A stretch of DNA of 64,000 nucleotides. It comes from Limnochordaceae bacterium (lineage in GTDB: Bacteria > Bacillota > Limnochordia > Limnochordales > Geochordaceae). The notes under the pieces are model-generated. The model was given only the letters and a program-made list of their open reading frames with translations, did no database searches and was not told the origin of the DNA. A program made the translations under genes and the position numbers. The DNA lies in assembly GCA_014896295.1 (NCBI GenBank), contig JADBKR010000007.1:310001-374000 (forward strand), written 5' to 3'. Positions 1-64,000 of the stretch are shown piece after piece; positions within the stretch are counted from its first letter, which is position 1; each line of letters begins with the position of its first letter.

Positions 1-1148
1 GAGTCGAACATGATCAGGCTCAACGGTCGCCCGGAGCGCCTGCAGCGGGCCAGCTCCTGCTCCAGGGTCTGCTGCAGCATCCGGGCATTGCCCAGGCCGG
101 TCATCGGGTCGGTCAGGGCCAGCTCTGCCGTACGCTCGTACAGGCGGGCGTTTTGGACGTAGACCGCGGCCTGCCCGGCGATGGTGGCCAGGAGCTCGAA
201 ATCTTCGGTCGTATAGGCCCGGGGCCGGTAAGACTGGGCGGAGATGGTGCCCAGCACCTTCCCCTCGAGCGTCATGGGAACGATGATGACGGACAGTGGC
301 TCCTCCGGCGCGCCGATGATCCGCTTGCCCGGCACCGGGCGGGCCATCTCCTCCGGGCCACGGTTGAGGAACAGGGGCTTACCGGTCCGCACCACCTCCG
401 CGGTGGGGCCCTCGTCGGCCGGGTACCGCTGGGCCGGGTACCGCATCCCTTTGTCGTAGATGAACGCCGCATGCAGCAGCTGGTGCTCTGCCTCGTAGAG
501 CGCAATGATGAACGCGTCCGCGGACATGACCCGGGAGACCTCCCGGTGGATCGTCTCGAACAGCGGCTCCAGCTGCATGGGGCGCGCCATGGCCCGCGTG
601 ATCTCGTGGAGGGTCGCCAGGTGCCGGGCTCGCTGGCGGCTCTGCGCCTCGGTCCTGGACGCCAGACGGCCGGCGAGCCACGCCTGCAGGACGGCGGCCC
701 CCGTCCACAGCCCCAGGTGGAGCCCTCGGTAGTGAGCCACGGCCGTCCCGTTGCCGGCTCCCAACCACGCCTCCAGCCCCAGGAGCATCCATGCCCCGAG
801 CACGGGCCCCCACGGGCGGGCGGGACTCAAGCGCAGCCCCCACGTGACGCCCCACAGCATCAGCCCGAGGGCCGCAGCCTCCGGGGCAAACGAGGCGGGC
901 ACGAGGCGGGCGCCGCCGAGGATGCCAGCCAGGCTCGCGGCGGCGGCTCCCCATTCCCACGCGGCGTTCCTGGTGCGAATGCCCGCCCACGCCAGCAGAC
1001 CCGCCAGCGCGTATCCGGCGGCTACCACCAGCGGTGCAGGTCGCCCCTGGGCGGCCACCAGGAAGAGGGCCAGCACCGCCGTCGCCTCGCCCGCCAGGGC
1101 GCGCCAGTGCTCACGCCTCGTCCGGTGGGGACGAGCGCCCGCCAGCAC
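1..1148 (-). CDS. Membrane-anchored GAF-GGDEF protein, C-terminus cut by window edge
   Basis: About 380 codons are visible; the end lies beyond base 1. The N-terminal ~120 residues are hydrophobic (several membrane segments rich in Leu, Ala, Gly and Trp). A GAF sensor domain follows (roughly residues 150-310, ending in the typical GQAAVYVQNARLYE). Next comes the beginning of a GGDEF domain (ALTDPMTGLGNARML, then LIMFD); the GGDEF signature itself is outside. A role as a putative diguanylate cyclase is inferred from the family. The start is GTG at 1148, the first plausible start after the upstream HD gene's stop at 1172, with a GGGGG stretch about 11 bases upstream. It lies downstream of the HD gene in the same orientation. 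Confidence 0.8.
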   Translation of the reverse strand, partial: MLAGARPHRTRREHWRALAGEATAVLALFLVAAQGRPAPLVVAAGYALAGLLAWAGIRTRNAAWEWGAAAASLAGILGGARLVPASFAPEAAALGLMLWGVTWGLRLSPARPWGPVLGAWMLLGLEAWLGAGNGTAVAHYRGLHLGLWTGAAVLQAWLAGRLASRTEAQSRQRARHLATLHEITRAMARPMQLEPLFETIHREVSRVMSADAFIIALYEAEHQLLHAAFIYDKGMRYPAQRYPADEGPTAEVVRTGKPLFLNRGPEEMARPVPGKRIIGAPEEPLSVIIVPMTLEGKVLGTISAQSYRPRAYTTEDFELLATIAGQAAVYVQNARLYERTAELALTDPMTGLGNARMLQQTLEQELARCRRSGRPLSLIMFD

Positions 1149-1171
1149 AACGAGTTGATCCCCCGGCCGCT

Positions 1172-2455
1172 TCAGCGTTCATCGGCCAGGATCCGGTCGG
1201 CGACCGCCTGCCTGCACTCCTCGGGGACGTACAGGTTCATCGCGCTGCGAGGCCTGGTGGCGACAGCACGAATGATCGCGCTCATCCGCGAGATCTCTTG
1301 GAGACGTCCAAACTCGTCCAGCGCGTAAATCGGCGCCTTGGCCGGCGGCTCACCTCCTTCGGTGTAGAAGTCGTACGCTACGTCCGACGTCCGGTCCACC
1401 AGGCAGTAGTAGTGGGGATTCCATCCTTTGCCTGCCACCACCTGCCTCGCCTGTCGCAGGCACTCGGGGTCGATGGCGGGCCGGGCCTGGCGAAAGACCG
1501 GCTTGAGCAAGCGCCGGTGCAAGAAGCGTGAGGCCATGTCCGACAGGATGGGGTCCGGATGCCGTGCCCACGTCTTGAGGGCGAAGAAGACGTCCACGTC
1601 GTCGACGGCCAGGTACTCGCCCAGGTCTGGCCGGCCTTCGAAGAAGGGCACCAGGGCGTCCGGCACGTCCCTGCCTGCCTCCAGGCGACCTGCGGCCCAT
1701 AGCTCCCGGGCACGATCCCAGGCCGCCCGCAGCACCAGGTCCTGCGCCCGGGTAGTCTTGTGGAAGTAGACCTGCCAGTACATGTAGTGGCGGGCCAGTA
1801 CGTATTCCTCGGCCGTGGGGATCCCTTTGTAGGAGAAGACCACCTGCCCCTGCGCCCAGGTCAGGGTGCTGATGAGCCGCTCGAGGTCGAATCGCCCGTA
1901 GAAGGCGCCTGTGTACAGCGCGTCTCGCAGCAGGTAGTCCATCCGGTCGACGTCGAGCTGGCTTGCCACCAGATGGTGCAGCCATCGGAGATCCCCGGGG
2001 ACCATACCCTGCAACAGCCCCACGATGCGGCCCGGCAGCGCGGGGTCCTCCTCTTCCAGCAGTTGCCGCACCGCCGTGGGGCCTTCCAGAATGGCGCGGG
2101 TCCACTGCTCGTGCCCCAGGGTGGGGGTCAGCACGCGCTCGAGCCCGTGCGAAAACGGCCCGTGTCCGATATCATGGAGCAGAGCAGCCGTTTTCGCCAG
2201 GCGCTCCAGCTGCTCGTCGATGGGGAGGTGGGCCGACTGGCGCAAACGGGCCAGGACCTTGCCCATGATGTGCATGGCGCCGAGCGAGTGGCCGAAGCGC
2301 GAGTGCTCCGCACCATGGTAGGTCCCGGCGGCGGTGCCGAGCTGCCGAAGCCGGCGGAGCCGCTGGAACTCCGGCGTGTCGATGAGGTGCAGGAGCAACG
2401 GGTCCTGCACGGCGATGATGTCGTGCACCGGGTCCCGCAGGATCTTTTCGCGCAT
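1172..2455 (-). CDS. HD-domain phosphohydrolase (dNTPase/SAMHD1-like family)
   Basis: 427 residues, starting at ATG. It opens with the family hallmark REKILRDPVHD. An HxRFxHS motif at 51-57 and LLHDIGHG at 92-99 follow, supplying the metal-binding His and His-Asp pair; SQLDVDRMDYLLRDA further on contains the last Asp ligand. Members of this family (YwfO/EF1143-like) hydrolyse dNTPs or related phosphate esters; the substrate here is unknown. It is divergent from the rhomboid gene across a gap of about 40 bases that carries a consensus TATAAT on this strand. The C-terminal half is helical with no further recognised domain. Confidence 0.9.
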   Translation of the reverse strand: MREKILRDPVHDIIAVQDPLLLHLIDTPEFQRLRRLRQLGTAAGTYHGAEHSRFGHSLGAMHIMGKVLARLRQSAHLPIDEQLERLAKTAALLHDIGHGPFSHGLERVLTPTLGHEQWTRAILEGPTAVRQLLEEEDPALPGRIVGLLQGMVPGDLRWLHHLVASQLDVDRMDYLLRDALYTGAFYGRFDLERLISTLTWAQGQVVFSYKGIPTAEEYVLARHYMYWQVYFHKTTRAQDLVLRAAWDRARELWAAGRLEAGRDVPDALVPFFEGRPDLGEYLAVDDVDVFFALKTWARHPDPILSDMASRFLHRRLLKPVFRQARPAIDPECLRQARQVVAGKGWNPHYYCLVDRTSDVAYDFYTEGGEPPAKAPIYALDEFGRLQEISRMSAIIRAVATRPRSAMNLYVPEECRQAVADRILADER

Positions 2456-2478
2456 GCTGTGGGCGGGCCCGTCCCTGC

Positions 2479-2485
2479 AAGGAGG
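2479..2485 (+). promoter_or_regulatory. Strong ribosome binding site selecting an ATT start
   Basis: AAGGAGG lies 8 bases before the ATT at 2494, ideal Shine-Dalgarno spacing. No in-frame ATG, GTG or TTG occurs between this site and 2734, which is already inside the rhomboid core. The site therefore decides the start of the rhomboid gene. Confidence 0.65.
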
Positions 2486-2493
2486 TTGCCACC

Positions 2494-2499
2494 ATTATA
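2494..2499 (-). promoter_or_regulatory. -10 box (TATAAT) for the HD phosphohydrolase gene
   Basis: A perfect TATAAT is read on the minus strand 39 bases upstream of the HD gene's ATG. No good -35 is seen 17 bases upstream. The same six bases on the plus strand (ATTATA) are the first two codons proposed for the rhomboid gene. Confidence 0.5.
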
Positions 2500-3213
2500 C
2501 CGCTCCGTGACAACATCCCGACGCGGCGATACCCGTTCGTCAACAAGCTGCTGGTCGGGGTCAATCTCATCGTCTTTTTCTACGAGCTGACCCTGGGCCG
2601 CCAGTCGAGCCTCTTTCTGTACCAGTGGGGTCTCATACCGGCGCGCCTGTGGGGGCTGGCCGACGGCAACTGGGCCCAGATCAGCGCGGCCGGCGTCGCG
2701 CTCCCTCCGGCCTGGCTCACCATCTTCACGTCCATGTTCATCCACGCCGGCTGGCTTCACGTCGGCGCCAACATGCTGTACCTCTGGATCTTCGGGGACA
2801 ACGTCGAGGACCGCCTGGGGCACGGCCGTTACCTGCTCTTCTACCTGCTCGCCGGTACCGCTGCGGCCTTGTTGCAGTCGCTCGTCGCCGCCGGCGCCAC
2901 CGTGCCGACCGTGGGAGCGAGCGGAGCGGTCGCCGGGGTGCTGGGGGCGTACTGGCTGTTGTACCCGTGGGCCCGGGTGAGCACGCTCGTGCCCATCTTC
3001 TTCTTCATCACGGTGGTGCAGATCCCCGCGGGCATCTTCTTGCTCTTCTGGTTCGTGATCCAGATATGGAACGGGGCTCTGGCGGTCACCGCCGCCCCGA
3101 CCCTGGTCGGGGGAGTGGCGTGGTTCGCCCATATCGGAGGCTTCTTGACGGGGCTCCTGCTGATCAAGTGGTGGAGAGTCGAGCGGCGCCCCCCGCTCCC
3201 GTACGGTTGGTGA
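2494..3213 (+). CDS. Rhomboid-family intramembrane serine protease, probable ATT start
   Basis: 239 residues if read from ATT at 2494. The N-terminus then reads (I/M)IPLRDNIPTRR, matching the conserved MIPLRD opening of bacterial rhomboids. Catalytic features are present: HVGANMLYLWIFGDNVED in the second helix, the nucleophile serine in VGASGAVAG, and the catalytic histidine in FAHIGGF. About six membrane helices are expected. The first ATG (2734) would delete the first helix and loop, so it cannot be the true start. The enzyme cleaves transmembrane substrates in the lipid bilayer; its targets are unknown. Divergent from the HD gene. Confidence 0.88.
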   Translation: MIPLRDNIPTRRYPFVNKLLVGVNLIVFFYELTLGRQSSLFLYQWGLIPARLWGLADGNWAQISAAGVALPPAWLTIFTSMFIHAGWLHVGANMLYLWIFGDNVEDRLGHGRYLLFYLLAGTAAALLQSLVAAGATVPTVGASGAVAGVLGAYWLLYPWARVSTLVPIFFFITVVQIPAGIFLLFWFVIQIWNGALAVTAAPTLVGGVAWFAHIGGFLTGLLLIKWWRVERRPPLPYGW

Positions 3214-3231
3214 GCGTCCCGTGCGGCCCGC

Positions 3232-3260
3232 TTGCGCACGGGGACGAGCCTCGCTAGCAT
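3232..3260 (+). promoter_or_regulatory. Candidate promoter of the fmdB gene
   Basis: TTGCGC (3232-3237) and TAGCAT (3255-3260) are separated by 17 bases. Transcription would start near 3267 and give a leader of about 108 bases that includes the hairpin at 3279-3325. Confidence 0.4.
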
Positions 3261-3278
3261 AAGAGGTAGATGCGGTCG

Positions 3279-3325
3279 AAGTCAGGTCGGCCTGTCGCCT
3301 GTTGCGGGGCAGGCCGACCTGACTT
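3279..3325 (+). terminator. Perfect 16-bp stem hairpin between rhomboid and fmdB
   Basis: The arms at 3279-3294 and 3310-3325 are exact reverse complements (16 bp) around a 15-base loop. Only a TTT follows, not a long T-run. It may terminate the rhomboid transcript. If the promoter at 3232 is real, it instead lies in the fmdB leader as an attenuator-like element. Confidence 0.55.
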
Positions 3326-3374
3326 TGCACGTGGCGACCAGTGCAACAGACGCTTGGAGGTGCCAGAGGCAGAC

Positions 3375-3617
3375 ATGCCGACCTATGAGTACCAGTGCGA
3401 CCGGTGCGGGCGCTTCGAGGCCTTCCAGGCCATCACCGAGTCTCCGCTCGAGCGGTGCCCGACGTGCGGCGGGCCCGTGCGCCGCATGATCAGCCGCAAC
3501 GTCAACATCCTCTTCAAGGGCTCCGGGTTCCACGTGACCGACTACCGCAGTAGTTCGTACAAGGAAGCCGCCAAGAAAGAGCAGTCCACGGTCAGCACCT
3601 CGACCGGCTCCGACTGA
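3375..3617 (+). CDS. FmdB-family zinc ribbon protein
   Basis: 80 residues. It starts MPTYEYQCDRCGRFE and continues with CPTCGGPVRRM, giving the two CxxC knuckles of the FmdB/CxxC_CxxC_SSSS regulatory zinc ribbon. The tail is Ser/Lys-rich (YRSSSYKEAAKKEQS), as is usual. ATG 3375 is preferred over upstream in-frame starts because family members begin MPxYEY and AGAGG lies just before it. The molecular function of the family is poorly defined; a regulatory role is presumed. Confidence 0.9.
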   Translation: MPTYEYQCDRCGRFEAFQAITESPLERCPTCGGPVRRMISRNVNILFKGSGFHVTDYRSSSYKEAAKKEQSTVSTSTGSD

Positions 3618-3666
3618 CGGCGCCGGCTCAAGACACCGCCGGCGCCGCCCGCCGGTCACGCCGGCT

Positions 3667-4722
3667 CTACCCCTGGGCTGCGTCGAAGCTGCAGAGCCCG
3701 GCGGCGTGCAGGCTCTCCTGGCCGATGGCGTCGACCGCCGTGACCCCGACGTAGACGTCCGCGTCGCGGTCCCAGGGCAGGCCGTCGAGCTGGATGTCGG
3801 CGGAGCGTGCCGGGAGCGGCACGTCCCCCACCATCCGCAACGGCACGTCACCCGGGAGCCGTACGTAGATCCGGTGGCCCTGCACGTCCGGCTCGCCGCA
3901 AGGCGTCCAGCCGACGCGCAGCAACCGTTCCGCCGGCAGCGGCTGGCACGTCACCGGATCGGGCGGCAGAGGGATGCCGTCCACGACGGCATTGACCGAA
4001 AGCGTCCCGGCCGCCGGGCTCCAATGCAGCGCCGTCAGCTTGCCCGGCAGCAAGACGAGCCCGTGGCGCCACGGGCTCGTGAGCTGTACGGCGCCGTCCG
4101 CCCGGTACAGGGCCACCCGGGCGTCGTAGGTCCCGGGCAGCCGCTCCCGCTGGAACTGCCAGGTAAGCGCGTCGCCCGGCCGTGCCTGTTGGAGCGTGGA
4201 GGAGGTCTCGCGCTTGAGGGTGATGCCGGCGCCCGTTACCAGGCCCTGCTCGGGGTAGCCCGCCAGATCGATCGACACCCGCAAGGTGGCCGGCCGCGCC
4301 ACCGCCCGCACGTCTACCTCCGCTTGCCCCCCGGCCACGATCGTGACGCTCGCGTACCCCCCGTAGGGCACGTCGCCCTCCACGTCGAGCACCTCGGCCC
4401 CCACGTCCCACGTCCCCTCGTACACCCGGTCGAACCGGAAGCTGTACGTCTGCTCCCCGGCCGCCGCCGACAGCGGCTGTTGTTGCGAGAGGACGTAGGC
4501 GTCCTTCACCAGGGTGACCCTCACCCGGTCCATCGGCGGCTGCGCGGGTAAGCTCACCAGCGCTTCGGCCGGCACGTACACCGCCACCTGCATGGGCCCG
4601 GCCTCCCGGTCGGAAGGGCGTCCGACGAGGGAAGAGAGGAGCCGGCAACCCGAGACCGCCATCACGAGCCAGGCCACGACGAGGCCCAGCGCCACCGCCC
4701 GAGCGCCAGAAGGGTGAGACAT
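3667..4722 (-). CDS. Predicted lipoprotein of unknown function
   Basis: 351 residues. An N-terminal hydrophobic segment ends in the lipobox VMAVSGC (Cys near position 26), so export and lipid anchoring are expected. The body is rich in beta-strand-like sequence with paired hydrophobic strands and no recognised catalytic motif. The last ~90 residues (HRIYVRLPGD ... VYVGVTAVDAIGQES) resemble a fibronectin type III-like fold. It may be a surface carbohydrate- or protein-binding lipoprotein, which is inference. Upstream in the same direction lies the HD protein. Confidence 0.75.
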   Translation of the reverse strand: MSHPSGARAVALGLVVAWLVMAVSGCRLLSSLVGRPSDREAGPMQVAVYVPAEALVSLPAQPPMDRVRVTLVKDAYVLSQQQPLSAAAGEQTYSFRFDRVYEGTWDVGAEVLDVEGDVPYGGYASVTIVAGGQAEVDVRAVARPATLRVSIDLAGYPEQGLVTGAGITLKRETSSTLQQARPGDALTWQFQRERLPGTYDARVALYRADGAVQLTSPWRHGLVLLPGKLTALHWSPAAGTLSVNAVVDGIPLPPDPVTCQPLPAERLLRVGWTPCGEPDVQGHRIYVRLPGDVPLRMVGDVPLPARSADIQLDGLPWDRDADVYVGVTAVDAIGQESLHAAGLCSFDAAQG

Positions 4723-4802
4723 CTGCGGTCGCCTCCCCCAGCCTCTCCCCCGGGGTGGCGACGGGTGCCGGAAAGCCAGGCAGGCTCATTGTGCAGGCAG
4801 GC

Positions 4803-4830
4803 GCTCCCGGACGGCAACGTCCCGTGGAGC
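4803..4830. other. Imperfect hairpin between lipoprotein and HD genes
   Basis: GCTCC and GGAGC flank an inner GGACG-GCAA-CGTCC stem. It lies 20 bases past the HD gene's stop on the minus strand. No T-run follows, so a terminator role is only possible. Confidence 0.25.
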
Positions 4831-4849
4831 GTGTCCCGGACTGCCAGGC

Positions 4850-5452
4850 TCAGGGCGCCCGGCCGTCGAGGCCCAGCTCGTCCTTGATGCTTCGCATCGC
4901 GTCGATTACCGTCTGGATGTGCTCGTCCAGGGGGACGCCGAGCTCCTCCGCCCCCTGGAAGATCTCTTCTCGGTGGACGCCCCGCGCAAAGGCTTTGTCC
5001 TTGAACTTCTTCTTGACCGACTCCACCGTGACGTCGTCCAGGCTTTTCGAGGGGCGGACCAGCGCGACCGCCGTGACGAAGCCCGTGAGTTCGTCGCAGG
5101 CGAACAGCGCCCTGGCCATGGGCGTGGTGCGCGGGTGGCCGTGATGGCTGTTGTGGCCTAAAATGGCGTCGACGACCTCGGCCGGGTACTGGCGGGCCTG
5201 CAGGGCCTCGACCGCCTTCAGGGGGTGGACCTCCAGCTGCGGGAAGCGTTCGTAGTCCATGTCGTGCAGCAGGCCGGCCAGTCCCCACAGCTCCTCGTCG
5301 CCGCCGAAACGCCGGGCGTACGCCCGCATGGCGGCCTCTACGGCGAGGGCGTGCTTGATGAGGTTGGGGTTTTGGGTCCACTCGTTGAGCAGCCGCCACG
5401 CCTCTTCCCTGCTGGGACGATGGTCGCTGTGCGGGGTGGATGTCAACTTCAC
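4850..5452 (-). CDS. HD-domain hydrolase (HDIG-type)
   Basis: 200 residues. NLIKHALAVEAAMRAYA, LAGLLHDMDYE and ILGHNSHHG supply the H...HD...H metal site of the small HD family often annotated as predicted hydrolase. The family acts on nucleotides or phosphate esters; the substrate is unknown. The C-terminal half (VTVESVKKKFKDKAFARGV) is typical of the same subfamily. The SDR gene ends 16 bases from its start, so the two may be co-transcribed. Confidence 0.85.
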   Translation of the reverse strand: MKLTSTPHSDHRPSREEAWRLLNEWTQNPNLIKHALAVEAAMRAYARRFGGDEELWGLAGLLHDMDYERFPQLEVHPLKAVEALQARQYPAEVVDAILGHNSHHGHPRTTPMARALFACDELTGFVTAVALVRPSKSLDDVTVESVKKKFKDKAFARGVHREEIFQGAEELGVPLDEHIQTVIDAMRSIKDELGLDGRAP

Positions 5453-5468
5453 GCCTCCTCGACGCTTT

Positions 5469-6275
5469 TCAGTAAGTAATGGACAGTCCCCCGTCGACGG
5501 CCAGCACCTGGCCCGTCACGTACCGGCAGGCCGGTGAGGCGAAGAAGAGCACCGCACCCGCCACCTCTTCGGGAGTACCCGGGCGGGCCAGCGGGATGCG
5601 CCGCTCTCCCACGTAAAACCGGCGGAACGCCTCGGTCTCGAAGTCGCTCTCCCCTCGGGCCCTGGCCATCGCCGTGTCGATGAATCCGGGCGCGACGGCG
5701 TTGACCACGATGCCGTACGGAGCGAGCTCCACCGCCCACGTCCGCGTGAGTTCGTCGATGGCGCTCTTGGCCACATTATAGGCGGACGACCATCCCACGC
5801 CAAACGAGCCGTTGACGGAGGAGACGTTGACCACCCGGCCCGCCCGGCGCGCCCGGACCCAGCGGGCGGCCACGACCTGCGTGCAGTGGAAGGCGCCCGC
5901 CAGGTTGTCCTCGACCAGCGCCCGCCACTTCTCGTAGGGAGTCGCCAGGAACTCGTGGGCCTCGAAGGCGCCCGCGTTGTTGACCAGCACGTCGATGGGG
6001 CCGAGCGAAGACCACGCCGTCTCCACGGCCACCTCGACGTCGGCTCGCCTGCGCACGTCTCCCGGCAAGGCCACCGCGTGCACGCCGTACGCTTCCGCCT
6101 GCCGGGCCACTTCCCGTACCTGTGCGGCGGTGCGGGCCATGACCGCCACGTGAGCCCCAAGGGCGGCGGCCCCCAGCGCCACGGCTCGCCCGATGCCCCG
6201 CCCCGCGCCCGTCACCAGGACGACCTGGCCGTCCAGCGAAAACGGGCAGTCACGCCCGCCCGCCGAGAGGCCCAC
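5469..6275 (-). CDS. Short-chain dehydrogenase/reductase
   Basis: 268 residues with a complete classical SDR signature: cofactor loop TGAGRGIG near 22-29, NNAG near 97, the catalytic Ser (VNVSSVNG) and YxxxK (YNVAKSA), and C-terminal DGGLS. The pattern is like FabG or 2,3-butanediol/3-oxoacyl reductases, but the substrate cannot be told from sequence. It follows the inositol-monophosphatase-like gene by 6 bases, suggesting one transcript. Confidence 0.9.
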   Translation of the reverse strand: MGLSAGGRDCPFSLDGQVVLVTGAGRGIGRAVALGAAALGAHVAVMARTAAQVREVARQAEAYGVHAVALPGDVRRRADVEVAVETAWSSLGPIDVLVNNAGAFEAHEFLATPYEKWRALVEDNLAGAFHCTQVVAARWVRARRAGRVVNVSSVNGSFGVGWSSAYNVAKSAIDELTRTWAVELAPYGIVVNAVAPGFIDTAMARARGESDFETEAFRRFYVGERRIPLARPGTPEEVAGAVLFFASPACRYVTGQVLAVDGGLSITY

Positions 6276-6281
6276 CAGGGC

Positions 6282-7127
6282 TCACCTGCTCCCGGGGGTG
6301 CCGCGCATCCCCGTCCGCCCCTGCTCCAGCACCCGCAGCATCGCGTCGTGGATGCGCCCGTTGGAGGCGACGATGTTGACCAGGCGCAGCTGGCGCAGAT
6401 CCAGCGCTTCCCCTCGGAAGCCCGTCACCCGGCCCCCGGCCTCCTCGACCAGCAGGATCCCGGCCGCCACGTCCCAGGGGTGCAGGCGGTACTCCCAGAA
6501 CCCATCGAGCCACCCCTCGGCCACCCAGCACAGGTCCATGGCCGCCGCGCCGAGCCGGCGGATCCCCTGCGCCGCTCGGGAGAAGTGGTCGAAATGATCG
6601 AGGTTGGTCTCCTCCTCGGCCTCCCGCAGGTCGTAGGCAAACCCCGTGGCGAGCAGGCTCCTGTCCAGCTCCTCGACCGTGGAGACCGTGAGCCTCCGCC
6701 CGTTGCGCCAGGCGCCCCGGCCCCGGCCGGCGACGTACGAGCGCTCGCTCACCGGCTCGTAGACGGCCGCCGCCTGGAGCTGCCCCCGGTACTCGACCGC
6801 CACGGAGACGGCGAAGACGGGAAACCCGTGGGCGTAATTGGTCGTGCCGTCCAGCGGATCCACGAGCCACCGGTGGTCGGCCCCTTCACCCAGGGCGCCT
6901 CGCTCCTCGGTCAGGAGATCGTGGTCCGGATGCCGGGAACGGATGATCTCCACGATGGCAGCCTCGGACCGCCGGTCTCCCTCCGTCACCAGATCCACGG
7001 GCCCCTTGAAGCCGATGCCCGCCGCCAGGAACTCCTGCCAGTGCTCCCGCAGGAGCCGCCCGGCGCGCTCGGCCGCCATCCTGGCCGTCTCCATGAACGT
7101 CGGGATGTCGTCGGCAAGCTTGGCCAC
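6282..7127 (-). CDS. Inositol monophosphatase family protein
   Basis: 281 residues. DLVTEGD, the LLTEERG motif, DPLDGTTNYAHGFP and the late WDVAAG are the metal-dependent sugar phosphatase signatures of the IMPase/SuhB/CysQ superfamily. The start is GTG 7127, two bases after the preceding gene's TAG, with AGAGG about 10 bases upstream; an internal ATG 39 bases later is possible. Likely dephosphorylates inositol-1-phosphate, a nucleotide 3'-phosphate or a related substrate. Confidence 0.9.
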   Translation of the reverse strand: MAKLADDIPTFMETARMAAERAGRLLREHWQEFLAAGIGFKGPVDLVTEGDRRSEAAIVEIIRSRHPDHDLLTEERGALGEGADHRWLVDPLDGTTNYAHGFPVFAVSVAVEYRGQLQAAAVYEPVSERSYVAGRGRGAWRNGRRLTVSTVEELDRSLLATGFAYDLREAEEETNLDHFDHFSRAAQGIRRLGAAAMDLCWVAEGWLDGFWEYRLHPWDVAAGILLVEEAGGRVTGFRGEALDLRQLRLVNIVASNGRIHDAMLRVLEQGRTGMRGTPGSR

Positions 7128-7129
7128 GT

Positions 7130-8162
7130 CTACCGATCCTCTCCGATGTCGCCGGCCGCGGGCGTACCGAACAGCGCCTGCGCCGCCCGCACCCCGTGGA
7201 GGATGGCCAGGGCCACGAGCTCGGCAGCCGCCTGCCCGGCCGCCGACACCGCGTACGCCCGATCCATCCCGCCGTAAGGACGGGTGCCGTCCGAGCCGGG
7301 CTCCCGGGTGGAGAGGGCGAAGATGGTATCCCCGTCCCACAGGGTATGCGCGGGCACCACGGCCCGGGCGATGCCGTCGTGGGCCATGCTCGCCACCCGC
7401 TGCAGGTCGGCGCTCGAGAGCGGCAAGTCGGTCACCACCGCGGCAAGGGTGGTGGCCTGCCGGTCCCCCAGCGCGCCTGCGGCCGCCTCTCCGCTCACGG
7501 GCGCCCGGCGCTCCCGATCCCACGCACCGGCCACCCACCGACCGGTGGCCGGGTCCACCACGTTGCCGGCACAGTTGACGGCCGCCACGGCCGCCATGGC
7601 GAACCCGCCGGGAAGCTGCCCGCCCGCCACCCCGAGGCCGCCCTTCATCCGGTAGGCCGGCCCCCACAGCTTGCCCACCGTGGCGCCGCAGCCGGCGCCC
7701 ACGTTGCCCTGCCGGGCCGGGGCCAGCCCCTCCCGGAGCGCGTCATCGCAGGCGGCCCGCCCTTCGCCTGGCCCGGGCCGCCTCCGGCCATCCCCGATGT
7801 CGAGGTCGAAGAGCACCGCCCCGACGACGAGCGGCACCGGCCCTCCGGGCGTCTCGAACCCCCACCCCGCTCTTCCAGCCACGCCATGACGCCCGACGCC
7901 GCGTCGAGCCCGAACGCGCTGCCGCCGGTAAGGAGCACCGCCTGGATGCGCGCTACCAGATTGCCCGGCCGCAGGACGTCCGTCTCCCGGGTGCCGGGTG
8001 CGCTGCCGCGCACGTCCACCGCCCCCACCGCGCCCCGGGGAAAGATCGAGAACGGTACACCCGGTAGCCGACTGCGGGTCCGACCAGTGCCCGATGTGAA
8101 CCGCGTCCCGGAGCCCCTCGAAAGTTGCCAGGATTCGCCGCCCCTGCCGGGAACTTTACCAT
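7130..8162 (-). pseudogene. P1-family peptidase (DmpA-like), frameshifted
   Basis: Three frames are needed to read the family. First is LRDAVHIGHWSDPQS...TGCTVLDLS (about 8120-8040). Next is GAVDVRGSAPGTRET through MAWLEERG (about 8040-7870). Last is WGFETPGG...LVVGAVLFDLDIGDG through the C-terminal AILHGVRAAQALFGTP. The breaks lie at a CCCC/GGGG run near 8035-8042 and at a G-run (cccc on plus) at 7865-7868. The first frame also lacks a normal start codon. P1 peptidases are self-processing N-terminal nucleophile aminopeptidases. It is either a decayed gene or carries several consensus errors. Followed closely by the IMPase-like gene. Confidence 0.75.
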
Positions 8163-8207
8163 CCGGTGGCCGGCGGATCAACGAGAGGGAGGCCGGGCCG
8201 GAGCGCG

Positions 8208-9488
8208 ATGGAGCGAGAGCAGCAGGGTTCAGGGCCAGAGCAGCGGGGCGCCCGATTACCGGAGGATCGCCCGCTTGAAGGGCGCACCGTGCTGGTCGGG
8301 GTGACCGGCGGTATCGCGGCGTACAAGGCGGTCGAGGTGGTGCGCCGGCTCGCCTCGTGGGGCGCCGAGGTCCACGTCCTCATGACCCGGGCGGCCACGC
8401 AGCTGGTCGGGGAGGCGACGTTCCGGGAGCTCTCCTACCATCCCGTCATCACGGACCTGTTCGAGCCCCATCCCGAGGTCGTGATGAGCCACGTGACCCT
8501 GGCCCGCCGAGCCGATCTCCTGTGCGTTTGTCCCGCCACGGCCGACGTCATCGCCAAGATGGCGGCCGGCATCGCCGACGACGCGCTCACGACCACCTAC
8601 CTCGCCTGCAGCGCCCCGACCCTGGTGGTGCCCGCCATGAACAGTGCCATGTACGAGCACCCGGCCACCCAGGAAAACCTCGGCCGCCTGCGCGCGCGAG
8701 GCGTCACCATCGTCGGCCCGGCGCGGGGGCGGCTTGCCACCGGACACGAGGGGCTCGGCCGCATGGAAGAGCCCGAGCACGTGCTCGAAGAGGTCCGCCG
8801 CATCCTGTATCCGGTCAAGGACCTCCGGGGCCGGCGGATCCTGGTGACGTCAGGCCCCACCCGGGAGCCCCTCGACCCCGTTCGTTTCCTGAGCAACCGC
8901 TCGAGCGGGAAGATGGGCCACGCCATCGCCCGCCTGGCCAGGTGGCGGGGCGCCGACGTCGTCCTCGTGACCGGCCCCACGGCGCTGGAGCCGCCCTTTG
9001 GGGTGGAGACGGTGCGCGTCGAGACGGGCGAACAGATGCGCCAGGCGTGCCTCGATCGCGCCGGGGAAGCCGACGCCATCATCATGGCGGCAGCGGTGGC
9101 CGACTTCCGGCCTCGTTCTCCGGCGCCGACCAAGATCAAGAAGGACGATCTCGTCGCGCACTCCGCTCCGCTGCTCACCGTCGCCCTCGAGCCGACGCCT
9201 GACATCCTGCAGGAGCTTGCCCGGCGACGCCGGCCGGGCCAGATCCTCGTGGGGTTCGCCGCGGAGACGGGCGATCTCGAAGCCCTGGCCCGCCGAAAGC
9301 TGGCCGCCAAGGGCGTCGACCTCATCGTGGCCAACGACGTGACCCGTCCCGGCGCCGGCTTCGAGTCCGACACCAACGCCGCGCTGCTGCTGGGAGCCGA
9401 CGGGACCCGGGTCGACGTGCCCCTCGTCACCAAGGAGGCCCTCGCCGAGCGCATCCTCGAATGGGTGGCCGCCCGCCTCGGGCGTTAG
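8208..9488 (+). CDS. coaBC: Phosphopantothenoylcysteine decarboxylase/phosphopantothenate-cysteine ligase
   Basis: 426 residues; bifunctional enzyme of coenzyme A synthesis. The N-terminal CoaC flavoprotein half shows GVTGGIAAYKA, the active-site histidine in MSHVTLARRAD, and PAMNSAMYEHPATQ. The C-terminal CoaB half shows TSGPTREPLDPVRFLSNRSS and the KIKK motif, which binds CTP and phosphopantothenate. The start could be GTG 8166; ATG 8208 is chosen because a TACCAT -10-like element at 8158-8163 would put the transcript start downstream of 8166. Divergent from the P1 peptidase. Confidence 0.93.
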   Translation: MEREQQGSGPEQRGARLPEDRPLEGRTVLVGVTGGIAAYKAVEVVRRLASWGAEVHVLMTRAATQLVGEATFRELSYHPVITDLFEPHPEVVMSHVTLARRADLLCVCPATADVIAKMAAGIADDALTTTYLACSAPTLVVPAMNSAMYEHPATQENLGRLRARGVTIVGPARGRLATGHEGLGRMEEPEHVLEEVRRILYPVKDLRGRRILVTSGPTREPLDPVRFLSNRSSGKMGHAIARLARWRGADVVLVTGPTALEPPFGVETVRVETGEQMRQACLDRAGEADAIIMAAAVADFRPRSPAPTKIKKDDLVAHSAPLLTVALEPTPDILQELARRRRPGQILVGFAAETGDLEALARRKLAAKGVDLIVANDVTRPGAGFESDTNAALLLGADGTRVDVPLVTKEALAERILEWVAARLGR

Positions 9489-9575
9489 CGCGGTCCCGCA
9501 GGCGCCGCGCTCCGGGCCGACCGGGCCCTCCGAGGTCAGGAAGGACCCGTCCCGAGCCCGGCGAAAGGCCGGGCC

Positions 9576-10332
9576 GGCTATCCCGGCAACTCCGTACGGG
9601 GGCTCCCCTACATCCATGGACTGCTTTTGCTCAACGACGCCGAGACCGGCGTGCCGGTAGCCATCATGGACGCCACCTGGATCACGGCCATGCGGACGGC
9701 AGCCGTTTCGGCGCTGGCGGCGCTATACCTGGCTGCGCCGGGTCGGATCACGCTGGCGATCCTCGGGTTGGGGGTCCAGGCTCGCTCGCACCTCCAGACG
9801 ATGGCGGCGGTGCTGCCCGTTGCGGAGGTACGGGCGTACGACCGGGACCCGGCGCGAACCGCTACGTTCGTGCGCGACGCTGCTCAGCTGGCCCCGGGCG
9901 TCTCCGTCGTGCCCTGCGACACGCCGGCACAGGCCGTGAGAGGCGCGACCGTGATCGTCACGGCAGGACCCATCGCACGCAACCCCCGGCCGTCCATCCG
10001 GCCAGAGTGGCTGGCAGACGGCTCCCTGCTGCTCCCCATCGACTTCGACTCCATGGTGACGCCGGAAGCCATGGCGGCGTGCCGTGCGTTCATCGTGGAC
10101 GACGCGGGCCAGTACGCCTACTACCGTTCCATCGGGTATTTCGCCTCGGCGCCGGTCGCTCCCAAGAGGCGAACTCGGCGACGTGATCGCGGGCAAGCTG
10201 GCAGGCCGGACCCGGCCCGAAGAACGGATCACCTGCATGAACCTGGGCCTCGCCATGGAGGACGTGGGATTGGGCTACCATCTGTACCGCGCGGCGATCG
10301 AGCGGGGCGTTGGCATTTCCCTGCCACTTTGA
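9576..10332 (+). pseudogene. Ornithine cyclodeaminase/mu-crystallin family relic
   Basis: Recognisable sequence starts mid-domain at GYPGNSVRGLPYIHG, then DATWITAMRTAA and the Rossmann LAILGLGVQARSHL. About 65-70 N-terminal residues expected in this family are missing, with no start codon. Near 10160-10175 the frame changes by one base, from GYFASAPV to GELGDVIAGK, and continues to the normal C-terminus. Intact members convert ornithine to proline or reduce imines with NAD(P)H. It sits just before the damaged FAD oxidase, so a former amino-acid catabolic pair is decaying. Confidence 0.75.
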
Positions 10333-10346
10333 GGAGGCGACCGCGC

Positions 10347-11204
10347 GTGCAAAGAGCCTTCCCTCTCCGGGCAGACGTGGTGGTCATCGGCGGCGGCGTG
10401 GTGGGCGTGAGCACCGCTTATCACCTCGCCGCCCTTGGTCATGCCGACGTGGTCGTGGTCGAGCGGGAAGAGGCGCTGGGCATGGGTTCCACAGGACGCT
10501 CGGCTGGCGGGGTGCGGATCCAGTTCTCCACCGAGGTCAACGTCCGGCTCTCTGCGTGGAGCATCGAGATGCTCCGGCGGTTCGGGGAGCTGACGGGCGA
10601 GAGCGCCGGCTTACGGCAGCACGGCTACCTCATCGTGACCGGAGATGTCGCCGAGATGTCCCGGTTCGAGCAGAACGTGGCGCTGCAGCGCTCGCTCGGG
10701 TTCGACGTGAAGCTCTTGGACCCTCGGAGGGCGCAGGCGCTGGTGCCCCAACTGAGGGTCGACGACCTTCCCGATCTTCCCATGGTCATCGACTTCGACA
10801 GCGGGTTCTACGTCCGGCGGGAAGGCGAGCGGCTCCTGTTCGGGATGGCCAATCCGGAGGAGGGGCCGGGCTTCCGGACCGACGTGGATGGGGCGTTCTT
10901 GCCCCGGGTGCTCGAGGCGGGCGTCCACCGGCTACCGGCGCTGGCCGAGGCCCGGGTCCGCAGGGGGTGGGCCGGGCTTTACGAGGTGAGCCCCGACCAC
11001 AACGCGATCATCGGCGAGGCGCCGGAGGTACAGGGCTTCTACCTGGCCAACGGGTTCAGCGGGCACGGTTTCCAGCAGGCGCCCGCGGTGGGGCGGGTCC
11101 TGGCCGAGATGATCCTGGGGCTTCCCCTCTCCGTCGACGTATCGCCCCTCGACATCCGCCGCTTCTCGACCGGCGGCAGGCTCGTCGAGTCGCAGGTGGT
11201 GTAG
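10347..11204 (+). CDS. FAD-dependent amine/amino-acid oxidase (DAO family), internally deleted
   Basis: 285 residues against about 380-400 for the family. The N-terminal dinucleotide motif (ADVVVIGGGVVGVSTAYHL, then GSTGRSAGG) and the C-terminal WAGLYEVSPDHNAIIG and NGFSGHGFQQAP are intact. After ALVPQLRVDDL the sequence jumps to PDLPMVIDFDSGFY. This skips about 100 residues that normally carry the second FAD-binding strand and substrate pocket. The junction holds two near-identical 9-mers (GACCTTCCC/GATCTTCCC), compatible with a slip deletion. The start is GTG with GAGGAGG 9 bases upstream. Probably inactive. Confidence 0.75.
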   Translation: MQRAFPLRADVVVIGGGVVGVSTAYHLAALGHADVVVVEREEALGMGSTGRSAGGVRIQFSTEVNVRLSAWSIEMLRRFGELTGESAGLRQHGYLIVTGDVAEMSRFEQNVALQRSLGFDVKLLDPRRAQALVPQLRVDDLPDLPMVIDFDSGFYVRREGERLLFGMANPEEGPGFRTDVDGAFLPRVLEAGVHRLPALAEARVRRGWAGLYEVSPDHNAIIGEAPEVQGFYLANGFSGHGFQQAPAVGRVLAEMILGLPLSVDVSPLDIRRFSTGGRLVESQVV

Positions 11205-11375
11205 CCGGGCGAGGGCGGCTCCACCCGGCGGGGCCGTGCGGCCGGGAAGGAAGGGTCGCCAGGCGGGGAGGGGGACCGGAGCAGGAGGCGAATCACACAG
11301 TAAGAAAGCGTTTAGTTATCGCTGGCAACGGATCACGCCGAGCAGGGGTGACGTGCCGGAGGGGGGCTTGGGAGG

Positions 11376-12518
11376 ATGGACAGGTCTTTACGTGTCATGT
11401 TGTTCGCCTGGGTCTTGCTCGTGGTAGCGGCCGCGCCGGCGGCGCTGGCCGCGGAGCCCATCCGCATCGGGATCCAGGGGCCGATGTCGGGCCAGTGGGC
11501 GTACGAGGGAGACGGCTTCGTCAAGGCGATCACGTTGCTCGCCGAGCAGATCAACGCCAAAGGAGGGCTGCTGGGCCGGCCGATCCAGATCGTCACCGCC
11601 GACGACCAGTCCGACCCCGTACAGGCTGCCGTGGCGGCCCAGCGCCTGGTCAGCCAGGGGGTGGTGGCCGTCGTCGGGAGCTACGCCTCCAGCTTGACCG
11701 AGCCTGCGTCGACCATCTACGACGAGGCCGGCATCGTCCACGTCACCCCGTCTTCGACGGCGACCCGGCTTTCGCAAAAGGGCTACCCGCGCTTCTTCCG
11801 CACCTGCTTCCTGGACGACCGCCAGGGATTGTTCGCCGCCGACTTCATCACCGGGACCCTGAAGAAAAAGCGGGTCGCCATCATCCACGACAACAGCACC
11901 TACGCTTCGGGCCTGGCGGACTGGACCCGCAAGTACCTCGACGAGCGAGGCGCCCAGGTCGTCTTCTACGACGCCATCACTCCGGGCGAGCGGGACTTCA
12001 CCGCCACGCTCACCCGCGTGCGGGCGGCCAACCCTGAGGTCATCTGGTTCACAGGGTATTTCCCGGAGGGCGGACTGTTGGTCAAGCAGGCGCGCAGCCT
12101 CGGTATCACGGCGACGTTCATGGCGGGCAACGCCACCAACAACCCCGAGTTCGTGCGGATCGCCGGGGTCGACGCCGCCAAGGGCTCCGTCATCGTGACG
12201 GAGCCGATCCCGTCGGACCTCCCCTACCCCGAGGCGCGCCAATTCCTCGCGGACTACCAGAAGAAGTACGGGCAAGAGCCCGCCAGCATCTGGACGCTGA
12301 TGGCGGCCGACGCGTTCCGGGTGATCGTGGAGGCGATCCGGCAGACGAAGTCTACCGACCCGGGCCAGATCGCCACCTATCTGCACCGGTCGCTCAAGGA
12401 CTACCCCGGGATCACCGGTCCGATCCAGGGGTTTGACCAAAACGGTGACCGACTGGGCACGATTCACAAGGCGTACGTGGTCAACGAAAAGGGCCAGATC
12501 GTGCCGTACCAGGGGTAG
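11376..12518 (+). CDS. livK: Branched-chain amino-acid-type ABC transporter substrate-binding protein
   Basis: 380 residues. A Sec signal peptide (residues ~1-26, ending AALAAE) is followed by a type I periplasmic-binding fold typical of LivJ/LivK: IRIGIQGPMSGQWA, VVAVVGSYASS, VHVTPSSTATRL, and IHDNSTYASG. The ligand is likely a branched-chain or other hydrophobic amino acid or a small amide. It is the first gene of a five-gene transport operon, with GGAGGGG 9 bases before ATG. The ligand cannot be fixed from sequence. Confidence 0.9.
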   Translation: MDRSLRVMLFAWVLLVVAAAPAALAAEPIRIGIQGPMSGQWAYEGDGFVKAITLLAEQINAKGGLLGRPIQIVTADDQSDPVQAAVAAQRLVSQGVVAVVGSYASSLTEPASTIYDEAGIVHVTPSSTATRLSQKGYPRFFRTCFLDDRQGLFAADFITGTLKKKRVAIIHDNSTYASGLADWTRKYLDERGAQVVFYDAITPGERDFTATLTRVRAANPEVIWFTGYFPEGGLLVKQARSLGITATFMAGNATNNPEFVRIAGVDAAKGSVIVTEPIPSDLPYPEARQFLADYQKKYGQEPASIWTLMAADAFRVIVEAIRQTKSTDPGQIATYLHRSLKDYPGITGPIQGFDQNGDRLGTIHKAYVVNEKGQIVPYQG

Positions 12519-12536
12519 GGTGCGGAGGGCCGCCCG

Positions 12537-13433
12537 GTGCTCGCTCAGCAGCTGGTCAACGGCCTCGCCCTGGGATCGGTGTACGCCCTGGTCGCCCTGG
12601 GCTACACCATGGTGTACGGGGTGCTGAGGCTCATCAACTTCGCCCACGGCGAGCTGTTCATGCTGGGCGCGTACCTCACGCTCTCTGCGACGTCGGCCTG
12701 GGGGCTCGGCGGCCACCCAGCCGCCGGGCCCCTGGTCGTCATCGCGATAGGGGTCGCCGTGCTGGTGGCAGGCGTAGGGCTCGGGCTCGAGCAGGTCGCG
12801 TACCGGCCCTTGCGCCGTTCCACCCGGCTCGCTCCGGTCGTCTCGGCGTTGGGGGCGAGCGTCTTCCTGCAAAACGCGGTCATGCTGACCTACGGCCCGC
12901 GCTACCAGGTGCTGCCCGAAAACCTGGTGCCCTCGCGGTCCTTCGCCATCGGTAACCTCGAGCTTTCGGTGCTGCAGCTCGTCATCCTGGGCGTGGCGCT
13001 CGTGCTCATGGTGGGCCTCTACCTCTTCGTACAGGCGACCTCTTTCGGCATGGCCATCCGCGCGGTGGCCCTGGATCAGGAGACCGCGCGGCTCATGGGC
13101 ATCCGGGTCGACCGCGTCATCCAGTGGGTCTTCGCGCTGGGCCCCGCGCTGGGGGCGGTGGCAGGTCTGTTGATCGGCCTCTACTACCGCCAGATCAACT
13201 TCACCATGGGGTGGACCTACGGGCTGCGCGCCTTCACGGCCGCCATCCTGGGCGGCATCGGCAACATCCCGGGAGCCATGGTAGGAGGGCTGTTGCTGGG
13301 GGTCCTGGAGGCGCTCGCAAGCGGGTACGTGTCGGTGGCCTGGAAAGACGCCATCACCTTCTTCGTCCTCATCCTCATCCTGATCGCCAGGCCGACGGGG
13401 CTGCTCGGCGAGCGGGTGGCCGAGAAGGTGTGA
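12537..13433 (+). CDS. livH: Liv-type ABC transporter permease LivH
   Basis: 298 residues, GTG start. About eight membrane helices with the LivH signatures GLALGSVYALVALGYTMVYG, LINFAHGELFMLGA and the late FTAAILGGIGNIPGAMVGG loop that contacts the ATPases. It forms the inner-membrane channel with LivM. Starts 18 bases after the binding-protein gene; its stop overlaps the LivM start (GTGTGA). Confidence 0.92.
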   Translation: MLAQQLVNGLALGSVYALVALGYTMVYGVLRLINFAHGELFMLGAYLTLSATSAWGLGGHPAAGPLVVIAIGVAVLVAGVGLGLEQVAYRPLRRSTRLAPVVSALGASVFLQNAVMLTYGPRYQVLPENLVPSRSFAIGNLELSVLQLVILGVALVLMVGLYLFVQATSFGMAIRAVALDQETARLMGIRVDRVIQWVFALGPALGAVAGLLIGLYYRQINFTMGWTYGLRAFTAAILGGIGNIPGAMVGGLLLGVLEALASGYVSVAWKDAITFFVLILILIARPTGLLGERVAEKV

Positions 13434-14508
13434 GGCGCACGACGCCGAGGCCGCTCATCCACCGCCTGCGGGGCGCCCGGGCCGCCGCCCTGCTCGTGCT
13501 CCTGGCCGTGGCCGCTTTCCCGCTCGTGGTCCAAAGCCCCTACTGGATCGACGTCGCCAATTTCTACGGCATCTACGCGCTGCTGGCCCTCAGCCTCAAC
13601 CTGGTGGTGGGCGAGGCGGGGCTGTTCGACCTGGGCCATGCGGCCTTCTATGCGGTGGGAGCGTACGTCACCGCCATCCTCAACACGCTCCTGCACTGGC
13701 CCACGCTGTGGCTGTTTCCGGTCAGCTTCGTCGCCGCCGCGGCCGCCGGGGTCATCCTGACCCGCCCCATCCTGCACCTGCGGGGCGACTACCTGGCCAT
13801 GGTCACCATCGGCTTCGGGGAGATCGTCCGGATCGCGCTGACCAACAACCTCTTCGGCCTGACCGGGGGCCCAACGGCATTTTCGGCATCGCCCGCCCGG
13901 CCCTCGGCCCCTGGGCGATCCGTCAGCCGGCCCACTACTTCTACTACATCTGGTCTTTCGTGGCCGCCGCGGCCTGGATCACGGTACGGTTGCAGCAAAG
14001 CCGCATCGGGCGGGCCTGGAACTACATCCGGGAGGACGAGGTGGCCGCGCAGGCCATGGGCATCGACGTCGTGCGGCTGAAGCTCCTGGCCTTTGCGCTC
14101 GGCGCAGGTCTCGCCGGGGTCGCAGGCCATCTGTACGCCGCCCGCATGACGGTCATCGCGCCGGAGCGGTTCAACTTCTGGGAGTCGGTGGTGATCTTCA
14201 GCATGGTCGTGCTGGGTGGTCCGGGCTCGGTGCCGGGGGTACTGCTCGGCGCGTTCGCGCTGTGGGTGCTCCCCGAACTCTTCCGGGAGTTCGCCCAGGC
14301 ACGGATGCTGGTCTTCGGCGCGGCCATGGTGGCCATGATGGTGTTCCGGCCGGAGGGGCTGTGGCCCGGCACCGTCTGGCTGCGGGCTACCCGGGCCCAC
14401 CAGGGAGAAGGGGCCGCAGGGAGCGCCCCGGAAGTGGGCGCCACCGGTATACCCGGCAGCGGAGCGGAGCTGGCCGCCTCTTCCGCCGCAAGGGGCGGCC
14501 GCCGATGA
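13430..14508 (+). CDS. livM: Liv-type ABC transporter permease LivM (one frameshift)
   Basis: About 359 residues when the frame is restored. The start is GTG 13430 overlapping the livH stop. The first frame covers YGIYALLALSLNLVVGEAGLFDLGHAAFY through NNLFGLTGG. The second continues NGIFGIARPALGPW, then WNYIREDEVAAQAMGID and VVLGGPGSVPG. The break lies in the GGGGGCCC run at 13865-13872, where one more G restores the conserved GGPNGIFGI. It overlaps livG by ATGA. The flanking operon is intact, so a consensus error is more likely than a dead gene. The C-terminus carries an extra Ala/Gly-rich tail. Confidence 0.88.
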
Positions 14509-15302
14509 CGGAGCAGCCACACGGCGGGCCACTGCTCGAGGTCGTAGACGTGCGACGGCGCTTCGGCGGCGTCGTGGCGCTCGACCACGTCTCCATGCGC
14601 GTGGAAAAGGGCGAGATCGTGGGGCTGATCGGGCCCAACGGGGCCGGCAAGACCACGCTCTTCAACCTGATCACGGGCATCTACCGGCCGGACGGCGGCG
14701 AGATCCGCTTCGCCGGCAGGAGCGTGGTGGGGCTGCGCCCCCACCAGATCGCCGCGCTCGGGATCGCGCGCACTTTCCAGACGATCCGGCTGTTCCCTCA
14801 TCTGACGGCCCTGGAAAACGTCATGGCAGGGCTTCACCACTCGACCCGGAGCGGCGTGCTGGACGCCATCTTCTCCACTCCCCGCCACCGCAGAGAGCAA
14901 CGCTGGGCCGTCTCCCGGGCGCGACAGCTGCTGGAGGAGCTCGGCATCGCCCGCTACGAGCATGAGCTGGCCTCCCACCTGCCGTACGGAGACCAGCGCC
15001 GGCTGGAGATCGCCAGAGCGCTGGCCACCGACCCGGCGCTGGTCATCCTCGACGAGCCCGCCAGCGGGCTGTCGGACGCCGAGCGCACGTGGCTCATGCA
15101 ACGGATCCGGCAGCTGAGGGATCGGGGGCTGACCATCCTCGTCATCGAGCACCACATGCGGGTGGTGATGGGGATTTCGGACCGCGTCGTGGTGCTCGAC
15201 CAGGGGCGCGTCATCGCGGAGGGGCCTCCTCAGAGCATCCAGGCGGATCCGGCCGTGATCTCCGCCTACCTCGGGCGGGAGGACGAGCCATGGGAGCCGT
15301 GA
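14505..15302 (+). CDS. livG: Liv-type ABC transporter ATPase LivG
   Basis: 265 residues. Walker A GPNGAGKTT, the LivG-specific QTIRLFPHLTALENVMAG segment, ABC signature variant LPYGDQRRLEIARAL, Walker B ALVILDEP and H-loop VIEHHM are all present. It couples ATP hydrolysis to uptake through LivHM. The start overlaps livM's stop by four bases. Confidence 0.93.
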   Translation: MTEQPHGGPLLEVVDVRRRFGGVVALDHVSMRVEKGEIVGLIGPNGAGKTTLFNLITGIYRPDGGEIRFAGRSVVGLRPHQIAALGIARTFQTIRLFPHLTALENVMAGLHHSTRSGVLDAIFSTPRHRREQRWAVSRARQLLEELGIARYEHELASHLPYGDQRRLEIARALATDPALVILDEPASGLSDAERTWLMQRIRQLRDRGLTILVIEHHMRVVMGISDRVVVLDQGRVIAEGPPQSIQADPAVISAYLGREDEPWEP

Positions 15303-16048
15303 AGGAGAGCGGGCAAGTCGGCGCGGGCGCCCCGCCGGCCCTCCTCGAGCTCGAGGAGGTCCACGTCTTCTACGGGCGGGTGCATGCGCTGAGCGGGCTC
15401 ACGCTGCACGTCCGCGAGGGCGAGATCGTGGCGCTCCTGGGCGCCAACGGCGCCGGGAAGTCGACCACGCTCCGGGCCATCTCGGGGCTCGTACGGCCGG
15501 CGTCGGGCCAGGTGCGACTGGACGGCCGGCCCATTTCGGGGCTGCCGGCCGATGCCATCGTGAGCCGGGGCGTCGCGCACGTGCCCGAGGGGCGGCGCGT
15601 GTTCGCCACGCTCACCGTCGAGGAGAACCTGCGCCTGGGGGCCTTCTTGCGCCGGCGGGACCAGGCCGGCGTGGCCCGGTCGCTCGAGTGGGTCTACTCC
15701 CTCTTCCCTCGCCTCGCCGAGCGCCGGCGCCAGCTGGCCGGGACGCTGTCGGGCGGGGAGCAGCAGATGCTCGCCATCGGGCGGGCGCTCATGGCCGGGC
15801 CCCGCATCCTGCTGCTCGACGAGCCCTCGCTTGGCCTCGCCCCGCTGCTGGTGCGCAGCATCTTCGCAACCCTGCGCGCCATCCATCGGCAAGGCGTCGC
15901 CATCCTCTTGGTCGAGCAAAACGCCCGGGCGGCCCTGCGGCTCGCCGGCAGGGCCTACGTGCTGGAGACCGGCCACCTCTTCGCCGCCGGGGAAAGCGGC
16001 GCCCTGGCCGCCGACCCGAGGATCCGTGAAGCCTACCTGGGAGCTTGA
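15290..16048 (+). CDS. livF: Liv-type ABC transporter ATPase LivF
   Basis: 252 residues. Walker A GANGAGKST, LSGGEQQMLAIGRALM signature, Walker B ILLLDEPSLGLAP, and VEQNARAAL typical of LivF. Overlaps livG by 13 bases and ends the first transport operon. It converges with the aminotransferase gene, leaving 36 bases with no clear terminator hairpin. Confidence 0.93.
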   Translation: MGAVKESGQVGAGAPPALLELEEVHVFYGRVHALSGLTLHVREGEIVALLGANGAGKSTTLRAISGLVRPASGQVRLDGRPISGLPADAIVSRGVAHVPEGRRVFATLTVEENLRLGAFLRRRDQAGVARSLEWVYSLFPRLAERRRQLAGTLSGGEQQMLAIGRALMAGPRILLLDEPSLGLAPLLVRSIFATLRAIHRQGVAILLVEQNARAALRLAGRAYVLETGHLFAAGESGALAADPRIREAYLGA

Positions 16049-16084
16049 GGCCGGGCCGGCTCAGGCTGGGCGGAGGCCGGCAGG

Positions 16085-17296
16085 TCAGCGAGCGCCGCCC
16101 TTCTCCACCCACTCCCGCATGCGGGCGATCCCCTCGCGCAACTGCTCCCGGGAGGCGGCGTACGAGAGCCGCACGTACTGCTGGTCTTCCTCCGGATCCG
16201 GCGTGCCGAAGGCCGTACCCGCCAGGAGCGCCACCCCCGCCTCGTGCAACATCCGGGAAGCGAACTCCCGGGCGTCTTTGGCCCCCACTCGCCGGCACGC
16301 CTCCGTCACGTTGGGGTACACGTAGAACGCGCCGGACGGCGGGCTCACCCGTACCCCCGGCACCTGGTCGAGCAACTCCACTACCAGGTCGCGCCGCGCA
16401 CGGAACTCGGCCACCATGGCCTCCGACGGCTCCTGGGGACCTTCCAGCGCCGCGATGCCGGCCATCTGGGTGAACGTCGCGGTGCACGACTCGACGTTGG
16501 TGACCAGCCGCGCGACGTCCGCCGCCACCGGCGCCGGCATGATCCCGTACCCCAGCCGCCAGCCCGTCATGGCGTAGATCTTGGAGAACCCGTCGAGGAC
16601 GATGGTGCGGGCGCGCATGTCCGGCAGCGCGGCGATGCTGACGAACTCGCCGTCGAACAGGATGCGGCTGTAGATCTCGTCGGAGAGCACCCACAGGTCG
16701 TGCTCGACCGCCAGCTGCGCGACCCAGGCCAGCACCTCCCGGGAGAGCACGCCTCCGGTCGGATTGTGGGGAGAGTTGAGGATCACCAGCCGAGTGCGGG
16801 GCGTGATGCGGGAGGAGAGCTCGTCGGGGTCGAAGGCGAAACCCCGGTGCTCGCGCAGGTAAAGCGGCACCGGCACCGCGCCGGCCAGGCGGATGGCCGA
16901 CTCGTAGATCGGAAAGCCCGGATTGGGGTAGATCACCTCGTCACCGGGGTCGACGCACGAGAGCAACGTGTAGTAGATGATGGGCTTCGCCCCCGGAGTG
17001 ACCACCACCTCGTCGGCCGAGAAGCGCAAGCCCCGCAGCCGTCCTGCCACCCGAGCGATGGCCTCCCGCAACGGTTGGATGCCCGCCGAGGGCGAGTAGT
17101 GCGTGTAGTTGTCCCGGATCGCGGCGATGCCCGCCTGCTTGATGTGCTCGGGCGTGTCGAAATCGGGCTCCCCGATGGCGAAGTTGTAGATGCGCCGCCC
17201 CTGGGCCTCGAGGCGCTTCACCTCGGCCAGCACCTCGAAGGCGGTCTCGGTCCCCACCACGCTCATGCGCGACGCGCGTACCGGCACCCTCGTCAC
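16085..17296 (-). CDS. PLP-dependent aminotransferase, class I/II
   Basis: 403 residues from GTG 17296 (ATG 17266 also possible). NFAIGEPDFDTPEHI, SAGIQPLREAI, NSPHNPTGGV, SDEIYSRILFDG, and DGFSKIYAMTGWRLGYG (PLP-binding lysine) mark an aspartate/aromatic/alanine-type aminotransferase. It likely interconverts an amino acid and its 2-oxo acid; the exact substrate is unclear. It converges on the amino-acid transporter operon, consistent with amino-acid metabolism. Confidence 0.9.
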   Translation of the reverse strand: MTRVPVRASRMSVVGTETAFEVLAEVKRLEAQGRRIYNFAIGEPDFDTPEHIKQAGIAAIRDNYTHYSPSAGIQPLREAIARVAGRLRGLRFSADEVVVTPGAKPIIYYTLLSCVDPGDEVIYPNPGFPIYESAIRLAGAVPVPLYLREHRGFAFDPDELSSRITPRTRLVILNSPHNPTGGVLSREVLAWVAQLAVEHDLWVLSDEIYSRILFDGEFVSIAALPDMRARTIVLDGFSKIYAMTGWRLGYGIMPAPVAADVARLVTNVESCTATFTQMAGIAALEGPQEPSEAMVAEFRARRDLVVELLDQVPGVRVSPPSGAFYVYPNVTEACRRVGAKDAREFASRMLHEAGVALLAGTAFGTPDPEEDQQYVRLSYAASREQLREGIARMREWVEKGGAR

Positions 17297-17438
17297 CGCT
17301 CCCTCCGGCTGGCTTCTCCCTCTCTCCGTGCCCGCCGGATGGCCTGTTTCGCCCTGGGCGGCACGGACTCCTGGCGCCTCTTCTGGAGGAATCCGGGCCG
17401 CCGGGCCTAACTCCACTCTCGGCCGGGACAAGGCGAAG

Positions 17439-17456
17439 GGGCCCGAAAGCGGGCCC
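17439..17456 (+). other. 7-bp GC hairpin upstream of the dehydrogenase gene
   Basis: GGGCCCG-AAAG-CGGGCCC lies 21 bases before the ATG at 17478, within the 181-base gap between divergent genes. It would sit in the leader and could affect ribosome access. No promoter is obvious in the gap. Confidence 0.3.
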
Positions 17457-17477
17457 GGGCGATGGGGGGCGCAGGGC

Positions 17478-18524
17478 ATGGCGGTACCCACGATGCAGGC
17501 GGTCCGGTTCCACGAGCACGGAGGGCCGGAGGTGCTGCGGCTGGAGGAGGTTGCCATACCCCGGCCCGGCCCGGGCCAGGTGCGCGTACGGGTACGGGCT
17601 TGCGCCCTCAACCACCTGGACATCTGGAACCGGCGGGGCATCCCGGGCCGCAAGCTCTCCCTGCCCCGCATCCCGGGTGCCGACGTGGCCGGCGAGATCG
17701 ACGAGCTGGGCGCCGGCGTCTCCGGCCTGGAGGCCGGCTCCCGGGTCCTGGTCAACCCGGGCATCAGCTGCGGCCGGTGCGAGGCCTGTCTGTCGGGCCA
17801 GGACACCCTTTGCCCCCAGTACCACATCCTGGGTTCGCAGGTAGACGGCGGATACGCCCAGTACGTGATCGTCCCCGCGGCCAACGTGCTGCCCATGCCC
17901 CGTAACCTGTCGTTCGAGCAGGCGGCGGCCGTGCCCCTGGTCTTCCTCACGGCCTGGCACATGCTCGTGACGCTGGCCCGGGTCCGACCGGGCGAAACGG
18001 TGCTGGTCTGGGGCGCCGGCAGCGGAGTGGGCTCGGCCGCCATCCAGATCGCCCGCCTCCTGGGCGCCCGCGTCTTCGCCACCGTCGGCAGCGACGACAA
18101 GATGGAGAGAGCCCGCCACCTCGGGGCGGACGTGGTGCTCCACCACGGCCGCCAGCACGTCGACGAGGAGATACGCTCCCTCACCGGCCGCCGCGGCGTC
18201 GACGTGGTCGTGGAGCACGTGGGGCAGGCGACGTGGGAGAAGAGCATCCGCAGCCTCACCCACGGCGGGCGGCTGGTCACCTGCGGGGCCACGACCGGTT
18301 ACGAGGGGCTGACCGACATCCGCTACCTGTTCTCTCGCCAGCTGCGCCTCTTCGGCTCGTACATGGGCAGCAAGGCCGAGCTGCTCCAGCTCATGCCGTT
18401 CGTAGAGCGCGGCCAGCTCAAGCCCGTCGTGGACCGGGTGTGGCCGCTGGCCGAAGCGGCGCAGGCCCACCGGTGGATGGAGGAACGGCGCCACTTCGGC
18501 AAACTGGTGCTCACCATCCCCTGA
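17478..18524 (+). CDS. Zinc-dependent alcohol dehydrogenase/quinone reductase family
   Basis: 348 residues. A GroES-like N-terminal domain has the structural-zinc cluster (NPGISCGRCEACLSGQ then TLCPQ). The Rossmann domain has VWGAGSGVGSAAIQIA. It oxidises an alcohol or reduces a quinone/enone with NAD(P)H; the substrate is unknown. Ends six bases from the convergent FAH gene. Confidence 0.9.
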   Translation: MAVPTMQAVRFHEHGGPEVLRLEEVAIPRPGPGQVRVRVRACALNHLDIWNRRGIPGRKLSLPRIPGADVAGEIDELGAGVSGLEAGSRVLVNPGISCGRCEACLSGQDTLCPQYHILGSQVDGGYAQYVIVPAANVLPMPRNLSFEQAAAVPLVFLTAWHMLVTLARVRPGETVLVWGAGSGVGSAAIQIARLLGARVFATVGSDDKMERARHLGADVVLHHGRQHVDEEIRSLTGRRGVDVVVEHVGQATWEKSIRSLTHGGRLVTCGATTGYEGLTDIRYLFSRQLRLFGSYMGSKAELLQLMPFVERGQLKPVVDRVWPLAEAAQAHRWMEERRHFGKLVLTIP

Positions 18525-18530
18525 CGCCCG

Positions 18531-19478
18531 TCATCCGGGCCAGCGGACGTCCAGGTCGAGGGCGCTTGCTTCCGCGGCTCGCACGACCGGGTTGACGAGC
18601 CGGCCGATCCGCTCGATCTCCACCTCGACGACGTCGCCGGGCTTGAGGAAGACCGGGGGTTTGCGGTAAACCCCCACCCCGTCGGGCGTCCCCGTGGCCA
18701 GCACGTCGCCGGGCTCCAGGGTGATGCCCTGGGAGATGAAGGCCAAAAGGGCGCGTACGGGAAAGATCATCTCGGCCGTGGAGGAGTCCTGGTAGGCGAC
18801 GCCGTTGACCCGGCAAACAATGCGAAGCTTCTGCGGATCCGGGATCTCGTCCGCGGTCGCCACCCACGGCCCCATGGGCGCGAACGTATCCTGCGACTTG
18901 CCGCGGACCCACTGGCCGTCCCCTTTCTGGTAGTCCCGGGCCGTCACGTCGTTGAACGTGGTGTACCCGAAGACCGCCTCCAGGGCCGTCGCGTCCGCGA
19001 GCCTCCGGCTTCGCCGGCCGATGATCACCGCGAGCTCGGCCTCGAAGTCGACCTGGTCGCTCCCCTCGGCCATGGCGATGGGCCTGCGGTGAGCGTTGTA
19101 CGCGTTGGGCCACTTGGCGAAGAGGATGGGCCGTTTGGGAGGATCGACGTGCTGCTCGCGGCAGTGGTCCCAGTAATTGAGCCCGATGCACATCACCTTG
19201 GACGGCACCACGGGCGGCAGCCACTCGATCTCGGGCGCCTCGGGGTCGAGGATCTCCCCGTAGCGCCCCTGCTCGGCCGCCTCCACCAGGCGTCGCACCG
19301 CCTCCATGGGACGCCGGTCCCCGGCCCCCCAGGCCCGGATGAGACCGATGAGGCTCAGCGGGAGCTCTCCGGTCGACCATCCCGGCGTGCGAGCGGCCTG
19401 CGTCACGTCCACCATCCCTGCGCCCGCGCGCACCACGAGGTGCGCCTCGCCGCCCCTGTGGATCGTTGCCAGCTTCAA
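18531..19478 (-). CDS. Fumarylacetoacetate hydrolase family protein
   Basis: 315 residues. CIGLNYWDHC, DQVDFEAELAVIIG (metal-binding acidic residues), GYTTFNDVTARDYQ and LATGTPDGVGVYRKPP are characteristic of the FAH C-terminal domain. These enzymes cleave C-C bonds of acylpyruvates or isomerise/decarboxylate catechol breakdown products; the exact reaction here is open. It is preceded by ilvD 43 bases away in the same direction. Confidence 0.9.
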   Translation of the reverse strand: MKLATIHRGGEAHLVVRAGAGMVDVTQAARTPGWSTGELPLSLIGLIRAWGAGDRRPMEAVRRLVEAAEQGRYGEILDPEAPEIEWLPPVVPSKVMCIGLNYWDHCREQHVDPPKRPILFAKWPNAYNAHRRPIAMAEGSDQVDFEAELAVIIGRRSRRLADATALEAVFGYTTFNDVTARDYQKGDGQWVRGKSQDTFAPMGPWVATADEIPDPQKLRIVCRVNGVAYQDSSTAEMIFPVRALLAFISQGITLEPGDVLATGTPDGVGVYRKPPVFLKPGDVVEVEIERIGRLVNPVVRAAEASALDLDVRWPG

Positions 19479-19521
19479 CCCCGGTCCCTCCTCTTCGGCG
19501 GCTCATGCCCGCTCCGGTGGC

Positions 19522-21185
19522 TCATGCCCGAAGCACGGCTCCGGTGTTGGCCGAGGTGACCATCCGCACGTAGCGCCCCAGCCACCCCCGCGTGATACGG
19601 GGCGCCGGCGGCTCCCAGCGGGCACGTCGACGCTCCAGCTCGTCGTCCGAGACGAGGATCTCCAGCCGGCGCTCCCGCAGGTCGACCCGGATCGGATCTC
19701 CGTCCCGGACCAGCGCCAGCGGCCCTCCCTCCGCCGCCTCGGGCGACACGTGGCCCACGCAGATCCCCCGCGTGCCGCCCGAAAACCGCCCATCCGTCAC
19801 CAGCGCCACCCTGGTCCCCAGCCCCATCCCCACGATGGCCGAGGTCGGGGCCAGCATCTCCGGCATTCCGGGTCCGCCCCGCGGGCCCTCGTAGCGGATG
19901 ACCACCACGTGGCCCGGGCGCACCTTACCGGCTTTGATGCCGTCCAGGGCCTCCTGCTCGCCGTCGAACACGATGGCCGGTCCTCGTGCCCGTCGATCCC
20001 TGGCTCGACCGCTCCCGTCTTGATGAGCGCCCCGTGGGGCGCCAGGTTGCCCCACAAGACGGCCAGCCCGCCGATCGGGCTGTGCGCCCGCTCCAGCGGC
20101 CGGATCACCTCGGGGTCCCGGATCTCGGCAGCGTCGGCGATCTGCCCGATGGTGCGGCCGTCCACCGTCGGGCGATCCCGGTGGAGCAGGCCCGGGATGC
20201 GGGAAAGCTCCTTGAGGATGGCGGGGATGCCGCCGGCCCGGTGCACGTCCTCCATGTGCCAGCGGGAAGCCGGGCTCACCTTGGCGAGGTGCGGCACCCG
20301 GTCGGCGAGCCGGTTGAGCCGCTCCAGAGGGTAGTCGATGCCCGCCTCGTGAGCCAGGGCCAGGGCGTGGAGCACGGTGTTGGTGCTCCCCCCCATGGCC
20401 ATGTCCAGCGCGAAGGCGTTGTCCAGCGACTCGGCGTCGACGATGTCGAGAAACTTGACGTCCTGCTCGACCAGCTCCACGATGCGCCGGGCGGCCCGGC
20501 GGGCCAGGTCCTCGCGTTCGGCGGTGCGGGCCAGGGCCGTGCCGTTGCCGGGCAGCGCCACGCCCAGCGCCTCGGAGAGGCAGTTCATGGAATTGGCGGT
20601 GAACATGCCCGAGCACGAGCCACAGCTCGGGCAGGCGGCCGCCTCGATGCGGTAGAGCTCGTCGGCGCTGATGCGGCCGGCCTGCACGGCCCCCACGCCC
20701 TCGAAGACCGAGATGAGGTCGATGGCCCGCCCGTCGAGCCTCCCCGCCGCCATCGGGCCGCCGCTGACGAAGATCGTGGGGATGTTGAGCCGTGCCGCGG
20801 CCATCAGCATCCCGGGGACGACCTTGTCGCAGTTGGGGATGCAGACGATCCCGTCGAACCAGTGGGCCGCCACCATGGTCTCGACCGAGTCGGCGATGAG
20901 CTCCCGGCTCGCCAGCGAGTAGCGCATCCCGACGTGGCCCATCGCGATGCCGTCGTCGACGGCAATCGTGTTGAACTCGAAGGGCACGCCCCCTGCCTCC
21001 CGCACCGCCTCCTTGATCAGCCTGGCGAACTCCTGCAGATGCACGTGCCCGGGCACGATGTCCGCGTACGAGTTGACGATGCCGATGAACGGGCGGTCGA
21101 AGTCCCGCTCCGAAACCCCTGCGGCCCGCAGGAGGCTGCGGTGGGGCGCCCGGTCGATGCCCCGCTTGATGACGTCGCTGCGCAT
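19522..21185 (-). CDS. ilvD: Dihydroxy-acid dehydratase (one frameshift)
   Basis: About 554 residues when repaired. It dehydrates 2,3-dihydroxy acids in valine/isoleucine synthesis using an Fe-S cluster. The first frame carries [26 protein letters not shown] and [18 protein letters not shown] (cluster cysteines) up to [12 protein letters not shown]. The second carries [35 protein letters not shown] and GHVSPEA. The break is at 19981-19984, where one extra G (minus strand GAGGACC to GAGGGACC) restores the frame. The rest is perfectly conserved, so a consensus error is likely. Confidence 0.9.
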
Positions 21186-21268
21186 GCCGTCTCGAAGCCC
21201 CCCGAGCGGGGGCGCTGATCCCCCGAGAATGGCGCCAGGCTTCGCCTCGCCGCCGGGTGTTTCCTGCC

Positions 21269-21299
21269 GGCGGGCGCTCTTTGGTACGAGCGCTCCGCC
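21269..21299 (-). terminator. Strong hairpin between the radical SAM gene and ilvD
   Basis: The stem pairs GGCGG and GCGCTC with GAGCGC and CCGCC around an 8-base loop, with one bulged base. It directly follows the radical SAM stop in the 114-base leader of ilvD. No T-run follows. It could be a terminator, a processing site or part of an ilvD attenuator; no T-box or leader peptide was recognised. Confidence 0.4.
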
Positions 21300-22490
21300 T
21301 CAGTACAAGAACTCCTCGACGAAGTAGTACGACCACCGGGCGCCTCGCCCGAGCCGCACGCCCGACAGGATGGCCTCGGCCTGCTGGCGTACTTCGGCCG
21401 GGCCGAGCGGCTCGATCCCGGCCTGCGCCGCCACGAAAGCGTACGGCGCCTGTGGCGGTACGACGAGCGGCGAGAGGAGCAGCTGGTCGCCCCGGCCGAG
21501 GCCGGCCGCGTTGACCAGCGCGATGCTCTGGCGCACGTGCTCTTGCGCGAACGCGCGGCCGCCTGCTCCCAGGAGCAGGATGAGCCCCACCCCGAGGCCG
21601 CCCTCCTTCATGGCGCGCACGGTCGCCAGGACGTCGGCGGCCGTCCCGGGCTTGTCGAGAAACCGCAGCACGCCGTCGCTGCCCGACTCGGCCCCTACGT
21701 AGACGCGCCGCAGGCCGGCCTCGCCCAGCTCGGCCCACTGGGGAGCCTGCTTGCGCCTCCCGCTGAAGGCGTCCAGGAAGCCGAACACCTCACGGCCCTC
21801 CAGCGCCTCCCGTACGGCGGCCAGAGCGTCGACCAGGCGCGCGGCCGGCAGGACCAGCGCGTTGGCGTCACCCAGGAAGACGGTGTGGCGGCGCAAGAGG
21901 CCGGCCCCGAAAAAGGCCTTCACTTCCTGGATGTGGCGGCGCAACGCCTCCGGCGAGCGGACCTCGAAGCGCCGGTCCCGGTAAAAGGTGCAGAAGGTGC
22001 ACCGGTTGTACCAGCATCCCGAGGTCAGCTGCACGACGATCGAGAGGTACTGGTCGGGCGGCAGGATCCCGATGGGCCGGTAAACCGCCGCAAAGCGCCT
22101 GGCGTCGTCCTCGAGCGCGTCGAAGTCGAGGGCGGGCACCGCCGGGTACCCTCCCTCTCGGGCTCGGGCGGCGGTCCGGCACGCCAGGTCGACCACGTCT
22201 CGGGCTTCGGCTGCGCTCAGGTGGCGTCGCAGCCGCCGGGAGAGCCCTGGGGCGCCGGGCAGGCGCCGCCGCTCCAGGAAACGGTTGTCGAGCCCGCGCC
22301 GGTACCCGACCCCGTCGACGAAGGCCTCCAGCAGCCGCCCCTCCAGGTCGAAGGTGAAAAGCCGCCGGCTTCCCTCGCCCACGATGGCGTGATCGCTTTC
22401 CAGGCGGGCCCAGGGCCCCCGGGGCAGCGGGTCGTCCTGGGACAGCTGGGACAGCACCTTGCCCCGCGGCAGCGGCTCACTCGTAGGCAT
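21300..22490 (-). CDS. Radical SAM protein
   Basis: 396 residues. The cluster motif is [15 protein letters not shown] (CX4CX2C), as in the GCxxNxCTFC group of radical SAM proteins. [21 protein letters not shown] and [10 protein letters not shown] complete the partial TIM barrel. About 150 N-terminal residues have no recognised domain. The reaction is unknown. It overlaps the 3' end of thyX by 14 bases, so the two are probably co-transcribed. Confidence 0.85.
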
Positions 22491-23229
22491 AGCCCGGCTC
22501 GGCCACCTCCGAGCCGTCGTCCTGGCGGCGGATCGTGAAGTCGCCGAAGACCGCGGGCGCCTGCTCCTGAAGGATCTTGAGAACGGCGATGGCCACCCGC
22601 CGGATCTCTGCTTCGGCGTGCTCGCTCGCCCGCATGCGCACGAAGTGGCGCCAGGCGCGGAAGTTGCCCGTCATGACCAGGGCCGTCTCGGTGGCGTTGG
22701 GCAGCACCGAGCGAGCCGCCTGGCGGGCGAGCTTGCGGCGCAGCGACGGGTCGTCGACGTGGGCGTAGCGGGCCCGCAGCCGCTCCACCAATCGCGCGTA
22801 AGCCTCCTTGGACGCCCGGGTCACGCTCTCGGCGATCGCTTGCGCCTCGGGGTCGCCTTCGAGCGCGGGCGGGAGCACCATGCGGGCCTCGGCTTCGTTG
22901 ACGAACCGCTGGCTGACCTGGCTGTAGCTGAAGTGGCGATGGCGCACGATCTCGTGCGAACAGGAGCGGGAGATGCCCTCGATGAGGAAGCTGGCGCTGG
23001 CGTGCTCGATGACGGAGAGGTGCCCCTGCGCCAGGAGGTGGCCGATGTACTCGGCGTTGGCGCGCCCGCTCGGGTTGTGGAAGGAGCGGTAGCACAGCCT
23101 GCCTGCGAATTCGATGAGCCGCTGGGCCGGGTTGTCGGTATCGGTCTCCCACTCGATATGGGAGGGGGGCGTGAACTGGGTGACCGCCAGGAGCGTCACC
23201 CTCGGCTCGTGGATCCAGGCCTCGGCCAT
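22477..23229 (-). CDS. thyX: Flavin-dependent thymidylate synthase
   Basis: 250 residues. HEIVRHRHFSYSQVSQR holds the ThyX motif RHRX7S that binds dUMP and FAD. EFAGRLCYRS, SVIEHASASFLIEG and LVMTGNFRAWRHFVRMR are also conserved. It makes dTMP from dUMP with methylene-tetrahydrofolate and FAD/NADPH. The start ATG at 23229 is clear. Divergent from dxr. Confidence 0.95.
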   Translation of the reverse strand: MAEAWIHEPRVTLLAVTQFTPPSHIEWETDTDNPAQRLIEFAGRLCYRSFHNPSGRANAEYIGHLLAQGHLSVIEHASASFLIEGISRSCSHEIVRHRHFSYSQVSQRFVNEAEARMVLPPALEGDPEAQAIAESVTRASKEAYARLVERLRARYAHVDDPSLRRKLARQAARSVLPNATETALVMTGNFRAWRHFVRMRASEHAEAEIRRVAIAVLKILQEQAPAVFGDFTIRRQDDGSEVAEPGYAYE

Positions 23230-23269
23230 CGCTCGTACGCCTTCCTTCCTCGGACCCGCTCCGGCTCTA

Positions 23270-23278
23270 TGGTACAAT
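23270..23278 (+). promoter_or_regulatory. Extended -10 promoter candidate for dxr
   Basis: TGG-TACAAT has the TGN extension before a near-consensus -10. No -35 is evident. The start would lie about 15 bases before the GTG at 23299. Confidence 0.35.
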
Positions 23279-23298
23279 GCCCGGCGGGAGGGATCACG

Positions 23299-24492
23299 GT
23301 GACCCGCCCCAGGCGCCTGGCCATCCTCGGCAGCACCGGCTCTCTCGGCATCCAAGCCCTGGAGATCTGCCAGCGTTTCCCCGACCGCTTCGACGTCGTG
23401 GCCCTGGGCGCCTCCGGAGCGCGGCCCGAGCTGCTGGCCCGGCAGGCGCAGCGGTTTGGCGCGCGATGGGTGGCCATCACCCGCGAGCAGGCCGTAGAGC
23501 GGCTCCGCTCCGCCGGCGTCTCGCCGCCGGCTCACGTGATCGTGGCCGGGCCGGACGCCCTCGAGCAGGTCGCGGCCCTTCCGGACCTCGACCTGGTGGT
23601 CGTCCTGACGGTGGGGCTCGCCGGCCTCGGGCCGACCCTGGCCGCCCTGCGCGCCGGCCACCCCGTGGCCCTCGCCAACAAAGAGGTGCTGGTCGCCGCG
23701 GGGGAGCTCATGCCGGTCGCAGAGCTCGTACGAAGCGGCCGCATCCTTCCCGTCGACTCGGAGCACTCCGCGATCTGGCAGAGCCTGCTGGGGGAGAGCC
23801 CGCTCCAGGTGCGCCGGCTCTGGTTGACCGCTTCGGGCGGCCCGTTTTGGGGATGGAGCGCCGACCAGCTGCGGCAGGTCACGCCCCAGCAAGCCCTGGC
23901 CCATCCGACCTGGCGCATGGGGCCCCGGGTGACCGTCGACTCGGCGACGCTCGTCAACAAAGGGTTCGAGGTGATCGAGGCGCACCATCTGTTCGGCGTC
24001 GGCTACGACGCCATCGGGGTCGTCGTGCACCGCCAGAGCGTCGTCCACTCCATGGTGGAGTTCGCCGACGGCTCCGTCAAAGCGCAACTCAGCCTGCCCG
24101 ACATGCGCCTGCCCATCCTCTTCGCCCTGAGCTATCCCGAGCGCCTGGCGTACGACGGCGTGCCGCCCCTGTGGGGAGACGGGACCCCCGTCGCCTTGAG
24201 CTTCCAGCCCTTGCGCCCGGGCGAGGAGCCCAGGGGCATCGCTCTGGCCCGGCAGGCGGCGCAGTACGGCCGCACTTATCCCGCCGTGCTCGCGGCGGCG
24301 GACGAGGTCGCCGTGGACGCCTTCCTGCAGGGCCGGCTGCCCTTCGACCGTATCCTCGACGTGGTCGAGGCGACGCTCCAGGCCCACGATCCCGAGCGCG
24401 GGCCCCTCACGCTGCAGGCCGTGCGCGCGGCGGACGCCTGGGCGACGAAGACGGCGAGGGAGCGTTGCACAACCTTAACAGCTTCTTCTTGA
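23299..24492 (+). CDS. dxr: 1-deoxy-D-xylulose 5-phosphate reductoisomerase
   Basis: 397 residues. NADPH loop ILGSTGSLG, ALANKEVLVAAGE, the metal/substrate motif PVDSEHSAIWQ, TASGGPF and NKGFEVIEAHHLF are diagnostic. It converts DXP to MEP in the non-mevalonate isoprenoid pathway. GTG 23299 is chosen for GGGAGGG six bases upstream; ATG 23269 in frame would overlap the -10 box. Confidence 0.93.
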   Translation: MTRPRRLAILGSTGSLGIQALEICQRFPDRFDVVALGASGARPELLARQAQRFGARWVAITREQAVERLRSAGVSPPAHVIVAGPDALEQVAALPDLDLVVVLTVGLAGLGPTLAALRAGHPVALANKEVLVAAGELMPVAELVRSGRILPVDSEHSAIWQSLLGESPLQVRRLWLTASGGPFWGWSADQLRQVTPQQALAHPTWRMGPRVTVDSATLVNKGFEVIEAHHLFGVGYDAIGVVVHRQSVVHSMVEFADGSVKAQLSLPDMRLPILFALSYPERLAYDGVPPLWGDGTPVALSFQPLRPGEEPRGIALARQAAQYGRTYPAVLAAADEVAVDAFLQGRLPFDRILDVVEATLQAHDPERGPLTLQAVRAADAWATKTARERCTTLTASS

Positions 24493-24601
24493 CGTCGCAA
24501 TGCGGGGCAAAGCAAACGCAACACCCCGGGGCGATCCTGTCCTTGGCTCCGACAAGTGAACTCCCTCGGTCCCTCAACGCGTCGGACACCCGTCCCCCAG
24601 G

Positions 24602-24631
24602 GAAGTGGCCCGCCAGGCGGCGGGCCACTTC
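24602..24631 (+). terminator. 13-bp perfect hairpin downstream of dxr
   Basis: The arms at 24602-24614 and 24619-24631 are exact complements around a 4-base AGGC loop, 109 bases after the dxr stop. Only TCGTT follows, so this is a terminator of the G+C-rich type. The rest of the 277-base gap holds only the promoter at 24668. Confidence 0.55.
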
Positions 24632-24667
24632 TCGTTGGCGCGCCCGGCGCAGCCCACGCCCCGGCAT

Positions 24668-24696
24668 TTGTGGGACGGCCTTGAATACCGTACAAT
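24668..24696 (+). promoter_or_regulatory. Promoter candidate for htpX-pspAB
   Basis: TTGTGG (24668-24673), a 17-base spacer and TACAAT (24691-24696). It lies between the hairpin after dxr and the htpX start, giving a leader of about 65 bases. Confidence 0.5.
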
Positions 24697-24769
24697 GGTG
24701 ACCGAGCCCGGACATGACCGGGCGCCCGGGGGTGTCTCACCCAGCCGGTTCGCAGGAGGGATGGCATCG

Positions 24770-25693
24770 ATGGCCCGACCGATGCGGGTCACGGCGGATG
24801 CAGGGCTCACGGCGCGGATGATCCTGACCATGGTCCTGCTCGCCGCGGTCTATCTCTTTTTCGTCAGCGTGCTGCTGGCGTATGGGGTCGACACGGGGTT
24901 CATCGTGTTCTTCGTCGGGATCATGCTGCTCGTGCAGTACTACTTCTCCGACAAGATGGTCCTCTGGTCGGTGGGCGCGCGAGAGGTCAGCCCGGCGGAG
25001 GCTCCCGAGCTCCACGACATCGTAGGAAGGCTGGCCGCCCTGGCCGATCTCCCCAAGCCGCGCCTCGCCATCGTCCCCACCGACATTCCCAACGCCTTCG
25101 CCACGGGGCGCAGCCCCAGCGCGGCGGTGGTGGCCGTCACGCAGGGCCTGATGCGCCGGCTTTCCCGTCCCGAGCTCGAGGCGGTGCTGGCCCACGAGAT
25201 CACCCACGTCCGCAACCGTGACGTGGCCGTCATCACCCTGGCGAGCTTCTTCGCCACGGTGGCGGCCTTCCTGACGCGCCAGCTCATGTGGATGGGCTAC
25301 TGGGGGGTGCCGATGGGAGGCGGGCGCCGGGACGACCGGGAGGGCGGCACCAACGCCTGGATCATCATCTACCTGGTCTCCATGCTGGTCTACTTCGTCA
25401 GCTACATCCTCATCCGGGCGCTCTCCCGCTACCGCGAGTACGCGGCCGACCGCGGGGCGGCGTACCTCACCGGCGCGCCGTCCAACCTGGCGTCGGCCCT
25501 GATGAAGATCAGCGGCGTCATGGAGCGCATTCCGGCACAGGATCTGCGGCAGGCCGAGGCCCTCAACGCCTTTTTCATCATCCCGGCCATCAAGGGCTCG
25601 ACCATCGCCGAGCTCTTTTCCACGCACCCGTCGCTCGAAAACCGGCTGGCGTACTTGCGCAAGCTGGAGCTGGAGCTGGCCGGGCGGCGCTGA
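24770..25693 (+). CDS. htpX: HtpX-family membrane zinc metalloprotease
   Basis: 307 residues. Two N-terminal membrane helices, then the zinc motif VLAHEITHVRNRD, two more helices (IIYLVSMLVYFVSYIL) and the third ligand region YREYAADRGAA. It degrades damaged membrane proteins. The start is ATG 24770, nine bases after AGGAGGG, rather than 24761. The gene after it is pspAB and pspA converges on the pair, so an envelope-stress role is well supported. Confidence 0.92.
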   Translation: MARPMRVTADAGLTARMILTMVLLAAVYLFFVSVLLAYGVDTGFIVFFVGIMLLVQYYFSDKMVLWSVGAREVSPAEAPELHDIVGRLAALADLPKPRLAIVPTDIPNAFATGRSPSAAVVAVTQGLMRRLSRPELEAVLAHEITHVRNRDVAVITLASFFATVAAFLTRQLMWMGYWGVPMGGGRRDDREGGTNAWIIIYLVSMLVYFVSYILIRALSRYREYAADRGAAYLTGAPSNLASALMKISGVMERIPAQDLRQAEALNAFFIIPAIKGSTIAELFSTHPSLENRLAYLRKLELELAGRR

Positions 25694-25724
25694 GGCCGCG
25701 CAAAGGTAGGAGGCAGGCTGTCGG

Positions 25725-26360
25725 ATGGGCCTTCGCCAGTGGCTCGACGCCCTGATGGGCCGCCCGCGCCTGGTGCAAGCGAAGCCGGAGAAGCTCTTCG
25801 CTCTTTCCACCGCGCGCACGACGCTCGAGCAGGAGCTGGGTTGGATCCCGCAGGGGCGAGCGGGTATCTGCCTCAAGCCGGTGGTGACCGCCGACTACGC
25901 GAGCGCCCAGCAAGAGCTGGCCGAGCTGGTGCGCCTGGGGGCCGAGGAGACCAAGAGCCGCGTCGAGCTCCAGCGGGACAGCTTCGGGTACACCTGGATG
26001 ATCGCCGAGGACCCCGAGTTCGAGGATCTCGTGACGCTCGTCCACATGGCGGCCGACACGCTGGAGGAGAAGGGGTTCGGTACCCAGATCCTGTCGGCGG
26101 TCTTCCGATTCCGGCTGGCCGACGCCGTCCGCGGCATGGCAGGGATGGGAAGCGAGAGCACGGCCCCTGAGCGGATTTACCTCATCTACAACTACAAGCG
26201 GGGACGCTTCTACCCGTTCGTGCCCAAAGGCCCGGGCAAGGGTCCGGCCGACGGGCGCTACGAGAGCGGCGAGCTGCACGCAAGCGCCACGCTCTCGCGG
26301 GAGCTGCCCATCGAGCCGGACCCGTCCCGCTGGTACCCGCTGTGGGACTGCCCCGTCTGA
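25725..26360 (+). CDS. pspAB: PspA-associated protein PspAB
   Basis: 211 residues. MGLRQWLDALMGRP, LFALSTARTTLEQELGW, DSFGYTWMIAEDPEF and YLIYNYKRGRFYPF match the PspAB family as I know it, a soluble partner found next to htpX and pspA in Gram-positive lineages. Its biochemical function is not established. It lies 31 bases after htpX in the same operon and converges with pspAA. Confidence 0.8.
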   Translation: MGLRQWLDALMGRPRLVQAKPEKLFALSTARTTLEQELGWIPQGRAGICLKPVVTADYASAQQELAELVRLGAEETKSRVELQRDSFGYTWMIAEDPEFEDLVTLVHMAADTLEEKGFGTQILSAVFRFRLADAVRGMAGMGSESTAPERIYLIYNYKRGRFYPFVPKGPGKGPADGRYESGELHASATLSRELPIEPDPSRWYPLWDCPV

Positions 26361-26407
26361 GGGGCCTGGCGAAGGCTCCGGCACCTCCCGTCAGGGAGCC
26401 AGGTCCC
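26361..26407. terminator. Possible bidirectional terminator between pspAB and pspAA
   Basis: GGGGCCTGGC (26361-26370) can pair with GCCAGGTCCC (26398-26407) with one G-U pair and a long loop. It spans the gap between the convergent genes, but no T-run follows. Confidence 0.25.
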
Positions 26408-26672
26408 TGGGGTACCCGGCGAACAGATCCCGAGCCTCTTCCAGGGTGATGTCCGGCGGCGGCAGCACCAGGTCCGACTCCTTGAGCTCGCGGTCGTCGA
26501 GGCGGCGGCCGCGGGAACGGACGATGTCGAGCACGTTTGCCAGATGCCGGGCGAACGCCTGAGCGTCGGCGTGCTGGATGGCGTCGAGCATGGCGTTGTC
26601 CGCGGTGTCCAGCTCCGCCAGGGCCTGCCCGGTGAGCTCGTACTGCCCCTCGGTGGCAATCCGGATGATCAC
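26391..26672 (-). CDS. pspAA: PspA-associated protein PspAA
   Basis: 93 residues, starting GTG in a GTGA overlap with the pspA stop. IIRIATEGQYELTGQALAELD and the C-terminal DLFAGYPRDLAP fit the PspAA family, which accompanies PspA. It is thought to be a regulator or binding partner. The overlap implies translational coupling to pspA. Confidence 0.82.
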   Translation of the reverse strand: MIIRIATEGQYELTGQALAELDTADNAMLDAIQHADAQAFARHLANVLDIVRSRGRRLDDRELKESDLVLPPPDITLEEARDLFAGYPRDLAP

Positions 26673-27379
26673 GCCTGGGCCACCTCCTGCTTGAGCCGCG
26701 CGAGATCCGCCTTGACCTGTTCCGATGCCTTCAGCTTGGCCAGCTCCTGCTCCACGGGGCTCGAGGGCGCGCCGAAGTTGACCTGATCCTCGAGCACGCC
26801 GCTCGCCACCAGCTCGTCGATGGCCGCCGCCCGCGCCTTCATGTTCTCCGTTTTCTGCTGAGCCCGCTCGATGGCCATCCCCACGTCGGCCAGCTCTTCG
26901 GACAGACCCGTCGCCGCCTCCCCGATGCGCACCTGCGCCTCGGCCGCCGAGTACTGGGCCTTCACGACCTCCTTGTGCGCCCGGAAGGCCTCCACCTTGG
27001 CCCGCAGCCGGGACTCGGCCACCTCCAGCTTCTTCTGCTCCTCCTCGAGCCCGCGGGCCTGCGCCTCGATCCCCTCGATCTGCTGCTGGATCTCGGCCTT
27101 GCGGTTGAGGGCCGCCACGGCCAGGTCCTCGCGACCGGCCTTGAGCGCTTGCTTGGCCTGCTCCTCGAGACGGGACAGGGTCTGCTTGAGCTGGACCACC
27201 TGCAGCTCCAGGCGCTTCTTGGACGTGACCACCTCGGCCAGGTTGCGCCGTACCTTCTGCATCAGTTCGAGCTGGCGCTGGTAAGAGTACTCCAGGGTTT
27301 CCCTGGGATCTTCCAGCCGTTCGGCCAGCTTGTTCATCTTCGCCTTCAGGATCGTCGTCATCCGGGAAAACACACCCAT
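26669..27379 (-). CDS. pspA: PspA/IM30-family membrane stress protein
   Basis: 236 residues, almost all coiled coil. MGVFSRMTTILKAKMNKL is the amphipathic N-terminal helix; PRETLEYSYQRQLELM is the ESCRT-III/PspA signature region. It assembles on the inner membrane to preserve integrity and proton motive force. The first gene of pspA-pspAA, with its own TATAAT 75 bases upstream. Confidence 0.93.
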   Translation of the reverse strand: MGVFSRMTTILKAKMNKLAERLEDPRETLEYSYQRQLELMQKVRRNLAEVVTSKKRLELQVVQLKQTLSRLEEQAKQALKAGREDLAVAALNRKAEIQQQIEGIEAQARGLEEEQKKLEVAESRLRAKVEAFRAHKEVVKAQYSAAEAQVRIGEAATGLSEELADVGMAIERAQQKTENMKARAAAIDELVASGVLEDQVNFGAPSSPVEQELAKLKASEQVKADLARLKQEVAQA

Positions 27380-27453
27380 GCCGCGCCATCCCTGCCCTTG
27401 GGACGATTTGTCGAGGCCCGGCGGCGCCAGGGGGCGACCGCCGCACCGACCTC

Positions 27454-27482
27454 ATTATACCGAGACGGCGCGCCTGCCACAC
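27454..27482 (-). promoter_or_regulatory. Promoter candidate for pspA
   Basis: A perfect TATAAT lies on the minus strand (27459-27454) with a weak GTGTGG (27482-27477) 17 bases upstream. The 223-base gap to sufB holds this, the sufB promoter and the operator-like palindrome. Confidence 0.45.
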
Positions 27483-27533
27483 GCCGGCATGCCCGCCCGG
27501 CTACCCGCGCGGGGCAGGGGCGGGGTATACTGA

Positions 27534-27546
27534 TTCACCAGGTTAA
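27534..27546 (+). promoter_or_regulatory. Operator-like palindrome in the sufB promoter
   Basis: TTCACCAGGTTAA matches TTAACCAGGTTAA of the marR promoter (55191-55203, minus strand) at 12 of 13 positions. It lies 2 bases downstream of a TATACT (27526-27531) and 3 bases upstream of the TTGACA at 27550. Binding by the MarR protein is inferred. Confidence 0.55.
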
Positions 27547-27549
27547 GAT

Positions 27550-27578
27550 TTGACAGCACTAAGTACCCGCACTAGACT
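27550..27578 (+). promoter_or_regulatory. sufB promoter
   Basis: A perfect TTGACA (27550-27555) with 17-base spacing to TAGACT (27573-27578). The transcript would start about 15-20 bases before the TTG start of sufB. A second possible -10 (TATACT, 27526-27531) lies just upstream of the palindrome. Confidence 0.6.
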
Positions 27579-27602
27579 GTTCGTGGCGAAGGGGGAGCCC
27601 CA

Positions 27603-29003
27603 TTGGCCAAGCAGGAGCTGGCTTTGGGTACCGAGTACCGCTACGGGTTCTCGGACCCTGAGCAATACGTCTACAAGTCCCGCAAGGGCCTCGATCGGCA
27701 GATCGTCGAAGAGATCTCGTCCATCAAGAGCGAGCCCGGCTGGATGCGCCGCTTCCGGCTCAAGGCGCTGGAGATCTTCGAGCGCAAGGCGATGCCGACC
27801 TGGGGAGCGGACCTCTCCCAGCTCCGCTTCGACGACATCTACTACTACGTGCGGCCCACCGAGCGGAAGGGCCAGAGCTGGGACGAAGTGCCCGAGACCA
27901 TCCGCAACACCTTCGACCGGCTGGGCGTGCCGGAGGCGGAGCGCAAGTTCCTGGCGGGGCTGACGGCGCAGTACGAGTCCGAGGCCGTCTACCACAGCAT
28001 CAACAAGGAGCTCGCCTCCAAGGGCGTCATCTTCGTCGACATGGACACGGGCTTGAGGGAGTACCCGGATCTGGTCCGGCAGTACTTCGGCACCGTGGTC
28101 CCGCCGGCGGACAACAAGTTCGCCGCGCTCAACAGCGCCGTCTGGAGCGGCGGGAGCTTCGTCTACGTGCCGGAAGGGGTCAAGGTGGAGATCCCGCTGC
28201 AGGCCTACTTCCGCATCAACGCCCGCAACATGGGGCAGTTCGAGCGCACGCTCATCATCGCCGAGCCGGGCAGCTCCGTCCACTACGTCGAAGGATGCAC
28301 GGCGCCCCAGTACACCACCGAGGCGCTGCACTCCGCGGTGGTGGAGATCATCGTCAAGCCCGGCGCTCAGGTGCGGTACACCACGATCCAGAACTGGTCC
28401 CACAACGTGTACAACCTGGTGACCAAGCGGGCCGCCGTCTACGAAGACGGGACCATGATCTGGACGGACGGCAATCTGGGTAGCCACGTGACCATGAAGT
28501 ACCCGTCCTTCTACCTGATGGGCAAGGGCGCCCGGGGCGAGGTGCTCTCCATCGCCTTCGCGGGGCCGGGCCAGCACCAGGACGCCGGCGCCAAGGCCGT
28601 CCACCTGGCGCCGTATACCACGTCGACCATCACCAACAAGTCGATCTGCAAGGATGGCGGCAAGACCACCTACCGGGGCCTGGTCCACGTGGCCGAGGAC
28701 GCCTACCGGAGCAAGAGCAAGGTCAACTGCGACGCCCTCATCTTCGACGACCGGTCCAGGACCGACACCATTCCCTACATCGAGGTGCTCAACTCCGACG
28801 TCCAGATGGAGCACGAGGCGACGGTGAGCAAGGTGAGCGAGGAGCAGCTCTTCTACCTGATGAGCCGCGGGCTTTCGGAGGAGCAGGCGACGGCCATGAT
28901 CGTCATGGGCTTCATCGAGCCCTTCTCCCGCTCCCTGCCCATGGAGTACGCCGTCGAGCTCAACCGCCTGATCGAGCTCGAGATGGAAGGCTCGGTGGGC
29001 TGA
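27603..29003 (+). CDS. sufB: Fe-S cluster assembly scaffold protein SufB
   Basis: 466 residues. [26 protein letters not shown]-like [34 protein letters not shown] and LYFLMSRG-type [14 protein letters not shown] are the SufB signatures, with the beta-helical core in between. It is the scaffold of the Suf Fe-S machinery, normally with SufC and SufD, which are not in the window. TTG start six bases after GGGGGAG. It is followed directly by a Rieske protein. Confidence 0.93.
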
Positions 29004-29008
29004 GCGCC

Positions 29009-29326
29009 GTGGCGTTTCGCCCGGTACTGCCCATCGACGAGCTGCCGCCCGGCGCTGCCCGCCGCGTCGACGCCGGCGGGCAGCGCCTCGCCCTGTGGCA
29101 CACCGCTCAGGGCGTCTTCGCCACCGACGACACCTGCACCCACGAGCGGGCCAGCTTGAGCGAGGGCGACTTCGACCCCGACGAGGGGACCGTCGCGTGC
29201 CCCAAGCACGGGGCCCGCTTCCACGTCGCGTCGGGCAGGGCGCTCACCCTGCCCGCCTATAAGCCGCTCCGCACCTACCCTGTCAAGATCGACGGCGGCC
29301 ATGTCATGGTCGACCTCGGCGACTGA
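29009..29326 (+). CDS. Rieske [2Fe-2S] ferredoxin-like protein
   Basis: 105 residues, GTG start five bases after the sufB stop. CTHERASLSEG and CPKHGARFHVASG give the CxH...CxxH ligand set of a Rieske cluster. It resembles ferredoxin subunits of dioxygenases that commonly sit in suf clusters. A role in electron transfer to Suf or as a Suf client is inferred from location. Confidence 0.88.
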   Translation: MAFRPVLPIDELPPGAARRVDAGGQRLALWHTAQGVFATDDTCTHERASLSEGDFDPDEGTVACPKHGARFHVASGRALTLPAYKPLRTYPVKIDGGHVMVDLGD

Positions 29327-29445
29327 GCGCGGGACTCCGGCGCAGGGCCCCGCCGCCGAGCGCGCGGCTGCCAGGAGTACGCCGGGTCGTCCGGGGAATA
29401 GACTCCATCAGAGCGGTTCGCCTGCCGGAAAGCCGCGGTGATGGG

Positions 29446-30438
29446 ATGCCGACATCGAGCGAAGCGTCGCTGGTGCAGTACCTGCGGGAGAAGCTGCGGG
29501 GCACGGTCCTTCAGCACGAGCCCATGGCCGATCACACCGTTTTCCGCATCGGAGGCCCGGCGGATCTCTTCATCCAGCCCCAGGGGCGGGAGGATCTCGC
29601 TCTTGCCCTCAAGGCCTGCCGGCAGGCCGGCATCCCCGTCACGGTCATCGGCCGCGGCTCCAACCTGCTGGTGAGCGACGACGGGATCGAGGGCGCGGTC
29701 ATCCAGGTCGCGCGGGGCCTGTCGGCGGTGCGGTTCGAGGGCAACCGCCTCATCGCCGAGGCGGGGGCCCCCCTGCCCGCCGTATCCTGGCAGGCCGCCA
29801 TGCGGGCCCTGTCGGGCCTGGAGTTCGCCGTGATGATCCCGGGCAGCATCGGGGGCGCCGTCGTCATGAACGCCGGGGCGCATCAGCAGTCCATCGCGCC
29901 GGTCGTGCGGCGGGTCACCTGCCTCGACCTGGACGGGGCCCTGCACACGCTGTCGGCCGCCGAGATGCAGTTCGCCTACCGGTCGAGCATCCTCCAGGAG
30001 CGTACCGACCTGGTCGTCGCGGAGGTGCTGCTGGAGCTCGAGACCGGGCGGCCGGCCGAGGCCATCACGGCGGCCATGCAAGCCTACCTCGAGAGCCGCC
30101 GGCGCACGCAGCCCCTGGGCGAGCCGGGAGCGGGCAGCATCTTCAAGAACCCTCCGGGCGACTTCGCAGGCCGCCTCATCGAGCAGGCGGGGCTCAAGGG
30201 GTGGCGCCAGGGGGACGTGGAAATCTCGCCGATCCACGCCAACTTCATCGTCAACAAGGGGCATGCGCGGTGCAGCGAGGTCCTCGAGGCCGTCCGCATG
30301 GTTCGCCGCGAGGTCTTTCGCCGCTTCGGCGTTCGCCTCGAGCTGGAGGTCAAGGTGATCGGCCGCAACGTCAGCGCGTGGCTGGAGGAGCAGCCTGCTG
30401 CGGCACCCGGGCGACCGGTACCCCCGCCTGCCCGGTGA
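29446..30438 (+). CDS. murB: UDP-N-acetylenolpyruvoylglucosamine reductase
   Basis: 330 residues. FAD-binding signature IGRGSNLLVSDDGI, then IPGSIGGAVVMNAGAH, YRSSIL and the catalytic serine region GSIFKNPPGDFAGRLIEQAGLKG. It makes UDP-N-acetylmuramate for peptidoglycan. Its last 68 bases overlap the 3' end of ccmF on the other strand; the extra C-terminal tail after VKVIGR is Pro/Ala-rich. Confidence 0.93.
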   Translation: MPTSSEASLVQYLREKLRGTVLQHEPMADHTVFRIGGPADLFIQPQGREDLALALKACRQAGIPVTVIGRGSNLLVSDDGIEGAVIQVARGLSAVRFEGNRLIAEAGAPLPAVSWQAAMRALSGLEFAVMIPGSIGGAVVMNAGAHQQSIAPVVRRVTCLDLDGALHTLSAAEMQFAYRSSILQERTDLVVAEVLLELETGRPAEAITAAMQAYLESRRRTQPLGEPGAGSIFKNPPGDFAGRLIEQAGLKGWRQGDVEISPIHANFIVNKGHARCSEVLEAVRMVRREVFRRFGVRLELEVKVIGRNVSAWLEEQPAAAPGRPVPPPAR

Positions 30439-32467
30439 ACGCGCCTTGGGGCGAGAGTGCCAGGCACGCCGCCGCTTTGCGCTCGGCCGCCTGGCGCGCC
30501 ATGGACAGCGCCCACGCCGCCAGTCCCGTGCCGGCCAGCATCAACAGCGACCCCAGCCAGATCCAGTTGACCATGGGGTTGACGTAAAACTCGAACGCAG
30601 CCACCCGGCCCCCGTCGTCCCAGCCGGCCAGAGCCACGTAGACGTCGCCCTCGACCCGGCGCAGCAGGGCTACCTCCGAGGTGGCGCCAAACTCCGCCAT
30701 CCTCCCGTCGTACAGGCGCTTCGCCGGCTCCAGGCGCCCCAGCGACCGGTCACCCCGGTACAGGCTCAGGCTCGCGTAGACCTCGGTGGCGCCGGGCACC
30801 CGGCGCATCGACATGCCCTCGAACCGGAACGTGTACCCCGCCACCGACGCGCTCTGCCCCACCTGCAGCGACCGGCTCAGCTCCGCCTGGAACGCGGTGG
30901 AAGCCACGACTCCCACGGCGAGGACGGCCACCCCCGCGTGCGCCACCGCCGCTCCGAGGCGCGACAGGCTGCCCCAGCCGCCGGCCTTTCGCCTGCGCCA
31001 CTGCATCGAGAGCTCCCGCACCAGCTGGGCGAGCGCCATGCCGCCCGCAAGGAAGGCCGCCATCAGACCCAGGATCAGCAGGGGACGGCGCACCCCGCCC
31101 GCCCACAGCAGCCCCCCGAAGACGAGCGATCCCCCGATGGCCGGCAGCAGCCGGCGGACCCACGAAGGCAGGAGCACGAGCCGCCGGCGACCCCGCCCGT
31201 CCTGGCTATCCTTCGGCTCTGGGTTCCAGGGGAGCGACAGGCCCACGCCCATCAAGACGAGCATGAGGGTGAACAGCGGGGCGCTGACCCGCTCGAAATA
31301 GGGAGCCTGCACCGTGATCCCGGGGCCGAACAGCCGGCTGACGATGGGCACGGCGGTGCCGAAGGCCACCGCGAACGCGAGGGAGACGAGCACCAGGTTG
31401 CCTGCGATGAACGCCCCCTCCCGGGAGAGGGCCGAAGCGACCGGCCGGGCGTCGCCGAGCGCGTCCCACCGGCTCATGAGGCCCCACACGCCCACGGCGG
31501 CCACGACCCCGATGAACCCCATGAAGTAAGGCCCCGTCGGCGACTCGGCGAAGGCGTGGACCGAGGCCAGGACGCCGCTGCGGGTCACGAAGGTCCCGAG
31601 CAGCACCGACAGCCAGGAGAGCAGGATCAGCACTGCGTTCCAACGCCGCAGGGTACCCCTGCGCTCCTGGGCTTGCGCGGAGTGAACGAAGCCGGTGAGC
31701 AGGAGCCACGGCACCAGGGAGGCGTTCTCCACCGGATCCCATCCCCAGTACCCGCCCCAGCCCAGCTCCTTGTACGCCCACTCGCCGCCGAGCACGATCC
31801 CGAGTCCGAGGAAAAACCAGGGGACCATGGCCCACCGCCGGGCCACCCTCACCCACCCGTCCGATCGGGGCTCCACGATCAGCCCTGCCACCGCCAGGGC
31901 GAAGGGCACGGCCAGCCCGACGTAGCCGAGATACAGCGCCGCCGGGTGAGCCAGCATGGAGGGCGACTGGAGCAGCGGGTTGAGGCCCACCCCGTCGGCG
32001 GGAGGCGTGGCGAGCAACCGGAAGGGGCTCTCCAGGGCGGCGACCAGCCATGCGAAGAAGGCACCGACTCCCGCCAGCACGGCGGTAGCCACGGGCCACA
32101 GCCGGGGCGCGTCGCGATCGGGCCGGGCCGTGGCCAGCAGGCTCGCGTACACCAGCAGCAGCCACAGCCAGAACAGGAGCGAGCCCTCTTGCCCGCCCCA
32201 CCAGGCCCCTATCTTGTAGACGAGCGGCATCGCCCGGGCCGAACGCTCGGCGACGTACGCCACGCGGAAGTCGTCCGTCACCAGCAGGAAAAGGAGTGCC
32301 GCCGAACCTATCGTGGCGAGGCCAAAGGCTGCCACCACCAGCGTCCGGGCGGTCCGGAGCCAGCCCGGGCGGTGCTTGACGAGCCCCCCCACCCCCAGGG
32401 CCAAGCTCGCGAGCAAGCTCGCCAGCGTGAGCCAGAGCGCGCCCTGGCCCGTCAGGGCTGCTATCAA
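30371..32467 (-). CDS. ccmF: Cytochrome c biogenesis protein CcmF (heme lyase subunit)
   Basis: 698 residues, about 14 membrane helices. WGGYWGWDPVENASLVPW is the heme-handling WWD motif; WWGGQEGSLLFW and HSAQAQERRG are also typical. It ligates heme to apocytochrome c with CcmH. The start is TTG 32467 overlapping the ccmH stop (TTGATA), with GGAGGG eight bases upstream. The end overlaps murB on the opposite strand. Confidence 0.92.
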   Translation of the reverse strand: MIAALTGQGALWLTLASLLASLALGVGGLVKHRPGWLRTARTLVVAAFGLATIGSAALLFLLVTDDFRVAYVAERSARAMPLVYKIGAWWGGQEGSLLFWLWLLLVYASLLATARPDRDAPRLWPVATAVLAGVGAFFAWLVAALESPFRLLATPPADGVGLNPLLQSPSMLAHPAALYLGYVGLAVPFALAVAGLIVEPRSDGWVRVARRWAMVPWFFLGLGIVLGGEWAYKELGWGGYWGWDPVENASLVPWLLLTGFVHSAQAQERRGTLRRWNAVLILLSWLSVLLGTFVTRSGVLASVHAFAESPTGPYFMGFIGVVAAVGVWGLMSRWDALGDARPVASALSREGAFIAGNLVLVSLAFAVAFGTAVPIVSRLFGPGITVQAPYFERVSAPLFTLMLVLMGVGLSLPWNPEPKDSQDGRGRRRLVLLPSWVRRLLPAIGGSLVFGGLLWAGGVRRPLLILGLMAAFLAGGMALAQLVRELSMQWRRRKAGGWGSLSRLGAAVAHAGVAVLAVGVVASTAFQAELSRSLQVGQSASVAGYTFRFEGMSMRRVPGATEVYASLSLYRGDRSLGRLEPAKRLYDGRMAEFGATSEVALLRRVEGDVYVALAGWDDGGRVAAFEFYVNPMVNWIWLGSLLMLAGTGLAAWALSMARQAAERKAAACLALSPQGAFTGQAGVPVARVPQQAAPPATR

Positions 32468-32904
32468 CGCCGATGCCCTCCACTCACCCGGCGATAGGCC
32501 CAGGCCGCTCCTGCGGCCAGCACCAAAAGCGGTGCGCCCCACAGCAGCACGTAAGCGCCGGTAGCGGGCGGCCTGGCCAGGATCCAGGTGCCGTACTGCT
32601 GCACGTAGTAGTCGATGATCTCGCTTTCGCTCTTGCCCTCGTCCAGCATCTGGCGGATCTCTGCCCGCATCTGCGCGGCGACGGTGCTGGCCGAGTCGGC
32701 CACGGATTGCCCCTCGCAGACGGGACAGCTCAGCTCCCGGGCAATGGCCCTGGCCCGCGCTTCGACGGTCGTCTCCTGCGTCATGCCGGAGAGCGACGAG
32801 GCGAGCCCGGCCGCCGTGACCACCGCCACCAGCAGGATCACGCTCCAGACCGCGATCTCCACCCCCGTGGCCCGGGTGCGGGCGAGGCTCGGCCCGTGCG
32901 CCAT
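32464..32904 (-). CDS. ccmH: Cytochrome c maturation protein CcmH
   Basis: 146 residues. N-terminal membrane anchor, the thiol motif ELSCPVCEGQSVADS, DGKSESEIIDYY-like region, and a C-terminal membrane helix. The Cys pair reduces apocytochrome heme-binding cysteines. It overlaps the TlpA-like gene by one base (TGATG) and ccmF by four. No CcmE or CcmABC is in the window. Confidence 0.92.
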   Translation of the reverse strand: MAHGPSLARTRATGVEIAVWSVILLVAVVTAAGLASSLSGMTQETTVEARARAIARELSCPVCEGQSVADSASTVAAQMRAEIRQMLDEGKSESEIIDYYVQQYGTWILARPPATGAYVLLWGAPLLVLAAGAAWAYRRVSGGHRR

Positions 32905-34258
32905 CACGGCACCCCCCTGGCGATCGGCGAGAGTTGCCAGCCGCCGGCCGGGGCCGCCGGGTCCACCTGGTACAGGTCCCCGTCGGCCGCCACCGCGGCC
33001 ACCCGCCCCCCGGGCAACGGAGCGAGCGCCGCGAACGCTCGCACCGGGGTACCCGGCAGCGGGGCCGCCTGGTCGTCGCGAGGGTCGTAGCGGTACAGAC
33101 CCGCCTGAGTGGCTACGAGCCACTCCCGGCCCCACGGCATCACCCAACGGGCCGGCTCGGCAAGGCGCGTCGGGCTGAAGCGAATCGCCCCGCCCGCAAG
33201 CGGGACGCCCCCGTCGCCGGCCGGGCGCGTAGCACCCCCACGGGCGTGGCGGCCACCACCCACTCCCCCACCACGACCGCGTGGGCCTGCCGGGCCGGCA
33301 GGGGCAGCTCCTGCGAGACGAGGGGGCTCGAGCGCCCGGCCCCGTCCACGGCGACGAGCCCCTGCCCCTCCACCCAGGCCAGGTAGTTGCCCCCGGGCAG
33401 GGGTGACAGGGAGAGCACGCGCCCGGGGGCGATGGCCCGGCGGCTCCACCGGGCAGCTCCGGGGTCGTAGGCCCACACCTCGTGCCCCGTCTCCCGATCG
33501 AGGGCCACCACCAGCCCCTCCTGACCTGAAGCGGCAGTGGCCGCCGTGACGACGGGCCGCGCGCCGCCGGCGCCCTCCGGGAGCGGTAGTGCACGCCAGG
33601 TCTCCGGCCGGTCCCATCTGCGCACCTCACCCTGGAGGATGCGGCCCGAGGTCACCAGGAAAAGGTAGCGGCCGGCGCTGACCGCGGCGACGGCCGCGTC
33701 GCCGGCCGGTAGCGGGCCGCCCCGGGCGCTTCCCGCGGCGATGGGTTGCCCGGTGACCTCCCGGTACGCCTGCTCCAGGGTTTCGAACGTGAGAGGGCCG
33801 GGCCAGTACCGCCGGGCCACCCCGTCGGCTCCCACGAGCCAGCTCTCGGGATACCCTCGCACTCGGAACCGCTCGGCCACCTTGCCGTCCACGTCCCGGA
33901 CGACGGGATAGGTCATGGCGAACTCCTGCACGAACCGCTCCACCGTGCCGGCCGGCTCCCGCACGTTGACGCCGACGATCGGCATCCGGTCGCCGAAGCG
34001 CCGGTAGAAAGCCTCGAGCGAGGGGATCTCCTCCCGGCACGGCTCGCACCAGGTGGTCCAGAAGTTGATGACGTAAGGTCGCCCTGCCAGGGCCGGCGTC
34101 TCCACCGGCCGGTTGCGCAGGTCGGCGAGCCGGAAGGCGGGCACGGGCCGGCCGAGCTCGGCCTGGCTGCCGAGGCTGCGATTGTACCAGACCGCCCCCG
34201 CAAGGAAGGCGGCTGCCACCGCCAGCGCGGCTGCACTGGCCATCCGGCGAGCTCGCAA
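32904..34258 (-). CDS. Thioredoxin-like (CcmG/TlpA/ResA) protein with long C-terminal extension, one frameshift
   Basis: About 451 residues when repaired. An N-terminal membrane anchor is followed by a TlpA domain with NFWTTWCEPCREEIPS (active CxxC) and FRVRGYPESWLV. Then come about 250 residues of repeated strand-rich units (for example VALDRETGHEVWAYDPG and GLYRYDPRDD) that look like a beta-propeller. The frame breaks near 33220; one base restores the sequence through to a TGATG overlap with ccmH. It probably reduces apocytochrome or CcmH; the propeller is unusual for CcmG. TTG start after a GGGGG stretch. Confidence 0.8.
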
Positions 34259-34383
34259 GCGGCCAGCCCCCTGTCGCAGTCTAACGAAGCACCGGGTCCG
34301 GCGGCAAGGGACATTTGCCTTGGCTCAACGGGTCCTCGGGGGCGGACCCCAAGGCCGGGCCGGGCGCATATGCTGGAGGCGGC

Positions 34384-34725
34384 ATGGCTGGTCGAGTGCT
34401 GCAGCTGCTCGTCAAGAACTCCTGGGTCGCCGACAACTTGCGGAGCCTGGGGTCCGGCAAGATGTACCACCTCGCCTATCGCGTGGCCGACATGGACCCC
34501 GAGGTGGCGGAGGACATCGTGAGCGGGCACCTGACTCCGGGCACGATGGGAGAGGTCGCTCTGGCCGTCCCGGACGGCGACCCCGTCCCCGTGGCCGACA
34601 TCGAGCTCTCGGGGGTCCACGACTTCGTCAGCTACTGCCGGTTCGACTTCCGCATCCGGCGGGTCCACCCTTACCCCCCGGCTCCGGCCCGGCCCGGCTT
34701 CATGTGCCGCTACGTGGAGAAATGA
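34384..34725 (+). CDS. Conserved-looking hypothetical protein
   Basis: 113 residues from ATG 34384 with GGAGG just upstream. The sequence MAGRVLQLLVKNSWVADNL, VADMDPEVAEDIVSGHL and FVSYCRFDFRIRR looks like a compact soluble alpha/beta protein. I do not recognise the family. Two cysteines occur near the C-terminus (SYC, FMC). Divergent from the TlpA-like gene and convergent with the reductase gene. Confidence 0.6.
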   Translation: MAGRVLQLLVKNSWVADNLRSLGSGKMYHLAYRVADMDPEVAEDIVSGHLTPGTMGEVALAVPDGDPVPVADIELSGVHDFVSYCRFDFRIRRVHPYPPAPARPGFMCRYVEK

Positions 34726-34784
34726 CGGAGATCCCTGCCCGAAAAGAGGGCGGCTCAGGGCCACCTGCCGGCCGCGGCCGCCTG

Positions 34785-35558
34785 TCAGGGGAGGACCCGG
34801 TAACGCAAGTACAGCTCGTCTTCGTGAAGATGCGCGCTTTGGAGCCGCAGGGTGGGCATGGGGTCGATGAGCCCCTGGCCCTCCACCAGGGAGAGATCGT
34901 CCGAAGTGCCGGCGATGCGGGGAGCCACCGTCCAGAACAACTCGTCGACGCAACCCGCCCGGAAGAAGGCCGCGTTGAGGGTAGGGCCGCCTTCGCTCAG
35001 GACGGCCTCGACGCCCCAACGGGACCGAAGGGTGCGCAGCACCCACCGGATGGAGTCGGGCCCCGTCACGGGCACGGGGTGCACCTCCGCCACTTCCCGG
35101 AGGCGCTGGAGGGCCTCGGGTGCGGCCCCGGGTCCCGTGAACACCACGGGCCTGCGGGGCGCCTGCCGGAACAGGGGCACCTCGGTGGGCAACGAGCCCG
35201 AGGAGGAGAGGATGACCACCAGCGGCAGCGGGTCGAGCCCTGCTTGCCGGCGCCGATCCGGTACCCCTTCCGGGAGGGAGGGGTAGTAGGGAGCCTGGCG
35301 TACCGTCCCGGCGCCCCTCACGACCGCCCCCACCCAGGCCCGCAGCCGGACCATGAGCGCACGGTCCACCGCGCTCCCGATGGGCCGGCGATGCCGCCCT
35401 CGAAGCAGGGTGGCCTTGCCGTCGACGGTCGTGACCATGTTGAGCGCGACATAGGGCCGGTCCTCCGGCGCGGCGGGCCAGCGTATCGCATCGTAGATGG
35501 ACTCGGGGGGATCTACGGGCCCCGGCGCCCGGCCGGAGGCATCGAAAAGCCGGAGCAT
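34785..35558 (-). CDS. RibD C-terminal (DHFR-like) domain reductase
   Basis: 257 residues. YVALNMVTTVDGKATL, VDRALMVRLRAWVGAVVRGAGT and VLSEGGPTLNAAFFRAG match the pyrimidine reductase domain of RibD, which uses NADPH. No deaminase domain is attached. It may reduce the riboflavin intermediate or another pteridine-like substrate. The start is ATG 35558. Confidence 0.88.
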   Translation of the reverse strand: MLRLFDASGRAPGPVDPPESIYDAIRWPAAPEDRPYVALNMVTTVDGKATLLRGRHRRPIGSAVDRALMVRLRAWVGAVVRGAGTVRQAPYYPSLPEGVPDRRRQAGLDPLPLVVILSSSGSLPTEVPLFRQAPRRPVVFTGPGAAPEALQRLREVAEVHPVPVTGPDSIRWVLRTLRSRWGVEAVLSEGGPTLNAAFFRAGCVDELFWTVAPRIAGTSDDLSLVEGQGLIDPMPTLRLQSAHLHEDELYLRYRVLP

Positions 35559-35590
35559 GGAGAAGACGCGCCCGCCTGATGGCCGCCCCG

Positions 35591-35851
35591 TCAGCGGGGG
35601 CCCTGGGAATCGGGCGAGGAGACGGGCGCCTCCGGCCTCCTCAGATCGCCGGCGAGGATGCGGCGGATGGGCATGCCGTGGGCGAGCGCTGCCCGCTCCT
35701 CCCGGCGCTTCTCCCACAGGCGGTCCAGCTCCATCGTGATCCGCCCGATCCGCTCCCGGTCCTGATCCGTCAGATGGCCCTTGGACCAAAGCCGCAGCCG
35801 CTCCGCGGCCAGTTCGTTGATCCGCTTGAGGATGTCGGACGAACGCTCCAA
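35591..35851 (-). CDS. DUF2630-like small protein
   Basis: 86 residues. SDILKRINELAAERLRLW followed by RITMELDRLWEKRREERAA is a short helical hairpin with the pattern of DUF2630. The C-terminal 25 residues are Pro/Ser-rich. Function unknown. It precedes the reductase gene by 32 bases. Confidence 0.65.
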   Translation of the reverse strand: MERSSDILKRINELAAERLRLWSKGHLTDQDRERIGRITMELDRLWEKRREERAALAHGMPIRRILAGDLRRPEAPVSSPDSQGPR

Positions 35852-35960
35852 CGGCTTTCCCTGCCTCCTGCGCGTGCACAGCCGACCATGCTTGAGTATC
35901 TCCCGGCCCGGCGCCCGTCGTCAAGCACGAAGGGCGGTACCGGAAAGGCCGCGCCCGGGG

Positions 35961-35966
35961 TACCAT
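35961..35966 (+). promoter_or_regulatory. -10-like element giving a possible leaderless start
   Basis: TACCAT ends six bases before the GTG at 35973, and no Shine-Dalgarno is visible. The transcript could start at or next to the GTG. No -35 is seen. Confidence 0.3.
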
Positions 35967-35972
35967 GGTCCC

Positions 35973-37220
35973 GTGAGCAAGCCAGCGATGGCCGCCGTGC
36001 TGGCGGCCCTGATACTCGTCGCCGGGCTCCACCGCCCGGCGCGCGCCTCCCCGGCGACGGGTGAACCGATTACGATGTGGGTACCGGCCCGCGGGGGTTA
36101 CCTGCCCCTCTGGCGGCACGTCGCGGAGCTGGCGCGCCGCGCCCACCCCCACCTCCAGCTCGCCCTCGAGCCCATCTGGGACGACTATACCGCCCGCCTG
36201 ACGCTGGCCCTCGCCGAACGGCGGGCGCCGCCCCTGGTCGTCGTCGATGCCATGACCGCCGCGCGGCTGGCCGCCCGGGGCTTCCTGGCGGACGTGACCG
36301 ATCGGGTGGTCCCTTACGGAGGCCATCCGGCCGCCCTCACTCCCTTCGAGCTCGATGGGCGGGTGTGGGCCGTGCCGGCTTTCCTCGATCCGGTGCTCCT
36401 GTACGCCAACGAGGACCAGCTCCGGCAGGCCGGCGTCCTGCCCCCACAGACCGGCTGGAGCTGGCAAGACCTGACGGAGGCCGCCCGGAGGGTGCAGGCA
36501 TCGGGGACGGCCCGGTGGGGCATGGGAGTGAACGGCTGGCCGCCCATGGTCATGTTCGTCTGGCAGGCAGGGGGAGAGCTCATGGTCGACGGCCGGCCCT
36601 GGACCGCCGAAGAACCCGTCGTGCAGGCGGCGACCTACTACCGGGACTTCGTACGCACCGGGATCAGCCCTCCGGCGCCCCGCAGCTGGGCCGAGCCGCC
36701 CGATCTCCTCTTCCGCACGGGCCAGGCGCCTTTCGTGATGGGCCTCTTCTCCGACCCGCTGGAAACGCCGGCGCGCTCGGGGCCGTTCGCCGGGGACGCC
36801 GCAGGCCCCTCTGGGCCGGCCGGCTTCAGGGCGTCGGTCTCTCCCGTTCCGCGTGGGCCGGCGGGGTGTGCCACGTGGGTATGGAGCGAGGGAGTCGCTG
36901 CCTCGCAGCCGGCCTCGGCACGGGCGCTCGAAGCGATCGGCTACCTGGCCGAGGCCATTGCCCTCGCCGGATGGATGCCCCTCAGCGACCCCGGCCGTGA
37001 GCAGGCCACCATCGCCGCCAGAGTCTCGGCGCCGTGTGCGCGATCCCTGCCGGCCCATCCGGCGCTGTGGGAGTTCGACGCGGCATGGATGGAGAAGGTG
37101 GTCGTGCCGCTCTTGTCGCAGGGCGAAGGCGCTCCTGATTCCACCGAGGACGTGCGCCGGCTCTTGCACGCGGCCGCCGGTGCCCTGCAACAGGCTCTGA
37201 CGACGCAGGCCTCACGGTGA
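35973..37220 (+). CDS. ABC transporter extracellular solute-binding protein (sugar-type, family 1)
   Basis: 415 residues. A signal peptide (to about residue 30, RARA) is followed by a type II binding fold: PITMWVPARGGYL, VPAFLDPVLLYANEDQLRQAGV, TGWSWQDLTEAARR and GGELMVDGRPW. Such proteins bind oligosaccharides, glycerol-phosphates or similar. No permease or ATPase lies next to it, so its partners must be elsewhere. It is not of the Liv type found on both sides. Confidence 0.87.
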   Translation: MSKPAMAAVLAALILVAGLHRPARASPATGEPITMWVPARGGYLPLWRHVAELARRAHPHLQLALEPIWDDYTARLTLALAERRAPPLVVVDAMTAARLAARGFLADVTDRVVPYGGHPAALTPFELDGRVWAVPAFLDPVLLYANEDQLRQAGVLPPQTGWSWQDLTEAARRVQASGTARWGMGVNGWPPMVMFVWQAGGELMVDGRPWTAEEPVVQAATYYRDFVRTGISPPAPRSWAEPPDLLFRTGQAPFVMGLFSDPLETPARSGPFAGDAAGPSGPAGFRASVSPVPRGPAGCATWVWSEGVAASQPASARALEAIGYLAEAIALAGWMPLSDPGREQATIAARVSAPCARSLPAHPALWEFDAAWMEKVVVPLLSQGEGAPDSTEDVRRLLHAAAGALQQALTTQASR

Positions 37221-37285
37221 CGGGCGCGGCCCGGGCAGCCACGAAAGGCGCCGCAACAGAAGGTTCAGGCATTTGTTGCCCAACG

Positions 37286-37315
37286 TTGACCTGCAGACGC
37301 ATGCCGGGGTATAGT
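37286..37315 (+). promoter_or_regulatory. Promoter of the HAD phosphatase gene
   Basis: TTGACC (37286-37291) and TATAGT (37310-37315) are 18 bases apart. The transcript would start near 37322, giving a leader of about 45 bases. Confidence 0.55.
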
Positions 37316-37367
37316 CTTGAAAATGGGCATGAGAAGCCCCCGTGAGAGGAGAGGATGAGCAAACCGC

Positions 37368-38307
37368 ATGGTGCCTCGTTTCTTGGTTTCCGACATCGAC
37401 GGCACCCTCCTGGACCACAGGCGGCCGCTTGAGCGAGATCAACGAGCACGCGCTGCGCCGGCTGGTGGACCGCGGCCTGCCGGTCACGCTCGCCACCGGT
37501 CGCACCGCCGCTGCAACCCTGCCGCTGGCCCGGCGCCTCGGCATCCGGCTGCCCGTCGTCACGTTCAACGGCGCTCAGGTGGTCAAAGAGGACGGGACGG
37601 TCTGCTTCCAGCAGCATCTGGCGCCGGAGGCCGTGGACGCCGTCGTCCGGCTGGCCGGCCGATCCGCTCTGGCCGGCTTCGTGTATGGCCGCTCCGGCGT
37701 CACGCCGGTGGCAGGGGGTGAACGGCTGGGCGATCACCTGCTGCTCGAGGACCGGGAGCACCTGCTACCGCCGTGGCCTGCGGGAGCGACCGGGCGTGCG
37801 CCGTGGTGGCGCGAGGGGGGAGCCGTCAAGGTGCTCTTGCTTGCTCCCGACCCGGAGGCGGCCGACGCCTTCGCCCGGGAGGCCACCCGGCCCGAGTTCG
37901 GGCACCTGTTCGGCCTCTTGCGCTCGGCGCCCGATTGTGTGGAGGTGATGGCGCCCGGCGTCAGCAAGGCGGCGGGCCTCGCCTACCTCTTGCGGTGGTT
38001 GCGCCTTCGTCCGGCCGAGGTCGTGGCCGTGGGCAACGCCCTCAACGACCTCCAGATGATCCAGCTGGCGGGCGCCGGCGTAGCCGTCCTGGACGCGGAG
38101 CCGGAGCTTCTTGCGGCCGCCGACTTCGTGGCGCCGCCGGCGTCGGAGCACGCGGTCGCCGCCGTCGTGCGCCGCTTCTTCCCCCAGGCGCCGCTCGACC
38201 CCGAGATGGCCGGCCGCCTCGGCCCGGTCATGGGCCGCCGCTTGCTCCCGGCGGCCAGCGCGTCGTGGCCCGTCCCCGCCCCCATCACCAGCCTGCAGCC
38301 TGCCTGA
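37368..38307 (+). CDS. Cof-type HAD phosphatase (one frameshift)
   Basis: About 312 residues when repaired. Motif I FLVSDIDGTLLDH is in the first frame; LSEINEHALRRLVDRG, LATGRTAA, GVSKAAGLAYLL and motif IV AVGNALNDLQMIQLAG are in the second. The frame changes at 37425-37432 (CCGCTTGAGCGAG); removing one T restores PLSEIN. It dephosphorylates sugar phosphates or similar. About 25 extra residues extend the C-terminus. Confidence 0.85.
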
Positions 38308-38463
38308 GCGCCCCCCTTCCTCCCCCTCTGCCGCACCCGGCCGTTGTTCCGGAAGGAAAGGCCGGGGGGCCAGCGAATGGATAGGGCATCTCGTTACCGA
38401 TGCTTTCCCGTGGATCGGGTATCCGGAAGCGCCTATCGGAAAGGCAGGGAGGGGTGTTTTGCC

Positions 38464-39612
38464 GTGCGCAGCAGCCGAACGCCATGGATGGTCGTGGCCC
38501 TGGGGCTGGTCCTGGCCCTCGGGTGGGTCTTGCCCGCCCTGGCCGCGGAGATAGCGATCGGTCTCAACGTGGAGCTCACCGGGAGCATCCCCCAGGTCGG
38601 CCAATCCAGCCTCAACGGAGCGCGCCTGGCCGTGGACGAGATCAACCAGGCCGGCGGCGTGAAGGTCGGTAACCAGCGCTACACGATCCGCCTGCTGGTC
38701 GAGGACAACGAAGACAAGGCGCAGTCGGCCGTCGCCGTCGCCCAGAAGCTGTACTTCCAAAACGGCGTGCTGGCCATGATCGGCCCCAACGCCAGCCGCA
38801 ACGCGGTGCCGGCCGCCGACGTGGCCGAATCGGCCCACGCCCCCATGATTACGCCCTGGTCGACCAACCCCAATGCCACCAAGGGCAAGCAGTGGGTCTT
38901 CCGCGCCTGCTTCACGGACGACTTCCAGGGGCAGGTCGTCGCATCCTTCGCCCGCCAGCATTTCAAGGCGCAGCGAGCGGCCGTCCTCTACGACGTCGCG
39001 AGCGAGTATAACAAGGGCATCGCGGAAGTGTTCCGCCAGAGCTTCACCAGGCTCGGCGGCCAGGTGGTCGCGTTCGAGACCTACACCACCGGGGACAAAG
39101 ACTTCCTCTCCCAGCTCACCAAGATCCGGGCGGCGAGGCCTGACATCCTCTTCCTGCCCAACTACTACAGCGAGGTGCCGCTGCAGGTGCAGCAGGCCCG
39201 GCAGATCGGGCTCAACGTCCCGATCATCGGCTCCGACTCCTGGGGCTTCGCGGGGCTCCTGGAGCTGGGCGGCTCCGACATGGAAGGGCTCATGTACACC
39301 ACCCACTACGCGCCCGACATCGCCACCCCCACCGCCCAGACGTTCATCAAGCGCTACCAGGAGCGTTACGGGAGCCTCCCGGACGACGTGGCCGCCCTCA
39401 CGTACGACGCCTTCGGGCTGCTGGTCACCGCGCTGCAGAAAGCGGGCAAGCCCGATCGCCAGGCCGTGCGAGATGCCCTCGCCTCCATCGAGCGGTACGA
39501 CGGAGTGACCGGCACGATGCAGTTCGCCGGCTCGGGCGACCCCATCAAAAGCGCCGTCGTGATCCAGATCAAGAACGGGCAGTTCAAATACTTCACGACC
39601 GCGACGCCTTGA
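38464..39612 (+). CDS. livK: Branched-chain amino-acid-type ABC transporter substrate-binding protein (second copy)
   Basis: 382 residues. A signal peptide (to ALAAE) precedes IAIGLNVELTGSIPQVGQSS, AMIGPNASRNAVPAAD, ITPWSTNP and YDVASEYNKG, typical of the LivK fold. It differs from the copy at 11.4 kb, so the ligand may differ. GTG 38464 is preferred, with GGGAGGGG nine bases upstream; longer in-frame versions would place charged residues before the signal peptide. First gene of the second Liv operon. Confidence 0.9.
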   Translation: MRSSRTPWMVVALGLVLALGWVLPALAAEIAIGLNVELTGSIPQVGQSSLNGARLAVDEINQAGGVKVGNQRYTIRLLVEDNEDKAQSAVAVAQKLYFQNGVLAMIGPNASRNAVPAADVAESAHAPMITPWSTNPNATKGKQWVFRACFTDDFQGQVVASFARQHFKAQRAAVLYDVASEYNKGIAEVFRQSFTRLGGQVVAFETYTTGDKDFLSQLTKIRAARPDILFLPNYYSEVPLQVQQARQIGLNVPIIGSDSWGFAGLLELGGSDMEGLMYTTHYAPDIATPTAQTFIKRYQERYGSLPDDVAALTYDAFGLLVTALQKAGKPDRQAVRDALASIERYDGVTGTMQFAGSGDPIKSAVVIQIKNGQFKYFTTATP

Positions 39613-39638
39613 CGGCGTAGGGCAGGCAGGCGCTCACC

Positions 39639-40523
39639 TTGGCCTTCTACATCGCTCAACAGATCGTCAACGCGCTGCAGCTCGGGTCGGTCTACGCCCT
39701 CATCGCCCTGGGCTACTCCATGGTGTACGGGGTGCTCCGGCTCATCAACTTCGCCCACGGCGACATCTTCATGGTGGGCGCCTTCCTGGGCTTCTTCGCC
39801 GCCGCGGTGTTGAGGTGGCCTTTCGTGGCGACCCTGCTGTTCAGCATGGTCGCCACGGCCGCCCTCGGGGTCACCATCGAGCGGCTGGCGTACCGGCCGC
39901 TCCGGGACGCGCCGCGGGTCTCGGCGGTCATCACGGCCCTCGGTATCGGGCTGTTCCTCGAGCACTTCACGCTGGCCACGGTCGGCGCACAGCCACGGCA
40001 GATTCCCCGGATGATCCCGATGCACTTTTACACGCTGCCCGGTGACATCGGCTTCTCTTCGACCCAGGCCGTGATCCTGGCGGTCGCACTCGTCCTCATG
40101 CTGGCTCTCGATCTTTTCGTCAACCGCACGCTCATGGGCATGGCGATGCGGGCCATCTCCTGGGACATCCGCCACCTCCCGCTCATGGGAGTGCCGGTCA
40201 ACCGGGTGATCAGCCTCACCTTCGCCATCGGATCGGCCCTGGCGGCCGCAGGAGGGATCCTGGTCGGCCTCGCTTACCCCATCATCGATCCCTACATGGG
40301 CATCCTGGTGGGCTGGAAGGCGTTCGTCGCGGCCGTGGTGGGCGGGATCGGCAGTATTCGGGGCGCGATGCTCGGGGGCTACATCCTGGCGGCGACCGAG
40401 GTGCTCGTAGCGGCTTTCCTCCCGTCGACGTACCGGGATTTCGTCGCCTTCTCCCTGCTGCTGTTGCTGCTGGTCTTCAAACCGACGGGATTGATGGGAC
40501 GGGTATGGGCGCAGAAAGTGTGA
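39639..40523 (+). CDS. livH: Liv-type ABC transporter permease LivH (second copy)
   Basis: 294 residues, TTG start. IVNALQLGSVYALIALGYSMVYG, LINFAHGDIFMVGA and AVVGGIGSIRGAMLGG are the LivH signatures; about eight membrane helices. Overlaps the next gene by 19 bases. Confidence 0.92.
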   Translation: MAFYIAQQIVNALQLGSVYALIALGYSMVYGVLRLINFAHGDIFMVGAFLGFFAAAVLRWPFVATLLFSMVATAALGVTIERLAYRPLRDAPRVSAVITALGIGLFLEHFTLATVGAQPRQIPRMIPMHFYTLPGDIGFSSTQAVILAVALVLMLALDLFVNRTLMGMAMRAISWDIRHLPLMGVPVNRVISLTFAIGSALAAAGGILVGLAYPIIDPYMGILVGWKAFVAAVVGGIGSIRGAMLGGYILAATEVLVAAFLPSTYRDFVAFSLLLLLLVFKPTGLMGRVWAQKV

Positions 40524-41548
40524 AAGCCGGGGGCGTCCGGACCAACCCGGCAACGGCAGGCCTGATGGGACGGGATGTCGGTTGGTGGGCGGCGGCGGCG
40601 GCCATCGTGGCGTTGTTGCACTTCGTGCTGCCCCTCTTGCCCCTCAACGCGTACCACGTCCAGGTCCTGATGTACGTCGGCATCAACGTCATCCTCGCGG
40701 CCAGCCTCAACCTGGTCAACGGCTACATGGGCGAGTTCTCCGTGGGCCACGCCGGGTTCATGGCGGTGGGGGCTTACGTTTCGGCCGTGACCATGCTCTG
40801 GGCCGTGCCCCGAGCGTGGTGGCCGTACTTCTTCCCCGTCTCGGTCGTCCTGGGGGGAGCAGGAGCGGCGGCGGTCGGCCTCCTGGTGGCCATCCCCTCT
40901 TTCCGCACGCGGGGCGATTACCTGGCCATCGTCACGCTGGCCCTCAACATGATCGTCAAGAGCGTCATCGAAAACATCGAGGCGGTGGGCGGCCCGCGGG
41001 GGCTGGTCGGAATCGCCCGCCTGACGAGCCCCGCCTGGGTCTACTTGTGGGTGTTCGTGACGCTCGGGGCGCTTCGCCAGTTCCTGCACTCCCGTTTCGG
41101 ACGCGGCGTCCAGGCCATCCGAGAAGACGAGGTGGCGGCCGAGATCATCGGCATCGAGACGCGCCGGGTCAAGCTCCAGGCGTTCCTCATCGCTGCCTTC
41201 TTCGCCGGGGTGGCGGGGGGGCTGTACGCCCACCTGATTCAATTCATCAACCCGAAGAGCTTCGACATCGTCAAGTCCACGGAGATCCTGGTCATGGTCT
41301 ACCTCGGAGGCGTCGCCAGCCTGGCCGGCAGCGTGCTGGGCGCCGCCATCTACACGGTGCTGCTGGAGCTGTTGCGCTTCCTGGGGCTGTGGCGATGGGT
41401 GCTGGCGCCGCTTCTGCTGGTGCTGTTGATGATCCTGCGGCCGCGCGGCATCCTGGGCTATCAGGAGCCTGCCGTGCTGATTCCATGGCGGGAGCGCCTG
41501 CTGCGCCGGCGCGCCCGGGAAGGGGCGAAGGCCGTTGCCGCTCCTTGA
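40505..41548 (+). CDS. livM: Liv-type ABC transporter permease LivM (second copy)
   Basis: 347 residues. GINVILAASLNLVNGYMGEFSVGHAGF, AIREDEVAAEIIGIE and VYLGGVASLAGSVLGA mark LivM. Unlike the first copy, the frame is intact. Overlaps livH by 19 bases and livG by 14 bases. Confidence 0.92.
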   Translation: MGAESVKAGGVRTNPATAGLMGRDVGWWAAAAAIVALLHFVLPLLPLNAYHVQVLMYVGINVILAASLNLVNGYMGEFSVGHAGFMAVGAYVSAVTMLWAVPRAWWPYFFPVSVVLGGAGAAAVGLLVAIPSFRTRGDYLAIVTLALNMIVKSVIENIEAVGGPRGLVGIARLTSPAWVYLWVFVTLGALRQFLHSRFGRGVQAIREDEVAAEIIGIETRRVKLQAFLIAAFFAGVAGGLYAHLIQFINPKSFDIVKSTEILVMVYLGGVASLAGSVLGAAIYTVLLELLRFLGLWRWVLAPLLLVLLMILRPRGILGYQEPAVLIPWRERLLRRRAREGAKAVAAP

Positions 41549-42308
41549 GATCGAGCATCTCGGCATTCGCTTCGGCGGCCTGCAGGCGCTGCACGACTTC
41601 TCCCTGCAGCTCGAGGAAGGGGAGCTGGTGGGCCTCATCGGCCCCAACGGCGCCGGCAAGACGACGGTCTTCAACCTCGTGAGCGGGGTCTACCGCCCTT
41701 CGGCCGGGGAGATCCGGTGGATGGGGCGCTCGCTGGTGGGGTTGCGCCCCAGCCAGATCGCCCAAGCGGGCGTGGCCCGCACCTTTCAGAACATTCGGCT
41801 GTTCAAGGGGCTTTCCGTGCTCGACAACGTGCGGGCGGCCCTGTACAAGAGCGGCCGAACGCACCTCTTCGGCGCGTTGGCCGGGGCCGGCGCGCTCGCG
41901 GCCGAGGAGGAAGCCATCTTCGAGCGTTCCATGGAGATGCTGGAGCTGTTCGGCCTCGCCCACCTGGCCGCCGAGCCGGCCGGGAGCCTGCCGTACGGGC
42001 ACCAGCGGCGCCTGGAGATGGCCCGCGCCCTGGCCGCAAGGCCGCGCCTCCTGCTCCTCGACGAGCCGGCCGCCGGCATGAACCCGGCGGAAGCGGAGCG
42101 CCTGTTGGAGCAGATTCGATGGATCCACCGGCACTTCGGCGTCGCCATCCTCCTCATCGAGCACCAGATGCGGGTCGTGATGGGGGTCTGCCCCCGGATC
42201 GTGGTGCTCGACTTCGGGGAGATCATCGCGGAAGGCCCGCCCGAGTTCATCCGGCAGCATCCCAGGGTGCTGGAGGCATACCTGGGCCGCCAGGCGGAGG
42301 GGTCGTGA
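41535..42308 (+). CDS. livG: Liv-type ABC transporter ATPase LivG (second copy)
   Basis: 257 residues, TTG start. GPNGAGKTT, FQNIRLFKGLSVLDNVRAAL, LPYGHQRRLEMARAL, LLLDEPAAGMNPAE and LIEHQMRVVMG are present. It ends in a TGATG overlap with livF. Confidence 0.93.
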   Translation: MPLLEIEHLGIRFGGLQALHDFSLQLEEGELVGLIGPNGAGKTTVFNLVSGVYRPSAGEIRWMGRSLVGLRPSQIAQAGVARTFQNIRLFKGLSVLDNVRAALYKSGRTHLFGALAGAGALAAEEEAIFERSMEMLELFGLAHLAAEPAGSLPYGHQRRLEMARALAARPRLLLLDEPAAGMNPAEAERLLEQIRWIHRHFGVAILLIEHQMRVVMGVCPRIVVLDFGEIIAEGPPEFIRQHPRVLEAYLGRQAEGS

Positions 42309-43048
42309 TGGCGGTGGCTCAACCGGCACCGGGCCAGGCGCTGCTCACCCTGCAGGACGTCGAGGTCCGCTACGGCAGCATCCAGGCGCTCTCGGGGATC
42401 TCGCTCCAGGTGCACGACGGCGAGGTCGTGGCGCTCATCGGCGCCAACGGCGCCGGCAAGACCACCACGCTCCGGGCCGTCTCCGGGCTGGTGCGCCCGG
42501 CCCGGGGGAAGATCCTCTTCGGGGGCGCCGACCTCACCCGTCTGCCGGCCGACCAGATCGCCGCCATGGGCATTTCCCACGTCCCCGAAGGGCGGGCCAT
42601 CTTCGCCAACCTTACCGTGCTCGAAAACCTGCGCCTGGCCACCTTTTCCCGCCGCGATCGCCGGCAGGTGCAGGAGGACATCGAGCGGGTCTTCTCGCTG
42701 CTGCCCCGCCTGGCCGAGCGGCGCCACCAGCACGCCGGCACCCTGTCGGGCGGCGAACAGCAGATGCTGGCCATCGGGCGAGCCCTGATGCTGCGGGGCC
42801 GCATCATGCTGCTGGACGAGCCGTCCATGGGGCTGGCGCCGGTGCTGGTCGCGGAGATCTTCCGGCTGTTGCGGGAGATCAACCGGCAGGGCACCACCCT
42901 GCTCCTGGTCGAGCAAAACGCCCGCATGGCCCTCGCGCTCGCCACCCGGGGCTACGTCCTGGAGAACGGCCGGGTCGTCTTGAGCGGGCCCTCCGCGGAG
43001 CTGATGGCCAATCCGGCCGTGGCGGAAGCGTATCTGGGCGCCGCCTGA
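42308..43048 (+). CDS. livF: Liv-type ABC transporter ATPase LivF (second copy)
   Basis: 246 residues. GANGAGKTT, LSGGEQQMLAIGRALM, IMLLDEPSMGLAP and LVEQNARMAL. Ends the operon, converging with the ABC exporter pair after 24 bases. Confidence 0.93.
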   Translation: MAVAQPAPGQALLTLQDVEVRYGSIQALSGISLQVHDGEVVALIGANGAGKTTTLRAVSGLVRPARGKILFGGADLTRLPADQIAAMGISHVPEGRAIFANLTVLENLRLATFSRRDRRQVQEDIERVFSLLPRLAERRHQHAGTLSGGEQQMLAIGRALMLRGRIMLLDEPSMGLAPVLVAEIFRLLREINRQGTTLLLVEQNARMALALATRGYVLENGRVVLSGPSAELMANPAVAEAYLGAA

Positions 43049-43072
43049 GCACGGCGGCGGGCGGCCCGCTCC

Positions 43073-45217
43073 TCATCCTGCCGCGGCGATCCGCCCGGCT
43101 TGCCGCTCCAGGGTCTGGAGCTGCCACATCTTGGCGTAGAGCCCCTGGCGCGCCAGCAGCTCGTCGTGGCGCCCGACCTCCCGCACCTCGCCGCGGTGCA
43201 GCACCACGATGCGGTCGGCGTGTACCACCGTGGAGAGCCGGTGCGCCACGATGATCACGGTGCACGCCCCCTGCAGCGACCGGATGGCCGCCTGGATGCG
43301 CTGCTCCGTCTCGCTGTCCACGCTAGCCGTCGCCTCGTCGAGAACGAGCACCGGCGCACGCAGCGCGGCCGCTCGCGCCAGGGCGATGAGCTGGCGCTGC
43401 CCCGCCGATAGCCCCGCGCCCCGCTCGCTGACCGGGTAGTCGTAGCCGCCGGGCAGCGCCTCGATGAACTCGTGTGCGCCGACCCGGCGGGCCGCCTCCC
43501 GGACCTCCTCCGGGCCGGCGCCGTCCACGCCGAAGCCGATATTGTACGCCAGCGTACCGGAGAAAAGCAGCGGGTCCTGCAACACCACGGCCACCTGGCG
43601 CCTGAGCCACCCCAGGGGCAGCGTCCGCACGTCGTGCCCGTCCAGCAGCACCGCGCCCTTCTGGACGTCGTACAGGCGCGCCATCAACGCGATGATGGAG
43701 CTCTTGCCGGCCCCGGTCGCCCCCACGAGCCCCACCGTCTCGCCGGGGCGGGCCTCCAGCGAGACGTCGCGCAGCACCCAGCGCTCCGCGTCGTAGGCGA
43801 ACCAGACCCGGTCGAGGGCCACGTGCCCCCTCGCCCTGGAGGGCACCCTGGCCGGCTGCGCCGGCTCCCGGATGGCCGTCGGATCGTCCAGGATCTGGAA
43901 GATGCGCTCGGAAGAGGCCATCGCCGCCTGCAGCACGTTGTACTTCTCGGCCAGATCCCCGATGGGCTGAAAGAGCTGCCGGATGTATTGCAGGAAAGCG
44001 TACAGCACGCCGTAGTCGAGCTGGCCTTGCGCCACCCGGACGCCCCCGTACCACAGCAAGAGGGCCAGCGCACCATTTCCCAGGAAATCCACCACGGGTC
44101 GAAAGACGGCGAACACCGACAGCTCGCCCATCGTGGAGCGCAGGTACTCCTCGTTTTCCCGGTCGAAGCGGGCCAGCTGGGCCGGTTCTTGCGCGAAGGC
44201 CTTGACGAGCCACATGCCGGCCAGGTTTTCCGCCAGGAACGCGTTGACTCTGGCCAGCCGGACCCGCACCCGGCGATACGCGTCCCGGGCCTTCGCCCGG
44301 AAGACCCACGTCGCGCCGCCCACGACGGGCAACACCGCCAGGCCGACCGCGCTCAGCCCGGGATCGAGGCGGGCCATGGCCACGATGACGCCCACGAGGA
44401 TGAAGCCGTCCCGGAAGAGGCTGACCACCACGGTGGTGTACATCTCGCTGAGCGCCTCGGTGTCGTTGGTGAGCCGCGTGACGATCCGGCCCGCCGGCTG
44501 CCGGTCGAAGAAGGACAGAGCCCGGTGCTCGACGTGATGGAAGAGCTGGCTGCGCAGCCTCCGGACGATCTCCTGTCCCGAGCGCTGCATGAGGAAGGTC
44601 ATCCCATACGCCAAGGCCTGCGAGGCCATCGTCAACCCCACCAGTACCGCTCCCAGCCTCAGCAGCGCGGAGTGGTCGGGTCGAAGGAACCGCCGCCACT
44701 CGTCGGCGTCGACCGGCTCCGCCTCGTACGTGCGCCCGTCCAACTCGACGAGAAGCCGCCCCTGCCCCGCCCGGCCCACGACCCGGCCCCGATTGAGCGC
44801 CGCGTCACGCTGCCCGGCCACCACCCCGTCCACCAGCAGGGGTTGCCCGCCCACCTTGAGGATCTGCCGGCGTCGAGCGCCGGCCAGCCGTTCCCGAACG
44901 GGACCGGCCGGCAGCTCCCGCTCCCTCACGAACAAGCGATCGCCGAGCTGCACCGCCCGCTCCTGCAGCGGTGGAGGGAGCGTCAGACCCGTCACCTCCA
45001 CGAGGGGCTGCGAAAACCCGAGCAAATGGTCGTCGATGGCGACCTTGAATAGGTAAGGCCTGGCCAGGTCGGCCACGGTGATCACCAGCGCCATCAGCAC
45101 CGCCAGCGCGATGGGCCCGGCGTACGGGCGGGCGTAGCCGGCGAGCCGGCGCAGCAGCCGGGGATCGCTGCGGGGTTTGAGCGCTTCTTCTTCGTGGATG
45201 TCGAACGCCTGCGGCAC
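43073..45217 (-). CDS. ABC exporter half-transporter (second of a pair)
   Basis: 714 residues. Six membrane helices and an ATPase with GATGAGKSS, RLSAGQRQL-like GAGLSAGQRQLIALARA and VLVLDEATASVDSETE. A roughly 120-residue hydrophilic insertion after the first helix (LPPPLQERAVQLGDRLFVRE through VDADEWRRF) is unusual; it resembles the extracytoplasmic insertions of BmrD/YheH-type subunits. GTG start 10 bases after GGGGAGG. With the preceding gene it likely forms a heterodimeric drug or lipid exporter. Confidence 0.88.
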   Translation of the reverse strand: MPQAFDIHEEEALKPRSDPRLLRRLAGYARPYAGPIALAVLMALVITVADLARPYLFKVAIDDHLLGFSQPLVEVTGLTLPPPLQERAVQLGDRLFVRERELPAGPVRERLAGARRRQILKVGGQPLLVDGVVAGQRDAALNRGRVVGRAGQGRLLVELDGRTYEAEPVDADEWRRFLRPDHSALLRLGAVLVGLTMASQALAYGMTFLMQRSGQEIVRRLRSQLFHHVEHRALSFFDRQPAGRIVTRLTNDTEALSEMYTTVVVSLFRDGFILVGVIVAMARLDPGLSAVGLAVLPVVGGATWVFRAKARDAYRRVRVRLARVNAFLAENLAGMWLVKAFAQEPAQLARFDRENEEYLRSTMGELSVFAVFRPVVDFLGNGALALLLWYGGVRVAQGQLDYGVLYAFLQYIRQLFQPIGDLAEKYNVLQAAMASSERIFQILDDPTAIREPAQPARVPSRARGHVALDRVWFAYDAERWVLRDVSLEARPGETVGLVGATGAGKSSIIALMARLYDVQKGAVLLDGHDVRTLPLGWLRRQVAVVLQDPLLFSGTLAYNIGFGVDGAGPEEVREAARRVGAHEFIEALPGGYDYPVSERGAGLSAGQRQLIALARAAALRAPVLVLDEATASVDSETEQRIQAAIRSLQGACTVIIVAHRLSTVVHADRIVVLHRGEVREVGRHDELLARQGLYAKMWQLQTLERQAGRIAAAG

Positions 45218-45243
45218 CGGTGGAAGACCTCCCCGACTGCGCC

Positions 45244-47025
45244 TCAGGGCGCCTGGAGTTCTGCTTCCAGCTGCTGCTGGTGGAGCATGCGCGCATAGAG
45301 GCCACCTCGAGCGGCGAGTTGCTCGTGGGTGCCCTCCTCGACGATCCGGCCCTCGTCCAGCACCAGGATCCGGTCGCAATGGCGGACCGCGGAGAGCCGG
45401 TGGGAGATGATGATGGTCGTCCTCCCGGCGAGCACGTCCTGCAGGTCGCGCAGGATGGCCCGCTCCGTCTGCACGTCCACGGCGGAGAGAGCATCGTCCA
45501 TGACGAGCAACCTGGGCTCCTTGGCCAGAGCCCTGGCGATGGCGGTCCTCTGCTTTTGGCCGCCCGAGAGGGCGATGCCCCGCTCGCCGACCAGGGACCG
45601 GTACCCCTCGGGGAACGTCTCCACGTCCTCGTGCAGGTGGCCGAGCTGCGCCGCCCGCACGACCACAGGGTCGTCGGCCGGGTCCCCCGCAAGCCTCGCG
45701 GGGCGGGGCCCGCCGGCGCCCGTCCCGTCCTGTGCGCCGCGGCTGTCGAGCCCGAAGGCGATGTTTTCCGCCAGGCTCATGGAGAACAGAAACTGATCCT
45801 GGGGCACGTAGCCGATCTGGCGGCGTAGCGGGGCCAGGCGCAGTCGCCGCACGTCGACGCCGTCGTAGAAGATGGTCCCGGGCGGCGGGTCGTACAGGCG
45901 CAGCAGGAGCATGGCCAGGGTGCTCTTGCCCGAACCGGTCCGCCCGACCAGGCCGAGGCTCTCCCCGGGGCGCAAAGAGAAGTGGATGTCGACCAGGGCG
46001 GGGCGGGAGGCGCCCGGATAGGTGAAGGTGAGCCCCCGCACGTCGATTCGCCCCGACAGCGGCCCCGGATCGATGGAGTCCGGGCTCTCCGTCACCTCCG
46101 GCACCTCACCCAGGATGGCGCTCAGCCGCTCGAGCGACGCCCGGCCCCTCTGGATCATGTTGATCAACCAACCGACCGACGTGAGGGGCCACACGAGCAT
46201 GGAGAGGTAACCGGTGAACGCCACGAAGCCGCCCAGGCTCACCAGGTCCGACTCCACCATCCATCCGCCCACGAACAGCAGCACTGCAAAAGAAAGACCG
46301 ACGGCTCCCTCGGTCATGGGGCCCATGGCCGCCCACACCCGGGCAAGGTGCATCTGGCGGCGCACCTGCTCGGTGGCGATCGCGTCGAAGCGCGCCTTTT
46401 CCTGCGCCTCCCGGGCGAAGCTCTGCACCACCCGGATCCCTGTCACGTTCTCCTCCACGAACTCGGTGAGGTGGCTGAAGCCCTCCTGGACCGACCGGAA
46501 GCGCCGGTGTACTTCCCGCCCCGTCCTGCTCAAGGCGACGGCGAGCAGCAACAACGGCGCGGCAGCCAGCAAGCTGAGGCGCAGGTCGGTCGTACCCACC
46601 ATCATGGCGGCGACCGCGACGGTCATGAAGATGGCGTCCACCGAGAGCACCACGCCCTGCCCCGCCGCCATGCGCACCGCCTGGATGTCGTTGGTCAGGT
46701 GAGCCATCAGGTCCCCGACCCGGTGCCGAGTGAAGTAGCCTGCGGAGAGGGTTTGCAGGTGCACGAAGACATGGCGCCTCAGCTCGACTTCCAGGAGGCG
46801 GGAGGCGCCGAGCAGGAACTGGCGCCAGGCCCACCGGCCCGCGGCGATCAGCACGTCGAGCGCCACCAGCAGCCCCGCCGCGCGGAGCACGTAAGCGGCG
46901 CTGAGGCGGCCGGCAGCGAGCTCGTCCGCCACGCCGCCCAGGATCTGGGGAATGTAGAGCTGGAGGAGGTCCACGACGATGAGGGCGGCGACCCCGGCAG
47001 CGTAACGCCACCGGTGACGCCGCAC
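45244..47025 (-). CDS. ABC exporter half-transporter (first of a pair)
   Basis: 593 residues. Six helices, then GRTGSGKST, ALSGGQKQRTAIARAL, LLVMDDALSAVDVQTE. The Walker B ends in Asp (LLVMDD), the degenerate-site pattern found in one member of heterodimeric exporters (BmrC/YheI type), while its partner has a standard DE. A linker insert (GAQDGTGAGGPRPARLAGDPADDPV) after the Q-loop is unusual. The only start, GTG 47025, lacks a clear ribosome site. Confidence 0.88.
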   Translation of the reverse strand: MRRHRWRYAAGVAALIVVDLLQLYIPQILGGVADELAAGRLSAAYVLRAAGLLVALDVLIAAGRWAWRQFLLGASRLLEVELRRHVFVHLQTLSAGYFTRHRVGDLMAHLTNDIQAVRMAAGQGVVLSVDAIFMTVAVAAMMVGTTDLRLSLLAAAPLLLLAVALSRTGREVHRRFRSVQEGFSHLTEFVEENVTGIRVVQSFAREAQEKARFDAIATEQVRRQMHLARVWAAMGPMTEGAVGLSFAVLLFVGGWMVESDLVSLGGFVAFTGYLSMLVWPLTSVGWLINMIQRGRASLERLSAILGEVPEVTESPDSIDPGPLSGRIDVRGLTFTYPGASRPALVDIHFSLRPGESLGLVGRTGSGKSTLAMLLLRLYDPPPGTIFYDGVDVRRLRLAPLRRQIGYVPQDQFLFSMSLAENIAFGLDSRGAQDGTGAGGPRPARLAGDPADDPVVVRAAQLGHLHEDVETFPEGYRSLVGERGIALSGGQKQRTAIARALAKEPRLLVMDDALSAVDVQTERAILRDLQDVLAGRTTIIISHRLSAVRHCDRILVLDEGRIVEEGTHEQLAARGGLYARMLHQQQLEAELQAP

Positions 47026-47082
47026 GAACTGCGCGACGAAACGCTGAGCCCCGATTGCGCGTCGGCCCCCTCGCCTCTCCGC

Positions 47083-47795
47083 TCAAAGCGGCAGCGCGTC
47101 CCGGGAGAGTTCGCCGAACAGGAGCCCATCTCCTGTGAACGGATGCGTCTCGGTGCCTACCTGCTCCCCTTCCACCAGCAGCACCACCTTGCGCACCGGC
47201 GGCACCGCCGTGGCGGTGAAGACCACCTGGCGGAGCATGCCGGCCAGGCGCTGAGTACCGCCGGTCTGCTCGAACTCCCGGGAGAAGTTCAAGAACGCGG
47301 TCTCCCCCTGCAGGCGTACCGACAGCAGGCGGGTGCCCTCGGGAATCTGGGTGTAGAGAGACTGGCCGGAGGTCTCCCCGGGCGAGGGCCCTGGAGCATG
47401 GCCTGGATGGCGAGACGCACGCGGTCTTCCGGAGCGCTGGCCGGCGGGGCCGGGCGCTCGACCCGTACCATCTCCAGCTCGCCCTCCGGGGTGGACCGGC
47501 TGAAGTAGACCTCGACCCGGGCGGGCGCGACCAGTCGCTGCACCTGCTCGATCCGGCTCACCCGCTCCGAGAGCAGCTCCAGGGTGCGCTCCATGCGGTC
47601 GATCCGAGCGCTCGTCGCTGACAGGTGCGACCAGACGACCCGATAGGCTCCGACCGCTGCCCCGGCGACCAGGGCGACGACCAGGAGGGCCGCCAGGACG
47701 AGACGGCCTGCCCGCAGCCGGTCTTTCCGGGGCGGCGCCTCACGGACGCGCCGTTCTCTGAGCCCCTCTTGCGTTGCCTCGTCCACGCCTCGCAC
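47083..47795 (-). CDS. GerMN-domain protein (one frameshift)
   Basis: About 237 residues when repaired. A membrane anchor (LVLAALLVVALVAGAAVG) is followed by a coiled-coil stretch and a GerMN domain: ARVEVYFSRSTPEGELEMVR, RVRLAIQAMLQGP, IPEGTRLLSVRLQG, NFSREFEQTGG and VVLLVEGEQVG. The break is in a CCCC run (plus 47376-47379); one more G on the coding strand restores the frame. GerMN proteins act in sporulation or germination and cell-wall remodelling; the exact role here is unknown. It is followed by the exporter genes. Confidence 0.82.
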
Positions 47796-47871
47796 CTTTG
47801 ACCCCTTCCCACCACGCCCATTGTACCCGGACACGAGCCGCGACTTGGCCACGAAAGGGAGTGTTCGGAGA

Positions 47872-47901
47872 GTGACACGCCGCCGGGGGGCCGATATAAT
47901 C
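47872..47901 (+). promoter_or_regulatory. Promoter of the GGDEF-thermonuclease operon
   Basis: GTGACA (47872-47877) and a perfect TATAAT (47896-47901) with an 18-base spacer. The transcript would start about 45 bases before the GTG at 47953. Confidence 0.6.
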
Positions 47902-47952
47902 AGCGGTAATAGAGGAAGCCGGTTCCATGTCGCCGGGGGATGGGGTGGCAGG

Positions 47953-49377
47953 GTGCGGGAGACTGCCGAAGTGTCACGGCGCCCGCGGGGGCGCCGGCGC
48001 GTCCCTGTCCTGCTGCGCCAGGCGGGGCTGCTGACCGCCGCGGGAGCGGTTGCCCTGTATGGTGGCTTGATGGCCGCGGGCAAGCCCCCGCCGTCGGTCC
48101 ACGCGCTCCCGGGCCTGGTCCCGGCAGCCGCCGGACTGGCATACGGCCCCGTCGCCGGCCTCGCAGGAGGAGCCGGCGCCGCGGCCATCACAGCCGCAGG
48201 GCTCTGGCGGTCTTACGGCTGGCCGTGGCCCACGCCGGTCGTGGTGGACTGGATGGTGGCCGGTCTGTTTTTCGTAGGCCTGGGGGTCGTGGGCGGTACG
48301 GTAGCCCACCTGCGCTATTACCGCACGGTGGAGCTCTTGCGGCTGGTACGGGAGCTGCGCCGAGCCCGCCAGCAGCTGGAGGCGTTATACGAAAGCGGGA
48401 AGCTGATCACATCGGAGCTCGACCTGGAGCGCCTCATCACGCGCCTTGTCCGGCTGGTGCGCAACACCTTCGGGTACTCCCACCCGGCCATCCTGCTGGT
48501 GGACGAGGAGCGCAAGGATACGTTGCGGCTGGTGGGCGCCGCCGGGTATGACGCCCCGATAGGCATGACCATCGGTTTCGACCAGGGGATCACGGGCTTC
48601 GTGGCCCGTACGGGGCTCGCCGTGCGGGTCGACGACGTGCGGCGGGACCCCCGTTACGTGCCGGGGATCCGGGAGTGCATGAGCGAGGTGGCGGTGCCCA
48701 TCCGCATCAAGGGCCGCGTGCTGGGCGTGCTCAACGTCGAAAGCCCCCGGCTGAGCGCCTTCACCGAGGAGGACGAGCAGGTGCTGCAGGCCATCGCCGA
48801 CCAGGCGGCCGTGGCGATCCAAAACGCCCGGCTCCTGGGGCTGACGGCCCAAATGGCCATCACCGACGGCCTCACGGAGCTGTACAACCACCGTCACTTC
48901 TCTCAGCAGCTCGAGATCGCGGTGGAGCGGGCACGCCGGATGGGGAGCCCGGTCTCGGTGGTCTTGCTCGACATCGACGATTTCAAGATGTTCAACGACC
49001 GTTTCGGGCACCTGGTGGGCGACGAGGTGCTGCGGCAAATCGGCCGGCTCATCCGGCAAAGCGTACGGCGCACCGATCTGGCGGCTCGGTACGGCGGGGA
49101 GGAGTTCGTCCTGCTGCTGCCCGACACCGGTACCGACGACGCGCTGCGCCTGGCTCGCCGCATCCAGCAGGCCGTGCCCCGGGCAGAGTCGTTCGTCGAG
49201 GCCCTTACGCGAGGCGGCCCCGGCATCTCGCTCAGCGCGGGGGTGGCCACGTTCCCCGACCACGCGGAAAGCGCCCGCGAGCTGTTGCGGCGCGCCGACG
49301 AAGCCTGCTACCAGGCCAAGCGCAGCGGGAAAAACCAGGTCGTGGTTTGGGAGGCCCAGGCTTCCAACCCCGCATGA
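47953..49377 (+). CDS. Membrane GAF-GGDEF diguanylate cyclase
   Basis: 474 residues. Several N-terminal membrane helices, a coiled coil, a GAF domain (about residues 130-290) and a GGDEF domain with ARYGGEEFVLLLPDT. The RxxD inhibitory-site motif (RRTD) lies five residues upstream. It makes c-di-GMP from GTP in response to an unknown signal. The start is GTG 47953; GTG 47971 is possible. Overlaps the thermonuclease gene by ATGA. Confidence 0.9.
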   Translation: MRETAEVSRRPRGRRRVPVLLRQAGLLTAAGAVALYGGLMAAGKPPPSVHALPGLVPAAAGLAYGPVAGLAGGAGAAAITAAGLWRSYGWPWPTPVVVDWMVAGLFFVGLGVVGGTVAHLRYYRTVELLRLVRELRRARQQLEALYESGKLITSELDLERLITRLVRLVRNTFGYSHPAILLVDEERKDTLRLVGAAGYDAPIGMTIGFDQGITGFVARTGLAVRVDDVRRDPRYVPGIRECMSEVAVPIRIKGRVLGVLNVESPRLSAFTEEDEQVLQAIADQAAVAIQNARLLGLTAQMAITDGLTELYNHRHFSQQLEIAVERARRMGSPVSVVLLDIDDFKMFNDRFGHLVGDEVLRQIGRLIRQSVRRTDLAARYGGEEFVLLLPDTGTDDALRLARRIQQAVPRAESFVEALTRGGPGISLSAGVATFPDHAESARELLRRADEACYQAKRSGKNQVVVWEAQASNPA

Positions 49378-49967
49378 ACCCGCGCAGCCGTCCCTTTCGT
49401 GACCGTCACCGTCGCCTGCTCGCGTCCCCTGGCGCCGATCGGGGCCGGCGCAGGGCCCCTGGGCTGGGTTGGGTGCTGGCGGCGGTGCTGCTGGCCTACG
49501 CAGGGGTGCTGGCCTACCAGCGATGGATGGGCCGGGATGCGCTCCCGCCAGGGCCCCATCCCTCACCCCCGCCCGGCGCCGTCGCCGACCACGTCGTACG
49601 GGTCATCGACGGGGACACCATCGAGACCCGGGAGCTGGGCCGGGTGCGCTACATCGGGGTGGATACCCCCGAGATGAACGCACCCGACCCGGACGTGAGG
49701 CGTATGGCCCGCATGGCCAGAGAAGCCAACGTGCGCCTCGTCGGCGGCCGCACGGTGCTGCTCGCTACCGACGTGCAGGAGCGAGACCGGTACGGGCGCA
49801 CACTGGCGTACGTCTGGACCGCCGACCGGCAGGTCATGGTCAACGCCTGGTTGCTCGAGCAAGGTTACGCGCGAGTGCTGACCGTACCGCCCAACGTGCG
49901 CTATGCGGACTTCTTCGTGGCGCTCCAGCAGCGGGCCCGCCGGGAGGGGCGCGGGCTGTGGCGCTGA
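49374..49967 (+). CDS. Membrane-anchored thermonuclease-family nuclease
   Basis: 197 residues. A signal anchor (residues ~30-50) precedes a staphylococcal-nuclease fold with VVRVIDGDTIETRELG, RYIGVDTPEMNAPD, and ERDRYGRTLAYVW carrying the catalytic Arg/Asp/Glu pattern. It is a calcium-dependent nuclease, probably outside the membrane. Translationally coupled to the diguanylate cyclase, an unusual partner. Confidence 0.88.
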   Translation: MNPRSRPFRDRHRRLLASPGADRGRRRAPGLGWVLAAVLLAYAGVLAYQRWMGRDALPPGPHPSPPPGAVADHVVRVIDGDTIETRELGRVRYIGVDTPEMNAPDPDVRRMARMAREANVRLVGGRTVLLATDVQERDRYGRTLAYVWTADRQVMVNAWLLEQGYARVLTVPPNVRYADFFVALQQRARREGRGLWR

Positions 49968-49989
49968 CGAAGATGCGCCCGGCCGCTTC

Positions 49990-50472
49990 TTACAGCTTGT
50001 ATCCAAACCGACGCAAGAGCGCCTTGCGATCCTGGACGTCCTGCTCGGTCTCCACGCCTTTGACCGCCTGACCGTCGACGACCCCCATCACGCCCCGGCC
50101 CTGATCGGTCTCCGCCACCACTACCTGGCACGGATTAGCGGTCGCGCAGTAGATCCGGCAGACCTCGGGGACCTGTTTGATGGCGTTGAGGACGTTGATG
50201 GGGAAGCCCTCCTCCATGACGATGACGAAGACGTGCCCGGCCCCGATCCGGCGGGCGTTGTCCGTCGCCACCCGGACCAGCTCCGGATCGTTGCCGGAAT
50301 GGCGCACCAGGCACGGCCCGGACGCCTCGTTGAAGGCGATCCCGAACCGGATGGCGCCTCCCGCCCCCGCCATGGCCTCGTGCAGGTCTTCCACCGTCTT
50401 GATGAAGTGGGCCTGCCCCAGGATGACGTTGGCGTGCTCGGGCTTCTCCACCGGCACCACGTGCCACTGCAC
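49990..50472 (-). CDS. Adenosine-specific kinase family protein (DUF355)
   Basis: 160 residues. HFIKTVEDLHEAM, RFGIAFNEASGPCLVRHSGND, RRIGAGHVFVIVMEEGFPINVL and the late GRGVMGVVDG match the small single-domain DUF355/adenosine-specific kinase family known mostly from thermophiles. A nucleoside-phosphorylating role has been proposed for the family. GTG start eight bases after AGGAGG. Confidence 0.85.
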   Translation of the reverse strand: MQWHVVPVEKPEHANVILGQAHFIKTVEDLHEAMAGAGGAIRFGIAFNEASGPCLVRHSGNDPELVRVATDNARRIGAGHVFVIVMEEGFPINVLNAIKQVPEVCRIYCATANPCQVVVAETDQGRGVMGVVDGQAVKGVETEQDVQDRKALLRRFGYKL

Positions 50473-50512
50473 GGCGGCTCCTCCTTCCCGTCTCTCACGT
50501 GCGACGCTCGTC

Positions 50513-51313
50513 TCACTCCACGGCACCGGCCGGCGACGGAACGCCCGCCGCAGAAGCGGGCGGCCCGCTACCGGCGGGCGGCAGCGGCGTCAAGATGCTC
50601 CCTTCGCCGGGCCCGCCGAGCCGGGTGCAGCGCTCCTGCCCCCAGCGCCTGCAATAGCGGGCCACGTGCGCACAGATCAGGGCGTCGAGCAGCGCCTCGA
50701 TCTGATCCGCCTGGATGCCCGTCAGGCCTTCCCACTCGTCGTCGCCCGGTATCCAAAGGGCGCGCTCCAGGTCGAGCGGAGGGTCGGCTCGCCCCAACCG
50801 GCGAAGCAGCTCCACCAGCCGCCGGAGCCTGTCGCTCCGGCGCTCGAGCGGCCCACGCTTGTACTCGAGGGGCTTCGGCAGGTCGAACCACGCGATCAGC
50901 GCCGCATGAGGATATACCTCGATCAGAAGGCCCGGCGGCACCGTCGAGCCGGCGAAGCCGCCGTCCGGCACGAAACGCGGCCGGAGCAGCCGTGCCAGGT
51001 CCTCCCCCCGCAAGCTTCCGTGAACGGAGAGGAGCCGCCGGCGGCTCACCACGTGGGCGCCCAGCCTCCGCTCGGCGAACAGCCGCAAGAGCGCCCGCTC
51101 GGCAGGCCGCTGCCCGGTCTCGTTGGGCACCTCGAGCGGCGCGTCCACCGCCACGATCGCCGGCTCCTCACCGGACGCAGCCAGGCAGAAGCTGGCGATG
51201 GCAGAGAGTTCGACGAGGTAGCCCCAGCTCTCTACGTCGCCCTGTTCCCCCAGTACCACGATACCGCTCGGGCGGTTCCCCGACCATGCCAGGTCCACCC
51301 CGATATAGCGCAT
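50513..51313 (-). CDS. DUF429 family protein
   Basis: 266 residues. MRYIGVDLAWSGNRPSG, IVAVDAPLEVPNE, EVYPHAALIAWF and GDDEWEGLTGIQADQIEALLDALICAH are the DUF429 pattern, an RNase-H-like fold of unknown substrate. The Pro/Gly/Ala-rich tail after GQERC is probably disordered. It lies 40 bases before the adenosine-specific kinase gene. Confidence 0.82.
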   Translation of the reverse strand: MRYIGVDLAWSGNRPSGIVVLGEQGDVESWGYLVELSAIASFCLAASGEEPAIVAVDAPLEVPNETGQRPAERALLRLFAERRLGAHVVSRRRLLSVHGSLRGEDLARLLRPRFVPDGGFAGSTVPPGLLIEVYPHAALIAWFDLPKPLEYKRGPLERRSDRLRRLVELLRRLGRADPPLDLERALWIPGDDEWEGLTGIQADQIEALLDALICAHVARYCRRWGQERCTRLGGPGEGSILTPLPPAGSGPPASAAGVPSPAGAVE

Positions 51314-51362
51314 AGCGTCCCTGCCCTCACGCGTCGTACCCTTCCCGGCGTGCAGCCGCCCG

Positions 51363-52184
51363 TCATGCCCCCAGCATCCAGCCTACCCACGACACGACCC
51401 GCCGCCGCATGGGCAGGCTCACCTCGTGCCCGAGGCCCGGGTAGACCAGCAGCTGGTGTCTCTCGGGCCCGTCCCCCTGGGGGCGCTGGCGGTCGATGGC
51501 TTCGTACAAGGCGCGCACGTCTTGAAGCGGCACGAGCGGATCCTTCCCCCCGGCCGCCAGGAGCACCGCCCGGCCGGCCAACCTCCGCCCCCGCGCTCCG
51601 GCGTCACCCGGATGCAGGTGAGGGTAGCGATCCGGATCCACCGCCATGTCGACGGCGGTTTCCGGGAGATCCAGACCGAGCGGCCGGAAGAAGGCCCGCG
51701 CCCGTGCCGGCACCCGCCGCCATCCGGGGCCGCACAACAGGGCCGCTACGGCCCTCGGCCCGCTCGCCATCTCCCGGCCGTCGTACCGCTCGGCCGCTCG
51801 CAGGGCCGCCCACCCTCCCACGGAGATCCCGACCAGCCCCCAGCGCTGCGGGTCCACCCCGTACCGGCCGTCGAGGGCTTCGGCCACCGAGACGGCAACC
51901 CCGGCCAGCCGGTTGACCAAACGATCGAGGGCCCCTGCGAAATCCGAGGCTGCCGCCGCACGGCCCACGCCCTTATGTTCGATGCCGGCCGCCGTCATGC
52001 CGGCCCCGGCCAGCTCCACCAGCCAGCCGAGCAAGGCGTCGGGAGCCGGCAGGAGCCCGGGAATGACCACGACCAGCGGCCTCTTGCGCTTGCCGGGCAC
52101 CCGGCGCGCCACCACCACCCGCTGCCCTTCCATCTCCAGCGGAGCCAGGACCGTGGCCGGCCCTGCCGCGTCCTCTCGTTTCAT
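51363..52184 (-). CDS. Alpha/beta hydrolase
   Basis: 273 residues. VVVIPGLLPAPDALLG, the nucleophile elbow GLVGISVGGWAAL (Ser), LAAGGKDPLVPLQDV (Asp) and PGLGHEVSLP (His) form a complete catalytic triad. It is a serine esterase or dienelactone-hydrolase-like enzyme with unknown substrate. The start at 52184 forms an ATGA overlap with the end of the GGDEF gene when that is read with one base restored. Confidence 0.88.
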   Translation of the reverse strand: MKREDAAGPATVLAPLEMEGQRVVVARRVPGKRKRPLVVVIPGLLPAPDALLGWLVELAGAGMTAAGIEHKGVGRAAAASDFAGALDRLVNRLAGVAVSVAEALDGRYGVDPQRWGLVGISVGGWAALRAAERYDGREMASGPRAVAALLCGPGWRRVPARARAFFRPLGLDLPETAVDMAVDPDRYPHLHPGDAGARGRRLAGRAVLLAAGGKDPLVPLQDVRALYEAIDRQRPQGDGPERHQLLVYPGLGHEVSLPMRRRVVSWVGWMLGA

Positions 52185-54492
52185 CCGGACGCTCCCGCCG
52201 CTCCGCCTGGCCCGCGTCCGGGCCTCTTTGGGCGTCGCCGCGCCCATCCGCAGGCCGGAGGAGGCCGCGTTCCCGCTTGGCCAGGTACATGCGGGTGTCG
52301 GCAACCGCCACGAGCTCGCCCGGGCGATGGCCGTCTTCCGGGAAGCCGGCCAACCCCCAGCTGACGGTGGGCAGAGGGAAGAGCCGCCCCTGCCACGCGA
52401 GCACCGCATCCCGGGCCGCTCCATCCAACCTTCGGGTCATCGCCAGGGCTCCCTGCCGGTCGGTCTGCGGCATGATCACGGCGAACTCGTCTCCCCCGTA
52501 GCGGGCCACCACGTCGTAGCGGCGGCTGTGCTGGCGAAGCAGCCGTGCCAGCTCGGCCAGTACCTTGTCCCCTGCCAGGTGCCCCAGGCTGTCGTTGACC
52601 CCCTTGAGCCCATCCACGTCGCCTATCGCCACGTGGAGGCCGTACCCGTACCGGGCGGCCCGTTCCAGCTCCTCTTCCAGGCGCTCGTAAAAGTGGCGAT
52701 GGTTGAAGAGCTCCGTGAGGCCGTCCCGGATGGCTGCCCGCCGCACCTGCTGGTGCAGCTGTGCCACCTCCACGGCCACGGCCGCCTGGTGCGCCACCGC
52801 CGTGATGACCTGGACCTGTTCGAGGGAGAAGGCGTGCACGACCGGGGCGTCCACGGTGAGCGTGCCGATGACCCGCCCTCCCGCCGAGACGGGCACCACC
52901 ACCTCACTGCGCGTGGAGGCGGGCCCGGGGACATAGCGGGGTTCACGCGTCACGTCCGGCACCAGCACCGGGACGCCGTGCGCGGCCACCCATCCGTTCA
53001 TACCCTGGCCTCTTCGCAGCCGTAAGCCTTCCCAACCAGAAAACGCCCCCGAGGCTGCCACCATCGTGAGGTCCTCCGAGCCCGGCTCCACCAGGAAGAT
53101 GCAACAGTCTCGCCAGCCCAGCTCCGACTCGATGATGTCCAGGACGTGGGACAAGAGCGCCGGCATGTCCAGCACGTCCCTCATCGCCTGGGCCAGACGA
53201 TAGAGGACGGCGAGCTCCTTGAGGTGCACGGGTGTGATGCGGCCGGCCTCCGGCGGCGGCAGGCCGATCACCCTCGCCCCCTGCAGGGGGCCCTCCGCTC
53301 CGGCCCCGGGCGAGACAGGCGCCCCGTCCACGAGCGGCGCCGCCTCGGAGGGCTCGGCGCGCCGCTCCGTCACCCGGCGCAGCGCCTCCACGACCTCCGG
53401 ATGGAACTGCGTGCCGGCGCACCGGCCGATCTCCTCCACCGCTTCCTCCACGCGGCGGGCCGGCCGGTACGGCCGCTCGGTGGTCATGGCGTCCAGCGCC
53501 TCGGCCACCCCGATGATGGCCGCCCCCAACGGGATCGCGTCCCCCACCAGGCCGTCGGGGTAGCCGCCGCCCCCGTACCACTCGTGATGGTGGCGCACCA
53601 TGGGTGCGAGGTCCTGCCAGCCCGCCACCTCCGCCACGATCCGCGCGCCCATCTCCGGGTGGGCGACGACGGCCACCCGCTCGGCCGGTTCGAGCGGGCC
53701 GGGCTTGGCGAGGATGGCCTCCGGCACCCCCAGCTTGCCCACGTCGTGGAGCAGCGCGGCCATCTCGACGCGGCGCGCCTGCACTTCGTCGAGCCCCATG
53801 GCCCGGGCGAGCAAGAGCGCCGTCGAGGCGACCCGCTGGCCGTGGCCTCGCGCTGCACCCTCCCGGGCTTCCAGGGCCGCCACCAGCGCCCGGATGCCGG
53901 CCTGCGCCGTCTCCCGCTCCGCCTTCGCTCGTAGGGTTTGCTCCACGATGCTCCCGGCGAGCTCCGCCAGCAGCTGCGCGCGAGCCTTGCGGCCGCCCGC
54001 TCGACCACGGCCCTTGCCCGCCGGCATCACCAGGGCAGCGCGCACCCGCCCTTCGACGAAGACGGGGACGCAAAGGAAGGCTTCGGAAGGCCGGAGCCGG
54101 AGGGCAGGAGCCTCGGAGCCGAGCTCCCGGGAGGGAGGGGGCCGGCACTCGACGGCGTGGCCCCGTCGCACGGCAAGCGTGACGAGGCTCTGCAGCGCCG
54201 CACCGAGGCTCGCCGCGCCCGGCGCCACCCCTTCGGGCAGCTCGGAGCAGGCGACGACCTGCCACGGGCCGGTGCCCTCCGAGGGGAGCGCCACCCATGC
54301 CGTGCCCACGCCCAGCACGCGCGCGGCCACCTCGCCCAGCAATCCCCAGACGGCACCCTCGTCAGGGGCCTGCGCCGCCCTTCGCACCAGGTCCGCCACG
54401 CCCTGCAACGTGACCCGCACCGCCCGCGACTCGCTGCGGGCCCGTCGGGCAGCCCGGGGACCCGGCCCTGTGTCTGCCGGTGGCCGCCGCAC
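52181..54492 (-). CDS. GAF - HD-GYP - GAF - GGDEF signalling protein (one likely frameshift)
   Basis: About 770 residues. First GAF (residues ~25-190), then HD-GYP with MAALLHDVGKLG, HHHEWYGGGGYPDG and EALDAMTTERPYRP. Second GAF (~430-590), then GGDEF with ARYGGDEFAVIMPQT and the RRYD inhibitory site. It carries both c-di-GMP-making and -breaking modules. After RMYLAKR (about 52273) the reading frame as given continues to 51973 through low-complexity residues and overlaps the hydrolase by 212 bases. Adding one G in the GGG run gives a natural stop at 52181 coupled to the hydrolase ATG. The first ATG (54492) is used. Confidence 0.85.
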
Positions 54493-54580
54493 CCGCCCAT
54501 CCCTTCCCGAAGGGCACTACCACCTCAAATGAGTGTTTGTGCCCATTCCTCGGAAAAGGGGGCCTTTCCTGCCCGGCAGG

Positions 54581-55144
54581 TCAGCGGCACTGAAGGGGCG
54601 TCCCGGTCAGATCCCGGTAGGCTTCGATGAGCGGGCAATCGGGAGTGCTCTCGTCGCCGCACCGCAGGCAAAGGGCCTCTACCACCGCGGTATCGTTGAG
54701 CCCTGCGGCCAAGAACGCCCGCAAGGCATGCTCGAGCTGCTGCTGGTCTTCCGGGCTCATACGGCTCAGGATCATCTCGAAGATCCGGCTGCGCCGCTCG
54801 CGGATCCGCTCCACCGCCCGCCGGCCGGAGTCGGTCAGCGCGATCTCCACGGACCGCCGATCGTCGGCCCGCTCCTTGCGGGTGACCAGGCCCTTGCGAA
54901 CCAACCGGTCGACCAGCTTGGTCACGGCGGGCGGCGTCATGTGCAGCCCGTCGGCCAGCTCCGCCGCCGAGCACGAGCCATGACGCTGCAGGTACTTGAG
55001 ACACTCGAGCTGGGAAACGGTCAGATACGCACCTGCGTCGGCCAGGGTGCGCGTCGTGATCACGTCGAACATCACTTCGGCGAACAAATCGGCGAGCATC
55101 TCGATGGAGCCCCGCCGATTGGCCACCACCGTCACGGGCCACAT
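54581..55144 (-). CDS. MarR-family regulator with C-terminal cysteine motif
   Basis: 187 residues. Winged helix-turn-helix: LTVSQLECLKYLQRHGSCS, MTPPAVTKLVDRLVRKGLV, RKERADDRRSVEIALTDSG. After the dimerisation helices the C-terminus carries Cys159, Cys162, Cys170 and Cys186 (CLRC-x7-CPL...LQC), which could bind an Fe-S cluster or zinc. ATG 55144 is chosen. The promoter has a palindromic operator over the start site, so self-control is likely. A 12/13 copy of that site lies at sufB, so control of Fe-S assembly is proposed (inference). Confidence 0.9.
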   Translation of the reverse strand: MWPVTVVANRRGSIEMLADLFAEVMFDVITTRTLADAGAYLTVSQLECLKYLQRHGSCSAAELADGLHMTPPAVTKLVDRLVRKGLVTRKERADDRRSVEIALTDSGRRAVERIRERRSRIFEMILSRMSPEDQQQLEHALRAFLAAGLNDTAVVEALCLRCGDESTPDCPLIEAYRDLTGTPLQCR

Positions 55145-55190
55145 CGTCCCAGCACCTCGCCCCGGGCGCCCTGGAGCCCTGGCGCAAGAA

Positions 55191-55203
55191 TTAACCTGGT
55201 TAA
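55191..55203 (-). promoter_or_regulatory. Palindromic operator at the marR promoter
   Basis: TTAACC-T-GGTTAA is a perfect 13-bp palindrome. It starts directly after the -10 of the marR promoter, so a bound protein would block transcription. A 12/13 match lies at 27534-27546 upstream of sufB. Confidence 0.7.
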
Positions 55204-55232
55204 AGGCTATCACCGGGCCCCCCGGGTGTCAA
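55204..55232 (-). promoter_or_regulatory. marR promoter
   Basis: On the minus strand, a perfect TTGACA (55232-55227) is 17 bases from TAGCCT (55209-55204). The predicted start lies inside the palindrome at 55191-55203. Confidence 0.6.
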
Positions 55233-55234
55233 GC

Positions 55235-55267
55235 AAAGCCCGTAACCGTGGGCTTTTCGTGTATAAT
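55235..55267 (+). promoter_or_regulatory. Promoter with inverted repeat for the 37-residue protein gene
   Basis: A perfect TATAAT (55262-55267) has no good -35. Just upstream, AAAGCCC (55235-55241) and GGGCTTT (55250-55256) form an inverted repeat with an 8-base gap, filling the -35/spacer region. It could be a second operator in the divergent region. Confidence 0.45.
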
Positions 55268-55303
55268 GGGGGCGACCATCATGCGTGCCGGGAGGCAGCA
55301 CCC

Positions 55304-55417
55304 ATGTCCAAGCAGGCATCCGCTCCGGGCGGCGTCAGCATGCGCGCCTTTTTCGCAGTCGCCGGCTTCCTTACTCTCCTGGGGTTGCTGTTGCGCCTGC
55401 TCACCGGCGGCCACTGA
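55304..55417 (+). CDS. Small single-pass membrane protein (37 residues)
   Basis: MSKQASAPGGVSMR is followed by a hydrophobic helix AFFAVAGFLTLLGLLLRLL and TGGH. GGGAGG lies seven bases before ATG 55304, and a TATAAT lies 37 bases upstream. It is divergent from marR across overlapping control elements, so it may be part of the MarR regulon. No known family recognised. Confidence 0.6.
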   Translation: MSKQASAPGGVSMRAFFAVAGFLTLLGLLLRLLTGGH

Positions 55418-55575
55418 GGTCCGGGCCCGCCCCCGGCGGCGCGGCGCCGGGGGGCGGCATCGCGAGCGCGACGCCGGGCCGGCAGACGCTCCCGCCGGCC
55501 CGGCCTCCCATCGCGTCTCATCCCCACGCCGCCGCGGAGCCCGACGTCCGCGGCGCCGGGCTCACCCGTCGCTCG

Positions 55576-56487
55576 TCACTGCAGGCGTTCCAGGAGCTTA
55601 TCCAGCCCGGCGGCGTCCGCCTCGTCGTCGTAGCGGCGCGCCTCTTTGAGACGCTCGCTCTCCTTGACGCCCGCAATCAGGCGATCGAGATAAGTCGGCT
55701 TCTCTGCCTGGTAGAAGATGCCGATGGGCAGGCCCTCGGCCGCGGTCGCCAGGTGCAGCGCCGCCTGGAAGTCGGACGTGTCGTGATCCGGCCCGATCTC
55801 GTAGGCTTGCTCCTTCCAGACCTTGTACATGTCGTTGAAGGTGACGCACGGCGTCATGATCTGCACGAAGCTGAAGCCCCGGTGCCGGATCGCCTGTTCG
55901 ATGAGGTCGGCGAGGTGCTTGGTGTGGCTCGAAAAGCCACGCCCCACGAACGTCGCCCCGGCAATGAGGGCCAGCGCCAGCGGGTTGAGCGGGTACTCGG
56001 CCACCCCGAAAGGCGAAGCGTGGGTCTTGTGGCCCACCTCCGTCGTCGGCGACGGCTGGCCCTTGGTCAGCCCGTAGATGTGGTTGTCGAAGAGCAGGTA
56101 CGTGAGATCGACGTTGCGGCGCACCGCGTGGGGAAGATGGCCCATGCCGATCGCCAGGCCGTCTCCGTCACCCCCGACGGCGAGCACCGTGAGATCGGGG
56201 CGTGCCAGCTTGAGCCCCGTGGCCACCGGAAGCACCCGCCCGTGCACCCCGTGGAACCCGTAGCTCTTCACGAACGCCGGAAAGCGCCCCGAGCACCCGA
56301 TCCCCGACACGATGGCCAGTTTGGAAGGATCCACCCGGTTGCGGGCCAGCACCTGCACCAGCGCGTTGAGGATCGCGTAGTCGCCGCACCCAGGGCACCA
56401 GACCGGCTTGATGCCTTTGTAATCGGACGGTTTGAGGGTAACCCCCTGCGGAAGCTGGGGGAGCACCTCGGTCTCCAGCACGCTCAT
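55576..56487 (-). CDS. korB: 2-oxoacid:ferredoxin oxidoreductase beta subunit
   Basis: 303 residues. KPVWCPGCGDYAILNAL and GIGCSGR carry cluster cysteines; VGGDGDGLAIGMGH and LLFDNHIYGLTKGQ bind thiamine diphosphate-Mg. It oxidatively decarboxylates a 2-oxoacid (2-oxoglutarate or pyruvate/2-oxoisovalerate) with ferredoxin and CoA. Overlaps korA by ATGA. Substrate not fixed by sequence. Confidence 0.92.
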   Translation of the reverse strand: MSVLETEVLPQLPQGVTLKPSDYKGIKPVWCPGCGDYAILNALVQVLARNRVDPSKLAIVSGIGCSGRFPAFVKSYGFHGVHGRVLPVATGLKLARPDLTVLAVGGDGDGLAIGMGHLPHAVRRNVDLTYLLFDNHIYGLTKGQPSPTTEVGHKTHASPFGVAEYPLNPLALALIAGATFVGRGFSSHTKHLADLIEQAIRHRGFSFVQIMTPCVTFNDMYKVWKEQAYEIGPDHDTSDFQAALHLATAAEGLPIGIFYQAEKPTYLDRLIAGVKESERLKEARRYDDEADAAGLDKLLERLQ

Positions 56488-58319
56488 CGCGAAGCCACCT
56501 CCTGGATGCGGGCCAGTACCTCGTCCGGCGAGAACGGTAGACCCTCCTGCTTGGTGAGCTGCACGATGGGGCCCCGCACGCCCCGGGCCTGCAGGTACTG
56601 GGCGAACTGGCCGCTGAGGTTGAGCTCCGGCACGATCACCGCCTCCAGGCCGTCCACGAACGCCTGGAGGATCTGGACGGGTAGCGGCGAGAGCAGCTTG
56701 ACCCAGAGCCCCTTGACGGGAATCCCCATCGCTTCCGCCATCCGGGCCGCCTCACGGGCTGAGCCGAAGGTCGACCCCCAGCCCACCAGCCCGATGCGAG
56801 CCTGCTCAGGCCCGAAGCGCTCGACCCAGCCGTCCGGGCGGGACTCGACCTCCCGGCGCAGGCGCTCGAGCTTGTGCCACCGCTTGAGGGACATCTCGCG
56901 GTGCACGTCGGGTTCGTAGCTCGGATGGCCGTACTCGTCGTGCTCCAGGCCCGTGATGACGTGCAACCCGGCCGGGTTGCCGGGCACCGCCGCCAGGGAG
57001 ATGCCGTCCTCCGTCTGGCGGTAGCGCCGGTACGCGCCGTTGACGGCGCCGTCCAGCGAATCGGCGGTCGTGCGCGGCTTGAAGCGCTTCAGGATGTCGC
57101 GCCCGCTCGGCACGGGCAGGCTCTCGGTGCGCTGCGCCAGCACCAGCTCGCTGAGGACGATGACCGGCGTCTGGTACGCCTCCGCCGTCTCGAACGCCCG
57201 CCGCCCGACGTCGAGGCAGTCGCGGACGCTCACCGGGGCCATCACCACCCGCGGCGCATCCCCGTGGCCGCCGTAGACGGCCAGGTTGAGATCCCCCTGC
57301 TCCGTCTTGGTCGGCATCCCCGTGCTCGGCCCGGCCCGCTGCACGTCTACGATGACCGCCGGCAGCTCGCTCATGACCCCGAGGCCGATGAGCTCCACCA
57401 TGAGCGACAGCCCGGGTCCAGAGGTGGCCGTCATGGCGGGCACGCCTCCGAACGAGGCGCCCAATACCGAACCCAGCGCCGCCATCTCGTCCTCGGTCTG
57501 GACGACCACGCCTCCGAAGGAGGGCAGATTGGCCGCCATGTACTCCAGGATGTCGCTCGCCGGCGTGATCGGGTAGCCCGCGTAATAGCGGCACCCTCCT
57601 GCGATGGCTCCGATGGCGAGCGCCTGGTTGCCCGAGATGATCATCCGCCGCTTGCCCGTCGAGGCGGCTTCGGCGTTTGCCTGCTCTTCCTCCTCGGAGA
57701 GCTCCGCAAGCCGCCCGAGCCCCGCCAGCTGCTCCCGGGCCAGGGCGTGCCCGAGCTCCAGCGCCCGGATGTTGATGCTCACCACCTCTTCACCCTTGGC
57801 GGCGAACCGGCGCGCCACGAACTGCTTCGCAGAGTCGAGCGGCAGATCCATCGCCGCGTAGGTGGCCCCCAGGGCCACCATGTTCTTGGTGAGCCGGTTT
57901 TGCAGCTGCTCGACCGCTACCTGGCCGAACGGCACCGCCCGGGCGGTCACGTCGGTGCGCAGCCCCTCCGGCACCGACCCGTCCGCGTGGCGATCGTAGA
58001 GAATGACCCCACCCGGGCGCACCGCGTTCTGGTGCAGCTGGACGGCCTCGTCATTGAACGCGATCAAGACGTCGGCGGGCCCCATCGGCGAGTCCAGCGG
58101 GCGGCGGTCGAACCGCACCTGGAACATGCACGGCCCGCCCTTGATCTCGGCCGGATAGGTGCGGAAGGTGCTGACCCACAACCCGGCCCGTCCCAGGGCC
58201 CAGGTCAGCATCTCGCCGGCCGTGATGACCCCTTCGCCCGATTCACCGGCCACGCGGATGGTCATCCCCTGGCGACGAGCGACGGTGAGCGCTTTCACAG
58301 CGTCACTCACGGCCGACAT
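56484..58319 (-). CDS. korA: 2-oxoacid:ferredoxin oxidoreductase alpha subunit (gamma-alpha fusion)
   Basis: 611 residues. The N-terminal gamma domain (RVAGESGEGVITAGEML) is fused to the alpha domain (CRYYAGYPITPASDILEY, TATSGPGLSLMVELIGL, RAGPSTGMPTKTEQGDL). This is the two-subunit KorAB arrangement. The YPITPAS segment lines the active site. First gene of korAB; the upstream 248-base gap holds the 10-bp palindrome CAGTATACTG (58391-58400). Confidence 0.92.
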   Translation of the reverse strand: MSAVSDAVKALTVARRQGMTIRVAGESGEGVITAGEMLTWALGRAGLWVSTFRTYPAEIKGGPCMFQVRFDRRPLDSPMGPADVLIAFNDEAVQLHQNAVRPGGVILYDRHADGSVPEGLRTDVTARAVPFGQVAVEQLQNRLTKNMVALGATYAAMDLPLDSAKQFVARRFAAKGEEVVSINIRALELGHALAREQLAGLGRLAELSEEEEQANAEAASTGKRRMIISGNQALAIGAIAGGCRYYAGYPITPASDILEYMAANLPSFGGVVVQTEDEMAALGSVLGASFGGVPAMTATSGPGLSLMVELIGLGVMSELPAVIVDVQRAGPSTGMPTKTEQGDLNLAVYGGHGDAPRVVMAPVSVRDCLDVGRRAFETAEAYQTPVIVLSELVLAQRTESLPVPSGRDILKRFKPRTTADSLDGAVNGAYRRYRQTEDGISLAAVPGNPAGLHVITGLEHDEYGHPSYEPDVHREMSLKRWHKLERLRREVESRPDGWVERFGPEQARIGLVGWGSTFGSAREAARMAEAMGIPVKGLWVKLLSPLPVQILQAFVDGLEAVIVPELNLSGQFAQYLQARGVRGPIVQLTKQEGLPFSPDEVLARIQEVASR

Positions 58320-58567
58320 CCCCCTCCGGGCCCTCCTCCAGAGGCTTGCCCCCGGGGCAACGATTCATGATGACGGCGCCCCCCCGCGCGCAGTATACTG
58401 CGGCCGACCCACCAGCCCGGTAAGGCTCGTGCGGGGCCGGCCCCTCTCGCAGGTCGCCCACACCCACGATGCCGAAGCGTGGCAATCCGGGCCGTATCGG
58501 CTCTTCGATATATTAGCACAGGCGATCCCAAAACTGAACGACCCTTGCCGGGTGGAGGACCATCGCC
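58320..58567. other. Intergenic region between korA and the glycosyltransferase
   Basis: Divergent 248-base gap. It contains the palindrome CAGTATACTG (58391-58400), which supplies a TATACT -10 on both strands, and TATATT (58509-58514) upstream of the glycosyltransferase. No convincing -35 or RNA gene was seen. Confidence 0.4.
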
Positions 58568-59748
58568 ATGACGATCGTCTTCTTTTCGGACAGCTACACC
58601 CCTTACGTCTCGGGGGTCGTGCGCAGCCTGGAGCTCACCGCTCGGGAGCTGACCCGCCGCGGTCACCGCGTGGCCCTGGTCGCCCCCGGCTACCCCGGCT
58701 ACCGCTCGCCCGGCGTCGATTCGACAGGAGCGTACGTGCTGCGCCTTCCCTCGCTGCCCGTCCCCGGACAAGGCGGTCTTTCGCCTGCCCGTCGTCCCTT
58801 TGGCCCCGCTCCGCCTGCCGGAGGGGTACCGTCCCGACATCGTCCATGCCCACAGCCCATTCTTGACGGGCACCCTCGCCCTGCGCACGGCCCGCCGCTA
58901 CGGCGTGCCGCTGGTCTTCACGCACCACACGCTCTACCACGAGTACGTCCACTACGCGCTGTTGCCGGCAGGCCTGACCCGCCCGCTCGTCCTGCGCACC
59001 GTGGGCCGCTTCTGCCGCCAGGCGACGGCCGTCATCGCGCCGACGCCAGTCCATCGCCCGGCTGGTGCGGCAGCTCTACGGGCCGGTCGGCAACGTCGCG
59101 ACCATCCCCACCGGTATCGATCTGTCCGCCTTCGCAGGGCTCGACCGGAGCTGGCTGCGCGGCCGTTTCGCCATTCCCGCCGGCGCGCCGGTGGTCATCC
59201 ACGTGGGCCGGCTGGCCCGAGAGAAAAACGTGCACATGCTCATGCAGGCCCTCCGCCGGCTGCTCGAGGAGCTTCCGGCCCTGCACGCCGTCGTGGCGGG
59301 CGGCGGGCCCTTCCTCGCCGGTATGCGAGCGGCGACGTCGGAGCCGCCTTTCGCCGGGAGGCTCCACCTCACGGGGCCGCTCGCGCCATCCGAGGTGCCG
59401 CGCCATCTGGCCGGGGCCGACCTCTTCCTCACCGCGTCGACCACCGAGACCCAGGGGCTGGTCGCGGTCGAAGCGATGGCGGCAGGGCTTCCCGTCGTCG
59501 CCCCCGAGGCCGGGGGCATCCCCGACGTGGTGCGAAGCGGGCAGGACGGCCTGCTGGTAACGGCCCGGCCCGAAGCCCTGGCAGAGGCCGCCCGCGGGTT
59601 ACTGGAGCAACCGCACCGGCTCCGACGGCTGGCAGAACACGCGCTGGCACGGTCCCGGGAGTTCGGGGTGGAGCATACCGTATCCCGGCTGGAGCAGCTC
59701 TACCAGCGCCTGAAGAGTGCGCACGCCTCCGGCGCCGGGCAGGGATGA
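58568..59748 (+). CDS. Glycosyltransferase family 4 (two frameshifts)
   Basis: About 392 residues when repaired. Frame 1 has FFSDSYTPYVSGVVRSLE, frame 2 has YRPDIVHAHSPF, and frame 3 has ATIPTGIDLSAFAG, IHVGRLAREKNVHML and TETQGLVAVEAMAAGLPVVAPEAGG. The breaks lie near 58765-58770 (CCCCGGAC, one extra G) and 59042-59050 (ACGCCAGTCC, one extra C). It transfers a sugar from a nucleotide donor to a lipid or polysaccharide. GGAGG precedes the ATG. Confidence 0.85.
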
Positions 59749-59755
59749 ACCCCGA

Positions 59756-61135
59756 TCATCCCTTGGCGACCCGGCGCCTGCGAGACGAGCGGTGCCCCGT
59801 CAGGCGCCGGACCGCCCCTTCGATCTCCCACCGGACCCGGCCAGCCGGTAGCTGCGGATCCCGCAGCGCCTGCTGCAGCACCGGCAGCGCCCGCCCGTCC
59901 CCGTACTCCGCCAGCGCCGCGGCAGCCGCGGCCTTGGCGTCGTCCTCCCATCGCAGCCGCTGGAAGAGCTCCACCAGGGTCCGGAAGGTCTTCTCGCTCC
60001 GGGGCATGCGGGCCAGCAAGCGCGCCAGCGCCGCCCCGCCTGCCGGCACCTCCGAGGTCCTTCGCAGGTACTCGCTCACCCCGTCGACCGCCAGGCCTCC
60101 CAGACGCTCCAGCGCCTCCCGGGCCTCCCTGGCCACCTCTTTGGGCACCTCCGGGGCAGCGGCCAGCTCCACCAGCCGCTCGAGCACCTCATGGCGCCTC
60201 AGGTGGGCCAGGACCCGGATGGCCGCCACCACCGCCCGCACGTCGGGTCCGCCGGTCTCCAGCAGGTGGCGAGCGTTGACGGCGGCCACCAGCAACGGTA
60301 CGGCCTGCTCCCCCAGCCGCTCGAAGGCTTCCAGCGCCGGCGGATCCAGAGCCTGAGGGCCCTGGAAGAGCTTTTCCATGAGCCGGTCGACGTCGTCCTG
60401 GGGCTGCTCCCCTTCCGGCCACTGCCAGGTTTCCTGGGCCATGAACCGGCGCCTCCGGAACGCCTGCAGATCGACCACCGCGGGCGGCGTGTGCGGCCGC
60501 TTGCGCTCCTCGTCCACCGACCGCCACGGGAAAGTCGGGTAGGTCGCCGCCACCTGCCCGACCATGTTGCGCAGCCCCGCCAGCCACAGCTGCAGGCGAG
60601 GTTCGGCGACCTCGAGCCAGTGCCGGCGCAGTAGATGCCCTCGCAGCATGAGCGCGCCGACCTCGCCCAGCTGCTCCAGACACTGGTCCGGGTCGCGCGC
60701 GAGCGTCTGCTGCGCCCGCAGCACGAGCGCGTCGACCGACTGCTCCAGGTCGTAGTCGTCGGTGACGTACCGGGAGAACGAGGTGATGAACAACCTCACC
60801 CGCTCCCGGAGGATCCACGCGCCCACGCGCAGGAAGGATTCGACCACCGCCTCGACGTCGGGCGGGGCCTGGGGGTCGTCGAGCCGCTGGGGCAGTTGGT
60901 CCACGATCCTCCGTACCTCGTCGAACGCCTCGCCTGCCTCCCGGTCGCCCTCCAGGCAAGCGCTGGCCAGGGCCGAGACGATGAGGCCCTCCACGGCCCC
61001 CGTGTAGCTCGCCAGCATCAGGTCGCGGTCGTAGAAGACCATGGAGTCGCGGATGTCCACGAGGGCGGAGAGGAATCCGTCGTACTGGGTGAGGCCCTGC
61101 AACTGTTCCAGCAACTCGCGGTAGCCTGAGGCCAC
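59756..61135 (-). CDS. HEAT-repeat-like protein of unknown function
   Basis: 459 residues from GTG 61135 with GGGGAG nine bases upstream (ATG 61171 also possible). The N-terminal half is helical (GYRELLEQLQGLTQYDGFL, FLRVGAWILRERVRLFITSF). The C-terminal ~200 residues contain repeated helical pairs (AVPLLVAAVNARHLL, REALERLGGLAVDGV, ALPVLQQALRDP) like HEAT or armadillo units. A scaffold for protein interactions is likely. It converges on the glycosyltransferase with 7 bases between. Confidence 0.65.
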   Translation of the reverse strand: MASGYRELLEQLQGLTQYDGFLSALVDIRDSMVFYDRDLMLASYTGAVEGLIVSALASACLEGDREAGEAFDEVRRIVDQLPQRLDDPQAPPDVEAVVESFLRVGAWILRERVRLFITSFSRYVTDDYDLEQSVDALVLRAQQTLARDPDQCLEQLGEVGALMLRGHLLRRHWLEVAEPRLQLWLAGLRNMVGQVAATYPTFPWRSVDEERKRPHTPPAVVDLQAFRRRRFMAQETWQWPEGEQPQDDVDRLMEKLFQGPQALDPPALEAFERLGEQAVPLLVAAVNARHLLETGGPDVRAVVAAIRVLAHLRRHEVLERLVELAAAPEVPKEVAREAREALERLGGLAVDGVSEYLRRTSEVPAGGAALARLLARMPRSEKTFRTLVELFQRLRWEDDAKAAAAAALAEYGDGRALPVLQQALRDPQLPAGRVRWEIEGAVRRLTGHRSSRRRRVAKG

Positions 61136-61215
61136 CTCGTTCGTCTCCCCTGTCCGGCGTTTAGGGTGCATTCGACCGGTCCTCGGCCACTCCTCTGTCG
61201 CTCGCCGCCACCGCT

Positions 61216-62385
61216 CTACAGCGCCTGCGCTATCATGCACTTGAGGTAGAGCGTCTCGGGAACCGACGGCAGGATCGGGTGGTCGAAGGCCTGGGTGCGG
61301 CTTTCGACGAGCCGCCACTCGCGCCGGGCGTCCTCCGCGGCCTCCGCCACCACGTCGAAGAACTGATCCGGCGCCACGTGCTGCGAACAGGAGCAGGTGA
61401 CCAGAAAACCCCCGGGCGCCAGCAGCTTCCACGCCCGCAAATTGATCTCCTTGTACCCTCTCAAGGCACCCTCCACGCTGCGGCGCGTTCGGGCGAACGC
61501 CGGCGGATCCAGGATAATGAGGTCGAAGCGCTCCTGGTGCTGATCCAGCCTGCGCAGTTCGTCGAACGCGTTGGCCTCGACCCACTCGATGTCGCCCAGC
61601 TGATTGCGTTCCGCCTGCCGGCGCGCCCGTTGCACGGCGTGGTGGCTTTGCTCGACCGCCATCACCGAGGCGGCGCCGAAGCTCCGGGCGAACAGAGCGA
61701 AGCTCCCCGTGTAGGCAAAGGCGTCGAGCACCCTCGCTCCGGGCGCCAGGGGCCTGAGCGCCTGGCGGTTTTCGCGCTGGTCGAGGAAGAAGCCGGTCTT
61801 GTGGCCTTCGAGCACGTCCGCCTCGAACAAGAGGCCGTTCTCTTCGAAGGCGACCGGGCCCTGCACCGCCCCGAACAGCACCTCCACCCGGGGTTCGAGC
61901 CCTTCCAGGCGCCGGCTCGGCACGTCGCTTCGCTCCACGATGGCACGGGGCTCGAGCCGTTCGATCAAGAGCTCCGTCCACATCTTGCGCCGCACGTCCA
62001 TGCCCAGGGTCAAGAACTGCACCACGACCACGTCGGCGAACCGGTCCACGATCAGCCCCGGCAGGCGATCTCCCTCGGAGAAGACCAGGCGAACGCCCTG
62101 CGCCAGCGGGTAGAAGCGGCGGCGGTAAGCGATGGCCTCGTCGAGGCGGCGGGCGAAGAACTCCCGGTCGATGGGTTCGTCCTCGCGGGTCAACAGCCGC
62201 ACCTGGATCCGGGAACGGGGATTGAAATAGCCGCGCCCGATGAGCGCCCCGTGTGCCGTCACGACGTCGACGACGTCCCCGGGCTGCGGATTGCCTTCCA
62301 CTTGAGCGATCTGGGTGTCGTACACCCAGACGTGCCCCCGGGCCAAGCGTCCCTCCCTGCCCCGTGCCACTACGACCTCCGCCAC
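61216..62385 (-). CDS. rlmI: Class I SAM-dependent rRNA methyltransferase (RlmI-like)
   Basis: 389 residues. A PUA-like N-terminal domain (MAEVVVARGREGRLARGHVWVYD) is followed by LPGLIVDRFADVVVVQF, ENGLLFEADVLEGHKTGFFLDQR, the SAM motif VLDAFAYTGSF and the ILDPPAFAR active-site region. Such enzymes make 5-methylcytosine in 23S rRNA; the position here is unverified. Divergent from the RING-like fusion gene. Confidence 0.9.
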   Translation of the reverse strand: MAEVVVARGREGRLARGHVWVYDTQIAQVEGNPQPGDVVDVVTAHGALIGRGYFNPRSRIQVRLLTREDEPIDREFFARRLDEAIAYRRRFYPLAQGVRLVFSEGDRLPGLIVDRFADVVVVQFLTLGMDVRRKMWTELLIERLEPRAIVERSDVPSRRLEGLEPRVEVLFGAVQGPVAFEENGLLFEADVLEGHKTGFFLDQRENRQALRPLAPGARVLDAFAYTGSFALFARSFGAASVMAVEQSHHAVQRARRQAERNQLGDIEWVEANAFDELRRLDQHQERFDLIILDPPAFARTRRSVEGALRGYKEINLRAWKLLAPGGFLVTCSCSQHVAPDQFFDVVAEAAEDARREWRLVESRTQAFDHPILPSVPETLYLKCMIAQAL

Positions 62386-62441
62386 GCTGACAACCCCGCC
62401 TTCCCGCCCGGGCCCTCCGCTTCCACGCCCGAGGCTGGCTG

Positions 62442-62450
62442 TGCTAGGCT
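62442..62450 (+). promoter_or_regulatory. Extended -10 and possible leaderless start
   Basis: TGC-TAGGCT has the TGN extension. GTG 62457 follows six bases later with no Shine-Dalgarno, so the transcript may begin at the start codon. No -35 is seen. Confidence 0.35.
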
Positions 62451-62456
62451 AAAGAC

Positions 62457-63317
62457 GTGCGAACGGAAACCGTGGTCGAGCTTTCGGCCGGCTCCGAATG
62501 GGTCGGTCGTCCGTGCACCGAATGCGGCCGCCCGCTCGAGCGGGGGGACGAGGCCGTCGTATGCCCCCGGTGTCACGCTCCCCATCACGCGGCGTGCTGG
62601 ATCGCACACGGCGGCTGCGCCCGGCAAGGATGCCGGCAGGTGGCCATCGCGGTGAGGGCCCCCTCCCGCCCCCGGGAGTCGGAAGCGGCCCGAGCTGCGG
62701 CGCTGGCCCGCCGGCGCACGGCCCTCGGGGCCTGGGCCGCCGCACTGGTGGCCGTACTGGCGCTCACGGCCGCTTTCATCTACAGCCGGACCCGCCCCGC
62801 CACGGCCCCCGTGCCGCACCTTCGGGTCATGACCTGGGCCTCCGTGGACGAGTCGGCGCCTCTTCAGCATATCGTGGACGAGTATAACGCCTCGCACCCC
62901 GGCTGGCAGGTCCAGCTCGATCTGACGCCCATCGTCGCCTACGATCAAAAGCTCGTGGTGCTGGTGGCGGCCGGCGACGCGCCGGACGTCTTCGCTCTGG
63001 GCTCCGACCGCCTCGAGGTCTTTGCCCGAAACGGCGCCGTGCTCGACCTCACGGCCCGCTGGCAGCATGCGCCGGCGGGGCTCAAGGGCGCCGTGCCGGC
63101 CGGGAGGCTGGCGCCGCTGCGCATCGATGGCAAGCTCATGGCGCTGCCTCATCCTTTCAGCGCCGGCGCTATGGTCATCTCGAGCCGCACCCGGTACCCC
63201 GACCAGGCGTGGGACTTCCTCTCCTACCTGCTGCAGCGCATGCCGCCCCCTGCCCGGGAGCCGCGCGCGCCGGAGGGCGTGCCCGGCCTCGGGCCCATCG
63301 GACCCTTCGGCTTTTGA
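62457..63317 (+). CDS. RING-like zinc finger / membrane / solute-binding fusion protein
   Basis: 286 residues, GTG start. The N-terminal ~55 residues hold a Cys/His pattern (PCTECGRPL, VVCPRCHAPHHAACW, GCARQGC) like prokaryotic RING/PHD-type fingers. One membrane helix (ALGAWAAALVAVLALTAAFIY) follows. The rest resembles a sugar-type binding protein: LRVMTWASVDESAPLQHIVDEYN, DAPDVFALGSDRLEVFARNG, MALPHPFSAGAMV and DQAWDFLSYLL. The central part of a full binding protein is missing. Function unknown. Confidence 0.7.
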   Translation: MRTETVVELSAGSEWVGRPCTECGRPLERGDEAVVCPRCHAPHHAACWIAHGGCARQGCRQVAIAVRAPSRPRESEAARAAALARRRTALGAWAAALVAVLALTAAFIYSRTRPATAPVPHLRVMTWASVDESAPLQHIVDEYNASHPGWQVQLDLTPIVAYDQKLVVLVAAGDAPDVFALGSDRLEVFARNGAVLDLTARWQHAPAGLKGAVPAGRLAPLRIDGKLMALPHPFSAGAMVISSRTRYPDQAWDFLSYLLQRMPPPAREPRAPEGVPGLGPIGPFGF

Positions 63318-63326
63318 AAGAGGCGG

Positions 63327-64000
63327 TCACCCGCCGGCGAGCGCCTCGGCCAGCGCTCCCAGGTCCTCGAACACGTAGTCCGGCCGTATCTCCGAGCGAT
63401 CGAGATCCTCCCGCCGGGTGATGCCGGTCAGCACCAGGGCGCTCGTCAAGCCGCCGCGGCGGGCAAAGGTGACGTCCGTGTCCAGACGGTCGCCGACCAC
63501 CACCACGTGGGAACGGTCCTCGCCCTCCCGCACCCCCAGCCGGGCAAGGGCCAGCTCCAGGATCGGCCGTTCGGGCTTGCCGACCACCACCGGCCGCACC
63601 CCGCTGCACGCCGCAACGGCCGCCACCAGCGCACCGCAACCCGGCACCACGCCCCCGTCCCGCGCAGGCACGGTGAGGTCGGGGTTGGTCGCGACGAACC
63701 GGCTCCCCGCCCGGATCGCCCGGCAGGCCGCCTCCAGCTTGGCGTAAGTGAACGATCGGTCGATGCCGACCACCACCGCCTGCACCCGTGCGGAGGGCAT
63801 ACCCACGGGCTGCCCGGCGGGCAGAGCCTCGATGCCCGCCTCGCGCAGGGCCTGGAAGAGACCGGCTTCCCCGACGGCCAGCACGCCCTCTCGGATCCCC
63901 TGGTCCACCAGGTAGCGGGCGGCGGCCATGCCGGACGAGACCACCTGGTGGCGTTCCAAAGGGATGCCGATCGCCCGCAGCTGCTCCAGGTAGGTTTCCA
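63327..64000 (-). CDS. HAD-IIA (NagD-like) phosphatase, N-terminus outside window
   Basis: About 224 codons are visible, running off the right edge. VVSSGMAAARYLVDQG, VVGIDRSFTYAKLEAA, FVATNPDLTVPARDG, VVVGKPERPILELAL and VVVGDRLDTDVTFARRGG are the NagD/p-nitrophenyl phosphatase signatures. It hydrolyses nucleotide or sugar phosphates. The motif I region lies beyond base 64000. Confidence 0.88.
   Translation of the reverse strand, partial: ETYLEQLRAIGIPLERHQVVSSGMAAARYLVDQGIREGVLAVGEAGLFQALREAGIEALPAGQPVGMPSARVQAVVVGIDRSFTYAKLEAACRAIRAGSRFVATNPDLTVPARDGGVVPGCGALVAAVAACSGVRPVVVGKPERPILELALARLGVREGEDRSHVVVVGDRLDTDVTFARRGGLTSALVLTGITRREDLDRSEIRPDYVFEDLGALAEALAGG

Follow-up and report, generated by a model that had tools for sequence, protein, structure and literature searches.

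How is transcription of sufB controlled, given a short palindrome in front of the gene that can be read as the site of a repressor or of an activator, depending on which promoter is used? The question arises in a stretch of 64,000 nucleotides from a Limnochordaceae bacterium (contig JADBKR010000007.1), referred to here as the window. In the original prediction, TATACT was taken as a possible first -10, with the palindrome behind it in the same geometry as at marR, and TTGACA-N17-TAGACT as a second promoter with the palindrome just upstream of its -35, so that two arrangements with opposite regulation resulted. TATACT, the palindrome and TTGACA-N17-TAGACT were all located exactly where they had been placed, within positions 27526-27578, and are listed here with the genes that follow them.

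27526..27531, plus strand: TATACT, the first -10 of the original prediction
27534..27546, no strand assigned: operator TTCACCAGGTTAA at sufB, one mismatch to TTAACnnnGTTAA, retained in four genomes of the family
27550..27555, plus strand: -35 of the sufB promoter, TTGACA, 3 nt past the operator, conserved in both genera
27573..27578, plus strand: -10 of the sufB promoter, TAGACT, conserved in both genera
27603..29003, plus strand: sufB (TIGR01980, 726.5 bits against a cut-off of 346.4)
29009..29326, plus strand: Rieske ferredoxin gene (PF00355, 68.7 bits), 5 bases past sufB

TTGACA and TAGACT are separated by a spacer of 17 nt, and TAGACT stands 24 bases ahead of the sufB start codon (TTG). 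Within 3.5 kb this pair is the only sigma-70 match with at least 9 of 12 positions, where 0.4 would be expected. The stretch was rightly predicted to hold the sufB promoter. For TATACT, the best available -35 agrees in two of six positions, no TGn precedes it as in an extended -10, and it is missing from the sister genus; the sufB promoter is therefore most likely TTGACA-N17-TAGACT, and TATACT is probably not a promoter element. With the first arrangement unsupported, only one of the two predicted arrangements is left. Judged from the position of the promoter, transcription would start near 27585, which would centre the operator at about -45. The Rieske ferredoxin gene is probably part of the sufB operon, given its close spacing. 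This sufB-Rieske unit (27603-29326) is separate from sufC-D-S-U, which lies on another contig.

Divergent from sufB is pspA (PF04012; 26669-27459, minus strand), with a TATAAT on its own strand at 27454-27459. Being about 75 bases away from this TATAAT, the suf operator is unlikely to act on pspA. Between the genera, the spacer of 17 bp in the sufB promoter (27556-27572, CACTAAGTACCnGnAC) is nearly identical, unlike the marR spacers, and a search for it across the order returned no other occurrence; a further regulatory element may lie within it.

The sufB palindrome is a 13-base near-palindrome with five of six pairs matched and one mismatched. TTNACCNGGTNAA has just two exact copies in the whole genome of 2.9 Mb, at sufB and at marR, and both fall inside the window. 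The likeness between the two loci, which had been noticed before, is real, and we read it as a shared operator. The elements at marR are the following.

54581..55144, minus strand: marR, encoding a Cys-rich MarR-type regulator (here Cys-MarR), the proposed binder of the operator (PF01047, 61.1 bits), Cys retained in the sister genus
55191..55203, no strand assigned: operator at marR, TTAACCAGGTTAA on the marR strand, immediately past the -10, identical in four genomes
55204..55209, minus strand: -10 of the marR promoter, TAGCCT
55227..55232, minus strand: -35 of the marR promoter, TTGACA, 17 nt from the -10

A gene for a 37-residue, probably membrane, peptide diverges from marR (55261-55417, plus strand; TATAAT at about 55261), and a small gene resembling it is readable at the corresponding position in the sister genus. 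The peptide gene, too, might be influenced by the marR operator.

Four genomes of the family were compared, namely the host genome (G000), a second genome of the same species (G061) and two of the sister genus (G001 and G002). Between G000, G001 and G002, the 50 bases upstream of the sufB site show hardly any conservation (9 of 50), but 9 of the 13 bases of the site itself are conserved, as are 27 of the 32 bases downstream of it, where TTGACA and TAGACT lie. Of all the sites, the one at sufB is the least palindromic, and it varies among the genomes; the gap of 3 nt between it and TTGACA is constant in all four, so that the second of the two predicted geometries, with the site just upstream of the -35, proved right in each of the four. 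The sites at marR, sufB, sufC and mrp are retained at the same positions in all four genomes and thus in two genera, and the one at the ATPase gene in three (G000, G061 and G001). In G002, a fragmented assembly of 4.5 Mb, a reversed control pattern is found 12 times against 9 for the motif, so the count there carries no weight, which rests instead on the positions. In ten other genomes of the order, neither sufB nor the second SufB/D locus was found to have a site; the one match there, with two mismatches, does not lie upstream of the gene.

The extent of the regulon was assessed by scanning the 2.9 Mb genome for TTAACnnnGTTAA with at most one mismatch. Only seven places match, five of which belong to marR, sufB, sufCDSU, mrp/ApbC and a heavy-metal P1B ATPase, the remaining two lying in apparent coding sequence. 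At the sufC-D-S-U operon, the site TTAAGCAGGTTAA lies 12 nt upstream of an extended -10 (TGnTATACTGC) and spans the -35 region, where no -35 is recognisable; at mrp/ApbC, GTAACGCGGTTAA follows immediately after the -10; and the site of the heavy-metal P-type ATPase gene (TIGR01525, 463.8 bits) is in its 5' leader. The SPC motif of this ATPase is reminiscent of P1B-4 pumps, to which the iron exporter PfeT belongs. About four sites with at most one mismatch would be expected in a random genome of the same size and composition, which is what could speak for mere coincidence, the two short palindromes being alike by chance and the one at sufB having no function. Against this, positions are conserved at four operons in four genomes and the sites are concentrated on Fe-S genes, the chance that three of six sites would hit the three Fe-S promoters being about 2e-10; the conservation across genera in particular strongly disfavours coincidence, which we regard as extremely unlikely. 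Site, promoter, membership and conservation of the regulon are well supported by the sequences. A regulator of Fe-S assembly should have operators at the suf and Fe-S carrier operons that relatives share, and here they are present at sufB, sufC and mrp in four genomes. The five matching sites, at Fe-S assembly genes, a metal pump gene and the marR gene, point to a circuit that governs Fe-S cluster formation and has not been described before.

Which protein binds these sites? The marR product lies above the cut-offs of the MarR family models (PF01047, 61.1 against 24.6 bits; PF12802, 55 against 27 bits), and it shows the family trait of a palindromic operator at its own promoter, TTAACCAGGTTAA past the marR -10 in four genomes. 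It ends in CX2CX7CX15C, and its sister-genus counterpart, 73-74% identical, has retained all four Cys. We infer with strong confidence that this encoded Cys-MarR is the binder. The genome carries further MarR paralogues, and another transcription factor could bind the sites with the MarR gene merely one of its targets; however, none of the seven genome sites is at another MarR gene and the motif precedes the Cys-MarR gene in distant families too, which makes this reading very unlikely. A Rrf2 protein was rejected as binder, the sole Rrf2 matches over the cut-off being fragments not tied to the site. The best Rrf2-family match of the genome (G000:C7:144981-145368) is split over two reading frames, as in a broken gene or after a sequencing error.

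Distant relatives of the marR product were obtained by searching 398 genomes of the phylum. In an alignment of 29 proteins, the first Cys is present in 28, the second and third in all 29 and a His (CGxxH) in 25, a conservation that is partly a product of searching with a Cys-bearing profile; the Cys-MarR of the host family is without this usual His and has a fourth Cys. We define the Cys-MarR subfamily here by a C-terminal CX2C...C and TTAACnnnGTTAA at its own promoter, both of which are found for the marR product. The DNA surrounding 20 distant Cys-MarR genes, 273 kb in all, holds 11 exact copies of TTAACnnnGTTAA, each of them immediately ahead of the Cys-MarR gene, which shows that the motif travels with the protein. 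Genes for rubrerythrin, desulfoferrodoxin, rubredoxin-like proteins or ferritin lie directly downstream of 12 of the 20. A link to suf in these genomes was rejected, as only one of the 20 has a SufB relative when E is limited to 1e-20; so the distant members would control genes other than suf, and the recruitment of suf and mrp looks specific to the host family.

Taken together, we consider it probable that the palindrome is the operator of Cys-MarR at five operons, most likely for repression, and that the C-terminal Cys of the protein are probable ligands of an Fe-S cluster or a metal. A Cys-MarR dimer would bind TTAACnnnGTTAA at its own gene, at sufB-Rieske, sufCDSU, mrp/ApbC and the heavy-metal P1B ATPase gene. 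At marR and mrp, where the site starts immediately past the -10, the bound dimer would cover the -10/+1 region and should block initiation; at sufCDSU it would sit over the -35 region ahead of the extended -10. At sufB it would abut a perfect -35, and as the DNA protected by a MarR dimer extends beyond the 13-mer, it could block this -35 as well. Our confidence in repression as the mode of control is moderate, and for sufB itself we judge repression likely and activation a minority prospect. In the alternative, dual control, Cys-MarR would repress marR and mrp and activate sufB from about -45, perhaps also sufC, for instance as the apo form and in the manner of IscR at E. coli suf. The centring of the sufB site near -45 at a constant 3 nt from the -35 in two genera is consistent with it, as is the sufC promoter without a recognisable -35. 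However, sufB has a perfect TTGACA as its -35, and promoters of this kind seldom depend on an activator, and the sufC site lies over the -35 region, a position more usual for repression. A site upstream of the -35 need not mark an activator either, because a MarR dimer bound there also reaches the -35, and the sufC, marR and mrp sites lie where repressors bind. We regard dual control as unlikely.

The signal is a separate question. By analogy with SufR, ArnR and the Rrf2 regulators, the C-terminal Cys suggest an Fe-S cluster or a metal. If this were lost when iron is short, when oxidants cause damage or when the demand for Fe-S is high, the protein would let go of the DNA and Fe-S assembly would rise, as with SufR. 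Our confidence in Fe-S or metal sensing is weak to moderate. With the same operator and regulator, the Cys could instead bind structural zinc or sense thiol oxidation, without an Fe-S cluster: CX2C...C and CX2CGX2HX4C are common zinc-binding patterns, and in distant genomes the adjacent genes serve in oxidative defence. Against this stands the regulon, which is Fe-S assembly itself (sufB, sufCDSU, mrp) and as such the usual target of Fe-S sensing regulators, so that we lean away from zinc or thiol sensing while holding it to be quite possible. The likelihoods attached to the different readings do not sum to one, because the sign of control and the ligand are separate, overlapping questions.

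A regulator of the MarR type that has an operator of its own, present at the two suf operons as well as at the mrp carrier gene, would be an independent solution, since the published regulators of Fe-S assembly in the literature searched are of the Rrf2 (IscR, RisR) or SufR types. It would also offer a testable function for a Cys-bearing MarR subfamily whose genes, in many of the phylum's genomes, adjoin those for oxygen defence, with a regulon seemingly rewired from oxygen defence to cluster assembly. In its widest form, for which we put the prospects only slightly short of even, a MarR subfamily widely distributed in the phylum and equipped with a Cys3His or Cys4 sensor for Fe-S or iron would normally govern genes for rubrerythrin, superoxide reductase and ferritin via TTAACnnnGTTAA, and would have captured sufB, sufCDSU, mrp and a metal-exporting ATPase in the host family only, as a class of Fe-S biogenesis regulator independent of the Rrf2 and SufR types.

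A MarR regulator of suf was not found described in the open-licence literature searched, and the proposed circuit was compared with systems that share parts of it. IscR and RisR control Fe-S assembly operons by Fe-S sensing (PMC9973013) and have the Rrf2 fold, whereas the marR product is a MarR protein, with no Pfam match to an Rrf2 domain at E 0.001. ArnR of Corynebacterium is a MarR/ArsR-like winged-helix protein that binds a [4Fe-4S] cluster and has three C-terminal Cys (PMC12343034); it differs in the wide spacing of these (Cys179/193/223) and in its targets, nitrate reductase and hmp, without a role for suf. PerR of Bacillus subtilis couples iron efflux by PfeT to peroxide defence (PMC9993123), but with a Fur-family protein and operator in place of a MarR-type protein and TTAACnnnGTTAA. 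SufR of cyanobacteria, known as Rv1460 in Mycobacterium tuberculosis, is a winged-helix regulator with C-terminal Cys and acts as a repressor of suf as well as of its own gene (PMC6034842); the winged helix and the C-terminal cysteines recur in Cys-MarR, for which suf and its own gene are the proposed targets. The marR product, however, reaches 21.8 bits with the SufR model (TIGR02702) against a cut-off of 178.8, the Cys spacing of SufR (203/216/244) differs from CX2CX7CX15C, and the SufR gene adjoins suf whereas the Cys-MarR gene is far from it and the protein would work with the operator TTAACnnnGTTAA. SufR is a functional analogue of Cys-MarR from a different family.
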